A stretch of DNA of 64,000 nucleotides, taken from the NCBI RefSeq assembly GCF_011193355.1, contig NZ_CP049780.1, positions 3,358,985 through 3,422,984 on the forward strand, given 5' to 3'. Made by a program: the position numbers and the translations under genes. Positions 1-64,000 of this stretch are shown here, piece by piece (position 1 is the first letter of the stretch; every line of letters begins with the position of its first letter). This stretch comes from Streptomyces sp. JB150. Lineage in GTDB: Bacteria; Actinomycetota; Actinomycetes; Streptomycetales; Streptomycetaceae. The notes beneath the pieces were generated by a model that was not told where the DNA came from, did not search any database, and saw only the letters and a list, made by a program, of their open reading frames with translations.

Positions 1-78
1 GGCGAGCACCGGATCGCGGGCGCGTTCGCCGAGGCGATGTGGCAGGGGTGGGGGGTCGGCGGGGAGTACGGCGCGTAA
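1..78 (+). CDS. C-terminal end of an unidentified protein (cut by window edge)
   Basis: The first 78 bases read open in frame 1 and end at TAA. They give 25 residues rich in Gly, Ala and Trp (MWQGWGVGGEYGA at the end). Codon third positions are almost all G or C, as expected of coding DNA here. Only the tail is visible, so no family can be named. The next gene begins 72 bp further on with its own ribosome-binding site, so the two are probably separate. Confidence 0.5.
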   Translation, partial: GEHRIAGAFAEAMWQGWGVGGEYGA

Positions 79-150
79 CCGGTCCGCCGTTCGTATCGTT
101 GTACTGCGCGGCCGCGCCCGTTCGAGGGGCGGTCGGGGAGGAACGCCACG

Positions 151-738
151 ATGACCGTCCTTCACGACAGGATCGCGATGGCCGAGAGCGACAACACGAT
201 CACGCTCGACGAGATGTTCGAGCGGCTCGAGAAGATGCCCGTCCCCGAGGGATACAAGGTCGAGATCGTCGAGGGGACCGTCTACCTGTCGCCGCAGCGG
301 GACACCCACTGGGAGATCATCGCGGACATCTACGAGCAGCTGCGCACGAAGTACCCGCGCCGGCGCATCAAGTCCGACGTGCGGATCGACTACCCGGGTC
401 ACCTCAACGGGTTCGCGACCGATGTGACCGTGATGACCGAGGACGCCGCGAAGACGGAGAGCGGCCACTGGCGCTGCGAGGACGTCATGTTCGTCGCCGA
501 GGTGATCTCCAGGAGCACCGGCCAGAACGACTACGGCCCCAAGAAGACCGCCTACGCCACCGCCGGGGTCCCCGTCTACGTGGTCGCCGACCCCTGCCAG
601 GGCCGCTGCCACCTCTACACCGACCCCAAGGACGGTGACTACGAGGTCGAGACGACCGTCCCCTTCGGCAAGGACCTGGACCTCACCCACACCGTCGTCG
701 ACCTCGTCCTGAAGACCGGCGAGTTCCCCCGCGACTGA
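151..738 (+). CDS. Uma2 family protein (DUF820, restriction-endonuclease-like fold)
   Basis: A 195-residue protein of the Uma2/DUF820 family, predicted PD-(D/E)XK-like nucleases that are numerous in Streptomyces and whose role is unknown. Visible family features are the N-terminal helical stretch (LDEMFERLEKMPVPEGYKVE), the EIVEG segment, LSPQRDTHW, a DVRIDYP strand, and FVAEVISRSTGQND followed by KKTAYATAGVPVYVVAD, where the conserved acidic and lysine residues normally lie. GGGAGGAA at about 137-144 sits before the ATG at 151; an internal ATG at 178 would also leave the domain intact. It stands alone between the truncated first gene and the aldo/keto reductase. Confidence 0.85.
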   Translation: MTVLHDRIAMAESDNTITLDEMFERLEKMPVPEGYKVEIVEGTVYLSPQRDTHWEIIADIYEQLRTKYPRRRIKSDVRIDYPGHLNGFATDVTVMTEDAAKTESGHWRCEDVMFVAEVISRSTGQNDYGPKKTAYATAGVPVYVVADPCQGRCHLYTDPKDGDYEVETTVPFGKDLDLTHTVVDLVLKTGEFPRD

Positions 739-782
739 TCCGCCTTGCTTCGAGCGCACTCCACGTCGTTGGCTAGACGTTC

Positions 783-1776
783 ATGGAGTACACGCAGCTC
801 GGACGCACCGGACTCAAGGTCAGCCGCCTCGTCCTCGGCACCATGAACTTCGGCCCGCAGACCGAAGAGGCCGACAGTCACACCATCATGGACGCCGCCC
901 TGGACGCGGGCATCAACTTCTTCGACACCGCGAACGTGTACGGCTGGGGCGAGAACAAGGGCCGCACCGAGGAGATCATCGGCAGCTGGTTCGCCAAGGG
1001 CGGCGGGCGCCGCGACAAAGGTCGTCCTGGCCACCAAGGTGTACGGCAACATGGGCGCCGACGGCAGCCCGGCCTGGCCCAACCACGACAAGCTCTCCGC
1101 GGTGAACATCCGCCGCGCGGTGGACGGGAGCCTGCGGCGCCTGGGCACCGACTACATCGACCTCTACCAGTTCCACCACATCGACCGGGACACCCCGTTC
1201 GACGAGATCTGGCAGGCCATCGACGTCCTGGTGCAGCAGGGCAAGATCCTCTACGCCGGGTCCAGCAACTTCCCCGGCTACAAGATCGCCCAGGCCAACG
1301 AGGCCGCCGCCCGGCGCGGCTCGCTCGGCCTGGTCAGCGAGCAGTGCCTGTACAACCTGTTCGAGCGGCGCGCCGAGATGGAGGTCATCCCGGCCGCGCA
1401 GGACTACGGCCTCGGTGTCATCCCGTGGTCGCCGCTGCACGGCGGACTGCTCGGCGGCGTCCTCCGCAAGGAGAACGAGGGCAAGCGGCGCACCTCGGGA
1501 CGCGCCGTGCAGACCCTCGCCGACCCGGCGGCGCGGGCGCGCATCCAGGCGTACGAGGACCTGCTCGACAAGCACGGCCTGGAGCCCGGCGAGGCGGCTC
1601 TGGCGTGGCTGCTCACCCGGCCGGGCGTGACCGGGCCGATCGTCGGCCCGCGCACCCTCGCCCAGCTGGAGTCCGCCCTGCGGGCGGTCGAGCTGGACCT
1701 CTCCGAGGACCTGCTGACCTCCCTGGACGACATCTTCCCGGGCACGGGCCCGAGCCCCGAGGCCTTCGCCTGGTGA
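783..1776 (+). pseudogene. Aldo/keto reductase with a single-base frameshift
   Basis: The NAD(P)H-dependent aldo/keto reductase fold is complete over about 330 residues but split between two frames. The first part (MEYTQLGRTGLKVSRL to GGGRRDK) runs from 783 to about 1019. The rest (VVLATKVYGNMGADG to the TGA at 1776) continues in the next frame. Deleting one A from the AAA at 1017-1019 restores one protein. All four catalytic residues are kept: Asp and Tyr in FFDTANVYG, Lys in LATKVYG and His in YQFHHID. That suggests a recent inactivating mutation or a sequencing error, since no decay is seen elsewhere. The second half alone, from the GTG at 1039, would lack the first strand and active-site tyrosine. 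Confidence 0.88.
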
Positions 1777-1798
1777 CACGGGCGCACGCCGCCCCGGT

Positions 1799-1822
1799 CA
1801 AGGGGCGCGGGGAACCGCGCGG
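1799..1822. repeat. Dispersed intergenic repeat, copy 1
   Basis: The segment CAAGGGGCGCGGGGAAC followed by CGCGCGG lies 22 bp after the aldo/keto reductase stop. A near-identical copy sits at 34405-34427, also at a convergent gene end. From memory this element is found many times at gene ends in Streptomyces chromosomes. It can fold through its GCGC arms. Confidence 0.5.
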
Positions 1823-1849
1823 TCTGCCAACGCTGTGCGGTTTCCCGCG

Positions 1850-1939
1850 CTAATTGCCCAGCGCGGAAGCCACCGCGACGACGACGAACATCAACACGAG
1901 CGCACCGGCCATGATCCGGTTCCGGGTTTTCGGGTCCAC
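1850..1939 (-). CDS. 29-residue single-span membrane peptide
   Basis: A very short reading frame on the minus strand runs from the GTG at 1939 to the TAG at 1850 and begins 9 nt after the thpR stop. The peptide opens with a polar, basic head (VDPKTRNRIMAG), continues with a hydrophobic stretch (ALVLMFVVVAVASALG) long enough to cross the membrane, and ends GN. The layout fits a small positive-inside membrane peptide. I recall similar peptides in other streptomycetes, which supports a real gene, but no function is known. Co-transcription with thpR is likely from the spacing. No strong ribosome-binding site is seen (TAGGCT only). Confidence 0.6.
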   Translation of the reverse strand: MDPKTRNRIMAGALVLMFVVVAVASALGN

Positions 1940-1948
1940 GTGCCGAGC

Positions 1949-2521
1949 CTAACCGGCCCCGCCCAGTGCCCAGCGGGCGACCGTCTCGTAACGCGGCTGC
2001 TCCCCCGGCGTCCCGGAGCGCGGCAGGTTGCTGCGGACGAGGGTCAGCTCGGCGACGGTCCAGGTACGGCCGGCGAACGCGTCCAGGGCCCGGACGTACG
2101 GCCGTACGTCGACCGCCTCGCGGCTGCGGGCCACGGTCAGGTGCGGCTGGTACCGCCGGTGCTCCCCCATGGGGACGCCGGCCTTGCGGGCCGCCGCCTC
2201 GGCGCGGTCGGCCAGCAGCCGCAGGGTCGCGACATCGCCGTCCGCGCCGGTCCACAGCGCCCGCCCGTGCCCGAACTGGCCGCCGCCGCGCAGCGCCAGC
2301 CGGAACGGCTCGGTACGGTGCGCGGCTCGCTCCAGGCGGGCCGACAGGCCGGGGACGAGGGCGTCGTCGACCTCGCCGTAGAAGGCCAGCGTGAAGTGCC
2401 AGCCGGGCCGCCCGGTCCACCGCAGCCGGTCCGCACCGGCCAGCGCGCGCAGCGCGTCCACCTGGGCGGCCAGCTCCCCGGCGACGTCGTCGGGCGGCAG
2501 CACAGCGGCGAAGAGTCTCAT
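1949..2521 (-). CDS. thpR: RNA 2',3'-cyclic phosphodiesterase (ThpR/LigT family, 2H superfamily)
   Basis: A 190-residue member of the 2H phosphoesterase superfamily. It opens 2',3'-cyclic phosphate ends of RNA and in some bacteria joins tRNA halves. The two diagnostic HxTx motifs are present: HFTLAFYG at about residue 43 and HLTVAR at about residue 127, spaced as in LigT/ThpR. The protein starts MRLFAAVLPP, the typical first strand, from the ATG at 2521. Length is normal for the family. The 29-residue membrane peptide follows after 9 nt on the same strand. Upstream, towards the MFS gene, lies more than 1.1 kb of repetitive DNA. Confidence 0.9.
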   Translation of the reverse strand: MRLFAAVLPPDDVAGELAAQVDALRALAGADRLRWTGRPGWHFTLAFYGEVDDALVPGLSARLERAAHRTEPFRLALRGGGQFGHGRALWTGADGDVATLRLLADRAEAAARKAGVPMGEHRRYQPHLTVARSREAVDVRPYVRALDAFAGRTWTVAELTLVRSNLPRSGTPGEQPRYETVARWALGGAG

Positions 2522-2620
2522 ACGGCCACCCTGACACAAGGCCCCCCGACGCCCGGCCCACCCGTCCACCGGGAACCACCACGCACCGCGACGGCCCGCC
2601 GGGGGCGACCCCGGCGGCGG

Positions 2621-2668
2621 CCGGTGTCCAGGTGATCCGGTGTCCAGTTCATCCGGTGTCCAGGTGAT
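2621..2668. repeat. Three tandem 16-bp units upstream of thpR
   Basis: The unit CCGGTGTCCAGGTGAT occurs at 2621-2636 and 2653-2668. The middle copy at 2637-2652 reads CCGGTGTCCAGTTCAT. The array lies about 100 bp upstream of the thpR start in a stretch without genes. It might bind a regulator or be a plain minisatellite. Confidence 0.75.
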
Positions 2669-2989
2669 CCGGCAGGTCGTGCCCCGGCACACCGGGAAGG
2701 GCCGTCACGAGCGACCCCGCACGGCGCCCCGGCCGGGACCACTGTCCAGGGCCGCTGGCCTTGGAGCCCACCGCCCACACGACAGCCCACCGCAGGCGGC
2801 CACGGCTCGCCCGGGGGCCCGGGAAGGACCGGGCGAGCGGGGGGGACCAGGCGGCAGGGAACCGGGCGAGCGGGGGAACCGAGCGCTCGGGGCCCGTCGC
2901 TCACCGCGGCAGGCAGCCGCAGGTCCGCTAGGACGCGGGGCGTCCCACGGCCGCAGACAGCCGCAGCGCGCCGCAGGCGGCCGTCGGCC

Positions 2990-3656
2990 CCGCTGGCGGG
3001 CGCGGGACCTTTCGCGGGCGCGAGGCCTCCGGTGGTCGCAGGGCCTCCGACGGCCGCAGACCCTCCGGCGACCGCAGGACCTCCAGCGACCGCAAGCCCC
3101 GCCGGCGGGCGCAAGGCACCCGACGAGCGCTGGGCCTCCGACAGACGCGAGACGTCCGACGGGCGCGAGACGTCCGACGGGCGCGAGACGTCCGACGGGC
3201 GCGAGACGTCCGGCAGGCGCGGGGCCTCCGGCGGGCACAGGCCATCCAGCGGGCACAGGGCATCCGACAGACGCGAGACGTCCGACGGGCGCAGGACCTC
3301 CGGCGACCGCAAGCCCCGCCGGCGGGCGCAAGGCACCCGACGAGCGCTGGGCCTCCGACAGACGCGAGACGTCCGACGGGCGCGAGACGTCCGACGGGCG
3401 CGAGACGTCCGACGGGCGCGGGGCATCCGGCGGGCACAGGGCATCCGGCGGGCACAGGGCATCCGGCGGGCACAGGGCATCCGACAGACGTGAGACGTCC
3501 GACGGCCGCAGGCCCTCCGGCGACCGCGAGCCCCGCCGGCGGGCGCAAGGCACCCGACGAGCCCTGGGCCTCCGACAGACGCGAGGCGTCCGACGGGCGC
3601 AGGCCCTCCGGCGGCCGCGGGGCCTCTGGCGGCCGCAGGCCCCGCTGGCGGGCCGG
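2990..3656. repeat. Minisatellite-like array: 18-bp units in a 217-bp higher-order repeat
   Basis: About 670 bp between thpR and the MFS gene are built from degenerate 18-bp units, the clearest being GCGAGACGTCCGACGGGC, in runs at 3152-3210 and 3360-3420. Another variant, GGCATCCGGCGGGCACAG, is repeated at 3423-3480. A longer landmark (CGCAAGCCCCGCCGGCGGGC and its flank) recurs at 3091, 3308 and, with one change, 3525. That is exactly 217 bp apart each time. Because 217 is not a multiple of three, each larger copy moves the reading frame, so the array is unlikely to encode protein even though all six frames are open. The rest of the gap (2522-2989) contains no gene I can support. Confidence 0.85.
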
Positions 3657-3671
3657 GGCGGTCGGGTGGGG

Positions 3672-5030
3672 TCAGGCTGCTGTGGCCAGGTGGTCGCGTT
3701 CGCGGGGTACGAAGCGGACTGTGGGGTGGCCGTGGTGCCAGCCGACGGCGAGGCGCAGGCCGCCGGTGCGGGCCAGGACGAGGGCGATCACCGCGGCGGC
3801 CAGCGCGGCGATCGCGCCGCCCGCGGCGAGGCCGACGCGCGCGCCGTAGGTGTCGGTGATCCAGCCGACGATCGGGGCGCCGACCGGGGAGCCGCCGAGG
3901 AAGACCATCATGTAGAAGGCCATCACCCGGCCGCGCATGGCGGGGTCGGTCGCCATCTGGATGCCGGTGTTGGCGGTGACGTTCACCGTCATGCCGAAGA
4001 CGCCGAGCGGCACCATCAGCGCCGCGAACATCCACAGCTGCGGCGACGCCGCGGCGACGATCTCCACCGCGCCGAACACCATCGCCGCCGTGCTCAGCAC
4101 CCGCAGCCGGGCCGTGCCGCGCCGGGCGGCGAGCAGGGCGCCGGCGACGGAGCCGACCGCCATCAGGGTGTTGAACAGGCTGTAGGCGCCGGCGCCGGCG
4201 TGGAAGACGTCGTCGGCGAAGGCGGAGAGGTAGACGGGGAAGTTGAAGGCGAAGGTGCCGACGAAGCCGACCAGCACGATCGGCCAGATCAGCTCGGGGC
4301 GCGCGGCGACGTAGCGCAGGCCCTCGCGGAGCTGGCCCTTGCCGCGCGGGGCGCGCTCGACGACGTGCAGTTCCCGGGAGCGCATGAGCAGCAGTCCGGT
4401 GATGGGCGCGACGAAGGACAGCCCGTTGAGCAGGAACGCCCAGCCGGTGCCGACGCCGGTGATCAGCAGGCCCGCGACGGCGGGGCCGATCAGGCGGGCG
4501 GACTGGAAGTTCGCCGAGTTCAGACTGACCGCGTTCTGCAGCCGGCCGGGGCCGACCAGCTCGCTGACGAAGGACTGGCGGGCCGGGTTGTCGACGACCG
4601 TGGCGAGGCCGACGGCAAAGGCGGCGACGTACACGTGCCACACCAGGACGTGGCCGGTCAGGGTGAGCGCGGCGAGCGCGAGGCCGGTGACGGCCATCGC
4701 GGTCTGGGTGACCAGCAGCGTGGGCCGCTTGGGCAGGCGGTCGACGAGGACGCCGCCGTAGAGGCCGAAGAGCAGCATCGGCAGGAACTGCAGGGCCGTG
4801 GTCACGCCGACGGCGGTGGCGGAGCCGGTGAGGCTGAGCACCAGCCAGTCCTGGGCGATGCGCTGCATCCAGGTGCCGGTGTTGGAGACGACCTGTCCCA
4901 TGAAGTACAGGCGGTAGTTCCTGATCTTCAGGGAGCTGAACATGGAGGCCCTGCGCGGGGCCTCGGCGGCGGATGAGGTGTCGTGGGTGGTCGGTGCGGG
5001 GGCGGAGTGTGCTCCGGATCCCGTACTCAA
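3672..5030 (-). CDS. MFS transporter (drug/multi-substrate exporter type)
   Basis: A 452-residue major facilitator with about 12 hydrophobic segments, of the EntS/MFS_3-like exporter group common in actinomycetes. The family-typical opening FSSLKIRNYRLYFMGQVVSNTGTW is split here into SLKIRNYRLYFMGQ and VVSNTGTWMQ, followed by the loop-2 signature GGVLVDRLPKRPTLL. A conserved TVVDNPARQSFV segment follows, and near the end MRGRVMAFYMM. The start is TTG at 5030, preceded by AAGGAGGAG, and directly downstream of the marR gene. Export of a toxic compound is the usual job of MarR-linked MFS genes; the substrate cannot be read from sequence. Confidence 0.88.
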   Translation of the reverse strand: MSTGSGAHSAPAPTTHDTSSAAEAPRRASMFSSLKIRNYRLYFMGQVVSNTGTWMQRIAQDWLVLSLTGSATAVGVTTALQFLPMLLFGLYGGVLVDRLPKRPTLLVTQTAMAVTGLALAALTLTGHVLVWHVYVAAFAVGLATVVDNPARQSFVSELVGPGRLQNAVSLNSANFQSARLIGPAVAGLLITGVGTGWAFLLNGLSFVAPITGLLLMRSRELHVVERAPRGKGQLREGLRYVAARPELIWPIVLVGFVGTFAFNFPVYLSAFADDVFHAGAGAYSLFNTLMAVGSVAGALLAARRGTARLRVLSTAAMVFGAVEIVAAASPQLWMFAALMVPLGVFGMTVNVTANTGIQMATDPAMRGRVMAFYMMVFLGGSPVGAPIVGWITDTYGARVGLAAGGAIAALAAAVIALVLARTGGLRLAVGWHHGHPTVRFVPRERDHLATAA

Positions 5031-5061
5031 AAGGGTTCGCCTCCTCCTTGCTACGGCTGCT

Positions 5062-5499
5062 TTACAGGTGCGCGAGCTTCTCCAGCACGGGGGCGGCGGC
5101 GCGCAGCTTGGCCCACTCGTCCTCGTCGAGGCCCTCCACCAAAGTGGCGAGGAAGGCGTTCCGCTTTCTGCGGCTCTCCTCCAGCATGGCCTCGGCCTGT
5201 TCGGTCGGGGTCACCACCTTCTGGCGCCGGTCCTCGGGGTGCGGCTCCAGCCGGACCAGTCCCTTGGACTCCAGCAGTGCCACGATGCGGGTCATCGACG
5301 GCGGCTGCACGTGCTCCTTGCGGGCGAGCTCACCGGGGGTGGCCCGGCCGCAGAGGGAGAGGGTGCCCAGCACCGACATCTCGGTGGGGCTCAGCGACTC
5401 GTCGACCCGCTGGTGCTTGAGCCGACGGGAGAGCCGCATCACGGCGGAGCGCAGGGAGTTCACGGCGGCAACGTCGTCGCCATGGGTGAGGTCCGGCAT
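5062..5499 (-). CDS. MarR family transcriptional regulator
   Basis: A 145-residue winged-helix MarR protein. The recognition region (SPTEMSVLGTLSLCGRATPGELARKEHVQPPSMTRIVALLESKG) is given here as SPTEMSVLGTL, TPGELARKEHVQPPSMTRIV and ALLESKGLV. The wing follows with the signature EDRRQKVV, where the DRR is typical. The gene precedes the MFS exporter by 31 bp on the same strand, so it is the first gene of an autoregulated exporter operon in the usual pattern. The ATG at 5499 has TATGCT exactly 7 nt upstream, so a leaderless start is favoured over the in-frame ATGs at 5505 and 5511. Confidence 0.9.
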   Translation of the reverse strand: MPDLTHGDDVAAVNSLRSAVMRLSRRLKHQRVDESLSPTEMSVLGTLSLCGRATPGELARKEHVQPPSMTRIVALLESKGLVRLEPHPEDRRQKVVTPTEQAEAMLEESRRKRNAFLATLVEGLDEDEWAKLRAAAPVLEKLAHL

Positions 5500-5504
5500 A
5501 GTCA

Positions 5505-5530
5505 TTAGCATATCTCATTACTCTCGCTAA
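5505..5530. promoter_or_regulatory. Likely MarR operator overlapping the marR promoter
   Basis: TTAGC at 5505-5509 and GCTAA at 5526-5530 form a perfect inverted repeat in an unusually AT-rich patch. It overlaps the -10-like TATGCT of the marR gene. Its location fits binding by the neighbouring MarR protein for autoregulation. Confidence 0.55.
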
Positions 5531-5618
5531 AGACCACTCGCCCCTGCCATCACCCGTCCGGGTGATCCAGAAGCAGAATCCGACACACCGCGCCCGGCGT
5601 GCGCCGACCCTCGTCTCC

Positions 5619-5810
5619 ATGGGGACCAGCGTGCTCAGCCTGCGGATAGACGGGGAGCTGCTCGAACGGCTCCGGCACCACGCGGCGAAAAGAGGAATGA
5701 GCGTCCAGGACTATGTCGTCCGGACGCTCATCCGTGATGACTTCGACGAGCGCTTCCAGGCGGCCGTCGAGGCGACAGAGAGGTTCTACGGCGTCGAGGG
5801 CGTCACGTGA
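5619..5810 (+). CDS. Small ribbon-helix-helix (CopG-type) protein
   Basis: A 63-residue protein with a ribbon-helix-helix layout: a short strand VLSLRIDGELLERL, then HHAAKRGMSVQDYVVRTL as the two helices with the turn at RGMS. Such proteins bind DNA as dimers, often as antitoxins. A charged tail (DERFQAAVEATERFYG) follows. No toxin-like gene is adjacent: the next gene is a purine permease on the opposite strand. It may act alone. The ATG at 5619 has no clear ribosome-binding site. Confidence 0.75.
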   Translation: MGTSVLSLRIDGELLERLRHHAAKRGMSVQDYVVRTLIRDDFDERFQAAVEATERFYGVEGVT

Positions 5811-5850
5811 GCCGCCGTGCCAGGCGTCCCGTGAGCTGCCGTGCGAGGCG

Positions 5851-7302
5851 TCACGTGAGTCCCAGCGCCGGCATCAGGTAGTAGAAGGCGAACACCGCGG
5901 CCACCACGTACATCGCCGCCGGGACCTCCCGGCTCCGGCCGGCCGCCAGGCGCAGCACCACGAAGGTGATGAAGCCCATGCCGATGCCGTTGGTGATCGA
6001 GTAGGTGAACGGCATCATCAGCATCGTCACGAACGCCGGGATGGCGATCGTGTGGTCCGCCCAGTCGATCTCCTTCACGGAGCCCGCGAGGATCAGGAAG
6101 CCCACCGCGACCAGCGCCGGGGTGGCCGCCTGCGACGGGACCATGGTGGCGACCGGCGTCAGGAAGAGCGCCACGGCGAACAGACCGCCGGTGACGACGT
6201 TGGCGAAGCCGGTCCGCGCGCCCTCGCCGACACCGGCCGTGGACTCCACGAACGCGGTGGTCGCCGAGGAGGAACTGGCGCCGCCCGCGGCGACCGCGAT
6301 GCCGTCGACGAACAGGACCTTGTTGATGCCCGGCATCTGCCCCTGGGCGTCGGTCAGCCTGGCCTCGTCGCTGACGCCCATGATCGTGCCCATGGCGTCG
6401 AAGAAGCACGACAGCAGCACGGTGAACACGAACAGGACGCCGGTCAGCACGCCGACCTTCTCGAAGCCGCCGAACAGACTGACCTCGCCGACCAGGCCGA
6501 AGTCCGGGGTGGCGACCGGGTTGCCCGGCCACTTCGGGGTCGTCAGGCCCCAGGAGGGCACCTTGGCGACGGCCTCGATGACGACCGCGACGACCGTCAT
6601 CACGACGATCGAGATCAGGATGGCACCGGGCACCTTGCGCACGATCAGCGCGAGGGTGAGCAGGGCGCCGAGCACGAAGACCAGCACCGGCCAGCCGTTG
6701 AGGTGACCGTCACCGCCGAGCTGGAGCGGGACGGTGGTGTGGGCGGCGTCCGGGATCCGGGAGACGAAGCCGGCGTCGACCAGGCCGATCAGCATGATGA
6801 ACAGGCCGATACCGATGGAGATCGCCTTGCGCAGGCCGAACGGCACCGCGTTCATCACCCGCTCGCGCAGACCGGTGGCGACCAGCAGCATGACCACGAA
6901 ACCGGCGAGCACCACCATGCCCATCGCGTCCGGCCAGGACATCCGGGGCGCGAGCTGGAGCGCCACCACCGAGTTCACGCCGAGACCGGCGGCGAGCGCG
7001 ATCGGCACGTTGCCGATGACACCCATCAGCAGTGTGGTGAACGCCGCGGTCAGCGCGGTCGCGGTGACCAGCTGGCCGTTGTCCAGCTGGTTGCCGTACA
7101 TGTCCTTCGCGCTGCCGAGGATGATCGGGTTCAGCACGATGATGTAGGCCATCGCGAAGAAGGTCGCCAGACCGCCGCGGACCTCGCGCGCCAGGGTGCT
7201 GCCACGCTCGGAGATCTTGAAGTAGCGGTCGAGGGCGCCGGGGAGCGACGCCTTGCCCGGCTGCTCGGGCGTGGGGACCTTGGCGGGTGCCGAGGTGGGC
7301 AT
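5851..7302 (-). CDS. NCS2 family purine permease (AzgA/GhxP-PbuG group)
   Basis: A 483-residue membrane transporter of the NCS2 AzgA-like group, which imports guanine, hypoxanthine or adenine with protons. The N-terminal signature LDRYFKISERGSTLAREV and then LATFFAMAYIIVLNP is typical. Also present are LAAGLGVNSVVAL, CFFDAMGTIMGVSDEA and SSSSATTAFVESTAGVGEGART, the last two being substrate-site segments. About 12-14 hydrophobic spans can be seen. The ATG at 7302 with TAGGAACAC upstream is preferred over the in-frame TTG at 7338. It is divergent from the DUF2530 gene, and the two share a 114-bp intergenic region. Confidence 0.92.
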   Translation of the reverse strand: MPTSAPAKVPTPEQPGKASLPGALDRYFKISERGSTLAREVRGGLATFFAMAYIIVLNPIILGSAKDMYGNQLDNGQLVTATALTAAFTTLLMGVIGNVPIALAAGLGVNSVVALQLAPRMSWPDAMGMVVLAGFVVMLLVATGLRERVMNAVPFGLRKAISIGIGLFIMLIGLVDAGFVSRIPDAAHTTVPLQLGGDGHLNGWPVLVFVLGALLTLALIVRKVPGAILISIVVMTVVAVVIEAVAKVPSWGLTTPKWPGNPVATPDFGLVGEVSLFGGFEKVGVLTGVLFVFTVLLSCFFDAMGTIMGVSDEARLTDAQGQMPGINKVLFVDGIAVAAGGASSSSATTAFVESTAGVGEGARTGFANVVTGGLFAVALFLTPVATMVPSQAATPALVAVGFLILAGSVKEIDWADHTIAIPAFVTMLMMPFTYSITNGIGMGFITFVVLRLAAGRSREVPAAMYVVAAVFAFYYLMPALGLT

Positions 7303-7416
7303 TGGTGTGTTCCTACGAGCAGAAGTGGACAGAGACAAACGGTTTCAGTATGAACATATGAGTTCCTTGATTACCATCTCCGCGCGTAGACCCTCTCCAC
7401 GCCTAGACTGACCCGC

Positions 7417-7680
7417 ATGGCGAAGTGGACCCCCAAGCACGAGGCGCCGGAGCCCCTGGAGGGCCCCGTGGTCGCCACCATCACCGGCGGCACGATCCTC
7501 TGGTTCGTCCTCTTCCTCGTCCAGCTGCCCTTCTACGGCTGGTTCGACGAGCGCGGCCACACCTGGTGGCTGTGGACCTGCCTGGCCGGCGGCGGCCTCG
7601 GCCTGATCGGCGTCTGGTACGTCCGCAGGCGCGACCAGGCGCTCAAGCGCGCGGCACGCGAGAAGGCCTCCGCCGCGTAG
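7417..7680 (+). CDS. DUF2530 membrane protein
   Basis: An 87-residue protein with two hydrophobic segments (TILWFVLFLVQLPFYGW and WLWTCLAGGGLGLIGVWY) and basic ends, matching DUF2530. This small actinobacterial family commonly lies beside an NCS2 permease, as here. The function is unknown. The ATG at 7417 follows TAGACT at 7404-7409 by 7 nt, so the mRNA is probably leaderless. The divergent arrangement with the permease suggests shared control. Confidence 0.85.
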   Translation: MAKWTPKHEAPEPLEGPVVATITGGTILWFVLFLVQLPFYGWFDERGHTWWLWTCLAGGGLGLIGVWYVRRRDQALKRAAREKASAA

Positions 7681-7813
7681 GCGTCCACCGCCGGGGCGCC
7701 CCCAACGGCCCCCGCCCGGCCCGTAGTACCACGGCACGACCCACGTCCTCCCGTGGTCGGATCTTCCCCGCGTCCGGCGGTGAACGGCCATGGCCGCACG
7801 TACCGTCGAAGGC

Positions 7814-10207
7814 ATGACGCACATCGACGCGGACGGCCGGCCCGGATCCGCGCACCCCGTGCGCACGCCCTCGCCGGGCGGGCTGACGGCCGCGGAGGTG
7901 GCCGAGCGGGTGGCGCGCGGACAGGTCAACGACGTGCCGGTGCGCAGCAGCCGGTCGATGACGGACATCGTCCGGGCGAACGTCTTCACCCGGTTCAACG
8001 CGATCATCGGCGTGCTCTGGGTGATCATGCTGTTCGTCGCGCCGATCCAGGACGGCCTGTTCGGCTTCGTCATCCTCGCCAACACCGGGATCGGCATCGT
8101 CCAGGAGTGGCGGGCCAAGAAGACCCTCGACTCGCTCGCGCTGATCGGCGAGGTGCGGCCCACGGTGCGCCGCGACGGCGCCGCCGCCGAGATCGGCACC
8201 TCCGAGATCGTGCTGGACGACGTGATCGAGGCCGGGCCCGGCGACAAGATCGTGGTCGACGGGGTGTGCGTCGAGGCGGACGGCTGGGAGATCGACGAGT
8301 CCCTGCTGACCGGCGAGGCCGACCCGGTCGTCAAACGCCCCGGCGACCAGCTGATGTCCGGCAGCTTCGTGGTCGCCGGCGGCGGCGCCTACCGGGCGAC
8401 CCGGGTGGGCCGCGAGGCCTACGCCGCCCAGCTCGCCGAGGAGGCCTCCCGGTTCACGCTGGTCCACTCCGAGCTGCGCTCGGGCATCTCCACGATCCTC
8501 AAGTACGTCACGTGGATGATGGTCCCCACCGCCATCGGCCTGGTCATCAGCCAGCTGGTGGTCAAGGACGCCGACTTCAAGGACTCCCTCGCCCGGACCG
8601 TCGGCGGCATCGTCCCCATGGTCCCCGAGGGCCTGGTGCTGCTCACCTCCGTCGCCTTCGCGATCGGCGTGATCCGGCTCGGCCGCAAGCAGTGCCTGGT
8701 GCAGGAGCTGCCCGCGATCGAGGGCCTGGCCCGGGTCGACACGGTCTGCCTGGACAAGACCGGCACCCTCACCGAGGGCGGCATGGACGTCACCGAGCTG
8801 CGGGCGCTCAACGGCCACGACGAGCCGTACCTGCGCCAGGTCCTGGGCGCCCTCGGCGAGTCCGACCCGCGCCCCAACACCTCCCTCCAGGCGATCATCG
8901 ACGCCTACCCGCAGGCCGACGGCTGGCGCTGCGTGGAGTCCCTGCCGTTCTCCTCGGTCCGCAAGTACAGCGGCGCCTCCTTCATCGAGGGCGACAGCGA
9001 CACCAGCACCTGGCTGCTCGGCGCCCCCGACGTGCTGCTGCCCGCCGACGACCCGGCCCTCGGCGAGACCGAACGCCTCAACGAGCAGGGCCTGCGCGTG
9101 CTGCTGCTGGCCCGCGCCGCCGCCGACGACCTCTCCTCGGCCGAGGTGACGCGGGGCGCGAAACCGGCCGCCCTCGTCGTCCTGGAGCAGCGGCTGCGCC
9201 CCGACGCCGCCGACACCCTGCGCTACTTCGCCGAGCAGGACGTCCGCGCCAAGGTCATCTCCGGCGACAACGCGGTCTCCGTGGGCGCGGTGGCGGGCAA
9301 GCTGGGCCTGACCGGCGCGGTGGTGGACGCGCGCCGGCTGCCCGGCGACCGCGAGGGCATGGCGGCCGCCCTCGACGGGGGCACGGTGTTCGGGCGGGTC
9401 ACCCCGCAGCAGAAGCGGGACATGGTGGGCGCCCTCCAGTCGCACGGGCACACGGTCGCGATGACCGGCGACGGGGTGAACGACGTGCTGGCGCTGAAGG
9501 ACGCCGACATCGGGGTGGCGATGGGCTCCGGCTCGGAGGCGACCCGCGCGGTGGCGCAGATCGTGCTGCTGAACAACAGCTTCGCCACCCTGCCGTCGGT
9601 GGTGGCGGAGGGCCGCCGGGTGATCGGCAACATCACGCGCGTGGCGACGCTGTTCCTGGTGAAGACGGTCTACTCGGTGCTGCTGGCGGTCCTGGTCGTG
9701 TGCTCGCGAGTGGAGTACCCGTTCCTCCCCCGCCACCTCACCCTGCTGTCCACGCTCACGATCGGCGTCCCGGCCTTCTTCCTGGCCCTCGCACCCAACA
9801 AGGAGCGGGCGAAGCCCCACTTCGTGCGGCGGGTGATGCGGTACGCGATTCCGGGCGGGGTACTGGCCGCGCTGGCGACCTTCGCGACGTATCTGCTGGC
9901 CCGGCGGCACTACGACGGGCCGGGCGCTCTGGAGGCGGAGACCAGTGCCGCCACGCTGACGCTGTTCCTGATCTCGATGTGGGTGCTGGCGATCATCGCA
10001 CGGCCCTACACCTGGTGGCGGATCGCGCTGGTCGCGGCGATGGGCGCCGGGTTCCTGGTGGTGCTGGTGGTGCCGTGGCTCCAGGACTTCTTCGCGCTGA
10101 GGCTGGTCGGGGTGACGATGCCGTGGGTCGCGGTGGGCATCGCGGCGGGCGCGGCGGCCGCCCTGGAGCTGCTGTGGCGCTGGGTCGGCCGCCGCTTCCC
10201 GGCCTGA
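7814..10207 (+). CDS. P-type cation-transporting ATPase, CtpE-like
   Basis: A 797-residue P-type ATPase. Hallmarks are in order: the actuator loop LLTGEADPV near residue 166, the phosphorylation motif DKTGTLTEGGMDV near residue 314, and the hinge GDGVNDVLALKDADIGVAMG near residue 553. The M4 segment reads PMVPEGLVLL, the PEGL type of P2-like calcium or magnesium pumps. Length and the DKTGTLTEGGM context match mycobacterial CtpE, reported as a calcium importer; that substrate is inferred by family only. There is no N-terminal heavy-metal domain. The ATG at 7814 has TACCGT 7 nt upstream (leaderless); an in-frame ATG at 7790 is the alternative. Confidence 0.88.
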   Translation: MTHIDADGRPGSAHPVRTPSPGGLTAAEVAERVARGQVNDVPVRSSRSMTDIVRANVFTRFNAIIGVLWVIMLFVAPIQDGLFGFVILANTGIGIVQEWRAKKTLDSLALIGEVRPTVRRDGAAAEIGTSEIVLDDVIEAGPGDKIVVDGVCVEADGWEIDESLLTGEADPVVKRPGDQLMSGSFVVAGGGAYRATRVGREAYAAQLAEEASRFTLVHSELRSGISTILKYVTWMMVPTAIGLVISQLVVKDADFKDSLARTVGGIVPMVPEGLVLLTSVAFAIGVIRLGRKQCLVQELPAIEGLARVDTVCLDKTGTLTEGGMDVTELRALNGHDEPYLRQVLGALGESDPRPNTSLQAIIDAYPQADGWRCVESLPFSSVRKYSGASFIEGDSDTSTWLLGAPDVLLPADDPALGETERLNEQGLRVLLLARAAADDLSSAEVTRGAKPAALVVLEQRLRPDAADTLRYFAEQDVRAKVISGDNAVSVGAVAGKLGLTGAVVDARRLPGDREGMAAALDGGTVFGRVTPQQKRDMVGALQSHGHTVAMTGDGVNDVLALKDADIGVAMGSGSEATRAVAQIVLLNNSFATLPSVVAEGRRVIGNITRVATLFLVKTVYSVLLAVLVVCSRVEYPFLPRHLTLLSTLTIGVPAFFLALAPNKERAKPHFVRRVMRYAIPGGVLAALATFATYLLARRHYDGPGALEAETSAATLTLFLISMWVLAIIARPYTWWRIALVAAMGAGFLVVLVVPWLQDFFALRLVGVTMPWVAVGIAAGAAAALELLWRWVGRRFPA

Positions 10208-10234
10208 GACGGACCTGGGTCGGACCGGGCTCGG

Positions 10235-11140
10235 TTACTGCACGTCGACGAAGTCGCCCTTGGCGTTGACCGCCGGGGTGGTCGAGGTGCCCGCGAAGCT
10301 GTAGCGGTAGTAGCCGTCGACGCCGGCCTTGACGGTGGTCTTCAGGTTGCCCGTGGAGTCCGTCTTGATGGTCTTGACGTCGGTGTAGGTGGTGGTGCCG
10401 TCCTTGCGGAACTGGAGCTTCACCGGCTGGTTCGTGTAGCCGGCGTACTTGTGGGTCTCCCAGTTGGCGCGGGCCAGCTTGCCGGTGATGGTGAGGGTCT
10501 TGCCCTTCTTCACCGGCTCCGGCGTGGCGTCCACCGTCAGCGTCGAGTTGCGCTGGATCAGGGTGGAGCCGAGGCCGCCCTGCTCGGCGTAGCCGACCTT
10601 GGTGATGTCGAAGTCGAAGCCGTCCGGGTCCTGGCCGTTGAAGTCGACGGCCAGCGCGCCGCCCTTCCAGGTGCCGGCGTCGGAGTTGAGCAGGTCGTCC
10701 TGGCCCGGGTAGATGTCGATCTTGCCGGTGCAGGTGGCGGTGGTGGCCGAGGTCGCGGTGCAGGTGGCCGGCTTGTTGCCCATCAGCGGGACGGAGGTCG
10801 GCGCCTGCATGGTCCCGCGGTACAGGACCGGGGCGCTGAGGAAGTCGCCCGACTTGACGTTGACGTCCGCGTCGTGGGTCAGGGTGTAGCTGACCGTGGT
10901 GGAGACGTGCTGGGTGGTGCCGACCTTGACGGCCTTGGCGACCTTGAAGCCGGAGAAGCTGACGTTCAGGTCGTACGGCTGGCCGGCGGCGCGGTCGGTC
11001 GCGGCCCGGGCGATCCTCGCCACGTCGGCGCGGTAGTCGTCGTCCGCTGCGGAACCGCCGGCGGCCTGCGCGGCCGGGACGGCGAGGGCGGAGAGGGCCA
11101 GGGCGCCGGTGACGGCGGCCACGGTGGCTCGTATACGCAT
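10235..11140 (-). CDS. Secreted protein with C-terminal Ig-like repeat domain (paralogue 1 of 3)
   Basis: A 301-residue exported protein. A Sec signal peptide (MRIRATVAAVTGALALSALA, cleaved after VPAAQAA) precedes a variable middle domain and a C-terminal domain of about 100 residues beginning LTVDATPEPVKKGKTLTITG and ending GDFVDVQ. The C-terminal domain is shared with the next two genes and looks like a beta-sandwich built of strand repeats. Similar Streptomyces proteins are, from memory, called calcium-binding or DUF5707 proteins, but I see no clear calcium loop. The ATG at 11140 follows GGGGAACGC. The middle domain differs most between the three copies. Confidence 0.75.
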   Translation of the reverse strand: MRIRATVAAVTGALALSALAVPAAQAAGGSAADDDYRADVARIARAATDRAAGQPYDLNVSFSGFKVAKAVKVGTTQHVSTTVSYTLTHDADVNVKSGDFLSAPVLYRGTMQAPTSVPLMGNKPATCTATSATTATCTGKIDIYPGQDDLLNSDAGTWKGGALAVDFNGQDPDGFDFDITKVGYAEQGGLGSTLIQRNSTLTVDATPEPVKKGKTLTITGKLARANWETHKYAGYTNQPVKLQFRKDGTTTYTDVKTIKTDSTGNLKTTVKAGVDGYYRYSFAGTSTTPAVNAKGDFVDVQ

Positions 11141-11175
11141 GCGTTCCCCAAGTGAATGATCGTGGAGCCGAGTCA

Positions 11176-11193
11176 TGACTCATGTGATCAGAT
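11176..11193 (-). promoter_or_regulatory. Shared upstream motif of the secreted-protein genes, copy 1
   Basis: TGACTCATGTGATCAGAT lies 36 bp upstream of the first paralogue. The same 18-mer with one change is at 13090-13107, upstream of the third. It is overlapped by the perfect palindrome GAGTCATGACTC at 11170-11181. It probably marks a common operator or promoter. Confidence 0.5.
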
Positions 11194-11255
11194 GGAGTTG
11201 AGGGGGCCGGGGTTGCTCCGGCGCCGTGCGCGGCTGAAAAGACAGCCGGAAAGCG

Positions 11256-11286
11256 GCACGGCCCCGGATGGCTTCCGGGGCCGTGC
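11256..11286 (-). terminator. Strong hairpin terminator after the second secreted-protein gene
   Basis: GCACGGCCCCGGA at 11256-11268 pairs perfectly with TCCGGGGCCGTGC at 11274-11286 around a 5-nt loop. It lies 32 bp beyond the stop codon at 11319, in the minus direction. It separates the two-gene unit 12996-11319 from paralogue 1. Confidence 0.8.
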
Positions 11287-11318
11287 TCAACTGCCGTGTG
11301 TGCTCGGCTGCCTGATGA

Positions 11319-12173
11319 CTACTGCACGTCGACGTAGTCACCCGCGGCGTTGACCGCCGGGGTGGTCGTGGTGCCCGCGAAGCTGTAGCGGTAGTAGCCG
11401 TCGGCCGACGCGGTGACCGTGGTCTTCAGGTCGCCGTAGGTGTTCGTCTTGATGGTCTTCAGCGTGGTGTAGGTGCTGGAGTCCTTCTTGCGGTACTGGA
11501 GCTTGACCGACTGGCCGGAGTAGCCCGCGTACTTGCCCGTCTCCCAGTTGGCGCGGGTCAGCTTGCCCGTGACCGTGAGGGTCTTGCCCTTCTTCACCGG
11601 CTCCGGGGAGGCGTTGACGGTCAGCTTGGACAGGCGCTGGACCTTGTGGGTCTTGTAGTAGTCGTTCCAGTACTCGCTGCCGTCGTTGCCCCAGGCGGCG
11701 GCGGCCACGTGCCAGGTGCCGGCGAGGAAGTTGCCGTACAGGTCACCCTCGGCGCCCGGCAGCGCGGTGATCGTCAGCTTGCAGGTCGACGTGGTGGAGC
11801 TGACCGCGGTGCAGGTGGCGGCGTCCTCGTTCGGCGCGAGCCAGCCGTCGACGTTGTCCTCGGCGCTGGTGCCGTGCCACAGGTCGATGTAGGCGTCGTA
11901 GATGCCGGTCGGGTGGCTCGCCTTGAGGGAGACCGTGAAGGTCTTGGCGTACGTGGTGCCGACGACGACGCTCTTGCCGGCGTTCACCGTGACGTTGGAG
12001 ATGACCGGCGCCTCCTCCGCGGCGGCGGAGGAGGTGAACGCCGACTTGCCGGCGCGGTCGGCGGCGCTGGGCCGGTTGATGTCGGCGTGGCTGTCCGCCT
12101 GCGCCACCGGCGCGACGACGGCGGTCAGGGCGAGGGCGCCGGTGACGGCGGCCACGGTGGTGCGAATACGCAT
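11319..12173 (-). CDS. Secreted protein with C-terminal Ig-like repeat domain (paralogue 2 of 3)
   Basis: A 284-residue exported protein with signal peptide MRIRTTVAAVTGALALTAV ending VAPVAQADS. Its middle domain begins APVISNVTVNAGKSVVVGTT and includes a CTAVSSTTSTCK segment with two cysteines that probably pair. The C-terminal domain (SKLTVNASPEPVKKGKTLTV to GDYVDVQ) is almost identical to that of the next gene at both protein and DNA level. It begins 43 bp after that gene, with GAGGAAA before the ATG at 12173, so the two are likely one transcript ended by the hairpin at 11256. The function is unknown; cell-wall or matrix localisation is inferred. Confidence 0.75.
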   Translation of the reverse strand: MRIRTTVAAVTGALALTAVVAPVAQADSHADINRPSAADRAGKSAFTSSAAAEEAPVISNVTVNAGKSVVVGTTYAKTFTVSLKASHPTGIYDAYIDLWHGTSAEDNVDGWLAPNEDAATCTAVSSTTSTCKLTITALPGAEGDLYGNFLAGTWHVAAAAWGNDGSEYWNDYYKTHKVQRLSKLTVNASPEPVKKGKTLTVTGKLTRANWETGKYAGYSGQSVKLQYRKKDSSTYTTLKTIKTNTYGDLKTTVTASADGYYRYSFAGTTTTPAVNAAGDYVDVQ

Positions 12174-12216
12174 GTGTTTCCTCAGCAGGTGGGAAAGAGC
12201 GATGGAGTGGCGCGAC

Positions 12217-12996
12217 CTACTGGACGTCGACGTAGTCACCCGCGGCGCTGACCGCCGGGGTGGTCGAGGTGCCCGCGAAGCTGTAGCGGTAGTAGCCGTC
12301 GGCCGACGCGGTGACCGTCGTCTTCAGGTCGCCGTAGGTGTTCGTCTTGATGGTCTTCAGCGTGGTGTAGGTGCTGGAGCCCTTCTTGCGGTACTGGAGC
12401 TTCACCGACTGGCCGGAGTAGCCGGAGTACTTGTTGGCGTCCCAGTTCGCGCGGGTCAGCTTGCCCGTGACGGTGAGGGTCTTGCCCTTCTTCACCGGCT
12501 CCGGGGAGGCGTTGACCGTCAGCTTGGACAGGCGCTGGAGGGAGAAGCTCTTGGCGTTCTCCTTCTGGACGTAGTCGCCGTCCTTGCCGGAGGCGAAGAC
12601 CCAGAGCTTCCAGCCGCCCGCGACCTTGTTGATGGCGTTCCCGCCCGGAACGAACGGGTAGTTCGCCGTGCAGTTCGCGGTGGTCGCGTTGACCTTCGTG
12701 CAGACCGAGAAGTCGTCCTCGGTGTGAGGAAGGGCCGCGCTGTCCGCGCTGTCCAGGTTCGCGCCGTGGTACGGCAGGGCCATGGCCTTGTCGACGCCCG
12801 AGTCGTCCTTCACCGTGAAGGAGACGGTGATCGTCTTGGTGGCGGACGCGCCGACGACGACGGGCTTGCCGCCGTTCACGGAGATGTTCGAGATCGTGGT
12901 GTCGCCGCGGATCTCGTCGGCCTGGGCGGCCGGGACCGCGACGACGGTGAGCGCCAGGGCGCCGGTGGCGACGCCGAGGGTGGCACGGATACGCAT
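12217..12996 (-). CDS. Secreted protein with C-terminal Ig-like repeat domain (paralogue 3 of 3)
   Basis: A 259-residue exported protein with signal peptide MRIRATLGVATGALALTVVA ending VPAAQADE. The middle domain (TTISNISVNGGKPVVVGASA onward) carries the cysteine pair CTKVNATTANC. It ends in the same roughly 100-residue domain as its two neighbours. GGGGAAG precedes the ATG at 12996. It is the first gene of the probable two-gene unit. Its leader holds a GGGCCCCG/CGGGGCCC hairpin (13020-13070) and the shared 18-bp motif at 13090. Tandem duplication with later gene conversion of the 3' halves is the simplest history. Confidence 0.75.
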   Translation of the reverse strand: MRIRATLGVATGALALTVVAVPAAQADEIRGDTTISNISVNGGKPVVVGASATKTITVSFTVKDDSGVDKAMALPYHGANLDSADSAALPHTEDDFSVCTKVNATTANCTANYPFVPGGNAINKVAGGWKLWVFASGKDGDYVQKENAKSFSLQRLSKLTVNASPEPVKKGKTLTVTGKLTRANWDANKYSGYSGQSVKLQYRKKGSSTYTTLKTIKTNTYGDLKTTVTASADGYYRYSFAGTSTTPAVSAAGDYVDVQ

Positions 12997-13089
12997 GTGT
13001 CTTCCCCGTGGAAAGCGAGGGGCCCCGCCGCCAGTCGTAACCGCCGGTTCCTGCGGTGCCGACGGGGCCCGAGTGATCACAGAGTCTGT

Positions 13090-13107
13090 TGACTCACGTG
13101 ATCAGAT
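13090..13107 (-). promoter_or_regulatory. Shared upstream motif of the secreted-protein genes, copy 2
   Basis: TGACTCACGTGATCAGAT lies 94 bp upstream of paralogue 3 and differs at one base from the copy at 11176-11193. It contains the 8-bp palindrome TCACGTGA, and a second GTGATCAC lies at about 13074-13081. The spacing differs between the two genes, which fits a regulator site better than a fixed -35/-10 box. Confidence 0.5.
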
Positions 13108-13188
13108 TCGCGACACGGGTGAATGGTTGTACGGCTCGTCAAAAATTCGTGCGGGGGATTCCGCGCGGGGTGCGCACCGCGCCGGGGG

Positions 13189-16100
13189 TCAGTCGAACCA
13201 CCGGTCCCGCGCCAGTTCCTCCGTGCGGGACGGGTCCTCCAGCAGGGCCGCGACCTCGAAGCGGCGGGGCCACTGGCCGGCCGCCCAGGCGAGGCCCGCG
13301 GCGACGCCCTCCAGGGTGGCCGCGTGGAGCACCCCGTCGTCCGTGAGCCGCCAGTCGATCCCGACGCCGTCGACGACGAGTTCGTCGTGCTCGACGTACG
13401 ACCGGGGCGTACGCGGACCCAGCAGCACCCGCACCGCGTCCGGCACCTCGTGCTCGGTGCCCTCGCTGGTCACCTCGCCGGTCACCGACTCGCTCAGCCG
13501 CCGCACCTGGAACAGCTCGGCCAGCTCGGCGGCCCGGTTCGGGCGGACCGGGAGCAGCGGCACCCCGGCGGTGAACGGCAGCAGGTCCGGGGAGTCGACG
13601 ACGACCGCGTCGGCCGCGTCGACCACCTCGACCCGCCCGTCCACGACGGCCCGCAGCTCGTCGGGCAGGGTCACCTGCTCGGGGTCCAGTTCGGCCAGCG
13701 CGCCGTACAGCCCGTGCAGCTGGGCGGCGGTGACGTGCCGGCCGGGATCGGCGAGCCGGTCCAGCAGCTCGGCCGCGCCGCCCGGCTCGTCGAGCAGCGC
13801 CGCCACCGAGGTGCGCACCCCCAGCGCCCGCAGCACCTGCTCGTCGTCGAACCCGGTGGCGTCGGCCTCGTCGTACAGCCCGCGCAGCAGCGGGTCGCCG
13901 CCGGCGGCCAGCAGTCCGGCGGGCCGGCGCCCGTCGAGCACCGGGTGCCCGCGCAGCCACCACGCGGTGTAGGGCCGTACGACCTCGTGGGTGCCGTCGG
14001 GCAGCAGGATCCGCACCGGCTGGGTGAGGGCGTCGCGCAGCGGCGGCCGGGAGAGCAGGGCGAGGGCCTGCGGCCACTTGTCGTCGTCGACGAGGTCGAG
14101 GTCGCGCACGGCGACCAGCTCGGTCGCGACCGGCGGCACGGGCGTGTCCGGGAAGCGGTCGAGGATGTCCTCGCACCACACGTCCACGGCGTCCAGCAGC
14201 CCCGGATCGTCCGGCTCGGCGTAGTCGCCGTCCCTCGGCTCCAGCTCGTCCGGGTCGAGGACGACGTCCGTGGCCCGGACGAGCGCGAAGTTCACCAGGA
14301 CTCCGCACGCGGCGAGCGGGGCCTCGCCGAAGCGTTCGGCCAGCTCCGCGTCGAGGAGGGGGAGTTCACCCTCCCGCATGACCCGGGCGAAGGGGCTGCC
14401 GGGGAAGACGAGTTCACCCGCGGGGGTCGGCTCGCCGTCCTCGTCCGGCAGGGCGAGCGCGCCCAGCCAGGGTTCGTCGCCGGGCTCCAGCCCCGCCTCC
14501 CGCACCAGCGTGAGCACGGTCTCGGCCAGTTCCTCGGGGTCGAGCGCGTCCTCTTCCCAGCCGGCGCCGCCGTCGTCCTCCAGGGAGGCGGCGACGGCGG
14601 CCCGCACCTGCGGCGTGGTCAGCACGGCCCGCGGCGTCGCCGGCAGCGCGCCCAGCTTCTCCAGCAGCGGGTGGGCGGCGTCCGGGTGGGCGACCTTCAG
14701 GCCGAGCCGGGCCAGGAGGTCCGGTTCGGCCGCGGTGGCGTCGGGCAGCGGCAGCAGCACGCGGCGCGGCCCGATGGTCGAGGTGCCCCCGGCCAGCGGC
14801 ACCGGCAGCCCCGACAGCCGGTCCGGGTCGATTCCGGCGAGGCTGTCGTACAGCCGCCACCACCAGCCGGGCTCCTTCTCCAGCCCGGCCAGCCGGTCCA
14901 CGGCGTCCGTCAGCGGCACCCGCGCCACCCCCAGCGTCCGCAGCTCGACGCGCCGCTCCAGACCGGCCGGCAGCAGCGTGGGCAGCACCTCGGCGAGGAC
15001 GCGCACGGTCTCCGCGCCGGCGCCCTCGACGACCTCGGCGTCCCGCGGCCGCAGCGACTCGGGCAGCTCGCTGTCGCCCTCGGCGGGCGGGAGGGCGGGC
15101 GGCAGGAAGGCCGTACGCGGCAGCCGGGCGAGGATCGCCTGGCGCAGCGCCCCGTCCAGCTCGCCCTTGCCCAGCGGACCGGGCACCAGGTCGATGATCC
15201 CGTCCGTCACCGGCCGCCAGCCGGCCAGCAGCGCGGCGTAGGCGTCCGCCGCCTTCTCCACGACGAAGTCGGTGAGCGGCCCCGGCGTGGCGTGCCGGCG
15301 GGTGGTGTCGAGGGGGAAGGACGCGATGAGCAGCGCGGGCACGCCCAGGGGTTCGTCGCTGGGGGTGGGCGCGTGCACGACGGGGACGGTGCGGGGGCGT
15401 GCGGGCGCCCCGGTCTCGGGCTCCACGGGCACGGCCCAGGTGACGGACCAGTACGGCCGCAGCCGTTCCTCGACCGGCCGCCCGGCCAGCAGCTCGGGGG
15501 CCAGCGGGCCGTGCGCGGAGGACGTCCGCCAGGTGGTCGTCCCGTCCCGCGAGTCCTCCACGACGGTCAGGTCGCCCTCGGTCCGCCGCCAGAGCGTGCG
15601 CGGCGCGTCGTCCCCGGTCTCGATGACGACCTCCTCCAGCCCCGGCAGGGTGAGGAGCAGCGCGTCGTCGACGGTGCGCAGCAGCCGCTCGGCGAGGTCG
15701 GCGGCGGGCGTGTCCCGCAGCGGGAGGATGACGGCGGTGTCGTACGGCTCGGGGGCGCGCCCCTCGGCGGCGAACGGCAGCCTCAGCAGCGGCACATGCC
15801 CGTCCCGCCGCCGGATCTCGTCGCCCAGCGCGGGGCTGTGCCGCGCCACGTCGGCGGCCAGGTCCCGGGCCTCGGCGAGCGACCAGCGCACGCCCCCGTG
15901 CCGGCCGACGACGGCGGGCTCGTCGGTCACGGCGAGCACGGCCGCGAAGCCGACGCCGAACCGTCCGACGGCACTCTCGTGGGTGTCCCGTTTGGCCGAC
16001 GCCCGCAGGGTGGACAGGGATTCCACTCCGGCCGCGTCCAGCGGGGCTCCGGTGTTGGCGGCGACGAGCACCCCGTCCCGGAGGGTGAGCCGCAGCCGTC

Positions 16101-16317
16101 CCGGCACACCGGCGCGGGCCGCCGCGTCGGCGGCGTTCTGCGCGAGCTCGATGACGAGCCGGTCCCGGTAGCCGCCGAGGACCAGGTCCTCCTCGGCGTT
16201 GGCGTCCTCCCGGAACCGCGCCGCGCTGGTCGCCCAGGCGTCCAGCACCCCGCGCCGCAGCCGCCCCGTCCCGAACGGATCGGCCCCTTCGGCCGCCGGC
16301 CGCACGTACTTGCTCAC
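13189..16317 (-). CDS. Sacsin/Hsp90-like GHKL ATPase-domain protein
   Basis: A 1042-residue protein whose first roughly 250 residues form a GHKL ATP-binding domain of the kind seen in Hsp90 and sacsin. The N-box reads VIELAQNAADAAARAG (Asn at residue 61, the magnesium ligand). The G1-like segment is VLVAANTGAPLDAAG at about 83-97, and the glycine lid is ESAVGRFGVGFAAVLAV at about 114-130. The remaining roughly 790 residues are acidic and Leu/Pro-rich without a recognised domain. It starts at the GTG at 16317 after GAGGAGGAGAAGG. Many actinobacteria carry such a sacsin-N-domain protein; its client or role is not known. Chaperone-like action is inferred. Confidence 0.8.
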   Translation of the reverse strand: MSKYVRPAAEGADPFGTGRLRRGVLDAWATSAARFREDANAEEDLVLGGYRDRLVIELAQNAADAAARAGVPGRLRLTLRDGVLVAANTGAPLDAAGVESLSTLRASAKRDTHESAVGRFGVGFAAVLAVTDEPAVVGRHGGVRWSLAEARDLAADVARHSPALGDEIRRRDGHVPLLRLPFAAEGRAPEPYDTAVILPLRDTPAADLAERLLRTVDDALLLTLPGLEEVVIETGDDAPRTLWRRTEGDLTVVEDSRDGTTTWRTSSAHGPLAPELLAGRPVEERLRPYWSVTWAVPVEPETGAPARPRTVPVVHAPTPSDEPLGVPALLIASFPLDTTRRHATPGPLTDFVVEKAADAYAALLAGWRPVTDGIIDLVPGPLGKGELDGALRQAILARLPRTAFLPPALPPAEGDSELPESLRPRDAEVVEGAGAETVRVLAEVLPTLLPAGLERRVELRTLGVARVPLTDAVDRLAGLEKEPGWWWRLYDSLAGIDPDRLSGLPVPLAGGTSTIGPRRVLLPLPDATAAEPDLLARLGLKVAHPDAAHPLLEKLGALPATPRAVLTTPQVRAAVAASLEDDGGAGWEEDALDPEELAETVLTLVREAGLEPGDEPWLGALALPDEDGEPTPAGELVFPGSPFARVMREGELPLLDAELAERFGEAPLAACGVLVNFALVRATDVVLDPDELEPRDGDYAEPDDPGLLDAVDVWCEDILDRFPDTPVPPVATELVAVRDLDLVDDDKWPQALALLSRPPLRDALTQPVRILLPDGTHEVVRPYTAWWLRGHPVLDGRRPAGLLAAGGDPLLRGLYDEADATGFDDEQVLRALGVRTSVAALLDEPGGAAELLDRLADPGRHVTAAQLHGLYGALAELDPEQVTLPDELRAVVDGRVEVVDAADAVVVDSPDLLPFTAGVPLLPVRPNRAAELAELFQVRRLSESVTGEVTSEGTEHEVPDAVRVLLGPRTPRSYVEHDELVVDGVGIDWRLTDDGVLHAATLEGVAAGLAWAAGQWPRRFEVAALLEDPSRTEELARDRWFD

Positions 16318-16424
16318 GTTGCCTTCTCCTCCTCGTGACGAGAGGACGAAGGTACCGCGCTCGCGGGGGCCGTCCGGAGCGCCGGGTGGGCGCCCGCGAC
16401 CACCCGCGAGGGGCCGGCGCCGGA

Positions 16425-17351
16425 TTACGAGTGGCCCAGCTCCGCCGTCTCCTCGTCCGTGACGTCCGGGACCGAGCCGGAGTCGCGGGCGGGGCGCAGC
16501 GGGAAGGGGTCGACGCGGGTCTCGTCGATGACGGGCGGGGCCGGCTGGGGCGGCTTGGGCATGACCGCGGCCTCGGAGTGGCCGCCGCAGCCGTAGGCCA
16601 GGGAGACCACGCGGCCGTCGGCGGGGGAGAACTCGTTGGCGCAGACGCCGAAGGCCTGGCCGAGGGAGCCGCCGATGGGGACGAGGAAGCCGCAGCTGAC
16701 GCAGGAGGCGGGGGCCGCCTGGGCCATGGGGGTCTTGGGGCCGTACGCCTCCTCCCAGCGGTCGGCGGCGACGTGCAGGCCGTACCGGGACAGGACCCGG
16801 GCGCGGCGCATGCCGAGTTCCTCGGCGACGGCGGCGATGGAGCCGCGCGAGGGAGCCTGGGGGAGGTGGGCCGGGGTCTCGGCGGTCACCTCGGCGTCCT
16901 CGGCCTCGGCCAGTTCCGCCATGTCCTGGGAGACCGCGGAGTTCGGCGGGGTCTCGTCCTCGCCGGTGTAACCGGGCTCCAGGCGCAGGTCCTCGGCGTC
17001 CGTGGGCAGGAGGTCTCCGGGGCCCATGTCGCCGGGGCGCAGGCGTTCGCTCCACGGCACCCATTCGGGGGCGAGGAGGGCGTCGGGGCCGGGCAGGAGG
17101 ACCGCCTCGTCCACCGTGACGATCTTGGCGCGGGAGGCGCGGGCCACCGTCACGGCCCAGCGCCAGCCCCGGTAGCCCAGCTCTTCGCACTCGAAGAAGT
17201 GCGTGACAACGCGGTCACCCTCGGAGACCAGCCCCGCGTGCTCTCCGACGACGCCGGGCGCGGCGGCCTCCTCGGCGGCGGCGCGGGCGAGGTCGACGGC
17301 CTCGGCGCACAGGCGGTCGGGGGTGCGGCTTCGCGTTGTCGCTGCGCTCAC
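16425..17351 (-). CDS. DUF3027 family protein
   Basis: A 308-residue protein of the actinobacterial DUF3027 family. The N-terminal half (THFFECEELGYRGWRWAVTV, VLLPGPDALLAPEWVPW) is the conserved core. A linker rich in Glu and Ala follows, then a possible metal-binding segment with cysteines at CVSCG, VCAN and YGCGGHSE. The GTG at 17351 is preceded by GTAGGAGAGAAG. The sacsin-like gene lies 107 bp further on the same strand, so they may be co-transcribed. The gap of about 330 bp to the divergent MFS gene (17352-17681) holds promoters only; I see no gene there. Function unknown. Confidence 0.85.
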   Translation of the reverse strand: MSAATTRSRTPDRLCAEAVDLARAAAEEAAAPGVVGEHAGLVSEGDRVVTHFFECEELGYRGWRWAVTVARASRAKIVTVDEAVLLPGPDALLAPEWVPWSERLRPGDMGPGDLLPTDAEDLRLEPGYTGEDETPPNSAVSQDMAELAEAEDAEVTAETPAHLPQAPSRGSIAAVAEELGMRRARVLSRYGLHVAADRWEEAYGPKTPMAQAAPASCVSCGFLVPIGGSLGQAFGVCANEFSPADGRVVSLAYGCGGHSEAAVMPKPPQPAPPVIDETRVDPFPLRPARDSGSVPDVTDEETAELGHS

Positions 17352-17681
17352 AGGTATCGCTTCTCTCCTACGCCGTCTTACGGGTGCGCCTTGCCTTGAG
17401 GCGGTGGGGGCGGCGGACGGAGCGGACCTGGGGACCGCGTCGACGTCCGTGTCCTCACGCTCTCGGGCACACCTACGTCATCCATTCTGCGGGATGCCGG
17501 TGAGGCGCGCGGCCGAGAACGTTCGCCACGGCGCGCTACGCACGCTACCTGTTCCCGTGCACTTGGCCTACACCGCCGCCCGGCCGATCCCCCCTCGGTT
17601 CGCCGCCGCCGCTGCCCCGAGTTCGCCGCCATCCGGCTCGTAACACCCTTACCCGTGCCGATCTCAGGGCACTATGACGGG

Positions 17682-19106
17682 GTGGCAGCCGCGAGGACAC
17701 CCGGTGGCACCAGCGGAATCGGTGGGGCCGAGGGGAGCAGCCGAGGCAGCGGAACGGGCCGGTGGGGCGGCTCGCTCCGCGCGCTGGGACGTGCCCTGCA
17801 CCTTCCGGTCACGGGGACGGCGCGCGGGATCCGGAAGGCGACGCACGCGCACGGCGCCGGCGAGTCGGGCCTGGGCAAGCTGATCGAGCTGCACGCGGTG
17901 AACGGCGCCGGCGATGTCATGATCACCGTCGCGCTCGCCTCGACCGTGTTCTTCTCCGTGCCGACCGACGAGGCGCGCGGGCGGGTCGCCCTCTACCTGG
18001 CGATCACGATGGCCCCGTTCACGCTGCTGGCGCCCGTGGTGGGCCCGCTGCTCGACCGGGTGCCGCACGGGCGGCGGGCCGCGATGGCGTGCGCGATGCT
18101 GGCGCGGGCGCTGCTCGCCCTGGTGCTGTCCGGGGCGGTGGTCTCCGGCAGCATCCAGCTGTATCCGGCGGCGCTCGGCGTGCTGGTCGCGTCGAAGGCG
18201 TACGGCGTGGTGCGCAGTGCCGTGGTGCCACGGTTGCTGCCGCCCGGTTTCTCGCTGGTGAAGGCGAACTCGCGGGTGACGCTCGGCGGGCTGCTGGCCA
18301 CCGGGGTGGCCGCGCCCGTGGGGGCCGGGCTGCAGGCGCTCGGGCCGCGCTGGCCGCTCTACGGCGCCTTTGTGATCTTCGTCGCGGGAACGTTCCTGTC
18401 GTTCTCGCTGCCACGGAAGGTCGACTCGGCCAAGGGCGAGGACACCGCGCTGCTCGCGGCGGACGCGGACCATCTCCACGGCCCGCACCGCCGGCCGGTC
18501 AAGCGCCCGGGCCTGCGGACGGTCGGCATCGCCGTCACCCACGCCCTCGGCGTGAACGCGGCCATCCGCTGCCTGGCCGGGTTCCTGATCTTCTTCCTGG
18601 CGTTCCTGCTGCGCGAGCACCCGCTGACCGGGCAGAGCGCGGCCGTGTCGCTGGGCATGGTGGCGGTCGCGGCGGGCGTCGGCAACGCCTGCGGTACGGC
18701 GGTGGGGGCGGCGCTGCGGGCCCGCGCCCCGGAGGTCATCATCGTCACGGTCGTCGCGGTGGAGCTGGGGGTGGCGGTCACCGCGGCGGTGTTCTTCGGC
18801 GCGTTCCTGGTGGCGTGCCTGGCCGCGGTCGCCGGGTTCGCGCAGGCGCTGGCGAAGCTGTCGCTGGACGCGCTGATCCAGCGGGACGTGCCGGAGCAGG
18901 TGCGCACCTCGGCGTTCGCCCGCTCGGAGACGCTGCTGCAGATGGCGTGGGTGCTGGGCGGCGCGATCGGCATCGCGATGCCGCTGAACGGCACGCTGGG
19001 GCTCGCCGTGGGCGCCGGTGTGCTGGCCGCCGGCTGGCTGACGACGGTGCGCGGGCTGCTCGGCTCGGCCCGGCACGGCGGCCGGCCGCGCGCGCGAGTG
19101 GCGTAA
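17682..19106 (+). CDS. MFS family membrane protein
   Basis: A major-facilitator-type membrane protein of about 474 residues. A Gly-rich cytoplasmic N-terminus (residues 1-75) precedes about 12 hydrophobic spans, including VNGAGDVMITVALASTVFFS, FTLLAPVVGPLLDRVPHGRR (the loop-2 motif), and the late helices AWVLGGAIGIAMPLNGTLGL. The group is conserved in Streptomyces without a known substrate. The start is uncertain: GTG at 17682, with CACTAT 7 nt upstream, would be leaderless; GTG at 17655 is also in frame. It is divergent from the DUF3027 gene. Confidence 0.8.
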   Translation: MAAARTPGGTSGIGGAEGSSRGSGTGRWGGSLRALGRALHLPVTGTARGIRKATHAHGAGESGLGKLIELHAVNGAGDVMITVALASTVFFSVPTDEARGRVALYLAITMAPFTLLAPVVGPLLDRVPHGRRAAMACAMLARALLALVLSGAVVSGSIQLYPAALGVLVASKAYGVVRSAVVPRLLPPGFSLVKANSRVTLGGLLATGVAAPVGAGLQALGPRWPLYGAFVIFVAGTFLSFSLPRKVDSAKGEDTALLAADADHLHGPHRRPVKRPGLRTVGIAVTHALGVNAAIRCLAGFLIFFLAFLLREHPLTGQSAAVSLGMVAVAAGVGNACGTAVGAALRARAPEVIIVTVVAVELGVAVTAAVFFGAFLVACLAAVAGFAQALAKLSLDALIQRDVPEQVRTSAFARSETLLQMAWVLGGAIGIAMPLNGTLGLAVGAGVLAAGWLTTVRGLLGSARHGGRPRARVA

Positions 19107-19169
19107 CCCACGCCCTGCCGCCCACCCCCACCCGGGCGCTCGTCCTCGTGCGCCCGATAGCCTTCGGCC

Positions 19170-19670
19170 ATGACCACGCTGCCCCGCGGCGAAGCCGCTA
19201 GTCAACACAGTGCTGGGCGACGCCGCCGCGCCGTCGCCGTTGCCGGCGCCGTTTCCGCCGGACTGCTCGTCCTGTCGGCCTGCGACAAGCCGACGCCGGT
19301 GTCGACCATCACGGTCGGTTCGGACTCGGTCAGCTCCGAGGCGACCTGCTACGAGGAGGGCAAGGTCCTCAAGGCGCAGGAGCTGGCCAAGTGCCTCAAG
19401 GAGAAGGACATCGACTCCCTCTCCGTCGACCCCGACGAGCTGGTGCGCTTCGGCGTCGACCCGGCCGTCGCGGACAAGGGCTGGATCATCATGATGAACG
19501 GCCAGCCGCTCCTGAACGAGCCCATCAAGAAGACGTACACGACCATCCCGGGCAGCGTGTTCTTCAACGCCCAGTACGGCGCGCAGGGCGACTCCACGCT
19601 GGTCTCCATCCGTGAGGGCGAGCGGGACGCCACCGGGCTGTGGTCCTTCAAGCTGAAGAAGGACGCCTGA
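19170..19670 (+). CDS. DUF2771 family lipoprotein
   Basis: A 166-residue exported protein. Basic residues (RRRR) and a hydrophobic stretch (AVAVAGAVSAGLLVLSAC) form a lipoprotein signal with lipobox LSAC, so the mature protein should be anchored by the Cys at about residue 38. Two more cysteines (ATCYEEG and AKCLKE) could form a disulfide. It matches the DUF2771 family of actinobacteria, usually found directly before mqnB, as here. TAGCCT at about 19159 precedes the ATG at 19170, suggesting leaderless transcription. mqnB begins 11 nt after its stop. The function is unknown. Confidence 0.83.
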   Translation: MTTLPRGEAASQHSAGRRRRAVAVAGAVSAGLLVLSACDKPTPVSTITVGSDSVSSEATCYEEGKVLKAQELAKCLKEKDIDSLSVDPDELVRFGVDPAVADKGWIIMMNGQPLLNEPIKKTYTTIPGSVFFNAQYGAQGDSTLVSIREGERDATGLWSFKLKKDA

Positions 19671-19681
19671 CCACGTCCCCG

Positions 19682-20356
19682 GTGAAACGCGTCCTGGTGG
19701 CCACCGCGGTCCCCGCCGAGCGGGACGCGGTGGCCAGGGCGTTCTCCCAAGCCGGCGGGCAGGAGTCCGGCGGGCCTGTCGTCATCGCCGCCGGTGTGGG
19801 TCCCGCCCGCGCCGCCGCCGCCTCGGCGACCGCCCTCACCGAGGCCGCCCGTGACGGCCGCCCCTTCCACCTGGTGGTGAGCGCCGGCATCGGCGGCGGC
19901 TTCGCGCCCGAGGCGCCGGTGGGCTCGCTGGTCGTCGCCGACGAGATCACCGCGGCCGACCTGGGCGCCGAGACCGCCGACGGCTTCGTGCCGGTCACCG
20001 AGCTGGGCTTCGGCACCGTCACCCACCGTCCCCCCGCCGCCCTCGTACGGGACGTCACGGCCGCCACCGGGGCCCGCGCCGGCACGATCCTCACCGTCTC
20101 CACGGTGACCGGCACCGCCGCGCGCGCCGCGGCCCTGCGGGCCCGCCACCCGCGCGCCCTCGCCGAGGCCATGGAGGGCTTCGGGGTCGCCGAGGCCGCC
20201 GCCGCGCACGGCGTGCCCGTGCTGGAACTGCGGGCCGTCTCCAATCCGGTGGGCCCGCGCGACCGCGCCGCCTGGCGGATCGGCGACGCGCTTTCCGCGC
20301 TGACCGAGGGCTTCGGGAAGCTCGCACCCGTCCTGGAGGGTTGGAAACCGGCATGA
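19682..20356 (+). CDS. mqnB: Futalosine hydrolase
   Basis: MqnB removes hypoxanthine from futalosine to give dehypoxanthinyl futalosine in the alternative menaquinone pathway. The 224-residue protein has the nucleoside-phosphorylase/hydrolase fold: opening KRVLVATAVPAERDAV, the ribose-site segment VVSAGIGGGF, and near the end EAMEGFGVAEAA, then LELRAVSNPVGPRDRAAW. The GTG at 19682 lies 11 nt after the DUF2771 gene; a longer start at 19640 would overlap it. The stop overlaps the mqnD start as ATGA, so the two enzymes are translationally coupled. Confidence 0.92.
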   Translation: MKRVLVATAVPAERDAVARAFSQAGGQESGGPVVIAAGVGPARAAAASATALTEAARDGRPFHLVVSAGIGGGFAPEAPVGSLVVADEITAADLGAETADGFVPVTELGFGTVTHRPPAALVRDVTAATGARAGTILTVSTVTGTAARAAALRARHPRALAEAMEGFGVAEAAAAHGVPVLELRAVSNPVGPRDRAAWRIGDALSALTEGFGKLAPVLEGWKPA

Positions 20357-21192
20357 AGCTGCGGATCGCTTACTCCCCCTGCCCGAACGACACCTTCGTC
20401 TTCGACGCCCTGGCCCACGGCCGCGTCCCCGGCGCCCCCCTCCTGGACGTGACGTTCGCCGACATCGACGTCACCAACGGCATGGCCGAGCGCGGCGAGT
20501 TCGACGTGCTGAAGGTGTCGTACGCGGTGCTGCCGTACGTCCTCGACGAGTACGCCCTGCTGCCGTGCGGCGGGGCGCTGGGGCGGGGCTGCGGGCCGCT
20601 CGTGCTGACGCGGGAGCCGGGGACGGACCTGACCGGCCGTACGGTCGCCGTGCCCAGTGAGCGGTCGACGGCGTACCTGCTGTTCCGGCTGTGGGCGGCG
20701 GACACCGTGCCCGGCGGGGTCGGGCGGATCGTGGTGATGCCGTTCCACGAGATCATGCCCGCGGTGCGGGACGGGAGGGTGGACGCCGGACTCGTCATCC
20801 ACGAGGCCCGGTTCACGTACCACACCTACGGGCTGCACAAGCTCGCCGACATGGGCGAGCACTGGGAGGACACCACCGGGCTGCCGATCCCGCTGGGCGC
20901 GATCATCGCGAAGCGGTCGCTGGGCGCGCCGGCCCTGCGGCGGCTCGCCGACTCGATCCGTACGTCCGTACGGGCCGCGTGGGACGACCCCGAGGCGTCC
21001 CGCCCGTACGTCATGGAACACGCCCAGGAGATGGACCCGGCCGTCGCCGACCAGCACATCGGGCTGTACGTCAACGAGTTCACCGCCGGCCTCGGCGACG
21101 AGGGCTACGCGGCGGTCCGCGGGCTGCTCACCCGCGCGGCGGCCGAGGGACTGGTGCCGCCCCTCGGCCCCGAGGCGCTGGACTTCCCGTAG
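20353..21192 (+). CDS. mqnD: 1,4-dihydroxy-6-naphthoate synthase
   Basis: MqnD converts cyclic dehypoxanthinyl futalosine to 1,4-dihydroxy-6-naphthoate, the ring precursor of menaquinone in the futalosine route. The 279-residue protein has the periplasmic-binding-protein-like fold of MqnA/MqnD. The diagnostic opening is RIAYSPCPNDTFVFDAL, followed by DVTFADIDVTNGMA, DVLKVSYAVLPYVLDEYALL and the internal VVMPFHEIMPAVRDG, then VIHEARFTY with the catalytic-region histidine. The ATG at 20353 overlaps the mqnB stop. The other mqn genes are not in this window. Confidence 0.95.
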   Translation: MKLRIAYSPCPNDTFVFDALAHGRVPGAPLLDVTFADIDVTNGMAERGEFDVLKVSYAVLPYVLDEYALLPCGGALGRGCGPLVLTREPGTDLTGRTVAVPSERSTAYLLFRLWAADTVPGGVGRIVVMPFHEIMPAVRDGRVDAGLVIHEARFTYHTYGLHKLADMGEHWEDTTGLPIPLGAIIAKRSLGAPALRRLADSIRTSVRAAWDDPEASRPYVMEHAQEMDPAVADQHIGLYVNEFTAGLGDEGYAAVRGLLTRAAAEGLVPPLGPEALDFP

Positions 21193-21199
21193 CGGTGTC

Positions 21200-21583
21200 C
21201 TACACGTCGAGCTGGTCGGCGACCGCGCGGAGCAGGCCGGCGATCTTCTTGCCGGAGGCCCGCTCCGGGTAGCGGCCCTTCTCCAGCATCGGGGTGATGT
21301 TCTCCAGCAGGGTCGTCAGGTCCTGCACGATCGAGGCCAGCTCGTCCGGCTTCTTGCGCTGCGCGGCGGCGACCGACGGGGTCGGCTCCAGCAGGATCAC
21401 CGACAGGGCCTGGTCGCCGCGCTGGCCGGCGACCACGCCGAATTCCACGCGCTGACCCGGCTTGAGCGTCTCCACTCCGGCGGGGAGAACCGAGGAATGG
21501 ACGAAGACGTCACCGCCGTCGTCGCGGGAGAGAAAGCCGAAGCCCTTCTCGCTGTTGAACCACTTGACCTTGCCGGTAGGCAC
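21200..21583 (-). CDS. Cold-shock domain protein with C-terminal extension
   Basis: A 127-residue protein. Residues 1-67 are a cold-shock OB fold with both RNA-binding motifs, KGFGFLS (RNP1) and DVFVHSS (RNP2), in the context GKVKWFNSEKGFGF. The following 60 residues (KKPDELASIVQDLTTLLENI, then SGKKIAGLLRAVADQLDV) form a helical extension absent from the 67-residue Csp at 47167. It starts at the GTG at 21583 with GAGGACAGAC upstream. It faces mqnD with only 7 bp between stops, so the two transcripts may interfere. Confidence 0.9.
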   Translation of the reverse strand: MPTGKVKWFNSEKGFGFLSRDDGGDVFVHSSVLPAGVETLKPGQRVEFGVVAGQRGDQALSVILLEPTPSVAAAQRKKPDELASIVQDLTTLLENITPMLEKGRYPERASGKKIAGLLRAVADQLDV

Positions 21584-21747
21584 GTCTGTCCTCGTCCTCG
21601 TACTCGTCGGAAAACTGCTTCGGAAACGGCTTCTGATAGCACTACAGCGGGTCGTCACTGACCCGCCGGTACCAAGGCTAATGGTCCCGGGGCCGCTGAC
21701 AAGACGTCGCCCGGCTGTTCCCTCGGGCTGGGAACTACCCTGGTCCG

Positions 21748-22029
21748 GTGCGTGACAAAACCCCACCGAATTCCGCCGCGCCCGGTGACCGGCTGATCCG
21801 TGCCGGCGCCGTCGTGTTCTTCCTCGGAGCCGTGGCCACGCTGGTCACCGTGGCCCCGCTGTTCCTCGGAACGACGCCGTTTCCGACGTACATGTTCGCA
21901 TTGAGCATGCTGATGGGCGTCGGATTTCTGATCGCCGGTGCCGGGGTGATGCGGTCCATCGCCGCCGGGCGGCGTCAGGCGCGCGCCGCCTCCGGTGCGT
22001 CCGGGGCGCCGCCGGCCTCCGCCAGGTAG
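21748..22029 (+). CDS. Small two-span membrane protein
   Basis: A 93-residue protein with two hydrophobic helices (IRAGAVVFFLGAVATLVTVA and MFALSMLMGVGFLIAGAGVM) and basic cytoplasmic ends. I do not recognise a named family, but the codon use is strongly coding-like. The GTG at 21748 follows TACCCT at 21736-21741 by 6 nt, so the start is probably leaderless. Its 3' end overlaps the convergent HAD gene by 55 bp, where both frames appear coding. Confidence 0.75.
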   Translation: MRDKTPPNSAAPGDRLIRAGAVVFFLGAVATLVTVAPLFLGTTPFPTYMFALSMLMGVGFLIAGAGVMRSIAAGRRQARAASGASGAPPASAR

Positions 22030-22640
22030 CCGGCCAGCCACCGCGGGAACGCGGTCAGGTCGGCGAGGACGACGTCGCTGCCGGCCGCGCGCAGCTCGTC
22101 CGCGCCGAACGGGCCGGTCGCCACCGTCACCGCCAGGGCGTCGGCGGCGCGGGCGGCGCGGATGTCGCCCAGGTGGTCGCCGACGTAGACGGCCGCGGCG
22201 TGCTCGCGCAGGGCCTGCGCCTTCGCCTCCGCCCACAGGTCGCCGACCAAGGCGTCCGGCTCGATGCCCAGGTGCCTCAGGTGCAGCGCGGCGTTCGGCT
22301 CGTACTTCGCCGTGACCACGATCGCCCGCCCGCCCGCCGCCCGGACGGCGGCGACGGCCTCACGGGCGCCGGGCAGGGCGGGGGTGGCGGCGATGGCGTA
22401 CCGCGGATACATCGACCGGTACAGGTCGGCCATCGCCGGGACCTCCTCCTCCGGGAACCAGTTCCGCAGCTCGTGCGCCAGCGGCGGGCCGAGGCGGGTG
22501 ACCGCGAGGTCGGCGTCGACGAACGTGCCGGTGCGCTCGGCGAGCGCCTGGTAGCAGGCGCGGATGCCGGGGCGGGAGTCGATCAGGGTCATGTCCAGGT
22601 CGAAGCCGACGGTCAGCGGGGCGGAGGTTGCAGAGGCCAT
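21975..22640 (-). CDS. HAD-superfamily hydrolase (phosphoglycolate phosphatase-like)
   Basis: A 221-residue HAD phosphatase. Motif I is VGFDLDMTLIDS, with the nucleophile Asp and the Met variant in DxDMT. Motif II is IVVTAKYEP, with Thr in place of the usual Ser. The conserved Lys lies in AEAKAQALRE, and motif IV is VYVGDHLGDIRAA. A helical cap lies between motifs I and II, as in Gph/PhoE phosphatases. The substrate is not predictable. The ATG at 22640 has CACAAT 7 nt upstream, pointing to leaderless mRNA. It overlaps the convergent small membrane gene. Confidence 0.88.
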   Translation of the reverse strand: MASATSAPLTVGFDLDMTLIDSRPGIRACYQALAERTGTFVDADLAVTRLGPPLAHELRNWFPEEEVPAMADLYRSMYPRYAIAATPALPGAREAVAAVRAAGGRAIVVTAKYEPNAALHLRHLGIEPDALVGDLWAEAKAQALREHAAAVYVGDHLGDIRAARAADALAVTVATGPFGADELRAAGSDVVLADLTAFPRWLAGYLAEAGGAPDAPEAARA

Positions 22641-22725
22641 GCGGGCCATTGTGCCGACCGGCCGGCGACGCCCCGGCCGGGACCACGGCACACCGCCGCT
22701 CGCGGCGCGCTTCCCGGTCCGCCGG

Positions 22726-23766
22726 TCACCGCTGTCTCTGCGACCGCCAGACCAGGAACGCCGCCGACGCGAGCGCCGCGCCCCGCACCACCCACGGCCA
22801 GGTCTCGCCGATCGCGTCGCCCATCGCGCCCTCGGGGATCGGCTCCCCCCAGCGGCCCTCCGTACGGCCCCACAGCCAGGTGAAACCGGCGGCGACCGCG
22901 AGACCGGGCAGGACCATGACCGCCCACTTGACCTCGGCCGGGGTCAGGCGGCGGGAGACGTAGACGATCAGCCAGCCGAAGGCGAGGACCAGGAGGTTGC
23001 CGAGGACCGCGCCCGCCACCAGGAGGGCGGCGGCGAACAGCAGCAGCGGGTTGCTCCAGCCGCCGGCGGCCGGGAGGAAGCGGCGGCGGCCCTCCCGCGG
23101 CTCCTCCTCCGCCTCGCCCGCCTCCTCGATGCCCTCGGCGTCCTCGGGCGCGGTCCGCGGCGCGGGGGGCTTCCCGGCCGCCGCCGGATCGCGCCGCGGG
23201 GGCGGCTTCAGCAGGTCGGGGATCTCCACGCCGCCGACGAACCCCGGCACCGCCTCCCCGGGGCCGAACGGGGTGCCCTCCACCCGCCACCAGTCCGGCT
23301 CGACCGCGCTGTCGCCGAGTTCGTGGGCGCCCGCCAGGTGGGGCGCGGCGGGGACGTCCGCGTCCGCGGTCCGCGGTTCGGCGGGGCGGGGGCGCGGGAC
23401 GACGCGGCGCAGGCTCCTCGGCAGGCCGCGGGGCTGCTTGGCGGGCTTGTCGGGGCGGCGCCGCGCGGTGCCCGTGGTCTCGTCCCGCTGGGCCGGGACG
23501 GCGGCGGGCGGCGGCTGCGGCGCGGTGCGCGTGCCGGTGCCGTCGCCCGCCGCCGTGACCACGTCGTCGGGGCTGCCCAGCCGGGCGATGATCCGGCGGA
23601 CGGCGGCGGGGCTGTCCACCGGGACCTTCGCCCGCCGCCGGTCGATCTCGTCCCGCAACTGGTTCACCAGCCGCATGCGGGTGGCGGAGGGCAGCTGCCG
23701 CTGCTGCGCCACGTCGCCGACGCGGCTCAGATACTCGTAGACGACCTTGTCGCTCTCGATGCCCAC
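22726..23766 (-). CDS. Membrane protein with HAAS-like N-terminal domain
   Basis: A 346-residue protein in three parts. Residues about 10-75 (YEYLSRVGDVAQQ, RLVNQLRDEIDRRRA, then RRIIARLGSPDDVV) resemble the HAAS helical signalling domain. Residues about 80-235 are a disordered Pro/Arg/Glu-rich linker. The C-terminal 110 residues carry four hydrophobic spans (LLLFAAALLVAGAVLGNLLV, LVLAFGWLIVYVS, WAVMVLPGLAVAAGFTWLW, WVVRGAALASAAFLVW). The GTG at 23766 follows GGAGGGGACAGC. No function is known. The 294 bp between it and the divergent helicase-associated gene hold no gene. Confidence 0.75.
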   Translation of the reverse strand: MGIESDKVVYEYLSRVGDVAQQRQLPSATRMRLVNQLRDEIDRRRAKVPVDSPAAVRRIIARLGSPDDVVTAAGDGTGTRTAPQPPPAAVPAQRDETTGTARRRPDKPAKQPRGLPRSLRRVVPRPRPAEPRTADADVPAAPHLAGAHELGDSAVEPDWWRVEGTPFGPGEAVPGFVGGVEIPDLLKPPPRRDPAAAGKPPAPRTAPEDAEGIEEAGEAEEEPREGRRRFLPAAGGWSNPLLLFAAALLVAGAVLGNLLVLAFGWLIVYVSRRLTPAEVKWAVMVLPGLAVAAGFTWLWGRTEGRWGEPIPEGAMGDAIGETWPWVVRGAALASAAFLVWRSQRQR

Positions 23767-24060
23767 GCTGTCCCCTCCGGGGCGGGTGTGCCGTTGTGCC
23801 GTTGTGCGCTGTGCCTTGCGTGTTGTGCGTGTTTCCGCCGGAATCCGTCCCCGGGGGACGACGTTAGCGCAGGGGGCGGCGGCGGACGGTGTGTCAGCCG
23901 GGTTCCCGCGGACCGGACTTGTCCGCCTCCGGGCGGCGCCGCGCGCAGCGGCCGGGGGTCCCGCGGCCGGGAGTGCGGGCCCCGGCCGGGCCGGTGCGGG
24001 CGGCTCGCGGGGGTCGTGCGGGGCTGATGCCGGCGGACGGCAGCCGCTACCGTTGGCCGG

Positions 24061-26670
24061 ATGAGCACCGAGGAGAAGCCTGTGGCCCCCCGGTCCCTCG
24101 CGGAGGCGCTCCGCGGTCGGGACGACGCCTCGCTGGCCCGGCTCCTGCGCGGCCGGCCGGATCTCATCACGCCGGTGCCGACGGATCTGACGCAGCTGGC
24201 GACCCGGGCGGGGACGCGGGCCTCGGTGGTGCGGGCGCTGGAGCGGCTGGACCGGTTCGTGTCGCAGACGGCGCAGGCGCTGGCCGTGGCCGGGGACCCG
24301 GCGTCGTACGACGAGCTGCTGGGGCTGATGGCGGGGGACGACCCGGATCCGGTGGTGGCCGCCGCGCTGCCCCGGGCGCTGGGCGTGCTGCGGGAGCAGG
24401 CGCTGGTGTGGGGGGACGACGAGCGGCTGCGGCTGGTGCGCACCGCCCGGGAGCTGCTGGCGCCGTCGCCGCAGCACCCCTCGCCGACCGGGCTGGGGCC
24501 CACGGTGCGGGAGGCGACCGCGGGGATGTCGCCGGGGCGGATCCAGGAGATCGTGGCCGCGGCCGGGCTGCCGTCCACGCACGACGCGGTCTCCGCGGTC
24601 GCCTCGCTCACCGCGCTGTTCCGCGACCGCCGGCGGATGCGGGCGCTGCTCGCCGGGGCGCCCGAGGAGTCGCGGCAGGTGCTGGAGCGGCTGGTGTGGG
24701 GGCCGCCGTACGGGCAGGTGACCGCGGATCCGGCGCCCCGGCTGCGGTGGCTGCTGGACCGGGGGCTGCTGCTGCCGACCGCGCCGGGGACGGTCGTCCT
24801 GCCGCGCGAGGTGGCGCTGCATCTGCGGGGCGGGCGCGCGCACCGCGCGCCCGAGCCGGTGCCGCCGGCCGTCGAGGCCGCGGCCACGCACCGTCCGCAG
24901 GTGGTGGACGCCACGGCCGCCGGGCAGGCGCTGACCGCGCTGGCGACCGTGGAGGAGCTGCTGAAGGAGTGGGACGAGGGCGGCCCCGCGGTGCTGCGGG
25001 CCGGCGGGCTGAGCGTGCGCGACCTCAAGCGCACCGCCGTCGCCCTGGACGTCTCCGAGCCGGTCGCCGCGTTCTGGGTGGAGCTGGCCTACGCCGCCGG
25101 GCTGATCGCCTCCGACGGCGAGGCCGACGAGCGGTACGCGGCCACCCCCGCCTACGACGACTGGCTGGAGCGGCCCGCCGCCGAACGCTGGTCCCGCCTC
25201 GCCGAGGCCTGGCTCACCGCCACCCGCACGCCCGGACTGATCGGTGGGCGCGACGCCAAGGACCGCAGTCTGTCCGCGCTCGGCCCCGGCCTCGACCGCT
25301 CGGCCGCGCCGGAGGTACGGCACCGGGTGCTCACCCTGCTCGCCGGGCTGCCCGAGGGCGCCGCCCCCGGCACCGACTCGCTGCTGGCCCGGCTGCGCTG
25401 GGAGCGGCCCTCGCGCGGCGGCCGGGACGCGGCGGACGACCTGCGGGCCCGGCTCGCGCAGTGGGCGCTGTCGGAGGCGGAGCTGCTGGGCGTGACGGGG
25501 CGCGGCGCGCTGTCCCGGCACGGGCGCGCCCTCCTCGGCGCGAGCGCCCCCACGCCCGCCCCCGCGCACACGCCGGAGCACGCCCCCGCCGCCGAGTCGC
25601 GGGGCCCCGGTGACAAGCTCCCCGTGCACCACCACCATCACCACGAGCACCACCACCACGCGGTGCCCGCCGTCCCCGAGCCGCTCTCCCCAGCCGAGCA
25701 GGCCACGGCCACCGCGGCCGCCGCCCGGGTGCTCGCCCCGCTGCTGCCCGAGCCGCTGGACCACGTGCTGCTCCAGGCCGACCTGACGGCCGTGGCGCCG
25801 GGTCCGCTCCAGCGCCCGCTGGCCGAGACGCTGGGCGTGCTCGCGGAGGTGGAGTCGAAGGGCGGGGCGACGGTGTACCGGTTCACGCCCGCCTCGGTGC
25901 GCCGCGCCCTGGACGCCGGCCGCACCGCCGCCGAGCTGCACGCCTTCCTCGCCGAGCACTCCCGTACGCCGGTGCCGCAACCACTCGCCTATCTGATCGA
26001 CGACGTGGCCCGCCGCCACGGTCATCTGCGGGTCGGCGCCGCCTCGGCGTACGTCCGCTGCGACGACGACGCCCTGCTCAGCGAGATCCTGGCGGACAAG
26101 CGGGCGGCGGGCCTGCGGCTGCGCCGCCTGGCCCCGACGGTGCTGGCCGCGCAGGCGGACCCGGCGAGCCTGCTGGAGGGGCTGCGCGCGATGGGCTTCG
26201 CCCCGGCCGCCGAGTCCGCCGAGGGCGATGTGCTGATCACCCGCGCGCACGCCCACCGCACCCCGCCGCGCACCGCCCCCGAGCCGGTGCCGGACGGGCC
26301 GCCGGTGCCCGACGCGACGCTGCTCTCCGCCGCCGTCCGGGCGATCCGGGCGGGCGACCTGGCCGCCACCGCCCCGCGCAAGCCGGGCGACGGCGGCGCG
26401 CCCGGCGGATCGGCTCCGGCCGCGCCGGGCGCGCTGCCGCGCACCGGCTCCGCCGAGACGCTGGCCACCATGCAGGCCGCGGTGCTCACCGGGCAGTCGC
26501 TGTGGATCGGCTACGTGAACGCGGAGGGCGCCGCGAGCCAGCGGGTCATCGCCCCGGTGCGGGTCGAGGGCGGCTTCGTGACGGCGTACGACCACACCTC
26601 GGACGAGGTCCGCACCTTCCCGCTGCACCGGATCACGGGCGTGGCGGAGCTGGCGGACGAGGACGGCTGA
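24061..26670 (+). CDS. Helicase-associated protein (Helicase_C_3/XPB-Ssl2-associated type) with poly-His tract
   Basis: An 869-residue protein of the actinobacterial helicase C-terminal/helicase-associated family, normally encoded near XPB, as here (xpb at 28758). It lacks Walker motifs. Repeated winged-helix-like segments (LTQLATRAGTRASVVRALER, LGVLREQALVW) fill the first part. The C-terminal part holds LIDDVARRHGHLRVGAASAY and a WYL-like segment ending LHRITGVAELADED. Around residue 520 is an unusual histidine run (PVHHHHHHEHHHHAVP), which could bind metal. The ATG at 24061 has TACCGT 7 nt upstream (leaderless). A role as XPB partner in DNA repair or transcription is inferred from context. 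Confidence 0.82.
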   Translation: MSTEEKPVAPRSLAEALRGRDDASLARLLRGRPDLITPVPTDLTQLATRAGTRASVVRALERLDRFVSQTAQALAVAGDPASYDELLGLMAGDDPDPVVAAALPRALGVLREQALVWGDDERLRLVRTARELLAPSPQHPSPTGLGPTVREATAGMSPGRIQEIVAAAGLPSTHDAVSAVASLTALFRDRRRMRALLAGAPEESRQVLERLVWGPPYGQVTADPAPRLRWLLDRGLLLPTAPGTVVLPREVALHLRGGRAHRAPEPVPPAVEAAATHRPQVVDATAAGQALTALATVEELLKEWDEGGPAVLRAGGLSVRDLKRTAVALDVSEPVAAFWVELAYAAGLIASDGEADERYAATPAYDDWLERPAAERWSRLAEAWLTATRTPGLIGGRDAKDRSLSALGPGLDRSAAPEVRHRVLTLLAGLPEGAAPGTDSLLARLRWERPSRGGRDAADDLRARLAQWALSEAELLGVTGRGALSRHGRALLGASAPTPAPAHTPEHAPAAESRGPGDKLPVHHHHHHEHHHHAVPAVPEPLSPAEQATATAAAARVLAPLLPEPLDHVLLQADLTAVAPGPLQRPLAETLGVLAEVESKGGATVYRFTPASVRRALDAGRTAAELHAFLAEHSRTPVPQPLAYLIDDVARRHGHLRVGAASAYVRCDDDALLSEILADKRAAGLRLRRLAPTVLAAQADPASLLEGLRAMGFAPAAESAEGDVLITRAHAHRTPPRTAPEPVPDGPPVPDATLLSAAVRAIRAGDLAATAPRKPGDGGAPGGSAPAAPGALPRTGSAETLATMQAAVLTGQSLWIGYVNAEGAASQRVIAPVRVEGGFVTAYDHTSDEVRTFPLHRITGVAELADEDG

Positions 26671-26869
26671 CGCGCGCTGCCACGAGGCTCACCCGTACGG
26701 GTGTACGTCCGCGTTCATGCACGCCACGCCGGGGATTTCCCACCCTTGGGGGAGCTTGCCGGGCCCGTCGCATTCCGGGCGGAAGCGCCGGGCAGTCACC
26801 GGGTGTCCTGGTCCCGCCCGAGCCGCCGGACGCGCGGCTCGGGCCGAGCACAGCCGAAAGGAACCCCCC

Positions 26870-26998
26870 ATGCGCGCAGCCCGTCGAGTGGCCGCCGTCC
26901 TGTCCGCCGCCGCCCTGATGTTCGGTGCCCTGACCACTCAGGCGGCGGCCGTCAGCATCGATGTCGCCGGACTGGTCATCGAGACGCCGCAGGTCTGA
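26870..26998 (+). CDS. 42-residue secreted peptide precursor
   Basis: A short gene starting at the ATG at 26870 after AAAGGAA. It encodes a signal peptide (MRAARRVAAVLSAAALMFGA with cleavage near TTQAAA) and a mature part of only about 16 residues (VSIDVAGLVIETPQV). No family is recognised. A terminator-like hairpin follows at 27020, and a second small secreted protein starts at 27099. Both mature ends share a G-L-I-acidic-T pattern (GLVIETPQV here, GPLIDTITLPRL in the second), hinting at related peptides. Confidence 0.6.
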   Translation: MRAARRVAAVLSAAALMFGALTTQAAAVSIDVAGLVIETPQV

Positions 26999-27019
26999 TC
27001 CGCCGCCGTCGCACGCACC

Positions 27020-27054
27020 GGGCCGGTCCCGTTCTGCCCTTCCGGGACCGGCCC
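27020..27054 (+). terminator. Hairpin terminator between the two small secreted genes
   Basis: GGGCCGGTCCCG at 27020-27031 pairs perfectly with CGGGACCGGCCC at 27043-27054, with an 11-nt loop. It lies 21 bp after the stop of the 42-residue peptide gene. It may terminate that gene or attenuate transcription into the next one. Confidence 0.7.
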
Positions 27055-27098
27055 GCCGACCCCGTCCGTCCTGTCACCGAAAGGCCCTGACGCCTCCC

Positions 27099-27389
27099 AT
27101 GCGCTCCGGACCCGCCCTCCGCCCTCGCCTCACCCGCTCCACCGCGCTCGCCGTCCTCGCGGCGGTGCTGGTCCCGGCCGTCGCGGCGGCCGGCGCCCTG
27201 GCGCCGCAGGCCTCCGCCGCCACCCCGGCCACCGTGACCACCGCGACCGCTCCGACCACCGCGACCACCGCCGCCGCTCCCCTGCCGCTGCCGCTTCCGC
27301 TGCCGGAGGCCGGGGCGGGGCCCATCGTCAGCGAGGTGGGCAACATCGAGGGCCCGCTGATCGACACGATCACTCTGCCCAGGCTGTAG
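27099..27389 (+). CDS. 96-residue secreted Pro/Thr/Ala-rich peptide precursor
   Basis: A small exported protein from the ATG at 27099, with CGAAAGG upstream. The signal peptide (STALAVLAAVLVPAVAAAGA, cleavage near APQASAA) is followed by a low-complexity Thr/Ala stretch, a PLPLPLPLPEAG run and the end GNIEGPLIDTITLPRL. No cysteines and no known domain. It overlaps the convergent YqhA-IstB gene by 20 bp. With the peptide gene at 26870 it forms a pair of small secreted products beside the XPB locus. Function unknown. Confidence 0.55.
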   Translation: MRSGPALRPRLTRSTALAVLAAVLVPAVAAAGALAPQASAATPATVTTATAPTTATTAAAPLPLPLPLPEAGAGPIVSEVGNIEGPLIDTITLPRL

Positions 27390-28602
27390 CGGTGCGGCGC
27401 TTGCGGTAGCTGTCCCCTTCGAGCCGTACGGTCTCGGCGTGGTGGGCGAGGCGGTCCGCCATCGCCGGGACGGACGGGCCGTCGAGCACCTCGTGCCAGC
27501 GCTCCAGCGGGCGGTCGCTGGTGACGACCAGCGAGCCGCGCTCGTAGCGGTGGGCGACCAGCCGGAACAGCAGGCGCGTGGCGTCCGGGCCGAAGGGGAC
27601 GTAGCCGACCTCGTCGACGACGAGGAGGGCGGCCTCGTCCAGACCGGCCAGCTCCTCCGCAAGGCGTCCCGCGGCCTCCGCCTCCGCGAGCCGGGCCGCC
27701 CACTCCGCGGCGGTCGCGAACAGCACCCGGTGCCCGGCCTGGCAGGCCCGCAGGCCCAGCCCGATCGCGAGGTGGGTCTTGCCGGTGCCGGGGCCGCCGA
27801 TGAAGAGCACGTTGCGGCGCGCGGAGACGAAGTCGAGCTTGCCGAGGCGCGCGACCGTGTCGCGGTCGAAGGCGCGCGGATGGTCGGTGTCGAAGTCCTC
27901 CAGCTGCTTGCGGGCGGGGAACCCGGCGGCCCGGATCCGGTCCTCGGCGTGGTCCTCCCACACGGGCGGGCCGGCCTGGGCGGGGACCGTCACCGGGGCG
28001 TCCCCCGGTCCGGGCCGGGATTGCCCGGCCCGCTCGGTCTCCGCGGGCCGGTGCTCCCTGGCGTGGTGGTGTTCGACGCGGGCCACCATCTCCCCCGACA
28101 TGTAGGCGAGGATCGCGGCGGACACGATGAACGCCATGTGGATCACCGTGCCCCACAGCAGCGAGTGGTGGGGGGTGTGGTCGACGTCCACGAACATCTG
28201 GAGCAGGTGGACGGAGGAGATGCCCACGATGGCGGTGGCCAGCTTGACCTTCAGCACGTTCGGGTTGACGTGCGAGAGCCATTCCGGCTGGTCCCGGTGG
28301 CCCTGGAGGTCGATCCGGGAGACGAAGGTCTCGTAGCCGCCGACGATCACCATGATGAGCAGGTTGGCGATCATCACGACGTCGACGAGCTTCAGCACGG
28401 CGAGCATGACGTACGTCTCGTCGGCCCGCCCGGCCACGCACCGGACGATTAACGTCCACAGCTCGTTGAAGAACTTGTAGACATACACGCCCTGTACGGC
28501 GACCAGGCCGAAGTACAGCGGGGCCTGGAGCCAGCGGGTGGCGAACAGGGCGTACCCGAGCGTGGCGGTGGGCGGTGGCGGCGTCCGAGTCATGTGCTGC
28601 AC
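27370..28602 (-). CDS. Fusion of YqhA/TIGR00645 membrane domain with IstB-like AAA+ ATPase
   Basis: A single 410-residue frame joining two unrelated families. Residues about 15-180 match the YqhA/UPF0114 (TIGR00645) membrane protein: RWLQAPLYFGLVAVQGVYVY, VVMIANLLIMVIVGGYETFV, VLKVKLATAIVGISSVHLLQ and a fourth helix to about residue 170. After a charged linker, residues about 225-405 match IstB/DnaC-like ATPases: FPARKQLEDFDTDHP, Walker A IGGPGTGKTHLAIGLG near 267, Walker B VVDEVGYVPFG, then RYERGSLVVTSDRP and LAHHAETVRLEGDSYRKR. The usual N-terminal IstB segment is missing. No istA transposase gene is nearby. Leu51 is TTA, so translation should need bldA tRNA. Start is GTG 28602 or ATG 28593. 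Confidence 0.82.
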   Translation of the reverse strand: MQHMTRTPPPPTATLGYALFATRWLQAPLYFGLVAVQGVYVYKFFNELWTLIVRCVAGRADETYVMLAVLKLVDVVMIANLLIMVIVGGYETFVSRIDLQGHRDQPEWLSHVNPNVLKVKLATAIVGISSVHLLQMFVDVDHTPHHSLLWGTVIHMAFIVSAAILAYMSGEMVARVEHHHAREHRPAETERAGQSRPGPGDAPVTVPAQAGPPVWEDHAEDRIRAAGFPARKQLEDFDTDHPRAFDRDTVARLGKLDFVSARRNVLFIGGPGTGKTHLAIGLGLRACQAGHRVLFATAAEWAARLAEAEAAGRLAEELAGLDEAALLVVDEVGYVPFGPDATRLLFRLVAHRYERGSLVVTSDRPLERWHEVLDGPSVPAMADRLAHHAETVRLEGDSYRKRRTATAWAE

Positions 28603-28757
28603 ACTGCGTCATTCTTCGCATACCTCCGCCGTACGGCCGCACCCCGCCACCCGTGAGGCTGAATAGACATCCTGTAGGACCGGCCGCGCCGGACCGGTCG
28701 CCCGCCCGGCCGGATCAGGCACACTGGACGTTTGGCCGCGCGGAAGGATGTACGCAC

Positions 28758-30401
28758 GTGAACGGACCGCTGATCGTCCAGTCCGACAAGACCCTGCTCC
28801 TGGAGGTCGACCACGAGCGGGCCGACGACTGCCGTCGGGCCATCGCGCCGTTCGCCGAGCTGGAGCGGGCGCCGGAGCACATCCACACCTATCGGGTGAC
28901 GCCGCTGGGGCTGTGGAACGCGCGCGCCGCCGGGCACGACGCCGAGCAGGTGGTGGACGCGCTGGTCGAGTACAGCCGCTACCCGGTGCCGCACGCGCTG
29001 CTCGTCGACATCGCCGAGACCATGGACCGCTACGGCCGGCTGTCCCTGGTCAAGCACCCCGCGCACGGGCTGGTGCTGACCACCACCGACCGTCCGGTGC
29101 TGGAGGAGGTGCTGAAGTCCAGGCGGATCGCCCCGCTGGTCGGCGCCCGCATCGACCCGGACACGGTCGCCGTGCACCCCTCCGAGCGCGGGCAGATCAA
29201 GCAGACGCTGCTGAAGCTGGGCTGGCCCGCCGAGGACCTCGCCGGATACGTGGACGGCGAGGCGCACCCGATCGAGCTGCTGGAGGACGGCTGGACGCTG
29301 CGGCCGTACCAGCGGCAGGCGGTGGAGAACTTCTGGCACGGCGGGTCGGGTGTCGTCGTGCTGCCCTGCGGCGCGGGGAAGACGCTGGTCGGGGCCGGGG
29401 CGATGGCGCAGGCCAAGTCGACGACGCTGATCCTCGTCACGAACACCGTCTCCGCCCGGCAGTGGAAGCACGAGCTGGTGAAGCGGACGTCGCTGACCGA
29501 GGACGAGATCGGCGAGTACAGCGGCACGAAGAAGGAGATCCGCCCGGTCACGATCGCCACCTACCAGGTGCTGACGACCCGGCGGAAGGGCGTCTACCCG
29601 CACCTGGAGCTGTTCGACTCCCGCGACTGGGGCCTGATCGTCTACGACGAGGTGCACCTGCTGCCCGCGCCCGTGTTCAAGTTCACCGCCGACCTCCAGG
29701 CGCGGCGCCGGATCGGTCTGACGGCGACGCTGGTCCGCGAGGACGGCCGCGAGTCGGACGTGTTCTCGCTCATCGGCCCGAAGCGGTTCGACGCGCCGTG
29801 GAAGGAGATCGAGGCGCAGGGGTACATCGCGCCCGCCGACTGCGTCGAGGTGCGGGTGAACCTGACCGACGCCGAGCGGCTGGCGTACGCGACGGCCGAG
29901 GCGGAGGAGAAGTACCGGTTCTGCGCGACGACGGACACCAAGCGGAAGGTCACCGAGGCCATCGTGCGCCGCTTCGCGGGCCAGCAGATCCTGGTGATCG
30001 GCCAGTACATCGACCAGCTGGACGAGCTGGGCGAGCACCTGGGCGCGCCGGTCATCAAGGGCGAGACGTCGAACGCCCAGCGCGAGAAGCTGTTCGACGC
30101 GTTCCGCCGGGGCGAGATCAGTGTCCTGGTGGTCTCGAAGGTGGCGAACTTCTCCATCGACCTGCCCGAGGCCACCGTCGCCATCCAGGTCTCCGGCACC
30201 TTCGGCTCCCGCCAGGAGGAGGCGCAGCGCCTCGGCCGCGTCCTGCGCCCGAAGTCCGACGGCCACCAGGCGCACTTCTACTCGGTCGTCGCCCGCGACA
30301 CCATCGACCAGGACTTCGCCGCACACCGCCAGCGCTTCCTCGCCGAGCAGGGCTACGCGTACCGGATCGTGGACGCGGACGAGCTGCTGGCGGAGAGCTG
30401 A
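28758..30401 (+). CDS. XPB/Ercc3-type DNA repair helicase
   Basis: A 547-residue superfamily-2 helicase of the bacterial XPB group (3'-5' DNA helicase/translocase). The N-terminal damage-recognition-like region (residues 1-170) includes LLKLGWPAEDLAGYVDG. The motor follows: LRPYQRQAVENFW, motif I LPCGAGKTLVGAGAM near residue 202, motif Ia LVTNTVSARQWKHEL, motif II VYDEVHLLPA (DEVH) near 296, motif III IGLTATLVREDGRESD, and motif VI QRLGRVLRP. RED is the XPB motif within motif III. The GTG at 28758 follows GGAAGG by 10 nt. Its presumed partner, the helicase-associated protein, lies 2 kb upstream on the same strand. Confidence 0.93.
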   Translation: MNGPLIVQSDKTLLLEVDHERADDCRRAIAPFAELERAPEHIHTYRVTPLGLWNARAAGHDAEQVVDALVEYSRYPVPHALLVDIAETMDRYGRLSLVKHPAHGLVLTTTDRPVLEEVLKSRRIAPLVGARIDPDTVAVHPSERGQIKQTLLKLGWPAEDLAGYVDGEAHPIELLEDGWTLRPYQRQAVENFWHGGSGVVVLPCGAGKTLVGAGAMAQAKSTTLILVTNTVSARQWKHELVKRTSLTEDEIGEYSGTKKEIRPVTIATYQVLTTRRKGVYPHLELFDSRDWGLIVYDEVHLLPAPVFKFTADLQARRRIGLTATLVREDGRESDVFSLIGPKRFDAPWKEIEAQGYIAPADCVEVRVNLTDAERLAYATAEAEEKYRFCATTDTKRKVTEAIVRRFAGQQILVIGQYIDQLDELGEHLGAPVIKGETSNAQREKLFDAFRRGEISVLVVSKVANFSIDLPEATVAIQVSGTFGSRQEEAQRLGRVLRPKSDGHQAHFYSVVARDTIDQDFAAHRQRFLAEQGYAYRIVDADELLAES

Positions 30402-30590
30402 GAGACGGCCCTGCCGTACACCGAGGTCTCGCGGCCGACAGGACTGGGCGGGCAGGACCGGGCGATCCGGCTCACCTCACAGATCGTCGCGGAGTACGTG
30501 GTCTCGCGGGGCCGCCCGGCGCTGGTGATGCTGCGCGTCCTCGACGACGCGGACATCCTGCTGCCCGAGGACCGCTCCGGGAACCGCTGA
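30402..30590 (+). other. Coding-like stretch in frame after the xpb stop (start unclear)
   Basis: Directly after the xpb TGA, in the same frame, 62 codons are open to the TGA at 30588-30590 with about 90% G or C at third positions (for example LTSQIVAEYVVSRG and LVMLRVLDDADILLPEDR). The only in-frame start is the GTG at 30498, giving 30 residues. On the other strand the same DNA is the tail of the GT87 gene, with much weaker codon bias. It may be the end of a lost gene or a short real gene with an unusual start. No family is recognised. Confidence 0.35.
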
Positions 30591-31676
30591 GCCCGCCAGC
30601 ACCGCCAGCCCCAGCAGCGGGTACGGCGACGCCAGGAGCTGCTGCCACCACGGGAGGTGGAGGTCGCGGGGGCCCTCGTGGGGGACGAGCCACAGGGTGC
30701 GGGCGGTGAAGACGGCGGCCGTGAGCGCGGCGAGGCGGGGGCGGCCGTCCGCGAGCAGGACCGCGATCAGGGGGACGCACCACACCCAGTGGTGGGACCA
30801 GCTGACCGGCGAGACGAGCAGGGCGGTCGTCGCGGCGAGCGGGATGCCGTGGCGGTCACCGGCCGCGCGGGCCGCGAGCCACAGGCCGCCCGCCGCCGCC
30901 AGGAGCGCCGGGAGCCACCAGGCCGGGCCGGGCGCCGGGTCGCCCAGCGCGCGGGCGACCATCCCCCGCAGGGACTGGTTGTCGACGATCCACGGCTTGC
31001 CGACCCGGCCGGTCTCCCACAGCCGGCGCAGCCAGAAGTCGGCGCTGGCGGCGGGCAGCAGCAGCGCGCCGGCGAGGACGGTGCCGGTGAACGCGGCCGT
31101 GGCCGTCGCCGCCTCGCGCCGCCGTCCGGTCAGCAGCAGGTACGCGACGAAGACGGCCGGGGTCAGCTTGATCCCGGCCGCGATGCCCACCGCCACGCCC
31201 CGGGCGCGGGCGCCGGCCGGGCGGGTCAGGTCCCACAGGACCAGGCAGGCCAGGGCGAGGTTGATCTGGCCGAAGAGCAGGGTCTGGAAGACCGGTTCGA
31301 GCCACAGGGCGAGGGCCGTGGCGGCGCACAGCGCCGGGGCGGTGGCGCGCAGCCCCGCGAGCCGGGCCGACAGACGCACCAGGCAGGCCACCAGGAGGGT
31401 GTTGCCGGTGAGGACGGCCGCTTTGAGGGCGGTGGTGGAGAGCCAGGCCGCAGGGGTGAAGAGAAGGGCGGCGAAGGGCGGGTAGGTGGCCGGGAGATGC
31501 CACTCGGTGACCGTGAAGCCGTACAGGTCACGGCCGTCGAGGACCGCCTCGCCCTCCGCCTGGTAGACCAGCGCGTCGGCCATGGGGGCGCGCTGGGCCA
31601 CGCACAGCACGGCGAACGCCGTGAGGGAGACCGCGAGGAGGAGCAGGGGGGTGGCGCTGTGTGCACGGCGGGTCAC
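30477..31676 (-). CDS. GT87 family polyprenyl-phosphate-mannose-dependent mannosyltransferase
   Basis: A 399-residue integral membrane glycosyltransferase of the GT87/DUF2029 family, which adds mannose to lipid or glycan acceptors outside the membrane. About 10 hydrophobic spans are seen. Family signatures are the first loop HLPATYPPFAALLFTPAAWL, LLFGQINLALACLVLWDL, GIAAGIKLTPAVFVAYLLLT, WIVDNQSLRGMVAR and SPVSWSHHWVW. The GTG at 31676 has TAGGGT 6 nt upstream (leaderless). The last roughly 28 residues (VRVVEDAQHHQRRA and on) look unlike a transporter tail and overlap the coding-like stretch on the plus strand, so the original stop may have been lost. Confidence 0.85.
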   Translation of the reverse strand: MTRRAHSATPLLLLAVSLTAFAVLCVAQRAPMADALVYQAEGEAVLDGRDLYGFTVTEWHLPATYPPFAALLFTPAAWLSTTALKAAVLTGNTLLVACLVRLSARLAGLRATAPALCAATALALWLEPVFQTLLFGQINLALACLVLWDLTRPAGARARGVAVGIAAGIKLTPAVFVAYLLLTGRRREAATATAAFTGTVLAGALLLPAASADFWLRRLWETGRVGKPWIVDNQSLRGMVARALGDPAPGPAWWLPALLAAAGGLWLAARAAGDRHGIPLAATTALLVSPVSWSHHWVWCVPLIAVLLADGRPRLAALTAAVFTARTLWLVPHEGPRDLHLPWWQQLLASPYPLLGLAVLAGSAVPGAVLGQQDVRVVEDAQHHQRRAAPRDHVLRDDL

Positions 31677-31693
31677 GCGGTGACCCTAGACCG

Positions 31694-31882
31694 TCACCTG
31701 CGGCGCACGCCCGCCTCCTCGCCGTACTCCCCGAGGACGACCACGTCGAAGAAGGCGCCCGCGAAGACCTTCACGGCACGGAGCGCGTCGCCGAGGCGGT
31801 GCCGGTGGCTGCCCGCGACGGCGGTCGCACCGGACGGAGGCCGGGCGCGGGCCGGAACTGGGGTGATGGCTGCTGCACTCAT
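31694..31882 (-). CDS. Small conserved-looking hypothetical protein (62 aa)
   Basis: A 62-residue protein from the ATG at 31882 to the TGA... stop near 31694, upstream of the GT87 gene on the same strand by 17 bp. The N-terminal third is Pro/Ala-rich. The C-terminal part (HRLGDALRAVKVFAGAFFDV, then VVLGEYGEEAGVRRR) looks like an amphipathic helix followed by a short hydrophobic strand, a pattern I recall from other Streptomyces small proteins. GGAGAC lies immediately before the start, unusually close. Function unknown. Confidence 0.55.
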   Translation of the reverse strand: MSAAAITPVPARARPPSGATAVAGSHRHRLGDALRAVKVFAGAFFDVVVLGEYGEEAGVRRR

Positions 31883-32020
31883 GTCTCCATGGTGGATTCC
31901 CGGACATAAGACGCGCATCGGTCTTCGGTCGGTGCTGTCCCCTAGGGGGGCCGGGGGCGGCCGTACGTCCCGAGGGGGAAGTGCGGGGGCGGGCCGAGGG
32001 ACGGGCTGAGGGGCGAGCAG

Positions 32021-32080
32021 TGGGCGCCCAGGGTGTGCGGGAGCGAGCGGTGGGCGCCCAGGGGTGCGCGGGAGCGCCCG
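32021..32080. repeat. Two tandem 30-bp repeats in the helD upstream region
   Basis: TGGGCGCCCAGGG begins at 32021 and again at 32051, each followed by a similar TGYGCGGGAGCG segment, giving a 30-bp period. The 384-bp gap 31883-32266 has no gene. Its other feature is the AT-rich helD promoter region. Confidence 0.65.
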
Positions 32081-32152
32081 CGGGGTGCGGGGAGCGCCCG
32101 GAAGTGTGGAGAGCGCGTGGAAAACCGTTCGCGTCCGCTCGCGCCGTTCCTC

Positions 32153-32158
32153 TAAAAT
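32153..32158 (+). promoter_or_regulatory. Putative -10 element of helD
   Basis: TAAAAT at 32153-32158 stands out in very GC-rich DNA, 109 bp upstream of the helD start. A weak -35-like TTCGCG lies at 32128-32133, with a 19-bp spacer. No rifamycin-associated element was recognised in the gap. Confidence 0.4.
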
Positions 32159-32266
32159 CTCCGCTCTTGCCCGCCTCCCCGCACGGAGTGCCGCCGCCCG
32201 GACGGAAACCGGTCGGCATCTCGCAGACCCGCCCACCCCCTCGCAGGTCCCTTCGGAGGCACCGCC

Positions 32267-34309
32267 TTGTCCACCGCCGACCGCACCGATCCCCTCTCCC
32301 GTGAGCGCGCGCACCTCGCCGCCTCCCGTGCCGCGCTGCGCGCCATGCGGGAGGACGTGGAGTCGCTGGACATCCGCGACGTCAGCGCGAACTGGGTGAA
32401 CGCCCGCGTCCTGGAGCGCCAGATCGAGGAGCGGATCAAGGCGCTCGCCGACCTCAGCGACACCCCGCTGTTCTTCGGCCGCCTGGACTATCTGCACGCG
32501 CCCGGCGCCGACCGCGCGGAGGGCGCCGAGGGGGAACGCTTCTACATCGGGCGGCGGCACGTGCACGACGCCGACGGCGATCCGATGGTGATCGACTGGC
32601 GCGCCCCGGTGTCGCAGCCGTTCTACCGGGCGTCGAAGAAGGACCCGATGGACGTCTCGCTGCGCCGCCGGTTCGGGTACACGGGCGGCGAGCTGACCGC
32701 CTACGAGGACGAGCGGCTGTCGGACCCGGCGGAGGAGGAGAAGGCCAGCCGGCTGCTCCAGCAGGAGATCGAGAAGCCGCGCGTCGGCCCGATGCGGGAC
32801 ATCGTGGCCACCATCCAGCCGGAGCAGGACGAGATCGTCCGCTCGGGACTGGGCGGCACGGTGTGCGTGCAGGGCGGCCCCGGCACCGGCAAGACGGCCG
32901 TCGGCCTGCACCGCGTCGCCTATCTGCTGTACGCCCACCGGGAGCGGCTGGCCCGCACGGGCACCCTGGTGATCGGCCCGAACCGGTCCTTCCTGCACTA
33001 CATCGAGCAGGTGCTGCCCGCGCTCGGCGAGTTGACGGTGCGTCAGGCCACGGTGGACGACCTGGTGGCGCACGTCGAGGTGCGCGGCACGGACGAGGCG
33101 GGCGCGGCGGTGGTGAAGGGGGACGCGCGGATGGCCCGGGTGCTGCGCCGGGCCGTGTACTCCCACGTGTCGATGCCGACCGAGCCGGTCGTCGTCGTGC
33201 GCGGCTCGCGGCGCTGGCGGGTCCCGGCGTACCAACTGCAGGACATCGTCCGCGAGTTGCTGGACCGCGACATCCGCTACGGCGCCGCCCGCGAGGCGCT
33301 GCCGCAGCGGATCGCGCACGCGGTGCTGGTGCAGATGGAGCGCGCGGGCGAGGCGCCGGACGACCGGGTGCAGGACGCGGTGGCCCGCACCAGCGCGGTG
33401 AAGGCGGCGGTGAAGGCGGTGTGGCCGGCGGTGGACCCGGCGAAGCTGGTGCTGCGGCTGCTGTCGGACGCGGACTTCCTGGCCGAGCACGCGGCGGGGA
33501 TCCTCACCGAGGACGAGCAGAAGACGATCCTGTGGGCGAGGCCCGCCCGGAGCGTGAGGTCCGCCAAATGGTCGCCCGCCGACGCGGTGCTGATCGACGA
33601 GGCGGCCGATCTGGTGGAGCGCACGCCGTCGCTGGGGCACGTGGTGCTGGACGAGGCGCAGGACCTGTCACCGATGCAGTACCGGGCGGTGGGCCGCCGC
33701 TGCACCACCGGCAGCGCGACCGTCCTCGGCGACCTGGCGCAGGGCACCACGCCGTGGGCGACCCGCAGCTGGGAGGAGGCGCTGGCGCACCTGGGGAAGC
33801 CGGAGGCGGTGATCGAGGAGCTGACGGCCGGTTTCCGGGTGCCGACGGACGTCATCACGTACGCCTCCCGGCTGCTCCCGCACATCGCGCCGGGCCTCAC
33901 CCCGGTCGCCTCGATCCGGGAGAACCCGGGCCTGTTCGAGGTGCGCCCGGCCGCCGGCACCGCCGACGTGGTCGCCGCCTGCGCGGAGCTGCTGCGCAAC
34001 GAGGGCTCGGTCGGCCTGATCGCCGCCGACGCGCGCGTGCCGGTGCTCGCGGAGGCGCTGTCGGAGGCGGGGCTGCCGTATCTCGCCCCCGGTGAGGAGA
34101 CCACCCGGGAGACCCGTCTGACGCTGGTCCCCGCCTCGCTCGCGAAGGGTCTGGAGTACGACTACGTGGTGCTGGACGAGCCGCAGGCCGTGGTGGACGG
34201 CGAGCCGGACGAGCGGACGGGGCTGCGGCGGCTGTACGTGGCGCTGACCCGTGCGGTGTCGGGGTTGATCGTGACGCACGGGGCACCGCTGCCGCCCCAG
34301 TTGGGGTGA
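32267..34309 (+). CDS. HelD-like superfamily 1 ATPase (RNA polymerase recycling)
   Basis: A 680-residue UvrD-like ATPase of the HelD class, which binds RNA polymerase and releases it from stalled complexes. Residues 1-110 contain a helical coiled segment (AHLAASRAALRAMREDVESL, VLERQIEERIKALADLSDTP), as in HelD. Then come VIDWRAPVSQPFYRASKKDP and Walker A CVQGGPGTGKTAVGLHRVAY near 203. Walker B is VVLDEAQDLSPMQYRAVGRR near 461, and motif VI is RRLYVALTRAVSGLIV. The TTG at 32267 follows GGAGG by 8 nt. It differs from the longer HelR type. A rifampicin-related role is possible but not shown. Confidence 0.85.
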   Translation: MSTADRTDPLSRERAHLAASRAALRAMREDVESLDIRDVSANWVNARVLERQIEERIKALADLSDTPLFFGRLDYLHAPGADRAEGAEGERFYIGRRHVHDADGDPMVIDWRAPVSQPFYRASKKDPMDVSLRRRFGYTGGELTAYEDERLSDPAEEEKASRLLQQEIEKPRVGPMRDIVATIQPEQDEIVRSGLGGTVCVQGGPGTGKTAVGLHRVAYLLYAHRERLARTGTLVIGPNRSFLHYIEQVLPALGELTVRQATVDDLVAHVEVRGTDEAGAAVVKGDARMARVLRRAVYSHVSMPTEPVVVVRGSRRWRVPAYQLQDIVRELLDRDIRYGAAREALPQRIAHAVLVQMERAGEAPDDRVQDAVARTSAVKAAVKAVWPAVDPAKLVLRLLSDADFLAEHAAGILTEDEQKTILWARPARSVRSAKWSPADAVLIDEAADLVERTPSLGHVVLDEAQDLSPMQYRAVGRRCTTGSATVLGDLAQGTTPWATRSWEEALAHLGKPEAVIEELTAGFRVPTDVITYASRLLPHIAPGLTPVASIRENPGLFEVRPAAGTADVVAACAELLRNEGSVGLIAADARVPVLAEALSEAGLPYLAPGEETTRETRLTLVPASLAKGLEYDYVVLDEPQAVVDGEPDERTGLRRLYVALTRAVSGLIVTHGAPLPPQLG

Positions 34310-34404
34310 GGGCCCGGCAGGTCCGGGGATGGTCACTGTCGCCGCCGGGCCGCGGTGCGCCGTGCATGGCTCGCGCCTTCGAAGGTGCGTCCAGTGCACC
34401 CGCT

Positions 34405-34427
34405 CAAGGGGCGCGGGGAACTGCGCG
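34405..34427. repeat. Dispersed intergenic repeat, copy 2
   Basis: CAAGGGGCGCGGGGAAC followed by TGCGCG lies between the convergent helD and cutC genes. It matches the copy at 1799-1822 at nearly every base. The 164-bp gap holds no gene. Confidence 0.5.
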
Positions 34428-34473
34428 AGCAACCCACGACGCACCCGCAGCCCGCGACGCGCAGTCGCCCCCC

Positions 34474-35169
34474 TCAGACCGCGGCGTCCACAGCCTTCCG
34501 CCACTCGGCGACCGCCTCCGCCGAGACCGGCCCCGACCAGCCCCGCGGCCGCGCCGCCCCGCCGATGTGGAAGGCGTCGATCCCCGCCGCCAGCAGCCGC
34601 GGCACGTGAGCGAGCCGCAGCCCGCCGCCGACCAGGATGCGCTGCTGGTAGCCGGGCTCGCCGCCGCGGGCCGCCTCGGTGAGCAGGGTGGGAAGCCCGT
34701 CGTCCACGTCGGTGGCGGAACCGGCGGTGAGGTAGGTGTCGAGGCCGGGCAGGCCGTCGAGCTGCTTGCGCAGGGCGTCGCGGTCGGCGGCGTGGTCGAT
34801 GGCCCGGTGGAAGGTCCAGGAGCAGCCGTCCAGGGCGGCGACGACCCGCTCGACGGCGGACAGGTCGAGGCCGCCGTGCGGGTCGAGGAAGCCGAGCACG
34901 AACTGGTCGGCCCCGGCGTCGCGCAGTTCGCGGGCGCGGGCGACGAGCCGGTCGAGGTCACCGGCGGCGAACCCGTCGACGAGCCGCAGCATCACCCGCA
35001 GCGGGATGTCGACGGCGGCGCGGATCGCGCGGAAGGCCGCCGTGGCCGGGGTCAGTCCGTCGGCGGCCATGTCGGTGACCAGCTCCAGGCGGTCCGCGCC
35101 TCCGGCCTGGGCGGCGGTCGCGTCCTCGGCGTCGAGGGCGATCACCTCCAGGACTGCACGCTTGCTCAT
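34474..35169 (-). CDS. cutC: CutC family protein
   Basis: A 231-residue TIM-barrel protein of the CutC family. The family was named for copper homeostasis, but that role is doubtful in many bacteria. Signatures are LEVIALDAEDATAAQAGGAD, RLELVTDMAADGLTP, the metal-region FTFHRAID-like WTFHRAIDHAAD, and RILVGGGLRLAHVPRLLAAG followed by FHIGGAAR. The ATG at 35169 follows GGGGTGAC. Its upstream region (35170-35312) carries a 16-bp repeat with GGTCTA cores that resembles part of the DasR box, so its control may be unusual. Confidence 0.88.
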   Translation of the reverse strand: MSKRAVLEVIALDAEDATAAQAGGADRLELVTDMAADGLTPATAAFRAIRAAVDIPLRVMLRLVDGFAAGDLDRLVARARELRDAGADQFVLGFLDPHGGLDLSAVERVVAALDGCSWTFHRAIDHAADRDALRKQLDGLPGLDTYLTAGSATDVDDGLPTLLTEAARGGEPGYQQRILVGGGLRLAHVPRLLAAGIDAFHIGGAARPRGWSGPVSAEAVAEWRKAVDAAV

Positions 35170-35204
35170 GTCACCCCATTCGTCGGCGCGGGCCCGCCGC
35201 ACCA

Positions 35205-35283
35205 CGGCTCTACAGGTCTACGGCTCTACAGGTCTACGGAGCTTCAGACCTGCGGATCCTCGGCTCTACAGGTCTAGTCCAAT
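35205..35283. repeat. Three 16-bp repeats with a dre-like end, upstream of cutC
   Basis: CGGCTCTACAGGTCTA occurs at 35205-35220, 35221-35236 and 35261-35276. Between them CAGGTCT (35229) and AGACCTG (35246) form an inverted repeat. The third copy runs into ACAGGTCTAGTCCAAT (35268-35283), which matches the DasR consensus ACTGGTCTAGACCACT at 13 of 16 positions. Confidence 0.6.
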
Positions 35284-35312
35284 CAAAGACTACGCCTGCC
35301 GCCCGCCCCCGC

Positions 35313-35987
35313 TCACCCGAAGATGTTCAGCCCGGCCGCCTCCACCCCGGCCAGCTCGTAGTCCGCGCCCGCCGTCGGCCGCCCCGCGTACAGCCGGATC
35401 AGCGTCGGCGCGGAGCCGATGAACCGGGCCGGCGGCCGGGTGCCGCTCGCCTCGCCGAGCAGCAGCGGCTCGTCCCGGTCGTCGAGGTCGGCGTGCAGCG
35501 GCACATGGCCCCGCTCGCGGGTGAGCCGGGCGAGCAGGTCCAGCGCGTACGGCAGCCCCGCCCCGCCGTACGCGCCGGGCTCGCCGAACACCTCCCGCAC
35601 GTCACCCGCGTGCACCCACTCCCCCAGCGCGATCATGTCCAGCACCCCGCCGGACCGGGCGATCACCGGCCCGGCCTCGGTCATCCCGCGCTCCAGCTCG
35701 TCCACGACCCGCGCGTTCGTCCAGTCGGCCCGCTCGGCGATGTCCCGGTCGTTGGACTCGGGCGAGAACACGCCCTTCTCGAACCGGTTCTCCACCACCC
35801 GCGTGAGCGCGGCCGAGCAGTGCGCGAGCACGTCCCGCACCGTCCAGCCGGGGCAGGCGGCCACCGGCAGCGCGAAGTCGCTCTCCGCCCGGCTCCGCAG
35901 CAGCGGCACCAGCGCGTCCCGCTCGATGGTCAGCAGCCGGCCCGGCAGTTCCGGGTCCCGTACGTCCTTCACGTCCACAGAAGTCAT
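35313..35987 (-). CDS. Maleylpyruvate isomerase family mycothiol-dependent enzyme
   Basis: A 224-residue DinB-like protein of the mycothiol-dependent maleylpyruvate isomerase family. The N-terminal four-helix bundle has ACPGWTVRDVLAHCSAALTR, the segment with the metal-ligand histidine. IALGEWVHAGDVREVFGEPG carries the second histidine, and HADLDDRDEPL starts the C-terminal domain. The reaction in this branch is unknown; mycothiol transfer or isomerisation is inferred. The ATG at 35987 has TAGCGT 6 nt upstream, so leaderless. A gene with a related N-terminal domain lies at 36706. Confidence 0.83.
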   Translation of the reverse strand: MTSVDVKDVRDPELPGRLLTIERDALVPLLRSRAESDFALPVAACPGWTVRDVLAHCSAALTRVVENRFEKGVFSPESNDRDIAERADWTNARVVDELERGMTEAGPVIARSGGVLDMIALGEWVHAGDVREVFGEPGAYGGAGLPYALDLLARLTRERGHVPLHADLDDRDEPLLLGEASGTRPPARFIGSAPTLIRLYAGRPTAGADYELAGVEAAGLNIFG

Positions 35988-36027
35988 ACGGCCACGCTAG
36001 GGCCCCGCCGCGCGGGAGAATGTGCTC

Positions 36028-36678
36028 ATGGCCGATGTCGATCCCGAGGAACTGCGCGCCCGGTTCAGCCGCTGTCTGGAGCGGGCCCGTCACCCCGGTG
36101 ACGGGCCGGACCCGTCGCCGTACGCCGACGATCTGCTGGGGCGGTGGCGGGAGCCGCAGCGGCGGTATCACACGCTCGCCCATCTCACGGCGGTCCTCGA
36201 CCACGTCGACACGCTGGAGGAGTACGCGGACGATCCGGACCTGGTGCGGCTGGCCGCCTGGTTCCACGACGCGGTGTACCTGCCGGAGCGGTCCGAGAAC
36301 GAGGAGCGGTCGGCGCGGCTCGCCGAGCGGGCGCTGGCCGAGGCGGGGCTGGCGCGGGAGGCGACCGCCGAGGTGGCGCGGCTGGTGCGGCTGACCGCCG
36401 GGCACGCGCCCGCCGACGGCGACCGCAACGGGCAGGTGCTGTGCGACGCAGACCTGGCGGTCCTCGCCTCGCCGCCGTCCGCGTACGCCGCCTACACGGC
36501 GGCCGTGCGCGAGGAGTACGGCTTCATCCCCTCCGACGCCTTCCGCGCGGGCCGCGCCGCGATCCTGCGCGATCTGCTGGCCCTGCCCCGGCTGTTCCGC
36601 ACCCCGTACGGCGCCGAGCACTGGGAGGCGACGGCCCGCTACAACGTCACCGCCGAGCTGGAAATGCTGTCGTCGTGA
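36028..36678 (+). CDS. HD-domain metal-dependent phosphohydrolase
   Basis: A 216-residue predicted HD hydrolase (COG4339-like). The metal-ligand pattern is visible as RRYHTLAHLTAVLDHVD near residue 46, AAWFHDAVYLPERSENEERS (the HD pair) near 75, and LTAGHAPADGDRNGQVLCDADLAVLA, split here as LTAGHAPADGD and LCDADLAVLA. The substrate is unknown. The ATG at 36028 has GAGAAT 6 nt upstream, so leaderless translation is likely; GTG at 36022 is an alternative. It is divergent from the mycothiol-dependent enzyme. Confidence 0.85.
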   Translation: MADVDPEELRARFSRCLERARHPGDGPDPSPYADDLLGRWREPQRRYHTLAHLTAVLDHVDTLEEYADDPDLVRLAAWFHDAVYLPERSENEERSARLAERALAEAGLAREATAEVARLVRLTAGHAPADGDRNGQVLCDADLAVLASPPSAYAAYTAAVREEYGFIPSDAFRAGRAAILRDLLALPRLFRTPYGAEHWEATARYNVTAELEMLSS

Positions 36679-36705
36679 GCCGTTCGCTCCCCTAGCCTGC
36701 CGGGC

Positions 36706-37791
36706 ATGACTGACGTGGGCGGACAGCGGGCGGCCGAGGCCGTCGAGCGGGCGGTGGCGGACGCGGCGCGGGTGCTGCGGGCGGCGGCACGGCGGGACTG
36801 GGACGGCACGCGGGCGGGCTCCCTGGAGTGGAGCTGCCGCCGCGCGGCGGAGCACCTGGCGGGTGCGCTGCTCGCGTACGCCGGCCAACTGGCGGGCCGG
36901 GGACGGCACACGGACCGTTACGCGCCCCTGGGTCCGGCCGTCGACGAGGGCGCGGACCCGGCCGGGCTCCTGGACGTCCTGGAGACCACCGGCACCCTGC
37001 TCGCGATGGCCGTGCGCACCACCCCGCCCCGCGCCCGCGCCTTCCACCCGTTCCCGTTCGGCAGCGCGAACCGCGAGGGTTTCGCCGCGATGGGCGTGAC
37101 CGAGACGCTGCTCCACACGTATGACATCGCCGAGGGCTTCGGGCTGGCGTACGAACCGGACGGCCGGCTCGCCGAGTTCGCCCTCACCCGGATCTTCCCG
37201 GAGGTCCGGCCGGGCCCCGCGCCCTGGCCGACCCTGCTGTGGGCCACCGGCCGCGGCGGCCTGCACGGGCGGGAGCCGGTCACCGAGTGGATGTGGACCA
37301 ACAGCCTCGTCATCCCCGCCGGGCGCCTCACCCTGGAGGGTGTCACCCCGGCGGCGGCAGCGGATCTCGCGACCGGCGGCGACGGCGGGTTCGACTGGGT
37401 CGAGGGCGGGCCGTACGAGGGCACGCGGGAGGCCGCCGCGATGACCCTGAAGGCGTACGAGACCGGGGTGCACCGGCCCGAGTTCGGGCTGTTCGTGCTG
37501 GTCCGCGAGGAGGACGCGCGGGCGGTCGGCGGGATGGGTTTCCACGGCCCGCCGGACGAGGACGGCCGCACGGAGATCGGCTACGACCTCGCCACCTCCG
37601 CGCGCGGCCGGGGCTACGCCACCGAGGCGCTGCGCGCGCTGTCCGAGTGGGCGCTGGCCAGGACGGACGTACGGTCGCTGTTCGCGACGGTGGAGCCGGC
37701 GAACCTGCCGTCGCAGCGGGTCGTGGCGCGGGCCGGGTTCCGGCGGGTCGCGGCGGAGGACGAGCTGTTCGCCTACGAGTTGCGGGGCTGA
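36706..37791 (+). CDS. DinB/MPI-like domain fused to a GNAT acetyltransferase
   Basis: A 361-residue fusion. Residues about 1-190 form a DinB/maleylpyruvate-isomerase-like bundle (GSLEWSCRRAAEHLAGALLA with the first His, ALHTYD-like ETLLHTYDIAEGFGLAY with the second). Residues about 205-361 are a RimJ/RimL-type GNAT domain with the acetyl-CoA loop SARGRGYATEALRALSEWAL, and VEPANLPSQRVVARAGFRR near the end. TAGCCT at 36693-36698 precedes the ATG at 36706 by 7 nt. It overlaps the convergent DUF4031 gene by 19 bp. A thiol-linked acetyl transfer is conceivable, but nothing fixes the substrate. Confidence 0.82.
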   Translation: MTDVGGQRAAEAVERAVADAARVLRAAARRDWDGTRAGSLEWSCRRAAEHLAGALLAYAGQLAGRGRHTDRYAPLGPAVDEGADPAGLLDVLETTGTLLAMAVRTTPPRARAFHPFPFGSANREGFAAMGVTETLLHTYDIAEGFGLAYEPDGRLAEFALTRIFPEVRPGPAPWPTLLWATGRGGLHGREPVTEWMWTNSLVIPAGRLTLEGVTPAAAADLATGGDGGFDWVEGGPYEGTREAAAMTLKAYETGVHRPEFGLFVLVREEDARAVGGMGFHGPPDEDGRTEIGYDLATSARGRGYATEALRALSEWALARTDVRSLFATVEPANLPSQRVVARAGFRRVAAEDELFAYELRG

Positions 37792-38063
37792 CCGGCGGCC
37801 CCCGAGGACCGCTTGCGGCGGCGCAGTCCGGCGCCGTGCAGCAGCCGCACCACCTCGCGCGAGGTCACCTCGACGGCGCCGGCGCGGACCGCGTCGGCAT
37901 AGCGGTGCGCGGGGATGTCGTAGTGGTCGCGGTCGAAGGCGCGGCGGGGCACGCCGAGGCGGGCGGCGAAGGCGTGCAGTTCGTCGTACGAGGCGTCGCT
38001 GACCAGGTGGGACCAGAACCGGCCGTGGCCCGGCCAGGACGGCGGGTCGATGTACACCGTCAC
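37773..38063 (-). CDS. DUF4031 family protein
   Basis: A 96-residue protein matching DUF4031, short bacterial proteins of unknown function. Conserved residues visible are the opening TVYIDPPSWPGHGRFWSHLV, then SYDELHAFAARLGVPRRAFD and RDHYDIPAHRYADAV. The GTG at 38063 follows GGGAGGGCGGGG. The C-terminal 19 bp overlap the convergent DinB-GNAT gene. It lies 22 bp after the 127-residue gene at 38086 on the same strand, probably in one transcript. Confidence 0.87.
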   Translation of the reverse strand: MTVYIDPPSWPGHGRFWSHLVSDASYDELHAFAARLGVPRRAFDRDHYDIPAHRYADAVRAGAVEVTSREVVRLLHGAGLRRRKRSSGAAGQPRNS

Positions 38064-38085
38064 GACCCCGCCCTCCCGGTCCCGT

Positions 38086-38469
38086 TCACGACGGGGTGGT
38101 CCCGCCCATCGCCGTGCCCAGCGAGCCGATGGAGGCGACCTTCACGCCCGCCTTGTGGCACACCCAGTGCGGGTCGGGGCCCAGCTCCGGCTCGACGTCG
38201 AGGGCGTGCGGGTCGCCGGAGCCGCAGACCGGGCACAGCGGCCAGCGGCCGTGCCGGTCGAGGAGGGCGTCCTGCACGTCCTGGGCGACCAGCCCGGCGA
38301 CGAAGGAGGCGCCGTCCGGCCACTGCTCCACCCACCAGCGCCGCTGCGTGACGGAGTCCTCGACCAGCGAGACGACGTCCGCCTCGGCGACCTGGCCCGC
38401 GACGAGGTCGGCCAGCACGAGGGCACGCGCCGCGTGCAGTGCCTGCTCCAGGGGGCTGATGGGGTTCAT
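38086..38469 (-). CDS. Conserved hypothetical protein with CxxC motif
   Basis: A 127-residue protein from the ATG at 38469 (MNPISPLEQALHAARALVLA). The middle is helical and acidic (ADVVSLVEDSVTQRRWWVEQ). The end holds CPVCGSGDPHALDVEPELG and HWVCHKAGVKVAS, three or four cysteines and a histidine that could bind zinc. CACAAT lies 6 nt before the start codon, so leaderless transcription is likely. It is transcribed with the DUF4031 gene and divergently from the RpiR regulator. No function is known. Confidence 0.78.
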   Translation of the reverse strand: MNPISPLEQALHAARALVLADLVAGQVAEADVVSLVEDSVTQRRWWVEQWPDGASFVAGLVAQDVQDALLDRHGRWPLCPVCGSGDPHALDVEPELGPDPHWVCHKAGVKVASIGSLGTAMGGTTPS

Positions 38470-38524
38470 GCCCCTATTGTGCGCACTCTTGACCGGGAGT
38501 CCGAGCCGAAAATATCTTTCAATG

Positions 38525-39442
38525 GTGACCAGGGAAGTGAAGGAAACTTTCGGCGGCGGGCCCGGCGCGACGCCGCCCGCGCCCAGCGCGCTCGCCGCCA
38601 AGGTGCGCACCCTCGCCCCCTCCATGACCCGCTCGATGCAGCGCGTCGCCGAGGCCGTCGCGAGCGACCCGGCCCGCTGCGCCGCCCTCACGGTCACCGG
38701 ACTGGCCGAACTCACCGGCACCAGCGAGGCCACCGTCGTGCGCACCGCCCGCCTGCTCGGCTACCCGGGCTACCGCGACCTGCGCCTGGCCCTGGCCGGT
38801 CTCGCCGCCCAGCAGCAGTCCGGTCGCGCGCCCGCCATCACCACCGACATCGCGGTGGACGACCCCCTCGCGGACGTGGTGGCGAAGCTCGCCTACGACG
38901 AGCAGCAGACCCTCGCCGACACGGCCGCCAACCTGGACACCGTCCAGCTCGGCGCGGCCGTCGGCGCGCTCGCCGCGGCCCGCCGCGTCGACGTGTACGG
39001 CGTCGGCGCGTCCGGCCTGGTCGCCCAGGACCTCACCCAGAAGCTGCTGCGCATAGGGCTGATAGCGCACGCGCACAGCGATCCGCACCTCGCCGTCACC
39101 AACGCGGTCCAGCTCCGCTCCGGCGACGTCGCGCTGGCGATCACCCACTCCGGCTCGACGGGCGACGTCATCGAGCCGCTGCGCGTCGCCTTCGAGCGCG
39201 GCGCGACCACCGTCGCGATCACCGGACGGGCCAACTCGCCGGTGGCGCAGTACGCCGACCACGTGCTGACCACGTCCATCGCCCGCGAGACGGAGCTGCG
39301 CCCGGCGGCCATGTCGTCCCGCACGAGCCAGCTGCTCGTGGTGGACTGCCTGTTCGTCGGGGTGGCCCAGCGGACGTACGACACGGCGGCCCCGGCCCTG
39401 TCGGCGTCCTACGAGGCGCTGGCGCACCGGCACCGCAGATGA
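38525..39442 (+). CDS. MurR/RpiR family transcriptional regulator (HTH plus SIS domain)
   Basis: A 305-residue regulator. The N-terminal RpiR helix-turn-helix (TRSMQRVAEAVASDPARCAA, then VTGLAELTGTSEATVVRTAR and LLGYPGYRDLRLAL) is followed by a SIS sugar-phosphate domain (VDVYGVGASGLVAQDLTQKL, LAITHSGSTGDVIEPL, VAITGRANSPVAQYADHVL). It lies 53 bp before murQ, so it most likely senses MurNAc-6P or a related sugar phosphate. GTG 38525 has TATCTT 6 nt upstream; ATG 38522 is also possible. The short A/T-rich repeats around 38508-38550 (GAAAATATCTTTC, GGAAACTTTC) may be its binding sites. Confidence 0.88.
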   Translation: MTREVKETFGGGPGATPPAPSALAAKVRTLAPSMTRSMQRVAEAVASDPARCAALTVTGLAELTGTSEATVVRTARLLGYPGYRDLRLALAGLAAQQQSGRAPAITTDIAVDDPLADVVAKLAYDEQQTLADTAANLDTVQLGAAVGALAAARRVDVYGVGASGLVAQDLTQKLLRIGLIAHAHSDPHLAVTNAVQLRSGDVALAITHSGSTGDVIEPLRVAFERGATTVAITGRANSPVAQYADHVLTTSIARETELRPAAMSSRTSQLLVVDCLFVGVAQRTYDTAAPALSASYEALAHRHRR

Positions 39443-39495
39443 CCCGCGCCGACCGTCACGCACCCACCTGACCGTCGTGGAAAGAGCCGTACCCG

Positions 39496-40431
39496 ATGAC
39501 CTCCGCATCCGACGCCCGTGACCTGCAAGCCCAGCTGGAGCAGCTGACCACCGAGGCCTTCCGGCCCGACCTCGCCGAGATCGACCGGCTCTCCACGCTG
39601 GAGATCGCGACGCTGATGAACGGGGAGGACGCCGGGGTGCCGGGCGCGGTCGCGCGGGAACTGCCGCGGATCGCCGCCGCCGTGGACGCCGTCGCCGACC
39701 GCATGGCCCGCGGCGGCCGGCTCGTCTACGCCGGTGCCGGGACCGCCGGGCGGCTCGGCGTGCTGGACGCCTCCGAGTGCCCGCCCACCTTCAACACCGA
39801 CCCCGCTCAGGTCGTCGGCCTGATCGCGGGCGGCCCGCAGGCCATGGTGACCTCGGTCGAGGGCGCGGAGGACTCGGCGGACCTGGCCCGCGCGGACCTC
39901 GACGCGCTGGACCTCGGCCCGGACGACACGGTCGTCGGCGTCTCCGCCTCCGGCCGCACCCCGTACGCCCTCGGCGCCGTCGAACACGCCCGCAAGCTCG
40001 GCGCGTTGACGATCGGCCTCGCCTGCAACCCGGACAGCGCGCTGGCCGCCGCCGCGGACCACGGCATCGAGATCGTCACCGGCCCCGAGCTGATCACCGG
40101 CTCGACCCGGCTGAAGGCGGGCACGGCCCAGAAGCTCGTCCTCAACATGATCTCGACGATCACCATGATCCGCCTGGGCAAGACCTACGGGAACCTCATG
40201 GTCGACGTCCGCGCCTCCAACGACAAGCTGCGCGCCCGCTCCCGCCGCATCGTCGCCCTCGCCACCGGGGCGGACGACACGGAGATCGACCGCGCGCTGA
40301 CCGAGGCGAACGGCGAGGTGAAGGACGCGATCCTGACCCTTCTCGCGGGCGTCGACGGGCCCACGGCGGCCCGCCTGCTCACCGAGCACCGGGGCCACCT
40401 GCGGGCAGCGCTGGCGGCGGCACGGGCGTAG
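39496..40431 (+). CDS. murQ: N-acetylmuramic acid 6-phosphate etherase
   Basis: MurQ cleaves the lactyl ether of MurNAc-6-phosphate to GlcNAc-6-phosphate and lactate in peptidoglycan recycling. The 311-residue protein has the SIS fold and family signatures: RLSTLEIATLMNGEDAGVPG, LVYAGAGTAGRLGVLDASEC (catalytic Glu region) followed by PPTFNTDP, GVSASGRTPYALGAVEHA, and GPELITGSTRLKAGTAQKLV, then NMISTITMIRLGKTYGNLMV. The end is a UBA-like helical domain (GEVKDAILTLLAGVDGPTAA). The ATG at 39496 follows GGAAAGAG. The product GlcNAc-6P is the substrate of NagA, encoded at 56413 in the same window. Confidence 0.96.
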   Translation: MTSASDARDLQAQLEQLTTEAFRPDLAEIDRLSTLEIATLMNGEDAGVPGAVARELPRIAAAVDAVADRMARGGRLVYAGAGTAGRLGVLDASECPPTFNTDPAQVVGLIAGGPQAMVTSVEGAEDSADLARADLDALDLGPDDTVVGVSASGRTPYALGAVEHARKLGALTIGLACNPDSALAAAADHGIEIVTGPELITGSTRLKAGTAQKLVLNMISTITMIRLGKTYGNLMVDVRASNDKLRARSRRIVALATGADDTEIDRALTEANGEVKDAILTLLAGVDGPTAARLLTEHRGHLRAALAAARA

Positions 40432-40435
40432 CGCC

Positions 40436-40717
40436 CTACCGGAGCCGCTCGCGCTCCCGGTTCATCGTCCGCACCCGGGCCAGCAGCGCGTCGTTCGACG
40501 GCACCATCCGCAGGATGTCCGTCAGCTGCTCGGCCGTGCGCACGTTGCAGCGCCCCAGGTCGACCAGGGCGAACGGTTCGTCACTCGCCCCCGTCACCGG
40601 ATCGACGCGCAGCGACGGCAGCACGACCCCCACTCCCTTGAGCGCCGCCCGCAGCGCCTCCACGATGTCCTCCGTCGTCCGCACGCTCCGTACCTCCACG
40701 CTGAGTTTCCGATTCAC
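40436..40717 (-). CDS. Hypothetical protein (93 aa)
   Basis: A 93-residue protein divergent from the XRE regulator and convergent with murQ, from which it is 4 bp away. Residues TTEDIVEALRAALKGVGVVL and EPFALVDLGRCNVRTAEQLT are the best-defined segments. No family is recognised. Start is GTG 40717, or GTG 40720 one codon earlier, with GGGGAAG upstream. Codon use is coding-like but weaker than in neighbours. The divergent promoter it shares with the XRE gene suggests both belong to the accessory patch. Confidence 0.6.
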   Translation of the reverse strand: MNRKLSVEVRSVRTTEDIVEALRAALKGVGVVLPSLRVDPVTGASDEPFALVDLGRCNVRTAEQLTDILRMVPSNDALLARVRTMNRERERLR

Positions 40718-40796
40718 CACCCAGCGTGTCTTCCCCACCTTTAACCTGGCCAGACAAGGCGCCCCAACAATCCGAGGTGTACGACAGGGAGGTGCC

Positions 40797-41636
40797 ATGC
40801 CGGGACCGAAGGACCTCGACCCGTCGTCGTCCCCCCGCGCCCTCCTGGGCGCGGAACTGCGCCACGCCCGCGAGAAGGCGGGCCTCAGCCAGGAGGAACT
40901 GGGCCAGCGGCTGTTCGTGAGCGGATCGTTCATCGGGCAACTGGAGGCGGGGACGCGACGGATGCAGCCTGAACACGCGCGGATGTTGGATGAGGCGCTG
41001 GGGGCCCAGGGCTTTTTCCAGCGGAACTGCCGGGCGGTGGCCAAGTCGAAGTACGTCGAGCACTTCGCGGAAGCGGCGGAGGCCGAGGCTCAAGCCATCG
41101 CGATCAGGGAGTACGCACCGCTCCTGATCCCGGGACTGCTGCAGACGCCCGCGTACGCACGGGCTGTGAACCGCGCCTACGACCCGACGGTGCCGGAAGC
41201 GACCATCGACGAGTGGGTGGAAGGCCGGATGGAGCGGATCCGGCTGCTCGATCATCCAACAAAACCGCTGTTGTGGATGGTGCTGGACGAGGCCGCGTTG
41301 CGCCGCCAGACCGGTGGGCGGGAAGTGATGGCGGAGGCGCTGCACCACATCGCCGGCCTGGCCCGCCGCAACCGCGTCATCGTGCAGGTGATGCCGTTCA
41401 GCGCGGGCGCGCACTCGGGGATGCAGGGTGCGCTGAAGCTGATGGAGTTCGAGGACGCCCCTCCGCTGGTCTACTACGAGGGCGTGCGCACCGGACGACT
41501 GGAGGACGACCCCGCCACGGTCGCCCAGCTCAAGTTCACCTTCGATCTCCTGGCCGCCTCCGCGCTGTCGCCGGAGAAGTCTCTGGCCCTGGTGGAAGCG
41601 TTGGCGCAGGATTACCCCCATGAGGAACATCCCTGA
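40797..41636 (+). CDS. XRE-family regulator with DUF5753 domain (Scr1-like)
   Basis: A 279-residue actinobacterial regulator. Residues about 15-75 are a helix-turn-helix (LGAELRHAREKAGLSQEELG, QRLFVSGSFIGQLEAGTRRM). The rest is the DUF5753 domain (IREYAPLLIPGLLQTPAYAR, LLWMVLDEAALRRQTGG, RNRVIVQVMPFSAGAHSGMQ). Such proteins pair with a DUF397 gene, here overlapping by 17 bp, and have been likened to toxin-antitoxin or developmental regulators. GGGAGG precedes the ATG at 40797. Together with the next genes it forms a likely accessory patch in an otherwise core region. Confidence 0.9.
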   Translation: MPGPKDLDPSSSPRALLGAELRHAREKAGLSQEELGQRLFVSGSFIGQLEAGTRRMQPEHARMLDEALGAQGFFQRNCRAVAKSKYVEHFAEAAEAEAQAIAIREYAPLLIPGLLQTPAYARAVNRAYDPTVPEATIDEWVEGRMERIRLLDHPTKPLLWMVLDEAALRRQTGGREVMAEALHHIAGLARRNRVIVQVMPFSAGAHSGMQGALKLMEFEDAPPLVYYEGVRTGRLEDDPATVAQLKFTFDLLAASALSPEKSLALVEALAQDYPHEEHP

Positions 41637-41826
41637 CTACGACCTGAGCGCGGCGACTTGGCACAAGTCGAGCTACAGCGGGGGCGGCGGTGACAACTGC
41701 CTGGAAGTCACCCACGACTTCCCCACCGTCATTCCCGTCCGCGACTCCAAGACGCCCACCGGCCCGAAGCTCGTGTTCCGAGCCTCGGCGTGGACGGCGT
41801 TCGTCAGCGGGCTGAAGCGGGACTGA
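41620..41826 (+). CDS. DUF397 protein, partner of the XRE regulator
   Basis: A 68-residue DUF397 protein with the family signature AATWHKSSYSGGGGDNCLEV, then IPVRDSKTPTGPKLVFRASA and WTAFVSGLK. Its ATG at 41620 lies inside the end of the XRE gene, so translation is coupled. DUF397 proteins usually counter or modulate the adjacent XRE/DUF5753 regulator; some such pairs affect development or antibiotic production. Which of the two is dominant here cannot be told. Confidence 0.92.
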   Translation: MRNIPDYDLSAATWHKSSYSGGGGDNCLEVTHDFPTVIPVRDSKTPTGPKLVFRASAWTAFVSGLKRD

Positions 41827-41980
41827 CGGGTCCCCGAAGCTCAAGTACCGAGCCCCGAGCCCTCTTTTCAAGGAATGGGTGGTGGGTCTCAACCCACCCT
41901 CCCACCCTGCGAGTTGACGTGCCGCATCCGGCTTGCCACGCACCGTGACGAGGGTCTAGCGTTCCCCGAGACAAGCAACA

Positions 41981-42013
41981 GCCCCCGCCCGGTGCGCCAA
42001 CACCTGCGGGGGC
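41981..42013. terminator. Bulged hairpin ahead of the HTH gene
   Basis: GCCCCCGC at 41981-41988 pairs with GCGGGGGC at 42006-42013, and inside GGTG pairs with CACC. It lies 31 bp upstream of the HTH gene start. It could end the DUF397 transcript or act as an attenuator. From memory, similar hairpins stand before genes of Streptomyces mobile elements. Confidence 0.5.
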
Positions 42014-42043
42014 CTAACCAACGGAATCGATAGCACCGATCCC

Positions 42044-42910
42044 ATGGCTGAAGCCCACATTAGTCCTGCCCCCGCGCCCTCGCACCCCCTGTCCAACCCC
42101 GGATACGGGAAGCGCTCGGCGCCCGGCCAATCCCCGCGCACGAACGACGACTTCGCGCACCTGCCGCCGCGCGAGGCCGCCATCGCCGCGTACATCGACC
42201 GGCTGCCCGACGGCGCCGACATCTCCGTGAAAACGCTGGCCAAGCACCTGCCGTACGGGCAGTGCGCGCTGCGGACGGCGCTCAACCGGCTGCAGCAGGC
42301 GGGCCACTTGCGCAGGGGGCGCGAGGCGGTGACCGCCGACGACGGCAGCTCCCGCTGGATCACCCGATCGTGGTTCTCCCGTACCGCCCGCGACGACGCC
42401 TGGTGGACGGCGTTCACGCGAGGGGACGTACCGGACCCGGATCCGGACCCCGGACCGAGAGCACGGCCCATCCGCTCCCGCGCCCACATCTTCCTCGCGG
42501 CCCTGGGCCGCGCCACCCCCGCCCTCTCCCTCTCCGAGGCCGAGTGCGCGCGGCTCGCGCCGCTGGTGGCGGAGTGGTTCGCGCGGGGCGCCGACGAGGA
42601 GGCCGTACGGCACGCCCTGACGAGCGGCCTGCCGAGCCCGGTGCACCACCCGGCCGCGCTGCTGCGCACCCGGCTCACGGGGAAGCTGCCGCCGCCGCCC
42701 CCGCCGCGTCCGCCCCAGCGGGTCCTGGAGTGCGCGGGCTGCGGCCTGCCGGGCCGGCCGGAAGCCCTGCCGGGCGGCCGGTGCGGCGCGTGCCGGGGCG
42801 AGCGCGCCCCCGCCCGCGCCGGGGCGCCCCTGCCCGCCCGGACCGTCCACGCCCGCGCCGCCGAGATCCGCGCCGCGATGGCACAACGCCGAGAGAGGGT
42901 CCTCACATGA
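42044..42910 (+). CDS. Winged helix-turn-helix protein with C-terminal CxxC pairs
   Basis: A 288-residue protein. The N-terminal winged helix (PPREAAIAAYIDRLPDGADI, SVKTLAKHLPYGQCALRTAL, NRLQQAGHLRRGRE) resembles those of MarR-like regulators and of plasmid or phage replication proteins in Streptomyces. A middle helical domain follows (RAHIFLAALGRATPALSLSE). The C-terminus has CAGCGLPGRPEALPGGRCGA with CRG, a probable zinc knuckle. TAGCAC 7 nt upstream of the ATG at 42044 suggests leaderless mRNA. It may be a remnant of an integrated element. Its stop overlaps an in-frame ATG of the Phd gene. Confidence 0.7.
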   Translation: MAEAHISPAPAPSHPLSNPGYGKRSAPGQSPRTNDDFAHLPPREAAIAAYIDRLPDGADISVKTLAKHLPYGQCALRTALNRLQQAGHLRRGREAVTADDGSSRWITRSWFSRTARDDAWWTAFTRGDVPDPDPDPGPRARPIRSRAHIFLAALGRATPALSLSEAECARLAPLVAEWFARGADEEAVRHALTSGLPSPVHHPAALLRTRLTGKLPPPPPPRPPQRVLECAGCGLPGRPEALPGGRCGACRGERAPARAGAPLPARTVHARAAEIRAAMAQRRERVLT

Positions 42911-42948
42911 GCACGCAGTACAGACACGCAGGTGTGTACAGTTTTCGC

Positions 42949-43224
42949 ATGGACGCGTATCCGCTCGTGGAAGCCCGCAACCAGCTCGGTCAACTGGTCG
43001 GCAGGGTCCGGCACGGCCAGGAGCACATCGTGATCACGGAGTACGGCAAGCCCGCAGCCGCGCTCATCCCGATAAGCGAGCTGGAGGAGCTTCAGCGGCT
43101 CCGGGACGAGGCCGACATCGCTGAAGCGCGGGCCCGAGAGGCGAGCCCGGGCGGCCCGTCGATGTCCCACGACGAGTTCATGACCCAGATGGAGAAAGAG
43201 GACCGGCGGGAGGCCGCTTCGTGA
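42949..43224 (+). CDS. Phd/YefM-type antitoxin (orphan)
   Basis: A 91-residue antitoxin of the Phd/YefM family. The DNA-binding half reads MDAYPLVEARNQLGQLVGRV, RHGQEHIVITEYGKPAAALI, PISELEELQRLRD. The acidic tail should wrap a RelE/ParE toxin. TACAGT at 42937 stands 6 nt before the ATG at 42949, and GTAC/GTGTGTAC half-sites just upstream could be its operator; a coupled start at ATG 42907 is the alternative. The toxin gene that should follow is only a stump (43221-43316), so this antitoxin has no local partner. Confidence 0.85.
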   Translation: MDAYPLVEARNQLGQLVGRVRHGQEHIVITEYGKPAAALIPISELEELQRLRDEADIAEARAREASPGGPSMSHDEFMTQMEKEDRREAAS

Positions 43225-43316
43225 GGTACGCGGTGGTATGGGAACACCATGCCATGGCCGACTTCCGGCGGCTGCGTGTCACCGACCCCATGACAGGACC
43301 GGAGCCCGCCCCATGA
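43221..43316 (+). pseudogene. Truncated RelE/ParE-type toxin remnant
   Basis: The GTG at 43221 overlaps the antitoxin stop as GTGA, the normal coupling in Phd/RelE-type pairs. It opens with RYAVVWEHHAMADFRRLRVT, the typical start of such toxins. After about 23 residues the sequence turns into DPMTGPEPAP and stops at 43316, where a full toxin would run to about 85-90 residues. The hypothetical gene at 43313 starts on the same ATGA. The likely history is a deletion that removed the catalytic part. Confidence 0.72.
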
Positions 43317-43882
43317 ACCACGCCCAGCTCACCGCCCTAGGCCGTGCCCTGCGTCTCCTCGGGGAGCACGGGGAGGCGCTGACCGCCGACACCCCGGACG
43401 CCAAGCTGCACGAGGTCAAGGCCGACCTGCGGCGCGCCCTGGACCTGCTGGAGGAGAGCGTCACCTCGGCCGCGCCGACCACCCGCTGCCCGGAGCACCC
43501 GCAGGGGCCCGTCGACGAGGCCGCGCCCGATCTGTGCCTGCTGTGCGAGACGCGGCGCCGGGCGGCCCGGCGGGCCGAGTTCAACGGACCCGGCCCGGCG
43601 CCCGCGCCCACCCCCACCGCGCCGTCCCGGTACGGGACGCGCGGTGACCGGCCGCAGCCCCAGCAGCGGTGGCTGCCCGAGGCGTGGAACGGGCAGGAGT
43701 GGCAGCTGTGCGGGACGCCGCGCCGCGACCGCCGGGAGGCCGAGCTGTACCTGACCGCCCAGCGGCGCGGGTCGCGGCCCGCGCCGGCGTACCGGCTCGT
43801 GCACGAGTTCACCGACTACGAGGTGCTGCGCGTGTGGGGCACGCCGGTGCGGGTCGACATCGAGCCGATGGGCAATCTGTAG
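43313..43882 (+). CDS. Hypothetical protein (189 aa)
   Basis: A 189-residue protein. The N-terminal helical part (HAQLTALGRALRLLGEHGEA, ADLRRALDLLEESVTSAA) is followed by CPEHPQGPVDEAAPDLCLLC, with possible metal ligands, then a Pro-rich linker and a compact C-terminal part (LPEAWNGQEWQLCGTPRRDR, YRLVHEFTDYEVLRVWGTPV). No family is recognised. GGAG lies about 8 nt before the ATG at 43313, which overlaps the toxin remnant's stop. It belongs to the accessory patch 40.4-43.9 kb. Confidence 0.68.
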   Translation: MNHAQLTALGRALRLLGEHGEALTADTPDAKLHEVKADLRRALDLLEESVTSAAPTTRCPEHPQGPVDEAAPDLCLLCETRRRAARRAEFNGPGPAPAPTPTAPSRYGTRGDRPQPQQRWLPEAWNGQEWQLCGTPRRDRREAELYLTAQRRGSRPAPAYRLVHEFTDYEVLRVWGTPVRVDIEPMGNL

Positions 43883-43890
43883 CCCCCTGG

Positions 43891-43918
43891 GCGTCAGGCG
43901 TCAGGCGTCAGGCGTCAG
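43891..43918. repeat. Four tandem copies of the 7-mer GCGTCAG
   Basis: GCGTCAG is repeated four times without interruption from 43891 to 43918. The last copy overlaps the stop codon of the old-yellow-enzyme gene at 43915-43917. Slippage here would alter the gene's extreme 3' end. Confidence 0.85.
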
Positions 43919-45045
43919 CTCAGGGTGCGCAGCGCCGCCGCGTCGTAGGGCGCCAGCTCGTCGAAGCGGCCCGCCAGGACCTTCTGCGCCCACAGCGGGT
44001 CCTGGAGCAGGGCGCGGCCCACGGCGACCAGGTCGAACTCGTCGCGCTCCAGGCGGTCGAGGAGGTTGTCGAGGCTGCCGACGGGCGCCCCCTCGCCGGC
44101 GAAGGCGCGGATGAAGTCGCCGTCGAGGCCGACCGAGCCGACGGTGATGGTCTGCTTGCCGGTGAGCTTCTTGGTCCAGCCGGCCAGGTTGAGGTCGGAG
44201 TCCTCGAACTCGGGCAGCCAGTAGCGGCGCGTGGACGCGTGGAAGGCGTCGACACCGGCCGCGGCGAGCGGCGTGAGGATGGCCTCCAGCTCCTCCGGCG
44301 TCTCGGCGAGCCGCGCGTCGTAGGCGTCCTGCTTCCACTGGGAGAAGCGGAAGATCACCGGGAAGCCGGGCGAGACGGTCTCGCGGACCGCCGCGACGAT
44401 CTCGGCCGCGAACCGGCTGCGGGCCACCGGGTCGCCGCCGTAGGCGTCGGTGCGGCGGTTGGTGCCCGCCCACAGGAACTGGTCGATGAGGTAGCCGTGC
44501 GCGCCGTGCAGCTCGACCCCGTCGAAGCCGATGCGCTCCGCGGCGGCAGCGGCCTCGGCGAACGCGCCGATGACGTCGTCGATGTCCCGCTGGGTCATCG
44601 CCTCGCCGGTGCCCTCGGTGCCGTCCAGACGCAGCCCGGAGGGGCCGACGGCGGGCGCCTCGGGGAACGGCGGCTGCCCCGCCTTGCGGACCATGCCGAT
44701 GTGCCACAGCTGCGGCACGATCCTCCCGCCCGCCGCGTGGACCTCCTCGGCGACCTTCGCCCACCCGGCCAGCTGCTCCTCGCCGTGGAAGCGCGGGACC
44801 CGGTCGCTCTCGCCGGCCGAGGGGTGGCCGACGTAGGTGCCCTCGGTGACGATGAGTCCGACGCCCGCGGCGGCCCGGCGGGCGTAGTAGGAGACGACGT
44901 CCGCGCCGGGGACGCCGCCCGGCGAGAACTGGCGGGTCATCGGCGCCATGACGATCCGGTTGCGGACGGTCAGCTCGTTGATCGTGACGGGGCGGGCGAG
45001 GATCTGCGCGGCACGGGCGGCCGGGGTGTCGGCGGTGACGGTCAC
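43915..45045 (-). CDS. NADH:flavin oxidoreductase, old yellow enzyme family
   Basis: A 376-residue FMN-dependent ene-reductase of the OYE family, predicted to reduce activated C=C bonds with NAD(P)H. Signatures include LTVRNRIVMAPMTRQFSPGG (FMN-binding first strand), GLIVTEGTYVGHPSAG, the active-site segment IVPQLWHIG, GVELHGAHGYLIDQFLW (His-Gly-Ala-His loop), TNRRTDAYGGDPVARSRFAA and the C-terminal LVAVGRALLQDP. The GTG at 45045 follows AAGGAG. It is followed 82 bp upstream by the groEL terminator, so it has its own promoter. The physiological substrate is unknown. Confidence 0.92.
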   Translation of the reverse strand: MTVTADTPAARAAQILARPVTINELTVRNRIVMAPMTRQFSPGGVPGADVVSYYARRAAAGVGLIVTEGTYVGHPSAGESDRVPRFHGEEQLAGWAKVAEEVHAAGGRIVPQLWHIGMVRKAGQPPFPEAPAVGPSGLRLDGTEGTGEAMTQRDIDDVIGAFAEAAAAAERIGFDGVELHGAHGYLIDQFLWAGTNRRTDAYGGDPVARSRFAAEIVAAVRETVSPGFPVIFRFSQWKQDAYDARLAETPEELEAILTPLAAAGVDAFHASTRRYWLPEFEDSDLNLAGWTKKLTGKQTITVGSVGLDGDFIRAFAGEGAPVGSLDNLLDRLERDEFDLVAVGRALLQDPLWAQKVLAGRFDELAPYDAAALRTLS

Positions 45046-45147
45046 CTGGGGACTCCTTGGGTACCGAGTGGTATGTGCGTGTGCAACGATCCATAACCGG
45101 CTCCCCTGGTTCCGGATTCCGTCCCGCCCGTGTGACCCCGGACACGC

Positions 45148-45191
45148 CCGAGGGCGGCACCCCCAGCGGGAACTGGGGATACCGCCCTCGG
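45148..45191 (-). terminator. groEL terminator hairpin
   Basis: CCGAGGGCGG at 45148-45157 pairs with CCGCCCTCGG at 45182-45191. The loop carries a second CCCC/GGGG pairing. It stands 26 bp beyond the groEL stop codon (45218) in the direction of transcription. Confidence 0.8.
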
Positions 45192-45217
45192 AAAGGACCG
45201 GATCGATCGGGGACCGA

Positions 45218-46870
<1,653 letters not shown>

Positions 46871-46983
46871 TTACTTCGGACCGCGCCCGCGCCCGCGACG
46901 GACGGCCCCGGCCGGTTGGTTCCTTGCCCCACCCGGCCCGCGGCCTCACCGACCCGGTCCTTACGTTGTCACTCTCACCTTCA

Positions 46984-47010
46984 GAGTGCTAACGCCAATG
47001 ATTAGCACTC
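46984..47010 (-). promoter_or_regulatory. CIRCE element (HrcA operator) of groEL
   Basis: GAGTGCTAA at 46984-46992 and TTAGCACTC at 47002-47010 form a perfect inverted repeat with the canonical 9-bp spacer. It lies 143 bp upstream of the groEL start. The element identifies heat induction by release of HrcA. Confidence 0.97.
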
Positions 47011-47119
47011 GCCCCCATCGAGTGCAAGCGGCTCTCGGAGAGTGGGAGGCAGTCAGCGGTGGGCGAACAGGGGAACCGCGCTCCCGCGCCCGTGCGCCCG
47101 CGCACCTGCCCGCGCACGC

Positions 47120-47156
47120 CGAAGGGCTCGCACCGGCGTGCGGTGCGAGCCCTTCG
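47120..47156 (-). terminator. csp terminator hairpin
   Basis: CGAAGGGCTCGCACCG at 47120-47135 pairs perfectly (16 bp) with CGGTGCGAGCCCTTCG at 47141-47156 around a 5-nt loop. It is 10 bp beyond the cold-shock gene stop at 47167 and insulates it from groEL. Confidence 0.88.
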
Positions 47157-47166
47157 CAACAGCTGT

Positions 47167-47370
47167 TCAGGCGGTGACGCGAACCATGTCGGCCTGCGGG
47201 CCCTTCTGACCCTGCGAGATCTCGAACTCGACCCGCTGGCCCTCTTCCAGGGTGCGGTACCCGTCCATCTGGATCGCGCTGTAGTGGACGAAGACGTCCG
47301 CACCACCGTCGACCGCGATGAAGCCGTACCCCTTCTCCGCGTTGAACCACTTGACGGTGCCCTGAGCCAT
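47167..47370 (-). CDS. Cold-shock protein, CspA/ScoF type
   Basis: A 67-residue single-domain cold-shock protein that binds single-stranded RNA or DNA. RNP1 is KGYGFIAV and RNP2 is DVFVHYSAI, in the normal context [13 protein letters not shown]. The ATG at 47370 follows GGGGAG in a short, moderately AT-rich leader. The gap 47371-47702 carries no gene and is the least GC-rich stretch in this half of the window, as expected for a csp promoter and leader. Compare the extended 127-residue homologue at 21200. Confidence 0.96.
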
Positions 47371-47702
47371 GCCTAACTCCCCTATTACTGGCCCTTGCAC
47401 AGATCCACACTTCGCGGATCCGGGTCAGACCTCGCCCCCCAGTCAGCGGGGGCGTGCGCCGGAACGCGTCGACCGCGGCTGAATGTATCTGTCCAACTGC
47501 CGTCTGCAACAGGTCAATCGGACGAGAAATCCGGGCACCGGTGATCGGTTATTCACGGAGAATTCACCCGAATTCCGGGCAAGTCGGGCCCGGCATAAGG
47601 AACGAAAGGCGCAAAAGGCCCGCTGATTTTGGCTGCATCTCGACGCAGCTCCATCTCGCGAAGCGGAGCGGGTTCCCCAACTCTACCGCGCTCAACCACA
47701 TG

Positions 47703-47741
47703 GAATTGCCCCCTCCGCATCTCTCACGGTGGGGGCAATTC
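47703..47741 (-). terminator. Terminator of the thrC-MoaD operon
   Basis: GAATTGCCCCC at 47703-47713 pairs perfectly with GGGGGCAATTC at 47731-47741 around a 17-nt loop. It lies 27 bp past the MoaD-family stop codon at 47769. Confidence 0.82.
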
Positions 47742-47768
47742 GATGAACAGTGCGTGACAGCGGCGAAC

Positions 47769-48047
47769 TCAGCAGCCGCCGGCGACCGCCGGAATGATCG
47801 AAACGCCCGCGCCGTCGGGCGTGGCCGTCTGCAGGCCCTGCTCGAACCGCACGTCGTCGTCGTTCACGTACACGTTGACGAACCGGCGCAGCTTGCCCTG
47901 GTCGTCCAGCACGCGGGCGGCGATGCCGGTGTGGTTCTTCTCCAGGTCGGCGATGACCTCGGCGAGGGTCGCCCCTTCGGCGGTGACCTCGGCCTGCCCG
48001 CCGGTGTAGGTGCGCAGGATGGTGGGGATGCGAACGGTCACGCTCAT
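47769..48047 (-). CDS. MoaD/ThiS-family sulfur carrier protein ending Gly-Gly-Cys
   Basis: A 92-residue beta-grasp sulfur carrier. VTVRIPTILRTYTGGQAEVT opens the fold, and FVNVYVNDDDVRFEQGLQTA precedes the tail ISIIPAVAGGC-like VSIIPAVAGGC. Sulfur carriers need a free Gly-Gly end for thiocarboxylation. Here one Cys follows, so the protein may need trimming by a JAMM-type protease, as with QbsE/CysO-like carriers, or it may not act as a carrier in this form. The ATG at 48047 overlaps the thrC stop as ATGA, so both are translated together. Confidence 0.85.
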   Translation of the reverse strand: MSVTVRIPTILRTYTGGQAEVTAEGATLAEVIADLEKNHTGIAARVLDDQGKLRRFVNVYVNDDDVRFEQGLQTATPDGAGVSIIPAVAGGC

Positions 48048-49357
48048 GCGAGGCCAGCCTCTCGGAAGGATTCCAGGTTCGGACGGATCGTGGCGGTGAG
48101 TCCCGTGCCGGCCACCGCGTCGAGGGTCTTCAGGCCGTCGCCGGTGTTCAGCACGACGGTGGTCTTCGTGGGGTCGAGGACGCCGCTCTCGATCAGCTTG
48201 CGCGTCACGCCGACCGTCACGCCGCCCGCCGTCTCCGCGAAGATGCCCTCCGTGCGGGCCAGCACCTTGATCGCGTCGACGATCTGCTCGTCGGTGACGT
48301 CCTCCACCGCGCCGCCCGTGCGCCGGGCGATGTCCAGGACGTACGGCCCGTCCGCCGGGTTCCCGATGGCCAGCGACTTGGCGATGGTGTCCGGCTTCTG
48401 CGGCCGGACCACGTCGTGCCCCGCCTTGTACGCCGCCGACACCGGCGAGCAGCCCTCGGCCTGCGCGCCGAAGATCTTGTACGGCCTGTCCTCGACCAGT
48501 CCGAGCCTGATCAGCTCCTGAAGGCCCTTGTCGATCTTGGTGAGCTGGGAGCCGGAGGCGATCGGCACCACGATCTGGTCCGGCAGCCGCCAGCCCAGCT
48601 GCTCGCAGATCTCGTACGCCAGGGTCTTGGACCCTTCCGCGTAGTACGGCCGCAGGTTGACGTTGACGAAGCCCCAGCCCTCGCCCGCCGGGTCGCCGAT
48701 CAGCTCGGAGCAGAAGCGGTTCACATCGTCGTAGTTGCCCTCGATGCCGACCAGTTCGCCGCCGTAGACCGCGGCCATGACGACCTTGCCCTGCTCCAGG
48801 TCGTGCGGGATGAACACGCACGAGCGGAAGCCGGCGCGGGCCGCCGCGGCGCCCACGGCGCCGGCCAGGTTGCCCGTGGAGGAGCAGGACAGGGTGGTGA
48901 AGCCGAAGGCGCGCGCCGCCTCCAGGGCCTGCGCGACCACGCGGTCCTTGAAGGAGTGGGTCGGGTTGCCGGAGTCGTCCTTGACGAAGAGCTTGCCGGC
49001 CTCGACACCCAGCGCGCGGGCCAGGTTGTCGGCCTGGACGAGCTTGGTCCAGCCCGGGTTCAGGTTCGGCTTGTCCGCCACGTCGGCCGGGACGGGGAGC
49101 AGCGGCGCGTACCGCCAGATGTTCGCGGGGCCCGCCTCGATGCGCCGGCGCAGCTCCTCGGTGTCGTACGCGGAGAAGTCGTAGGCGATCTCCAGCGGGC
49201 CGAAACACTCCTCGCAGGCGAAGACCGGGCCGAGCGGGACGCGGTGCCCGCACTCACGACAGGAGAGCGCGGCGGCGGGACCGAGGTCTACGGTGGAAGT
49301 GTCCGCCGAAGCGGCGGCAGCGGAATCGGTGGTGCTTGCAACAGTCTGCACAGCCAT
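48044..49357 (-). CDS. thrC: Threonine synthase-family PLP enzyme
   Basis: A 437-residue fold-type II PLP enzyme annotated by family as threonine synthase (O-phosphohomoserine to threonine). A four-cysteine zinc ribbon (CRECGHRVPLGPVFACEEC) lies at residues about 33-51. The PLP lysine is in GNPTHSFKDRVVAQALEAAR, and the phosphate loop is CSSTGNLAGAVGAAAARAG. The end has LNTGDGLKTLDAV. The strict coupling to a MoaD/ThiS carrier is unusual for plain threonine biosynthesis, and in actinobacteria a thrC normally sits with hom and thrB, so this may be a specialised paralogue. ATG 49357; GAGAAAGGG lies about 15 nt upstream. Confidence 0.85.
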   Translation of the reverse strand: MAVQTVASTTDSAAAASADTSTVDLGPAAALSCRECGHRVPLGPVFACEECFGPLEIAYDFSAYDTEELRRRIEAGPANIWRYAPLLPVPADVADKPNLNPGWTKLVQADNLARALGVEAGKLFVKDDSGNPTHSFKDRVVAQALEAARAFGFTTLSCSSTGNLAGAVGAAAARAGFRSCVFIPHDLEQGKVVMAAVYGGELVGIEGNYDDVNRFCSELIGDPAGEGWGFVNVNLRPYYAEGSKTLAYEICEQLGWRLPDQIVVPIASGSQLTKIDKGLQELIRLGLVEDRPYKIFGAQAEGCSPVSAAYKAGHDVVRPQKPDTIAKSLAIGNPADGPYVLDIARRTGGAVEDVTDEQIVDAIKVLARTEGIFAETAGGVTVGVTRKLIESGVLDPTKTTVVLNTGDGLKTLDAVAGTGLTATIRPNLESFREAGLA

Positions 49358-49680
49358 GTGAGGCGAGGCCCTTTCTCCTCATCTTCCTCACGACGCACTT
49401 CGCCGTGAGACGGATTTGGCACCTTCCCTAGCCGGGGAGCCTCGCGAAAATGATCAACAACGATCTACGAGACCGGCTGGAGGGTTGCCGGGGCTTCATC
49501 GGGCCGTGTCCCTCTGCCCCTCTGGATGAGCTGTATGTGGTTGTCAGCGGCGGCGACCCCGGACATGCGATGGTCATCCGCGTTGCCCATGACTGTAACC
49601 GAAGGCCAGGACAGTTGAGATAGTCGTCCGAACCGCGAGATGGATCACAGAGGAATCCCGACAGTGAGGAGCCGCAGACC
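49358..49680. other. Intergenic region between divergent thrC and gpgS
   Basis: These 323 bp hold the promoters of both flanking genes. Third-position GC is not raised in any frame, so I see no gene. A 56-codon frame from the ATG at 49450 was considered and set aside. No riboswitch or T-box could be recognised. Confidence 0.5.
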
Positions 49681-50625
49681 GTGCTGGAAGAAGTCGAGCG
49701 CTGGCTGAACACCCGCTCCTGGTCCGTGGCCGATCGCCCGCTGGTGAAGATCCTGGCCGCCAAACGGGCCACGGGCCAGACGGTGAGCGTCGTGCTGCCC
49801 GCGCTCAACGAGGAGGAGACGGTCGGCGACATCGTCACCGTCATCCGCCGCGACCTGGTGCGGCAGGTGCCGCTGGTCGACGAGATCGTCGTCGTGGACT
49901 CGGGCTCCACCGACCGCACCTCCGAGGTGGCCGCCGCCGCGGGCGCCCGGGTCGTTCACCGCGACGAGATACTGCCGCGGCTTCCGGCCGTCCCCGGAAA
50001 GGGTGAGGTGCTGTGGCGGTCCCTGCTCGTGACGCGCGGTGACCTCGTCTGCTTCGTCGACGCCGATCTGCGGGACTTCTCCTCCGACTTCGTCACCGGC
50101 ATCGTCGGCCCGCTGCTGACCGACCCGGACGTGCACCTGGTCAAGGCGATGTACGACCGCCCGCTGGGCAACGCGGCCGGGCAGGGCGGCCGGGTCACCG
50201 AGCTGATGGCCCGCCCGCTGCTGAACATGCACTGGCCGCAGCTGGCCGGCTTCGTGCAGCCGCTCGGCGGCGAGTACGCGGCCCGCCGCTCGCTGCTGGA
50301 ACAGCTGCCGTTCCCCGTCGGGTACGGCGTGGAGCTGGGGATGCTGGTCGACGCGCTGCACCTGGTCGGCCTGGACGCGCTCGCGCAGGTCGACGTCGGG
50401 GTGCGCAAGCACCGGCACCAGGACGGGCAGGCGCTCGGGCGGATGGCCGCGGCGATCTACCGCACGGCCCAGCTGCGGCTGGCGCGCGCGCATCTGGTGC
50501 GGCCGTCGCTGACCCAGTTCGAGCGGGTCGGGGACGGCTTCGAGCCGCGCACGTACTGCGTGGACACGGTGGAGCGCCCGCCGATGGTGGAGATCGCGGA
50601 GTACGCGGCCCGCCGGGTGGCGTGA
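49681..50625 (+). CDS. gpgS: Glucosyl-3-phosphoglycerate synthase
   Basis: A 314-residue GT-A glycosyltransferase (GT81-type) similar to mycobacterial GpgS, which transfers glucose from a nucleotide sugar to 3-phosphoglycerate. Motifs are VSVVLPALNEEETVGDIVTV, IVVVDSGSTDRTSEVA, the metal site VCFVDADLRDF, the acceptor segment LAGFVQPLGGEYAARRSLLE, and the late histidine in VGVRKHRHQDGQALGRMA. It begins at GTG 49681 after GTGAGGAG. otsA follows on the same strand, so both genes act on glucose-derived osmolytes or polysaccharide precursors. Confidence 0.88.
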   Translation: MLEEVERWLNTRSWSVADRPLVKILAAKRATGQTVSVVLPALNEEETVGDIVTVIRRDLVRQVPLVDEIVVVDSGSTDRTSEVAAAAGARVVHRDEILPRLPAVPGKGEVLWRSLLVTRGDLVCFVDADLRDFSSDFVTGIVGPLLTDPDVHLVKAMYDRPLGNAAGQGGRVTELMARPLLNMHWPQLAGFVQPLGGEYAARRSLLEQLPFPVGYGVELGMLVDALHLVGLDALAQVDVGVRKHRHQDGQALGRMAAAIYRTAQLRLARAHLVRPSLTQFERVGDGFEPRTYCVDTVERPPMVEIAEYAARRVA

Positions 50626-50696
50626 CCCGGTCGGACCGCCTGTATACGGCCGAACCGTACGTTTGAGCGGTTGGGGGTCGGGCTAGGTTGAGGACC

Positions 50697-52094
50697 ATGG
50701 CTTCGACGTCAGGTGCTGCACAGGTACTGGTGGCCTCCAACCGGGGCCCGGTCTCCTACCGGATCGGCGACGACGGCTCGCTGCACGCCAAGCGGGGCGG
50801 CGGCGGGCTGGTGTCGGGTCTGTCGGCGATCGGGCCGGACGCGGGCGCGCTGTGGGTGTGCTCCGCGCTCGGTGACGGCGACCGTGAGGCGGTGCGCCGC
50901 GGGATCGGCGAGGACGGCGTGCGGATGCTGGACATCCCGGCCGACGTGCACGCGGACGCGTACAACGGGATCGCGAACTCGGTGCTGTGGTTCGTCCACC
51001 ACATGCTGTACCAGACGCCGCTGGAGCCGGTCTTCGACGCGGAGTTCCGCCGCCAGTGGGCGTCCTTCGAGACGTACAACCGGGCCTTCGCCGAGGCGCT
51101 GGCGGCCGAGGCGGCCGGGGGCGCGGCGGTGCTGGTGCAGGACTACCACCTGGTGCTGGTCCCCGGGATGCTCCGCGAGCTGCGGCCCGACCTGCGCATC
51201 GGCCACTTCTCGCACACCCCCTGGGCGCCCCCGGAGTACTTCCGGATGCTCCCGGACGACATCGCCCGCGCCGTGCTGGGCGGGATGCTCGGCGCGGACC
51301 GGCTCGGGTTCCTCACCCGGCGCTGGGCGGACGCGTTCACCGCGTGCTGCGAGGCGTTCGCGGGCGGGCTCGGCTCCACCCGGATCGGGGTCCACGGGCT
51401 CGGCGCGGACGCCGACTTCCTGCGCCGGCGCGCGCACGAGGCGGACGTCGAGGAGCGGATGACCGCGCTGCGCGCGGAGATCGGCGAGGGCCGCAAGACG
51501 ATCGTCCGGGTCGACCGCACCGAACTGTCCAAGAACATCGTCCGCGGCCTGCTCGCCTACCGTCAGCTCCTCGCCGACCACCCCGAGTGGCGCGAACGCG
51601 TCGTGCACGTCGCCTTCGCCTACCCCTCCCGGCAGGACCTCGCCGTCTACCGCGACTACACCGCCGAGGTCCAGCGCCTGGCGACGCAGATCAACGACGA
51701 GTACGGCACCCCCGGCTGGACCCCCGTCGTCCTCCACGTCAAGGACGACTTCGCCCGCTCCCTCGCCGCCTACCGCCTGGCCGACGTCGCCCTGGTCAAC
51801 CCCATCCGCGACGGCATGAACCTGGTCGCCAAGGAGGTCCCGGTCGTCTCCGACGAGGGCTGCGCCCTGGTCCTGTCCCGCGAGGCCGGCGCCTTCGAGG
51901 AACTGGGCGAGGACGCGCTGGTGGTGAACCCGTACGACATCGTGGGCACGGCGAACGCCCTCCACCAGGCCCTCACCCTGCCCCCCGCCCAACGGGCCGA
52001 ACGCACCAAGCACCTCGCCGCAGCGGCCACGGCCCTCCCCCCGGCCCAGTGGTTCCTGGACCAGCTGACGGCCCTGACGAACGAGCAGGACTGA
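50697..52094 (+). CDS. otsA: Trehalose-6-phosphate synthase (OtsA) family glycosyltransferase
   Basis: A 465-residue GT20 enzyme, expected to make trehalose-6-phosphate from NDP-glucose and glucose-6-phosphate. Family features are VASNRGPVSYRI at the start, GGGGLVSGLSAIG, VQDYHLVLVPGMLRELRPD, FSHTPWAPPEYFRMLP, and the C-terminal nucleotide-sugar site PIRDGMNLVAKEVPVVSDEG. The donor-site motif reads VRVDRTELSKNIVRGLLAY, where classical OtsA has DRLDYTKG, so it belongs to a divergent actinobacterial branch. TAGGTT lies 7 nt before the ATG at 50697 (leaderless). otsB lies convergently at 53665-52820. Confidence 0.87.
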   Translation: MASTSGAAQVLVASNRGPVSYRIGDDGSLHAKRGGGGLVSGLSAIGPDAGALWVCSALGDGDREAVRRGIGEDGVRMLDIPADVHADAYNGIANSVLWFVHHMLYQTPLEPVFDAEFRRQWASFETYNRAFAEALAAEAAGGAAVLVQDYHLVLVPGMLRELRPDLRIGHFSHTPWAPPEYFRMLPDDIARAVLGGMLGADRLGFLTRRWADAFTACCEAFAGGLGSTRIGVHGLGADADFLRRRAHEADVEERMTALRAEIGEGRKTIVRVDRTELSKNIVRGLLAYRQLLADHPEWRERVVHVAFAYPSRQDLAVYRDYTAEVQRLATQINDEYGTPGWTPVVLHVKDDFARSLAAYRLADVALVNPIRDGMNLVAKEVPVVSDEGCALVLSREAGAFEELGEDALVVNPYDIVGTANALHQALTLPPAQRAERTKHLAAAATALPPAQWFLDQLTALTNEQD

Positions 52095-52104
52095 CACCCC
52101 TGCC

Positions 52105-52143
52105 TGACGGCCCGGCAGGACGCAGGACCCTGCCGGGCCGTCA
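52105..52143 (+). terminator. otsA terminator hairpin
   Basis: TGACGGCCCGGCAGG at 52105-52119 pairs perfectly with CCTGCCGGGCCGTCA at 52129-52143, a 15-bp stem with a 9-nt loop. It begins 10 bp after the otsA stop. Confidence 0.87.
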
Positions 52144-52186
52144 CGGCTCAGAGGGCGGAACGCGGTCACGCGCAGCGGGCACTGAC

Positions 52187-52239
52187 GGGGCGGAGGCTTC
52201 GGGGCCAGAGGCGCTAGCGGGGCGGAGGCTTCGGGGCCA
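52187..52239. repeat. 32-bp tandem repeat in the otsA-otsB gap
   Basis: GGGGCGGAGGCTTCGGGGCC begins at 52187 and again at 52219, a 32-bp period, with a degenerate third start at about 52250. It lies in the 676-bp gap 52144-52819 between convergent otsA and otsB. The rest of the gap is about as GC-rich as genes, but every long frame has irregular codon bias and no ribosome-binding site, so I call no gene there. Confidence 0.7.
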
Positions 52240-52819
52240 CAGACGCTGACGGGGCGAGGGCGCGGAGGCCGGACGCCTGACGAACGGGACATCCGAGGGG
52301 CCTGACCGCGCCGACCGGGCCTGGCCCGACGCGCCCAGGCCACGGCCGAGCCACCGGGACGCGGCGGTCTGCGGCCGCCCGGCGCGGCGGATGCCCAGGC
52401 CGGCACGTGGACCGCCCGGCGGCGCGGCCCCCGTGGGCGGCAGCCCGCCCGTGTGCCGTAGTCCGAAGGGACCCGCGCGCGTCCCACTGCCCGGGCGGCG
52501 CGGCCCACCGGCCCCGGCAGCCGAGCGGCCCCCGGAGACTCCTGTCTCCGCGCTCGCCGGCCTATCGGCCGAGGCACCGGGGCGGCAGCAGGTGCCGTAC
52601 GTCCCTGGCCGCACCCCACCGGACCGGCCCGCCAGGGCGGCCGTGCGTTCGTCGCGGCGGTCAGCCCGGATGCATGGGCACGCGCTCGTCCCTACGGCCG
52701 ACGAGGTCATCGAGGGCGGTAGCGCGCCCGAGTGCCGCGCCCCGGCGGGTCGGTCCGTCGGGGCGGTCGCGGTGGTCGTGCCGGAGTGCGGGCAGCCTGG
52801 ATCCGTCTCGCCGGAGGCG

Positions 52820-53665
52820 TCAGGGCAGGTGGGCTGCCAGGGTGTGGAGGAGGTGGACTACCCCTTCGGGGCCGGGGACGACCAGGTCGGCGCGGTCGCG
52901 GAGTTCGGTGACCTCGTCGCTGCCGCTGCAGACGAGGAGGCCGGGGGTGCCGTCGGCGCGGAGATCGCCGACGGCGGCGTAGGCGGGGAGGTCGCCGAGG
53001 TCGTCGCCGGCGTAGAGGACCGCTTCGACGCCGGTCTCGCGGACGTACCGCTTCAGGGCGACGCCCTTGTCGATGCCGGGCGGGCGCAGTTCCAGGACCA
53101 GGCGGCCCGGTTCGACGATGAGGCCGTGCCGGGTGGCCAGGTCACCGAGCGGGGTGCGCAGGGCCTCGAACGCGGCCTGCGGGTCGGCGGCGCGGCGGGT
53201 GTGCACGGCCACGGCGAACCCCTTGTCCTCCACCCAGGCGTCCTGGAAGCCGGTGAGGAGGGCGGGCAGGGCGGCGCGGACCTCGGCGACGCCCGGGTGC
53301 GGGTCGGGGGCGGTGATCTCGCCGGTGGCCGCGTCCCAGCGTTCCGCGCCGTAGTGGCCGAGGACGACCAGGCGGTCCAGGCCGGGGACGTCGGCGAAGC
53401 CGCCGTAGCGCACGGCGACCGCGGCCGGGCGTCCGGTGATGACCGCGACGGCGGCGACCTTCGGGGCGAGCGCGGTCAGCGCGGGCACCGCGCCGGGGTG
53501 CGCGCGGGCCTGCCGCGGGTCGGCGACGATCGGTGCGAGGGTGCCGTCGAAGTCGAGCGCGACCACCGCGCCGCCGGGGCGGGCGAGAAGGGCGCGCAGG
53601 CCGTCGCGGCCCTGCTCGGTCGCCGGTTCGGGAAGGTCCGTCGCATGTGTGTGAGGGCTGCCCAT
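52820..53665 (-). CDS. otsB: Trehalose-6-phosphate phosphatase
   Basis: A 281-residue HAD-superfamily phosphatase that dephosphorylates trehalose-6-phosphate. Motif I is VVALDFDGTLAPIVADP (nucleophile and acid-base Asp) near residue 37, followed by VAVITGRPAAVAVRYGG. The substrate-cap region holds GHYGAERWDAATGE and VEDKGFAVAVHTRRA. Motifs III and IV are IDKGVALKRYV and VLYAGDDLGDLPAY. TAGGTT ends 6 nt before the ATG at 53665 (leaderless). It completes the OtsA-OtsB pathway, though the two genes are separate transcripts. Confidence 0.93.
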   Translation of the reverse strand: MGSPHTHATDLPEPATEQGRDGLRALLARPGGAVVALDFDGTLAPIVADPRQARAHPGAVPALTALAPKVAAVAVITGRPAAVAVRYGGFADVPGLDRLVVLGHYGAERWDAATGEITAPDPHPGVAEVRAALPALLTGFQDAWVEDKGFAVAVHTRRAADPQAAFEALRTPLGDLATRHGLIVEPGRLVLELRPPGIDKGVALKRYVRETGVEAVLYAGDDLGDLPAYAAVGDLRADGTPGLLVCSGSDEVTELRDRADLVVPGPEGVVHLLHTLAAHLP

Positions 53666-53712
53666 ACGGCGAACCTAACCCCACGGGGCGCGGTCGAACC
53701 GTGAGCCTGGCC

Positions 53713-53955
53713 TCACCGCTCGGCGCGTCTGCGCTCCCTGACCCGGCGCAGCCGGTTCACCGTCACCGGGTCGTGCTCCAGTGCGCGCGGGTCGTCGAGC
53801 AGGGCGTTGAGGAGCTGGTAGTAGCGGATCGGGGCCAGGCCCAGCTCCTCCCGTATCGCGCGCTCCTTGGCGCCGGGGCCGGGAAAGCCCCGGCGCTCCA
53901 GCGCGAGGATGTCCTGCTCCCGTCGTCCGAGCGGCTGCCGCTCCCCACCGTCCAT
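53713..53955 (-). CDS. DUF3263 family small protein
   Basis: An 80-residue actinobacterial DUF3263 protein. The conserved core reads QDILALERRGFPGPGAKERA, IREELGLAPIRYYQLLNALL and DDPRALEHDPVTVNRLRRVR. The helix-rich pattern looks like a DNA-binding HTH (GAKERAIREELGLAPIRYYQ). TAGCGT stands 8 nt before the ATG at 53955. It precedes otsB by 47 bp on the same strand. Function unknown. Confidence 0.92.
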   Translation of the reverse strand: MDGGERQPLGRREQDILALERRGFPGPGAKERAIREELGLAPIRYYQLLNALLDDPRALEHDPVTVNRLRRVRERRRAER

Positions 53956-54019
53956 GGGTCAAAACGCTAGCCGCCGGCACTGACATCCGGACGACGGGTG
54001 ACGACGGGTGAGGCCGGGC

Positions 54020-55294
54020 CTAGCCCGCGGCCGCCTCGCTCTCCGCGGTGAGCGCCGTGTTCTCCAGCGCGCCGAGGACGGCCGACGGGCTGCCGCCGGG
54101 GGCGACCGCCTTGCCGATCTGCTTCTTCACCTCGGCGCTGACCCGTGCCCAGGAGGTCTTGTCCACCGGGTACAGCTCGGCGAGCGGCAGTTCCTTCAGG
54201 AACGGCTGGAGCTCCCTGTCCTCGGCGGACGCGCTCATCACCTCGGAGGCGGAGGTGGTCACCGGCAGCAGTTCGTACTCACGCGAGAACGCGAGCACGT
54301 TCTTCCTGTCGTAGACGAAGTCGAGGAACTCCCCGATCTCCTCCTGGTGGCCGTTCTGCTTGAACGCCAGCATCCAGTCGGCGACGCCCATGGTCGCCTT
54401 GGACTCGCCGTTGAGGCCGGGCATCGGCACCATGCCGTACTTCACGCCCTTCTGCTCGGCCATCTTCATCAGCGAGGGGTGGCCGTTGAGCATGCCGACC
54501 TGCCCGTCGGCGAACGCCGCGAAGGCGTCGGCGCGGTTGAGCTTGGCGGGGGCGACGGGACCGGTCAGCTCCTTGCCGACGAGTTCGTCGCGCAGCCAGG
54601 TGAAGGTCTCGACGTTCTCCGGGGAGTCGATGCCGTAGCCGCCGGAGCCGTCGGTGTAGCCGCCACCGCCGCTGAGCAGCCACTGCATGGTCTCGGCCTG
54701 CGCCTCCTCGGGCCCGAGCGGCAGCGCGTACGGGAACTTCACGCCCTCGGCCTTCAGCGCCTCGGCGCCGGCGGCCAGCTCCGCCCAGGTGGTGGGCGGG
54801 GTGATGCCGGCCTTGGCGAAGAGGGTCTTGTTGTAGAAGAGCAGGCGGGTGGAGGCCGCGAACGGCATCCCGTACTGCACGCCGTCGAGCTGGCCGGCAG
54901 TGGCGAGCTGGGAGACGAAGTCGGCCTGGACCGGGATGGAGAGCAGGTCGTCGGCCGGGTAGAGCAGCCCCGCGTCCGCGTAGTCGGCGTACGCGCCGAT
55001 CTGCGCCATGTCGGGTGCCTTGCCGGCGTCGACCATCTCCTTGACCTTGGCGTCGACGTCGTTCCAGGAGTAGACGCTGACCTCGATCTTCACTCCGGGG
55101 TGGTCGGCCTCGTACTCCTCGACCAGCTTCGCCCAGTACTTGGTGGAGCTGTTGGCCGGGCTGTCGCCGTAGTCGGCGGCGACCAGCCGCAAGGTGACGT
55201 CGTCGGAGTCTCCGGTGAGGCCGCAGCCGCCCAGGACCGCCGTCATGCCCAGGGCGGACATCACCGCGATCATTCCCGTCTTGCGCCGCTGCAC
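54020..55294 (-). CDS. Extracellular sugar-binding lipoprotein of an ABC transporter
   Basis: A 424-residue solute-binding protein (SBP family 1). The lipobox VLGGCG at about residues 20-25 follows a basic n-region (MQRRKTG), so it should be membrane-anchored. Typical segments are YWAKLVEEYEADHPGVKIEV, DMAQIGAYADYADAGLLYPA and FAKAGITPPTTWAELAAGAE, then FADGQVGMLNGHPSLM. The GTG at 55294 follows GGGGAAGC. No permease genes are adjacent, so it must work with transport proteins encoded elsewhere. Its divergent neighbour is nagK, and dre-like boxes lie between, so GlcNAc or chitin sugars are the likely ligands (inference). Confidence 0.88.
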   Translation of the reverse strand: MQRRKTGMIAVMSALGMTAVLGGCGLTGDSDDVTLRLVAADYGDSPANSSTKYWAKLVEEYEADHPGVKIEVSVYSWNDVDAKVKEMVDAGKAPDMAQIGAYADYADAGLLYPADDLLSIPVQADFVSQLATAGQLDGVQYGMPFAASTRLLFYNKTLFAKAGITPPTTWAELAAGAEALKAEGVKFPYALPLGPEEAQAETMQWLLSGGGGYTDGSGGYGIDSPENVETFTWLRDELVGKELTGPVAPAKLNRADAFAAFADGQVGMLNGHPSLMKMAEQKGVKYGMVPMPGLNGESKATMGVADWMLAFKQNGHQEEIGEFLDFVYDRKNVLAFSREYELLPVTTSASEVMSASAEDRELQPFLKELPLAELYPVDKTSWARVSAEVKKQIGKAVAPGGSPSAVLGALENTALTAESEAAAG

Positions 55295-55346
55295 TGCTTC
55301 CCCAACCCCTGTCGTCTCACGTGTTCCTGTTGTCCGAATTCCGGAA

Positions 55347-55404
55347 GGAGGTCTACACCTTCCGGGAAAACAAGGTCTACACCACGCGAGTGGACTAGAC
55401 CTCT
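55347..55404. promoter_or_regulatory. Cluster of three DasR-responsive (dre-like) boxes
   Basis: Three boxes resemble the DasR consensus ACTGGTCTAGACCACT: GGAGGTCTACACCTTC (55347-55362), CAAGGTCTACACCACG (55371-55386) and, read on the minus strand, AGAGGTCTAGTCCACT (55389-55404), the last matching 13 of 16 positions. They lie between the divergent sugar-binding gene and nagK. DasR, a GntR-type repressor released by GlcN-6P, is known to control nagK-nagA in S. coelicolor. Confidence 0.85.
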
Positions 55405-55432
55405 TCCGGGTCCTCGGGCCACACTGTCCCCC

Positions 55433-56413
55433 GTGAGACACGTCATCGCCCTCGATGTGGGCGGCACCGGGATGAAGGCCGCCCTGGTCGGGGCGGACGC
55501 CGTGCCCTTTGCGGACACACCCGGACCGCCCGTGCCCGCGCTGCTGCACCAGGCGCGCCGGGCCACCGGCCGCGAGCGCGGCCCGGAGGCGGTCGTGGAG
55601 ACGATCCTCGACTTCGCCGCCGAGCTGTCCGCGTACGGCGAGCGACACCTCGGCGAACCGGCCGCCGCCGCCGGAGTCGCCATCCCCGGCATCGTCGACG
55701 AGCAGCGGGGCGTCGCCGCCTACTCCGCCAACCTCGGCTGGCGCGACGTCCCCCTGCGCGACCTGCTGCGCGAACGGCTGTCCGGCATCCCCGTCGCCCT
55801 CGGCCACGACGTGCGCACCGGCGGCCTCGCCGAGGGCCGCGTCGGCGCCGGCCGGGGCGCCGACCGCTTCCTGTTCGTCCCGCTGGGCACCGGCATCGCG
55901 GGCGCCATCGGCATCGACGGCACCGTGGAGGCGGGCGCGCACGGCAACGCGGGCGAGATCGGCCACGTCGTCGTACGCCCCGGCGGCACCCCCTGCCCCT
56001 GCGGCCAGCACGGCTGCCTGGAGCGCTACGCCTCCGCCGCCGCCGTCAGCCAGGCCTGGGCCGAGGCGACCGGCGACCCCGACGCGGACGCGGCGGACTG
56101 CGCCAAGGCCGTCCTGTCCGGCGACCCGAACGCCGTCCGGATCTGGCAGGAGGCGGTCGACGCCCTCGCCGACGGCCTGGTCACCGCCCTCACCCTGCTG
56201 GACCCCCGCACGATCGTCATCGGTGGCGGGCTCGCCGAGGCGGGGGAAACCTTGTTCACACCGCTGCGGGACGCCGTCCGGCGGCGGATCACCTTCCAGC
56301 AACCGCCGTCGATCGTCCCGGCGGCCCTGGGCGACACGGCCGGCTGCCTGGGCGCCGGGCTCCTGGCGTGGGATCTCCTGGATTCGACCGACGGTACGGA
56401 GGTAACGACCTGA
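55433..56413 (+). CDS. nagK: N-acetylglucosamine kinase, ROK family
   Basis: A 326-residue ROK-family sugar kinase. The phosphate loop ALDVGGTGMKAALVGADAV opens the protein. AGVAIPGIVDEQRGVAAYSA follows, then the catalytic region LPVALGHDVRTGGLAEGR-like IPVALGHDVRTGGLAEG, the GEIGHVVVRPGG segment and the zinc cluster CPCGQHGCLERYASAAA. DPRTIVIGGGLAEAGETLF is the second nucleotide-binding strand. It is coupled to nagA by a one-base TGATG overlap and controlled by dre-like boxes, so GlcNAc phosphorylation is the expected role. CACTGT lies 5 nt before GTG 55433. Confidence 0.92.
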   Translation: MRHVIALDVGGTGMKAALVGADAVPFADTPGPPVPALLHQARRATGRERGPEAVVETILDFAAELSAYGERHLGEPAAAAGVAIPGIVDEQRGVAAYSANLGWRDVPLRDLLRERLSGIPVALGHDVRTGGLAEGRVGAGRGADRFLFVPLGTGIAGAIGIDGTVEAGAHGNAGEIGHVVVRPGGTPCPCGQHGCLERYASAAAVSQAWAEATGDPDADAADCAKAVLSGDPNAVRIWQEAVDALADGLVTALTLLDPRTIVIGGGLAEAGETLFTPLRDAVRRRITFQQPPSIVPAALGDTAGCLGAGLLAWDLLDSTDGTEVTT

Positions 56414-57648
56414 TGGCACCCCAGCCAGGGGCGCGGGACAGCGCCGCATCGCGACCGGACCGCGGGGCGCGACCGGCCACGACGATCCCGCACCCCGCGA
56501 CGGACGGCACCCCGCTGCTGCTGACCGGCGCCCACGTCGTCCTGCCCACGGGCACCGTCGAGAACGGCCGGCTGGCGGTCGAGGGCACCCGCATCGCCGC
56601 CGGCGCCCCGGCCGGCGCCCACGTCCTCGACGTGACCGGCCACTGGCTCGTCCCCGGCTTCGTCGACCTGCACAACCACGGCGGCGGCGGAGCCAGCTTC
56701 ACCAGCGGCACCGTCGACGACGTCCTGCGCGGCATCCACACCCACCGCACCCACGGCACCACCACCCTCGTCGCCTCCACCGTCACCGGCGACATGCACT
56801 TCCTCGCCCAGCGCGCCGGACTCCTCAGCGAGCTGGCCGAACAGGGCGAGATCGCCGGCATCCACTTCGAGGGCCCGTTCATCTCCCCCTGCCGCAAGGG
56901 CGCCCACTCCGAGGAACTGCTGCGCGACCCGGACCCGGCCGAGGTCCGCAAACTGATCGACGCCGCCCGCGGCCACGCCAGGATGGTCACCCTCGCCACC
57001 GAACTGCCGGGCGGCATCGACTCCGTACGCCTCCTCGCGGACCACGGCGTGATCGCGGCGATCGGCCACACCGACGCCACGTACGAGCAGACCGTCGAGG
57101 CGATCGAGGCGGGCGCCACCGTCGCCACCCACCTGTTCAACGCGATGCCCGCGCTCGGCCACCGCGCCCCGGGCCCCATCGCGGCACTGCTGGAGGACGA
57201 GCGGGTCACCGTCGAGCTGATCAACGACGGCACCCATCTGCACCCGGCCGCGCTGGAGCTGGCGTTCCGGCACGCGGGCCCGAGCCGGGTCGCGTTCATC
57301 ACCGACGCGATGGACGCGGCCGGCTTCGGCGACGGCCGCTACATGCTCGGCCCGCTGGAGGTCGAGGTCGCGGACGGCGTGGCCCGGCTGGTGGAGGGCG
57401 GCTCGATCGCGGGCTCCACGCTCACCCTGGACCGCGCCTTCAAGCGGGCGGTGACCGTCGACCGGCTGCCCGTCACGGACGTCGTCGCGGCCCTGTCCGC
57501 CAACCCGGCCCGGCTGCTGGGCATGGACGACCGGATCGGCTCCCTGGAGCCCGGCAAGGACGCCGACCTGGTGCTGCTGGACGGCGACTTCGAGCCGGTC
57601 GGCGTGATGCGCCGGGGCGAATGGGTGGTTGAGCCCCAACTGGGGTGA
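56413..57648 (+). CDS. nagA: N-acetylglucosamine-6-phosphate deacetylase
   Basis: A 411-residue amidohydrolase that converts GlcNAc-6P to GlcN-6P, the inducer of DasR. Metal and substrate motifs are VPGFVDLHNHGGGGASFTSG, TTTLVASTVTGD, IAGIHFEGPFISPCRKGAHS (Glu metal ligand), AIGHTDATYEQ and TVATHLFNAMPALGHRAPG, with the catalytic Asp in FITDAMDAAGFGDG. SLEPGKDADLVLLD is the usual C-terminal strand. The first 45 residues are a longer, Pro-rich extension. GGAGGT precedes the ATG at 56413. Receives GlcNAc-6P from NagK and from MurQ. Confidence 0.95.
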   Translation: MAPQPGARDSAASRPDRGARPATTIPHPATDGTPLLLTGAHVVLPTGTVENGRLAVEGTRIAAGAPAGAHVLDVTGHWLVPGFVDLHNHGGGGASFTSGTVDDVLRGIHTHRTHGTTTLVASTVTGDMHFLAQRAGLLSELAEQGEIAGIHFEGPFISPCRKGAHSEELLRDPDPAEVRKLIDAARGHARMVTLATELPGGIDSVRLLADHGVIAAIGHTDATYEQTVEAIEAGATVATHLFNAMPALGHRAPGPIAALLEDERVTVELINDGTHLHPAALELAFRHAGPSRVAFITDAMDAAGFGDGRYMLGPLEVEVADGVARLVEGGSIAGSTLTLDRAFKRAVTVDRLPVTDVVAALSANPARLLGMDDRIGSLEPGKDADLVLLDGDFEPVGVMRRGEWVVEPQLG

Positions 57649-57671
57649 TCCGTCCGCGAGTCGAGGGACGA

Positions 57672-57698
57672 CGGCCGGTTCCGGGACTGGGCCGGCCG
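57672..57698 (+). terminator. nagKA terminator hairpin
   Basis: CGGCCGG at 57672-57678 pairs with CCGGCCG at 57692-57698, followed by CCGTCTCTTT. It begins 23 bp after the nagA stop. Confidence 0.6.
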
Positions 57699-57795
57699 CC
57701 GTCTCTTTGGCATGATCGAGCCCTCCGGGGAACGTCTCGCACCTCCGGAGACACACGTCTCGACAAGCGCATTCACTCGGGGGAGGCCGGCCCAG

Positions 57796-58725
57796 GTGAT
57801 CCTCACGGTCACGCTGAACACCGCTCTCGACATCACGTACCGCGTCCGGTCCCTGCGGCCCCACACCACCCACCGGGTCACCGATGTCACCGAGCGCCCC
57901 GGCGGCAAGGGCGTCAACGTCGCCCGGGTCCTCGCCGCCCTCGGCCACGAGGTGACCGTCACCGGTTTCGCGGGCGGCGGCACCGGACGGGCCGTGCGGG
58001 ACGGCCTCACCGCCACACCGGGCGTGACCGACGCGCTCGTCCCCGTCGGCGGCGCCACCCGGCGCACCGTCGCCGTCGTCGACGAGCACAGCGGCGACAC
58101 CACCCAGCTGAACGAGCCGGGCCCGCTGATCGACCCCGCGGAGTGGTCCGCCTTCCAGGAGGTCTACGCGGACCTGCTCACCGCCGCCGACGCGGTCGCC
58201 CTGTGCGGCAGCCTCCCGCCGGGCGTCCCGGTGGGCGCCTACGCCGGGCTGGTCCGCACCGCCCGCGCGGCCGGCGTCCCCGTCCTGCTGGACACGAGCG
58301 GCGAGCCGCTGCGCCGGGCCGTCGCAGCCCGCCCGGACATCATCAAGCCGAACGCCGACGAACTGGCCGAACTGACCGGCGCCTACGAGCCGCTGCGCGC
58401 CACCCAGGACGCGCGCCGGCGCGGCGCCCGCGCGGTGGTGGCCTCCCTCGGCCGGGACGGTCTGCTCGCCCTGACCCCGGAGGGCCGCTGGCGCGCCGCC
58501 CCGCCCGCGCGGATACCCGGCAACCCGGCCGGCGCGGGCGACTCGGCCGTCGCGGGCCTGCTGTCGGGACTGGTGGAGAACCTGCCGTGGCCGGAGCGCC
58601 TGGCCCGCGCGACCGCCCTGTCGGCGGCGACGGTCCTCACCCCGGCGGCCGGGGAGTTCGACCGGCGCTCCTACGAGGAGCTGCTGGGGCGGGTCGCGGT
58701 GACCCCGGAGGCCACCGCCGCGTGA
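57796..58725 (+). CDS. PfkB-family hexose kinase (1-phosphofructokinase/6-phosphotagatose kinase type)
   Basis: A 309-residue ribokinase-family kinase of the LacC/FruK group. ILTVTLNTALDITYRV opens it. ERPGGKGVNVARVLAALGHE is the first PfkB signature. ALCGSLPPGVPVGAYAGLV and IIKPNADELAELTG lie in the middle, and GNPAGAGDSAVAGLLSGLVE is the second signature with the catalytic Asp. GTG 57796 is preceded by GGGGAGG. It follows nagA on the same strand after a terminator, so it probably has its own promoter. The substrate (fructose-1-P, tagatose-6-P or other) is not fixed by sequence. Confidence 0.88.
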   Translation: MILTVTLNTALDITYRVRSLRPHTTHRVTDVTERPGGKGVNVARVLAALGHEVTVTGFAGGGTGRAVRDGLTATPGVTDALVPVGGATRRTVAVVDEHSGDTTQLNEPGPLIDPAEWSAFQEVYADLLTAADAVALCGSLPPGVPVGAYAGLVRTARAAGVPVLLDTSGEPLRRAVAARPDIIKPNADELAELTGAYEPLRATQDARRRGARAVVASLGRDGLLALTPEGRWRAAPPARIPGNPAGAGDSAVAGLLSGLVENLPWPERLARATALSAATVLTPAAGEFDRRSYEELLGRVAVTPEATAA

Positions 58726-58740
58726 GCCGCCCCGCGCGGG

Positions 58741-59673
58741 CTACTCCACCCAGCCCTTGGCCAGCCACAGCCGGTCGAGGTTGGCGTCGCACTGGTTGCC
58801 CTGCTCGCAGGAGATCTTCAGCTCGTTGGTGCCCTTGTTGAGCTGGATCCAGTTGTAGGTCTGCGTCCAGCCCTTCGCGTAGTCGCCCTCGGGGGCGTGC
58901 GCGAAGTTGGCCATGTTGACCTTGCGGGTCTGCGGCGTGCCGTTGACGGTGAGGGTGGCGTCGGCGTCCTTGCCGGGCACGCCGTAGCCCACGAACAGGG
59001 TGTACTTGCCGCTCTCCGGGATGCCGTCGACCTTCCAGGTGACGGACGCTCCCACGGTGTTGAAGCCGGTGACGTAGAAGCCGCCGTCCGCCTTGGCGCC
59101 CTTGACCTCGGAGGCGGTGGTCGCGCCGCCGCCGAGCTGGAGCGTCTTGGCGTCGATCGACGGCAGCTCCTTCTCGCCCGCCGCGCCGGAGGCGCTGCTC
59201 GTCGGCGTCGGTTCGGCGCTCTCGGTCGCGGTCGGGGTGGGCGTGGCGTCGCCGCCCGCGGCGTCGTCGCCGGAGTCGCTGCTGACCATGGCCACGCCGA
59301 TGCCGATGACGACGGCCGCGACGACCGCCACCGCGCCGATCAGCAGGCCCTTGGTGTTCGGACCGCGCCGGCCGCCGCCGCCCCCGGGCGCCGGCTGCTG
59401 GGTGGTCGGCGCGCCGCCGGGATAGGTCTCGGGTGCGGCGTAGTGCGCGTGGGGCCGCCCGTAGGCACCCTGCTGCGGCGGCACGCCCTGTCCGTACGTG
59501 GCGTGCTGCTGCCCGCGCGGGCGGTCCCCGACGGTGCGCACCCTGCTGACCGAGTTCGGGTAGCCGTAACCGCCGGACGGCGGCTGGGCGCCGTTGGCCT
59601 GACCGTCGGCGTAGAGGTAGCCGAACGGGTCGTCGTCCTCGGGCGTGCTCGCGCCGTTGTTGCCGGGCGTCAT
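58741..59673 (-). CDS. Membrane-anchored carbohydrate-binding-module (CBM6/35-like) protein
   Basis: A 310-residue protein. A Pro/Gly/Gln-rich cytoplasmic region (residues 1-105) precedes one transmembrane helix (LLIGAVAVVAAVVIGIGVAM) and an outside Thr/Ser/Pro-rich linker. A C-terminal galactose-binding-like beta-sandwich of about 130 residues follows (GASVTWKVDGIPESGKYTLF, NGTPQTRKVNMANF, GWTQTYNWIQLNKGTNELKI, NLDRLWLAKGW), as in CBM6/CBM35 modules. Two cysteines (ISCEQGNQCDAN) could pair. The ATG at 59673 follows GAGGAG. It may sense or bind wall or external glycans; no enzyme domain is present. Confidence 0.78.
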   Translation of the reverse strand: MTPGNNGASTPEDDDPFGYLYADGQANGAQPPSGGYGYPNSVSRVRTVGDRPRGQQHATYGQGVPPQQGAYGRPHAHYAAPETYPGGAPTTQQPAPGGGGGRRGPNTKGLLIGAVAVVAAVVIGIGVAMVSSDSGDDAAGGDATPTPTATESAEPTPTSSASGAAGEKELPSIDAKTLQLGGGATTASEVKGAKADGGFYVTGFNTVGASVTWKVDGIPESGKYTLFVGYGVPGKDADATLTVNGTPQTRKVNMANFAHAPEGDYAKGWTQTYNWIQLNKGTNELKISCEQGNQCDANLDRLWLAKGWVE

Positions 59674-59791
59674 CCCTCGTACTCCTCAAGCAGGTGCGGG
59701 TTCGGTGCGTGCGGTGGTGAGAGGGCGAGCCTACCCGCTCTGACTGACCCGAACGGGTGACCCGGATCGCATCACTTCGCTGACCTGCGGC

Positions 59792-61450
59792 TCAGCCGGC
59801 GCGGCGGTGCTGTTTGGGACGAGATCGTTTCTCGACGTACATCCGCTCGTCCGCTGACTTGAGCACTTCGTCCGCGGTCATCCCGCAGTGCGCCCAGCCG
59901 ATGCCGAAGCTGGCGCCCACCCGGACCGCGCGGCCCTCGGCCCGGATCGGCTGGATGATCTCGTTGCGCAGCCGGACGGCGAGGTCCGCCGCGTCGGCGC
60001 GGCCGAGGCCGTCGGCGAGGATCACGAACTCGTCGCCGCCGAGCCTGGCGACGGTGTCGCCGTCGCGCACCCCGTTGCTGAGCCGGCGGGCGACCTCGAT
60101 GAGGACGGCGTCGCCCGCGTTGTGCCCGAACCGGTCGTTGATGGACTTGAAGCCGTCGAGGTCGCAGAAGAGGACCGCGAGGCCCTTGGTGCCGTCGTCG
60201 TGGTCGCCCTCGGGGGCGACGGTGTGGACGTGGTGGTCGTAGACGTCGTAGCCGTCGGCGCCGGGCGGGAAGTCGAAGGCGTGGCCGGGCTCGTAGCCGG
60301 CGGGGCCGTAGGCGGCGTCGTAGGAGTCGTAGGAGTCGTACGGCCCGGACTGGGGGCGCTGGCACAGGCGGGCGGAGAGCCGGGAGCGCAGCTCGGCGGA
60401 GTTGGGCAGTCCGGTGAGGGAGTCGTGCGAGGCGCGGTGGGCGAGCTGGAGCTCGCGGCGCTTGCGTTCCTCGATGTCCTCGACGTGGGTGAGCAGGAAG
60501 CGGGGGCCGTCCGCGGCGTCGGCGACGACGGAGTTGCGCAGGGACACCCAGACGTAGCTGCCGTCGCGACGCCCGAGCCGCAGTTCGGCGCGCCCGCCCT
60601 CGGCGGAGGTCCTGAGGAGGGTGCCTATGTCCTCGGGGTGGACGAGGTCGGAGAAGGAGTAGCGGCGCATCGCGGAGGCGGGGCGGCCCAGCAGGCGGCA
60701 CAGGGCGTCGTTGGTGCGCAGGATGCGGCCGTGCTGGTCGCCGCCCATCTCGGCGATGGCCATGCCGGAGGGGGCGTACTCGAAGGCCTGTCGGAAGCTT
60801 TCCTCGCTGGCGCGCAGGGCCTGCTGCTCGCGTTCGAGGCGGACCAGGGCGCGCTGCATGTTGGCCCTGAGGCGGGCGTTGCTGATCGCGATGGCGGCCT
60901 GGAAGGCGTACATCTGGAGGGCCTCGCGGCCCCAGGCGCCGGGCCTGCGGCCGTTGCGCGGGCGGTCCACGGACAGGACGCCGATGAGTTCGCCGGAGGC
61001 GGCGCCGCCGTGGGCGCCGGGGGCGTACATCGGCGCGAAGAGGCGGTCGGAGGGGTGCCACTCGTCCTCGAAGCGGGGGGCGGGGCCCTCGGTGTACCAC
61101 TGCGGGACGTCGTCGTCGTCGAGGATCCAGCCCTCGGTGTGGGGTATGAACACCAGGTCGCCCCACTGCTCGCCCATGCTCAGGCGGCGCTCCCAGGAGG
61201 CGCGCGAGCCGACCCGGCCGGTGATCAGGGCCTCGGCGGCGGGGTTGCCGGAGAAGGCGGCGACGACCAGGTCGCCGTCGGGGCGGACGAGGTTCACGCA
61301 CGCCAGCTCGTACCCGAGGGCGGTGACGACGCCGTCCGCGACGGTCTGCAGTGTGTCGGCCAGGCTGCGCGCGGTGTTCATGTCCGCCATGACCTGGTGC
61401 AGCTGCCGCAGGGACGCAAGACGGACATACGGCTCCGACTCGGTCTCCAT
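59792..61450 (-). CDS. cdgB: GAF-PAS-GGDEF diguanylate cyclase, CdgB-like
   Basis: A 552-residue soluble diguanylate cyclase. Residues about 15-195 form a GAF domain (ADTLQTVADGVVTALGYELA), residues about 210-335 a PAS/PAC domain (SFRQAFEYAPSGMAIAEMGG, then THVEDIEERKRRELQL), and residues about 345-545 the GGDEF domain. The active loop reads ARLGGDEFVIL near residue 471, with intact GGDEF. Between the first GGDEF helix (DSLTGLPNSAELRSRL) and the metal site LFCDLDGFKSINDRFGHNAG lies an Asp/Tyr-rich insertion of about 60 residues. From memory CdgB (SCO4281) has this architecture and context and is a BldD target; a BldD-type palindrome lies upstream. Confidence 0.9.
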   Translation of the reverse strand: METESEPYVRLASLRQLHQVMADMNTARSLADTLQTVADGVVTALGYELACVNLVRPDGDLVVAAFSGNPAAEALITGRVGSRASWERRLSMGEQWGDLVFIPHTEGWILDDDDVPQWYTEGPAPRFEDEWHPSDRLFAPMYAPGAHGGAASGELIGVLSVDRPRNGRRPGAWGREALQMYAFQAAIAISNARLRANMQRALVRLEREQQALRASEESFRQAFEYAPSGMAIAEMGGDQHGRILRTNDALCRLLGRPASAMRRYSFSDLVHPEDIGTLLRTSAEGGRAELRLGRRDGSYVWVSLRNSVVADAADGPRFLLTHVEDIEERKRRELQLAHRASHDSLTGLPNSAELRSRLSARLCQRPQSGPYDSYDSYDAAYGPAGYEPGHAFDFPPGADGYDVYDHHVHTVAPEGDHDDGTKGLAVLFCDLDGFKSINDRFGHNAGDAVLIEVARRLSNGVRDGDTVARLGGDEFVILADGLGRADAADLAVRLRNEIIQPIRAEGRAVRVGASFGIGWAHCGMTADEVLKSADERMYVEKRSRPKQHRRAG

Positions 61451-61590
61451 GCTCGCCCTCCCCCCGAGACCTCGCAGCGAATCAAGGGTTCTCTTCGGCG
61501 CCTTTTCCGGATGGTGCCTGCGTATCTTCCCGCCACTGAATCACAGCGCGCTCCCCACTCGGTACACAGGGTCAACAATTCATGCCCCTT

Positions 61591-61604
61591 GTGACTCAAG
61601 TCAC
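61591..61604. promoter_or_regulatory. BldD-type palindrome upstream of cdgB
   Basis: GTGACTCAAGTCAC at 61591-61604 is a perfect inverted repeat with a 2-bp centre. It fits the reported BldD half-sites (GTGA and TCAC). It lies in the 314-bp gap between divergent cdgB and the flavin reductase gene, 141 bp before the cdgB start. The gap has no gene. Confidence 0.7.
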
Positions 61605-61764
61605 AGTAGAACGTGAACAATTGAGTGGAGTTTCTGCGTTTTCCCCGTGCGTTCACCGAACGCATGGTTTGCGCGCTTGACCGGTTGTCCGCCTCCAGCC
61701 CTAGGACCGGCTTCGGGCCGGGGTCGGATGCGCCGGGCTCGTACCGGAGACTAGCGTTCCGAGT

Positions 61765-62361
61765 GTGCTGAAGACTCCCCCCTCCACCCGCTCCGTTCCG
61801 TCCGTGCCCGTCCAGCCCGCATCCGGCGGGCATGCTGAGGGGGTGAGCAACGACGAGTTCCGGGCCGCCATGTCCCGGCTGGCCGCCGGTGTCGTCCTGG
61901 TGACGGCGGTCGAGCCGCCGCTGGACCCCGACGATCCCACGGCGCCCGGCGGGGAGGACGTCGGCATGACCGCGACCGCCTTCATGTCGGTCTCCCTGGA
62001 CCCGCCGCTGGTCCTGGTCAGCCTGCGCGAGGGCTCCCGCATGGACGACCTGCTCGCCGAACAGCCGCTGTGGGCGGTCTCCGTCCTCGCCGAGAGCCAG
62101 CGCCACATCGCCGGCCGCTTCGCCATGAAGGGCCGCGTCAGCGACCGCCTCCTGTTCGCCGACATCCCCTACCGGCGCGGCGAGGTCACCGGCGCGCCCC
62201 TCGTCGGCGGCGCGCTCGCCACCCTGGAATGCCGCACCGAACAGCGGGTGACCGCCGGTGACCACACCCTGGTCGTCGGCCGGGTCCTGACGGCGGACCT
62301 GCCCAGCGCGGAGGGCGGACCGCTGACGTACTTCCGCGGCCGCTACCGCCGGCTGGGCTGA
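61765..62361 (+). CDS. Flavin reductase-domain protein
   Basis: A 198-residue FMN-binding split-barrel protein of the flavin-reductase-like family. EFRAAMSRLAAGVVLVTAVE opens the domain. GMTATAFMSVSLDPPLVLVS and LWAVSVLAESQRHIAGRFAM are the flavin-binding segments, and HTLVVGRVLTADLP closes it. Residues 1-28 (Pro/Ser-rich) are an extension. TAGCGT at 61752-61757 is 7 nt before the GTG at 61765, so the mRNA is leaderless. It supplies reduced flavin or is an oxidoreductase; the partner is not evident. Confidence 0.87.
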   Translation: MLKTPPSTRSVPSVPVQPASGGHAEGVSNDEFRAAMSRLAAGVVLVTAVEPPLDPDDPTAPGGEDVGMTATAFMSVSLDPPLVLVSLREGSRMDDLLAEQPLWAVSVLAESQRHIAGRFAMKGRVSDRLLFADIPYRRGEVTGAPLVGGALATLECRTEQRVTAGDHTLVVGRVLTADLPSAEGGPLTYFRGRYRRLG

Positions 62362-62409
62362 ACCGGAAACCCGTGGCCGCGCGGCGGGGGTCTCTCCTAC
62401 AGTGCGCGG

Positions 62410-62868
62410 ATGATCACCCTTGAAGAGATCACCCCCGCCACCTTCGACGCCGCCACCGGCATCCGGGTGCGCCCCGACCAGGAGCACGCCGTCTCCCCGG
62501 TGACGCAGTCACTGGCGGAGGCGTACGTCCATCCCGACGGCGTGGCCTGGCCACGCCTGATCACCGACGACGGCCGGCCCGTCGGGTTCGTGATGGCCTT
62601 CCTCGGCATCGACTGGCACGGCGACGGCACGGTCCGCCGCTCCGGCCTGTGGCGCCTGAACATCGACGCCGCCGAACAGGGCAAGGGCTACGGCCGCCAC
62701 GCCGTCCAGGCGGTCGCCGCCGAGATCCGCCGCCGCGGCGGCACCGAGCTGTACGTCACCTGGCACCCCGGCCCCGACGGCCCCGAGGGGTTCTACCTGG
62801 GCCTCGGCTTCCGCACGACCGGCGAGGTCAGCGGCGGCCAGACCGTCGGCGTACTGGACCTGACCTGA
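62410..62868 (+). CDS. GNAT family N-acetyltransferase
   Basis: A 152-residue acetyltransferase. The acetyl-CoA loop is LWRLNIDAAEQGKGYGRHAV near residue 77 (QGKGYG). RRRGGTELYVTWHPGPDGPE and GFYLGLGFRTTGEV are the last strands. DITYPE-specific ligands are not recognisable. TACAGT at 62398 stands 6 nt before the ATG at 62410 (leaderless). It is 48 bp after the flavin reductase gene on the same strand but seems to have its own promoter. Confidence 0.9.
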   Translation: MITLEEITPATFDAATGIRVRPDQEHAVSPVTQSLAEAYVHPDGVAWPRLITDDGRPVGFVMAFLGIDWHGDGTVRRSGLWRLNIDAAEQGKGYGRHAVQAVAAEIRRRGGTELYVTWHPGPDGPEGFYLGLGFRTTGEVSGGQTVGVLDLT

Positions 62869-62925
62869 CGGCGCTCGGGGCACCCGGCTGCCGGCCGGAA
62901 GGCGCGGCCCGGAGGTCCGGCGGGC

Positions 62926-63768
62926 TCAGGGCGCGGGGGCGATGTCCAGGGCGGCGAGCCGTTCGGGCTCGGACACGACCTCGATGACGGCGACGCGGTC
63001 GCGTACGACCGTGAAGGCCAGCACTCGCTCCACATGCCCCGCGGCGTCCCGCACCACCACGCCGGGCACCCCGCCGACCAGCGCGGGCCCGGCGGTCCGG
63101 GCGAGGTGGGCGAAGCTCGTGGCGCCCCGGGCGACCGCCCGCGCGCCCGTGGTCACACCACCCGCCGCGCGGGCCACCACGTCCGGGTCGAGCACCCGCA
63201 GCAGCCCGTCGAAGTCACCGTCCCGCGCGGCGGCGAGGAAGGCGTCGACGACCTCGCGCCGCCGCTCCAGGTCCGTCCGCGGCGCCTCGGCCCCGCGGAC
63301 CCGGCGCCGGGCCCGGCTGGCGAGCTGCCGCGCGGCCGTCGGCGTACGGTCCGCGATCACCGCGATCTCCTCGAACGGCACCCCGAACAGGTCGTGCAGC
63401 ACGAACGCCAGCCGCTCGGCGGGCGTGAGGGTGCCGAGCACGACGAGCAGGGCGCCCCCCACCGAGTCCGCGAGCAGGGCGTCCTGCTCGGGCCCGGCCA
63501 CGGGCACCGGCCGGCGGTCCTCCTCCAGCGGCTCCTCGCGGCGGGAGGCGCGTGAGCGCAGCAGGTCCAGGCAGACCCGCCCCACCACCGTGGTCAGCCA
63601 CCCGCCGAGATTGCCGATGTCCCCGGCCTCCGACCGGCTCAGCCGGAACCACGCCTCCTGCACGGCGTCCTCCGCCTCGGCGAGCGAGCCGAGCATCCGG
63701 TACGCGACGGCCCGCAGCCGGGGACGGTGCGCCTCGAAACGCTCGGCGAGGAAGTCGGTGTCGCTCAT
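62926..63768 (-). CDS. ECF sigma factor with SnoaL-like C-terminal domain (SigJ/ECF41-like)
   Basis: A 280-residue extracytoplasmic-function sigma factor. Region 2 (AHRPRLRAVAYRMLGSLAEA, EDAVQEAWFRLSR, GGWLTTVVGRVCLDLLRS) is followed by region 4 (LTPAERLAFVLHDLFGVPFE, EIAVIADRTPTAARQLASRA) and, in place of an anti-sigma gene, a fused C-terminal SnoaL-like domain (VDAFLAAARDGDFDGLLRVL onward). That combination is typical of ECF41/SigJ types, where the domain modulates activity. ATG 63768 with GAGAGG upstream is chosen; GTG 63810 is in frame. A COE/carboxymuconolactone gene, often the partner, is not visible here. Confidence 0.88.
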   Translation of the reverse strand: MSDTDFLAERFEAHRPRLRAVAYRMLGSLAEAEDAVQEAWFRLSRSEAGDIGNLGGWLTTVVGRVCLDLLRSRASRREEPLEEDRRPVPVAGPEQDALLADSVGGALLVVLGTLTPAERLAFVLHDLFGVPFEEIAVIADRTPTAARQLASRARRRVRGAEAPRTDLERRREVVDAFLAAARDGDFDGLLRVLDPDVVARAAGGVTTGARAVARGATSFAHLARTAGPALVGGVPGVVVRDAAGHVERVLAFTVVRDRVAVIEVVSEPERLAALDIAPAP

Positions 63769-63895
63769 CGGTCGGGGCCTCTCGTCGCGATCGGTCACGG
63801 GGTCGGTCACCTCGGATGACGGATCGCGGCGGGGAGATGTGACACCGGCGGGGTGAGGAGGGCATGTGGCACCGGGGAGGGGTTCCGAGACCCCC

Positions 63896-64000
63896 CTAGG
63901 CCCTGTCTGACAAAGGATCTTGGTTGGGTTCGCGGAGCCAGAGGACGAGTGAGGCGACGTGGATGCCGGCCTTGTAGCGGGCGGCGACTTTGTCGAAGCG
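63896..64000 (-). CDS. IS5-family transposase, C-terminal fragment (continues past the window)
   Basis: The last 105 bases encode, on the minus strand, the end of a DDE transposase: FDKVAARYKAGIHVASLVLW followed by LREPNQDPLSDRA and TAG at 63896. The phrase RFDK...RYKA...LWLR is the usual end of IS5-group transposases in Streptomyces. The stop codon overlaps the presumed end of the element. It is partial only because the window ends. Confidence 0.82.
   Translation of the reverse strand, partial: RFDKVAARYKAGIHVASLVLWLREPNQDPLSDRA
63899..64000. mobile_element. End of an IS5-type insertion sequence
   Basis: GGCCCTGTCTGACAAAGG at 63899-63916 resembles the terminal inverted repeat of Streptomyces IS5-type elements and sits at the junction with unrelated DNA. 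CTAG at 63896-63899 fits the YTAR or TA-centred targets of that family. The other end is outside the window, so the target duplication cannot be tested. Confidence 0.65.

Follow-up and report, generated by a model that had tools for sequence, protein, structure and literature searches.

A YqhA putative membrane domain joined in one reading frame to an IstB-like AAA+ ATPase domain in Streptomyces

The closest described relative of the ATPase domain considered here is IstB, the helper ATPase of IS21-like elements, best represented by the IS5376 protein (PDB 8q3w and 5bq5; NCBIfam NF038214). IstB works with the transposase IstA of its own element, which is bounded by terminal inverted repeats; it binds duplex DNA tightly, in the 40 nM range, bends it and stimulates IstA. 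In the available portion of PMC11208146, the N-terminal part of IS5376 IstB is described as carrying the region for dimerisation and a large share of the contacts with DNA. The same portion ties the N-terminal domain to a 30-fold higher affinity for duplex DNA, to dimer formation and to autoinhibition of the ATPase, ascribes assembly to ATP-dependent AAA-AAA contacts, and places the docking cleft for IstA between the N-terminal and ATPase domains. The next relatives after IstB, by HMM as well as by Foldseek, belong to the DnaA/DnaC clade of AAA+ proteins, with matches that cover the AAA+ part only. DnaA has Asp at sensor I. FtsH and Msp1 are membrane-anchored AAA+ proteins, and their general plan, a membrane part combined with an AAA+ domain, resembles the layout predicted for the protein described here. 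The present protein differs from both in its AAA+ clade, in its four-helix YqhA part and in having no protease domain in the Pfam scan.

YqhA, the putative membrane partner, appears in scattered contexts. The gene is among 20 whose overexpression permits growth of E. coli in 6 mM H2O2 (PMC8228696), a W14L change in YqhA occurs in an evolved inhibitor-tolerant strain (PMC10991953), the Buchnera protein is labelled a putative Cl- channel (PMC3246468), a single table line concerns it in PMC10100675, and one family member is a chloroplast envelope protein (PMC3610082). The available portions of these five sources show no YqhA activity; PMC10991953 also cites a B. subtilis yqhA as an rsbR paralogue. 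Free YqhA (UPF0114, TIGR00645) was found in 58 non-Streptomyces genomes and has in common with the fusion the whole domain and the invariant residues of the alignments; in the fusion it is joined at its C-terminus, via a linker, to the AAA+ ATPase. The B. subtilis rsbR paralogue is a protein that we take to be unrelated to UPF0114 YqhA.

The window, i.e. the whole 64,000-nt stretch of Streptomyces sp. JB150 that was analysed, contains one such fusion. A first-pass annotation had reported a continuous 410-residue frame at 27370..28602 that carries both domains. Coordinates and length are right, and the strand, which was left unstated, is minus. The features are as follows, with residue counts referring to the AAA+ tree and the GTDB loci described below.

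27370..28602, minus strand: YqhA-IstB fusion gene, 410 codons plus stop
28096..28554, minus strand: YqhA / UPF0114 / TIGR00645 putative membrane domain, residues 17-169
about 28435-28572, 28315-28419, 28189-28263 and 28054-28170, minus strand: YqhA helices predicted by the AF2 model
27952..28047, minus strand: predicted disordered, fast-evolving linker, pLDDT under 50
27391..27945, minus strand: AAA+ domain of the IstB/DnaC type, matching positions 50-235 of the 238 in the Pfam profile
27775..27798, minus strand: Walker A, GGPGTGKT, Lys in 92/92 tree rows and 80/80 GTDB loci
27610..27627, minus strand: Walker B, LLVVDE, Glu in 49/51 fused rows and 80/80 GTDB loci
27514..27516, minus strand: sensor I position, Asp in the window, Asn in free IstB
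27451..27453, minus strand: DRL-motif Arg, candidate Arg finger, 92/92 tree rows and 80/80 GTDB loci
27403..27405, minus strand: sensor II Arg, 92/92 tree rows and 80/80 GTDB loci
28611..28680, minus strand: conserved upstream element, likely a promoter, core 28660-28677, AAGAAT 28611-28616

The gene starts with GTG at 28602 on the minus strand and stops at 27370-27372. A GTG-CAG start is found in 13 of the 18 aligned rows of group A (the XPB-linked copies, see below), and an alternative ATG three codons downstream of the GTG gives a 407-aa product (P0001). The Pfam and NCBIfam matches bear out the claim that YqhA and IstB-like domains share one frame: UPF0114 spans residues 19-137 (E 2e-36, 125.2 bits against a cut-off of 23.1, profile positions 1-117 of 117) and TIGR00645 scores 182.3 bits against a curated cut-off of 144.4, while IstB_IS21 spans residues 220-404 (E 2.5e-53) and IS21_help_AAA scores 213.5 bits against a curated cut-off of 200. 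Both Walker motifs are present and intact, as had been noted.

An open linker is weak proof of a fusion by itself because the DNA is high in GC, and it is comparison across genomes that settles the matter. We searched 246 Streptomyces genomes, and 38 contained UPF0114, with one match each. In 34 of these the IstB domain lay in the same frame; two of the remaining four were cut by contig ends and two were unfused (G265, G012). Both domains also shared one frame in 80/80 GTDB loci, the best 80 of 303 relatives, all titled Streptomyces, although this ranking favours fused copies and the all-fused outcome is partly selection. The 34 and the 80 loci overlap in part and must not be added. A protein search scored 7,998 candidates, and both Pfam domains are present in every one of the 120 rows listed. 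For the first-pass annotation, a simple assembly fusion would show itself by relatives that have two genes instead of one, divided at the junction by a stop or start; no stop was seen in the 34 two-domain Streptomyces loci or in the 80 GTDB loci. An assembly artefact or a chance open frame might be suspected, given the many long spurious frames in Streptomyces DNA, but the same architecture recurs in many separate genomes and the frame is kept despite changes in linker length. With 34/38 and 80/80 loci against it, this explanation is already refuted and retains virtually no probability.

Outside the genus the picture is different. A class-wide search of 394 genomes gave 64 with UPF0114, of which six were Streptomyces, all fused, and the fusion was not found in any of the other 58, all non-Streptomyces actinomycetes. 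Listed frames in those 58 genomes were at most 301 aa, too short for both domains, with four exceptions. These long frames (G325, G294, G272 and G572) were rejected as fusions, being read-through upstream of YqhA or, for G572, tandem YqhA. In a family search of 150 genomes seven matched, six Streptomyces and one other genus with a piece of YqhA. In a phylum search (396 genomes, E≤1e-60) 12 matched, full-length in three Streptomyces and over the AAA+ part alone in the other nine. Across the genomes searched, the fusion is Streptomyces-specific.

Several loci from these searches stand apart. L130 (G572:C103) carries two YqhA domains in tandem within one 405-aa frame. The family-search locus from the other genus, L140 (G663:C3), holds only the C-terminal part of YqhA, 81% identical to the Streptomyces form, with no IstB match in the stretch; it is perhaps a remnant. 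An unfused Streptomyces YqhA at L073:9598-10347 is 79% identical, lacks the conserved upstream element and is a possible pre-fusion form. In L098 and L099, from another family of the order, a free yqhA stands beside a common large frame (854 aa in L098).

The AAA+ tree comprised 92 rows, 51 fused (34 from loci plus 17 taken from the 120 fused proteins) and 41 free IstB (33 of 120 free IstB and eight free locus rows); a further free IstB, P0169, was drawn among 34 and left out as it has no Walker A pattern. All fused rows fell on one side of a branch (97/64). Group A, the XPB-linked one, was monophyletic (100/99); the three lineages of group B form a grade. The YqhA tree had 54 rows, of which 36, including the contig-cut L064 and L074, were counted as fused; these too fell on one side of a branch, albeit a weak one (83/36), and the basal pair L068/L070 was the same as in the AAA+ tree. 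Among the 61 genomes searched, the closest free IstBs showed 61-65% identity, and two of them (G022:C72 and G007:C1) adjoin an IS21 transposase over the cut-off. The simplest reading, with branch support that is moderate or weak, would be a single fusion, after which the two halves evolved together.

Compared with IstB, the fusion has the same AAA+ sequence and fold and shares Walker A and B, the switch Tyr, the DRL Arg and the sensor II Arg. It differs in that YqhA replaces the N-terminal domain, in a mostly Asp sensor I, in a more negative net charge, in an AAA+ part one residue shorter in group A, and in a genome of its own without IstA. The first position matched is 50 of 238 in the Pfam profile of IstB, 46 of 232 in the NCBIfam model and residue 61 in the 8q3w chain, so the dimerisation and DNA-clamp domain, the first 65 residues in IS5376 IstB, is absent. 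The join immediately precedes the AAA+ core (REAHGAEGRIRAA in free L010, HAEDRIRAA in the window protein), and YqhA plus linker thus occupy the place of the IstB N-terminal domain. Residue roles were transferred from IS5376 IstB as given in the available portion of PMC11208146, whereas the choice of Arg finger is our own assignment. On these assignments, ATP-binding and candidate inter-subunit residues are retained. The Walker A Lys, Walker B Asp, DRL Arg and sensor II Arg occur in 51/51 fused rows, the switch Tyr in 50/51 and the Walker B Glu in 49/51. The exceptions are L071 and L072 (L071:9613-11112 and L072:9672-11057), a lineage of the fusion in which the Walker B Glu is replaced by Ala and, in L072, the switch Tyr by Cys; this lineage is probably impaired in hydrolysis yet kept. 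Sensor I is Asn in 41/41 free rows versus 4/51 fused rows (D 45, E 1, S 1), and in the 80 GTDB loci it is D 71, N 7, G 1 and S 1.

The charge of the AAA+ part also shifts. Mean net charge is 0.0 in free IstB, -3.6 in group A and -4.5 in group B, with K+R means of 24.9, 24.1 and 21.6, respectively. Group A has lost five conserved basic positions (224, 243, 317, 320 and 392 of P0001) and gained five others (249, 252, 260, 390 and 400); group B mostly retains Arg 317. The shift therefore consists largely of added acidic and rearranged basic residues. It hints at a loss of DNA binding.

An AF2 model of the full protein (88-row alignment) had a mean pLDDT of 77.1 and a pTM of 0.47, a value so low that the relative placement of the YqhA and AAA+ parts is not defined by the model. 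Helices were predicted at residues 8-53, 59-93, 111-135 and 142-180; pLDDT was under 50 at residues 183-214 and 229-239, and ten-residue means were 87-98 across residues 261-390. The best Foldseek matches to the AAA+ part were IstB structures (8q3w, E 8.4e-12; 5bq5, TM 0.82 by target), followed by DnaA and DnaC. YqhA modelled alone (pLDDT 82.7, pTM 0.61) again gave four long helices, with no significant structural match in the PDB. Four helices would put both ends of YqhA on one side of the membrane, and since basic residues lie near the N-terminus, in the second loop and near the C-terminus, the ends, and with them the AAA+ domain, are expected in the cytosol.

The linker could be measured by motifs in 31 of the 34 fused loci. 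It ranges from 40 to 167 aa in 22 different lengths, all in frame. An in-frame ATG just after helix 4 is present in 31/31 loci, without ribosome-site-like sequence; an internal GTG with such sequence occurs in 8/31, at varying positions. An extra, separate AAA+ product is thus possible. Selection was gauged by medians of pairwise Nei-Gojobori dN/dS, for which the pairs are non-independent and GC bias is uncorrected. Group A (253 pairs) gave 0.078 for YqhA, 0.698 for the linker and 0.310 for AAA+; group B (55 pairs) gave 0.049, 0.661 and 0.369. By this measure YqhA is under the strongest constraint, the AAA+ part is moderately constrained and the linker hardly at all. The AAA+ domain of free IstB ranged from 0.05 to 0.26 in 16 pairs, and from 0.18 to 0.26 in the nearest clade (three pairs). 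These values fit an AAA+ part that is kept and somewhat relaxed relative to free IstB; slow decay fits too.

In the window and in most of group A, the fusion gene lies between a gene for a helicase-associated domain and an XPB-like helicase gene, a fixed chromosomal site. XPB lies within 1.5 kb in 53/80 GTDB loci (best 80 of 303). In 18 other Streptomyces genomes, flanks of 1.5 kb beside XPB gave no match to YqhA or IstB; in 13 of the 18 the helicase-associated gene lies on that side of XPB, the shortest gaps being about 120 bp (L152), 160 bp (L143) and 260 bp (L149). Copies of group B have other neighbours, mostly unshared, and members of its main lineage (L061-L067 and L069), at different sites, have in common the gene, some 50-100 bp upstream and little more. 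Two short signal-peptide-like frames were also seen on the plus strand of the window, at 26871-26998 and 27100-27389, between the helicase-associated gene and the fusion gene. The second overlaps the 3′ end of the fusion gene, tail to tail, and the first has one relative beside XPB among the 18 other genomes (L146).

The fusion gene is thus without constant neighbours but has its own conserved upstream element. Of 42 loci scanned, 33 carry the core, ACWGRATKYCTWTTMAYYC with up to 3 mismatches, at most 320 bp ahead of the YqhA start motif, and elsewhere only 3 matches occurred in 1.57 million strand-bases. The nine loci without it comprise four unfused (L073, L097, L098, L099) and five fused (L068, L070, L079, L080, L082). 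L080 and L082 each have one core match elsewhere in the stretch, perhaps a site missed by the start motif. The element is present in 77/80 GTDB loci (best 80 of 303), and the JB150 genome contains its core once when up to 2 mismatches are allowed, against none for a reversed-pattern control. In the window AAGAAT ends 8 nt before the GTG, a spacing that suggests a promoter with a near-leaderless start.

The first-pass annotation had also noted that there was no transposase partner nearby, and this extends to the entire genome: no match to the IS21 transposase (NF033546) was found at E≤0.001 in its 7.3 Mb. An IS21 transposase scoring over the curated cut-off is present in 11 of the 36 fusion genomes and absent from the other 25, hence the fusion is independent of an intact IS21 transposase and has none as an obligate partner. 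Some transposase match at E≤0.001 does occur in 32/36, many partial or far below the cut-off. The proposal of a domesticated transposition helper at the membrane divides. Domestication and a tie to a membrane-type domain find support in trees that fit one origin, the lack of a transposase, constraint on both domains and the four-helix model. The notion that the protein is still a transposition helper is not supported, given the missing IstB clamp domain, the mostly changed sensor I and the 25/36 genomes without a transposase over the cut-off.

What, then, might the fused ATPase do? Our leading reading, which we hold tentatively, is that a domesticated IstB module acts as an ATP-dependent assembly switch of a YqhA membrane complex. 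The four-helix YqhA domain and a flexible linker would have replaced the IstB N-terminal domain, most simply by one fusion, and ATP-dependent AAA-AAA contacts of IstB origin would probably bring YqhA bundles together in the membrane or gate them; YqhA would be the working part and AAA+ the nucleotide-dependent switch. This reading is favoured by the retained contact residues together with the lost N-terminal domain and the strongest constraint falling on YqhA. The conserved single frame, the two trees, the more negative charge of the AAA+ part and the transposase counts also speak for it. Oligomerisation, weakened DNA binding and an action on YqhA are its inferred parts. Several observations count against it: the AAA+ constraint is weaker than in free IstB, which would also fit slow decay; the K+R balance and the five gained basic positions remain compatible with DNA binding; the YqhA model has no PDB match and there is no known YqhA activity to regulate; and weak IS21-transposase matches occur in 32/36 fusion genomes. 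A fuller version is possible though more doubtful, namely that the AAA+ parts assemble, with ATP bound, into a ring or stack and thereby open, close or cluster a channel-like YqhA bundle off DNA, the gene being a solo unit with its own promoter that spreads between Streptomyces sites.

The gained basic positions that weaken the switch reading strengthen another, in which the protein is a membrane-tethered DNA binder whose AAA+ part holds duplex chromosome or plasmid DNA and whose YqhA part is the anchor. The AAA fold is closest to IstB, K+R in group A is near that of free IstB, and group B mostly keeps Arg 317. We nevertheless consider it unlikely, since the N-terminal domain that is tied to the 30-fold higher duplex affinity (PMC11208146, available portion) is absent, net charge is more negative with five conserved basic positions lost in group A, and the membrane part is the most constrained, unlike a mere anchor. 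The gap between YqhA (dN/dS 0.05-0.08) and AAA+ (0.31-0.37) could instead mean that only YqhA matters and that the IstB part is a drifting passenger from an old IS21 insertion beside yqhA. Loss of the Walker B Glu in L071/L072, the change of sensor I in most copies and the two unfused genes among 38 Streptomyces UPF0114 genes would agree with this. An AAA+ dN/dS well under neutrality would not, nor would the Walker A Lys and both Arg kept in 80/80 GTDB loci, or the lack of any stop or frameshift before AAA+ in 34/34 two-domain loci despite the changes in linker length, and we regard such drift as unlikely too. Less probable again is a guard against IS21 or phage, with AAA+ serving as an IstB decoy or as a sensor with YqhA as membrane effector. 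It could draw on the variable group B neighbourhoods and on a match to the PADLOC DrmD model (PDLC02630) at 142 bits, which we read as general IstB/DnaC likeness. Against it, one side of the IstA docking cleft is formed by the N-terminal domain (PMC11208146, available portion), which is missing in the fusion, no record among the best-scoring 5000 of 72,556 from plasmids reaches 80% coverage of the fusion, and the group A site on the chromosome is fixed.

No paper on a YqhA-IstB fusion was found in the open-access literature, and we file the protein as a known AAA+ module in a new architecture. If the switch reading is true, the protein would provide a clear example in bacteria of a transposition AAA+ ATPase taken over for work at the membrane. 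The fusion, made by nature, would then give access to YqhA, whose family is widespread and of unknown function and whose control elsewhere may likewise be nucleotide-dependent. The fusion also exposes a naming problem. Databases hold these proteins under IstB or UPF0114 names, and many chromosomal fusions are called 'IS21-like element helper ATPase IstB' in public databases, so that IS21 elements may be overcounted in Streptomyces. Similarly, the PDLC02630 model, which matches this IstB-type AAA+ domain at the score given above, may call IstB-like proteins DrmD.
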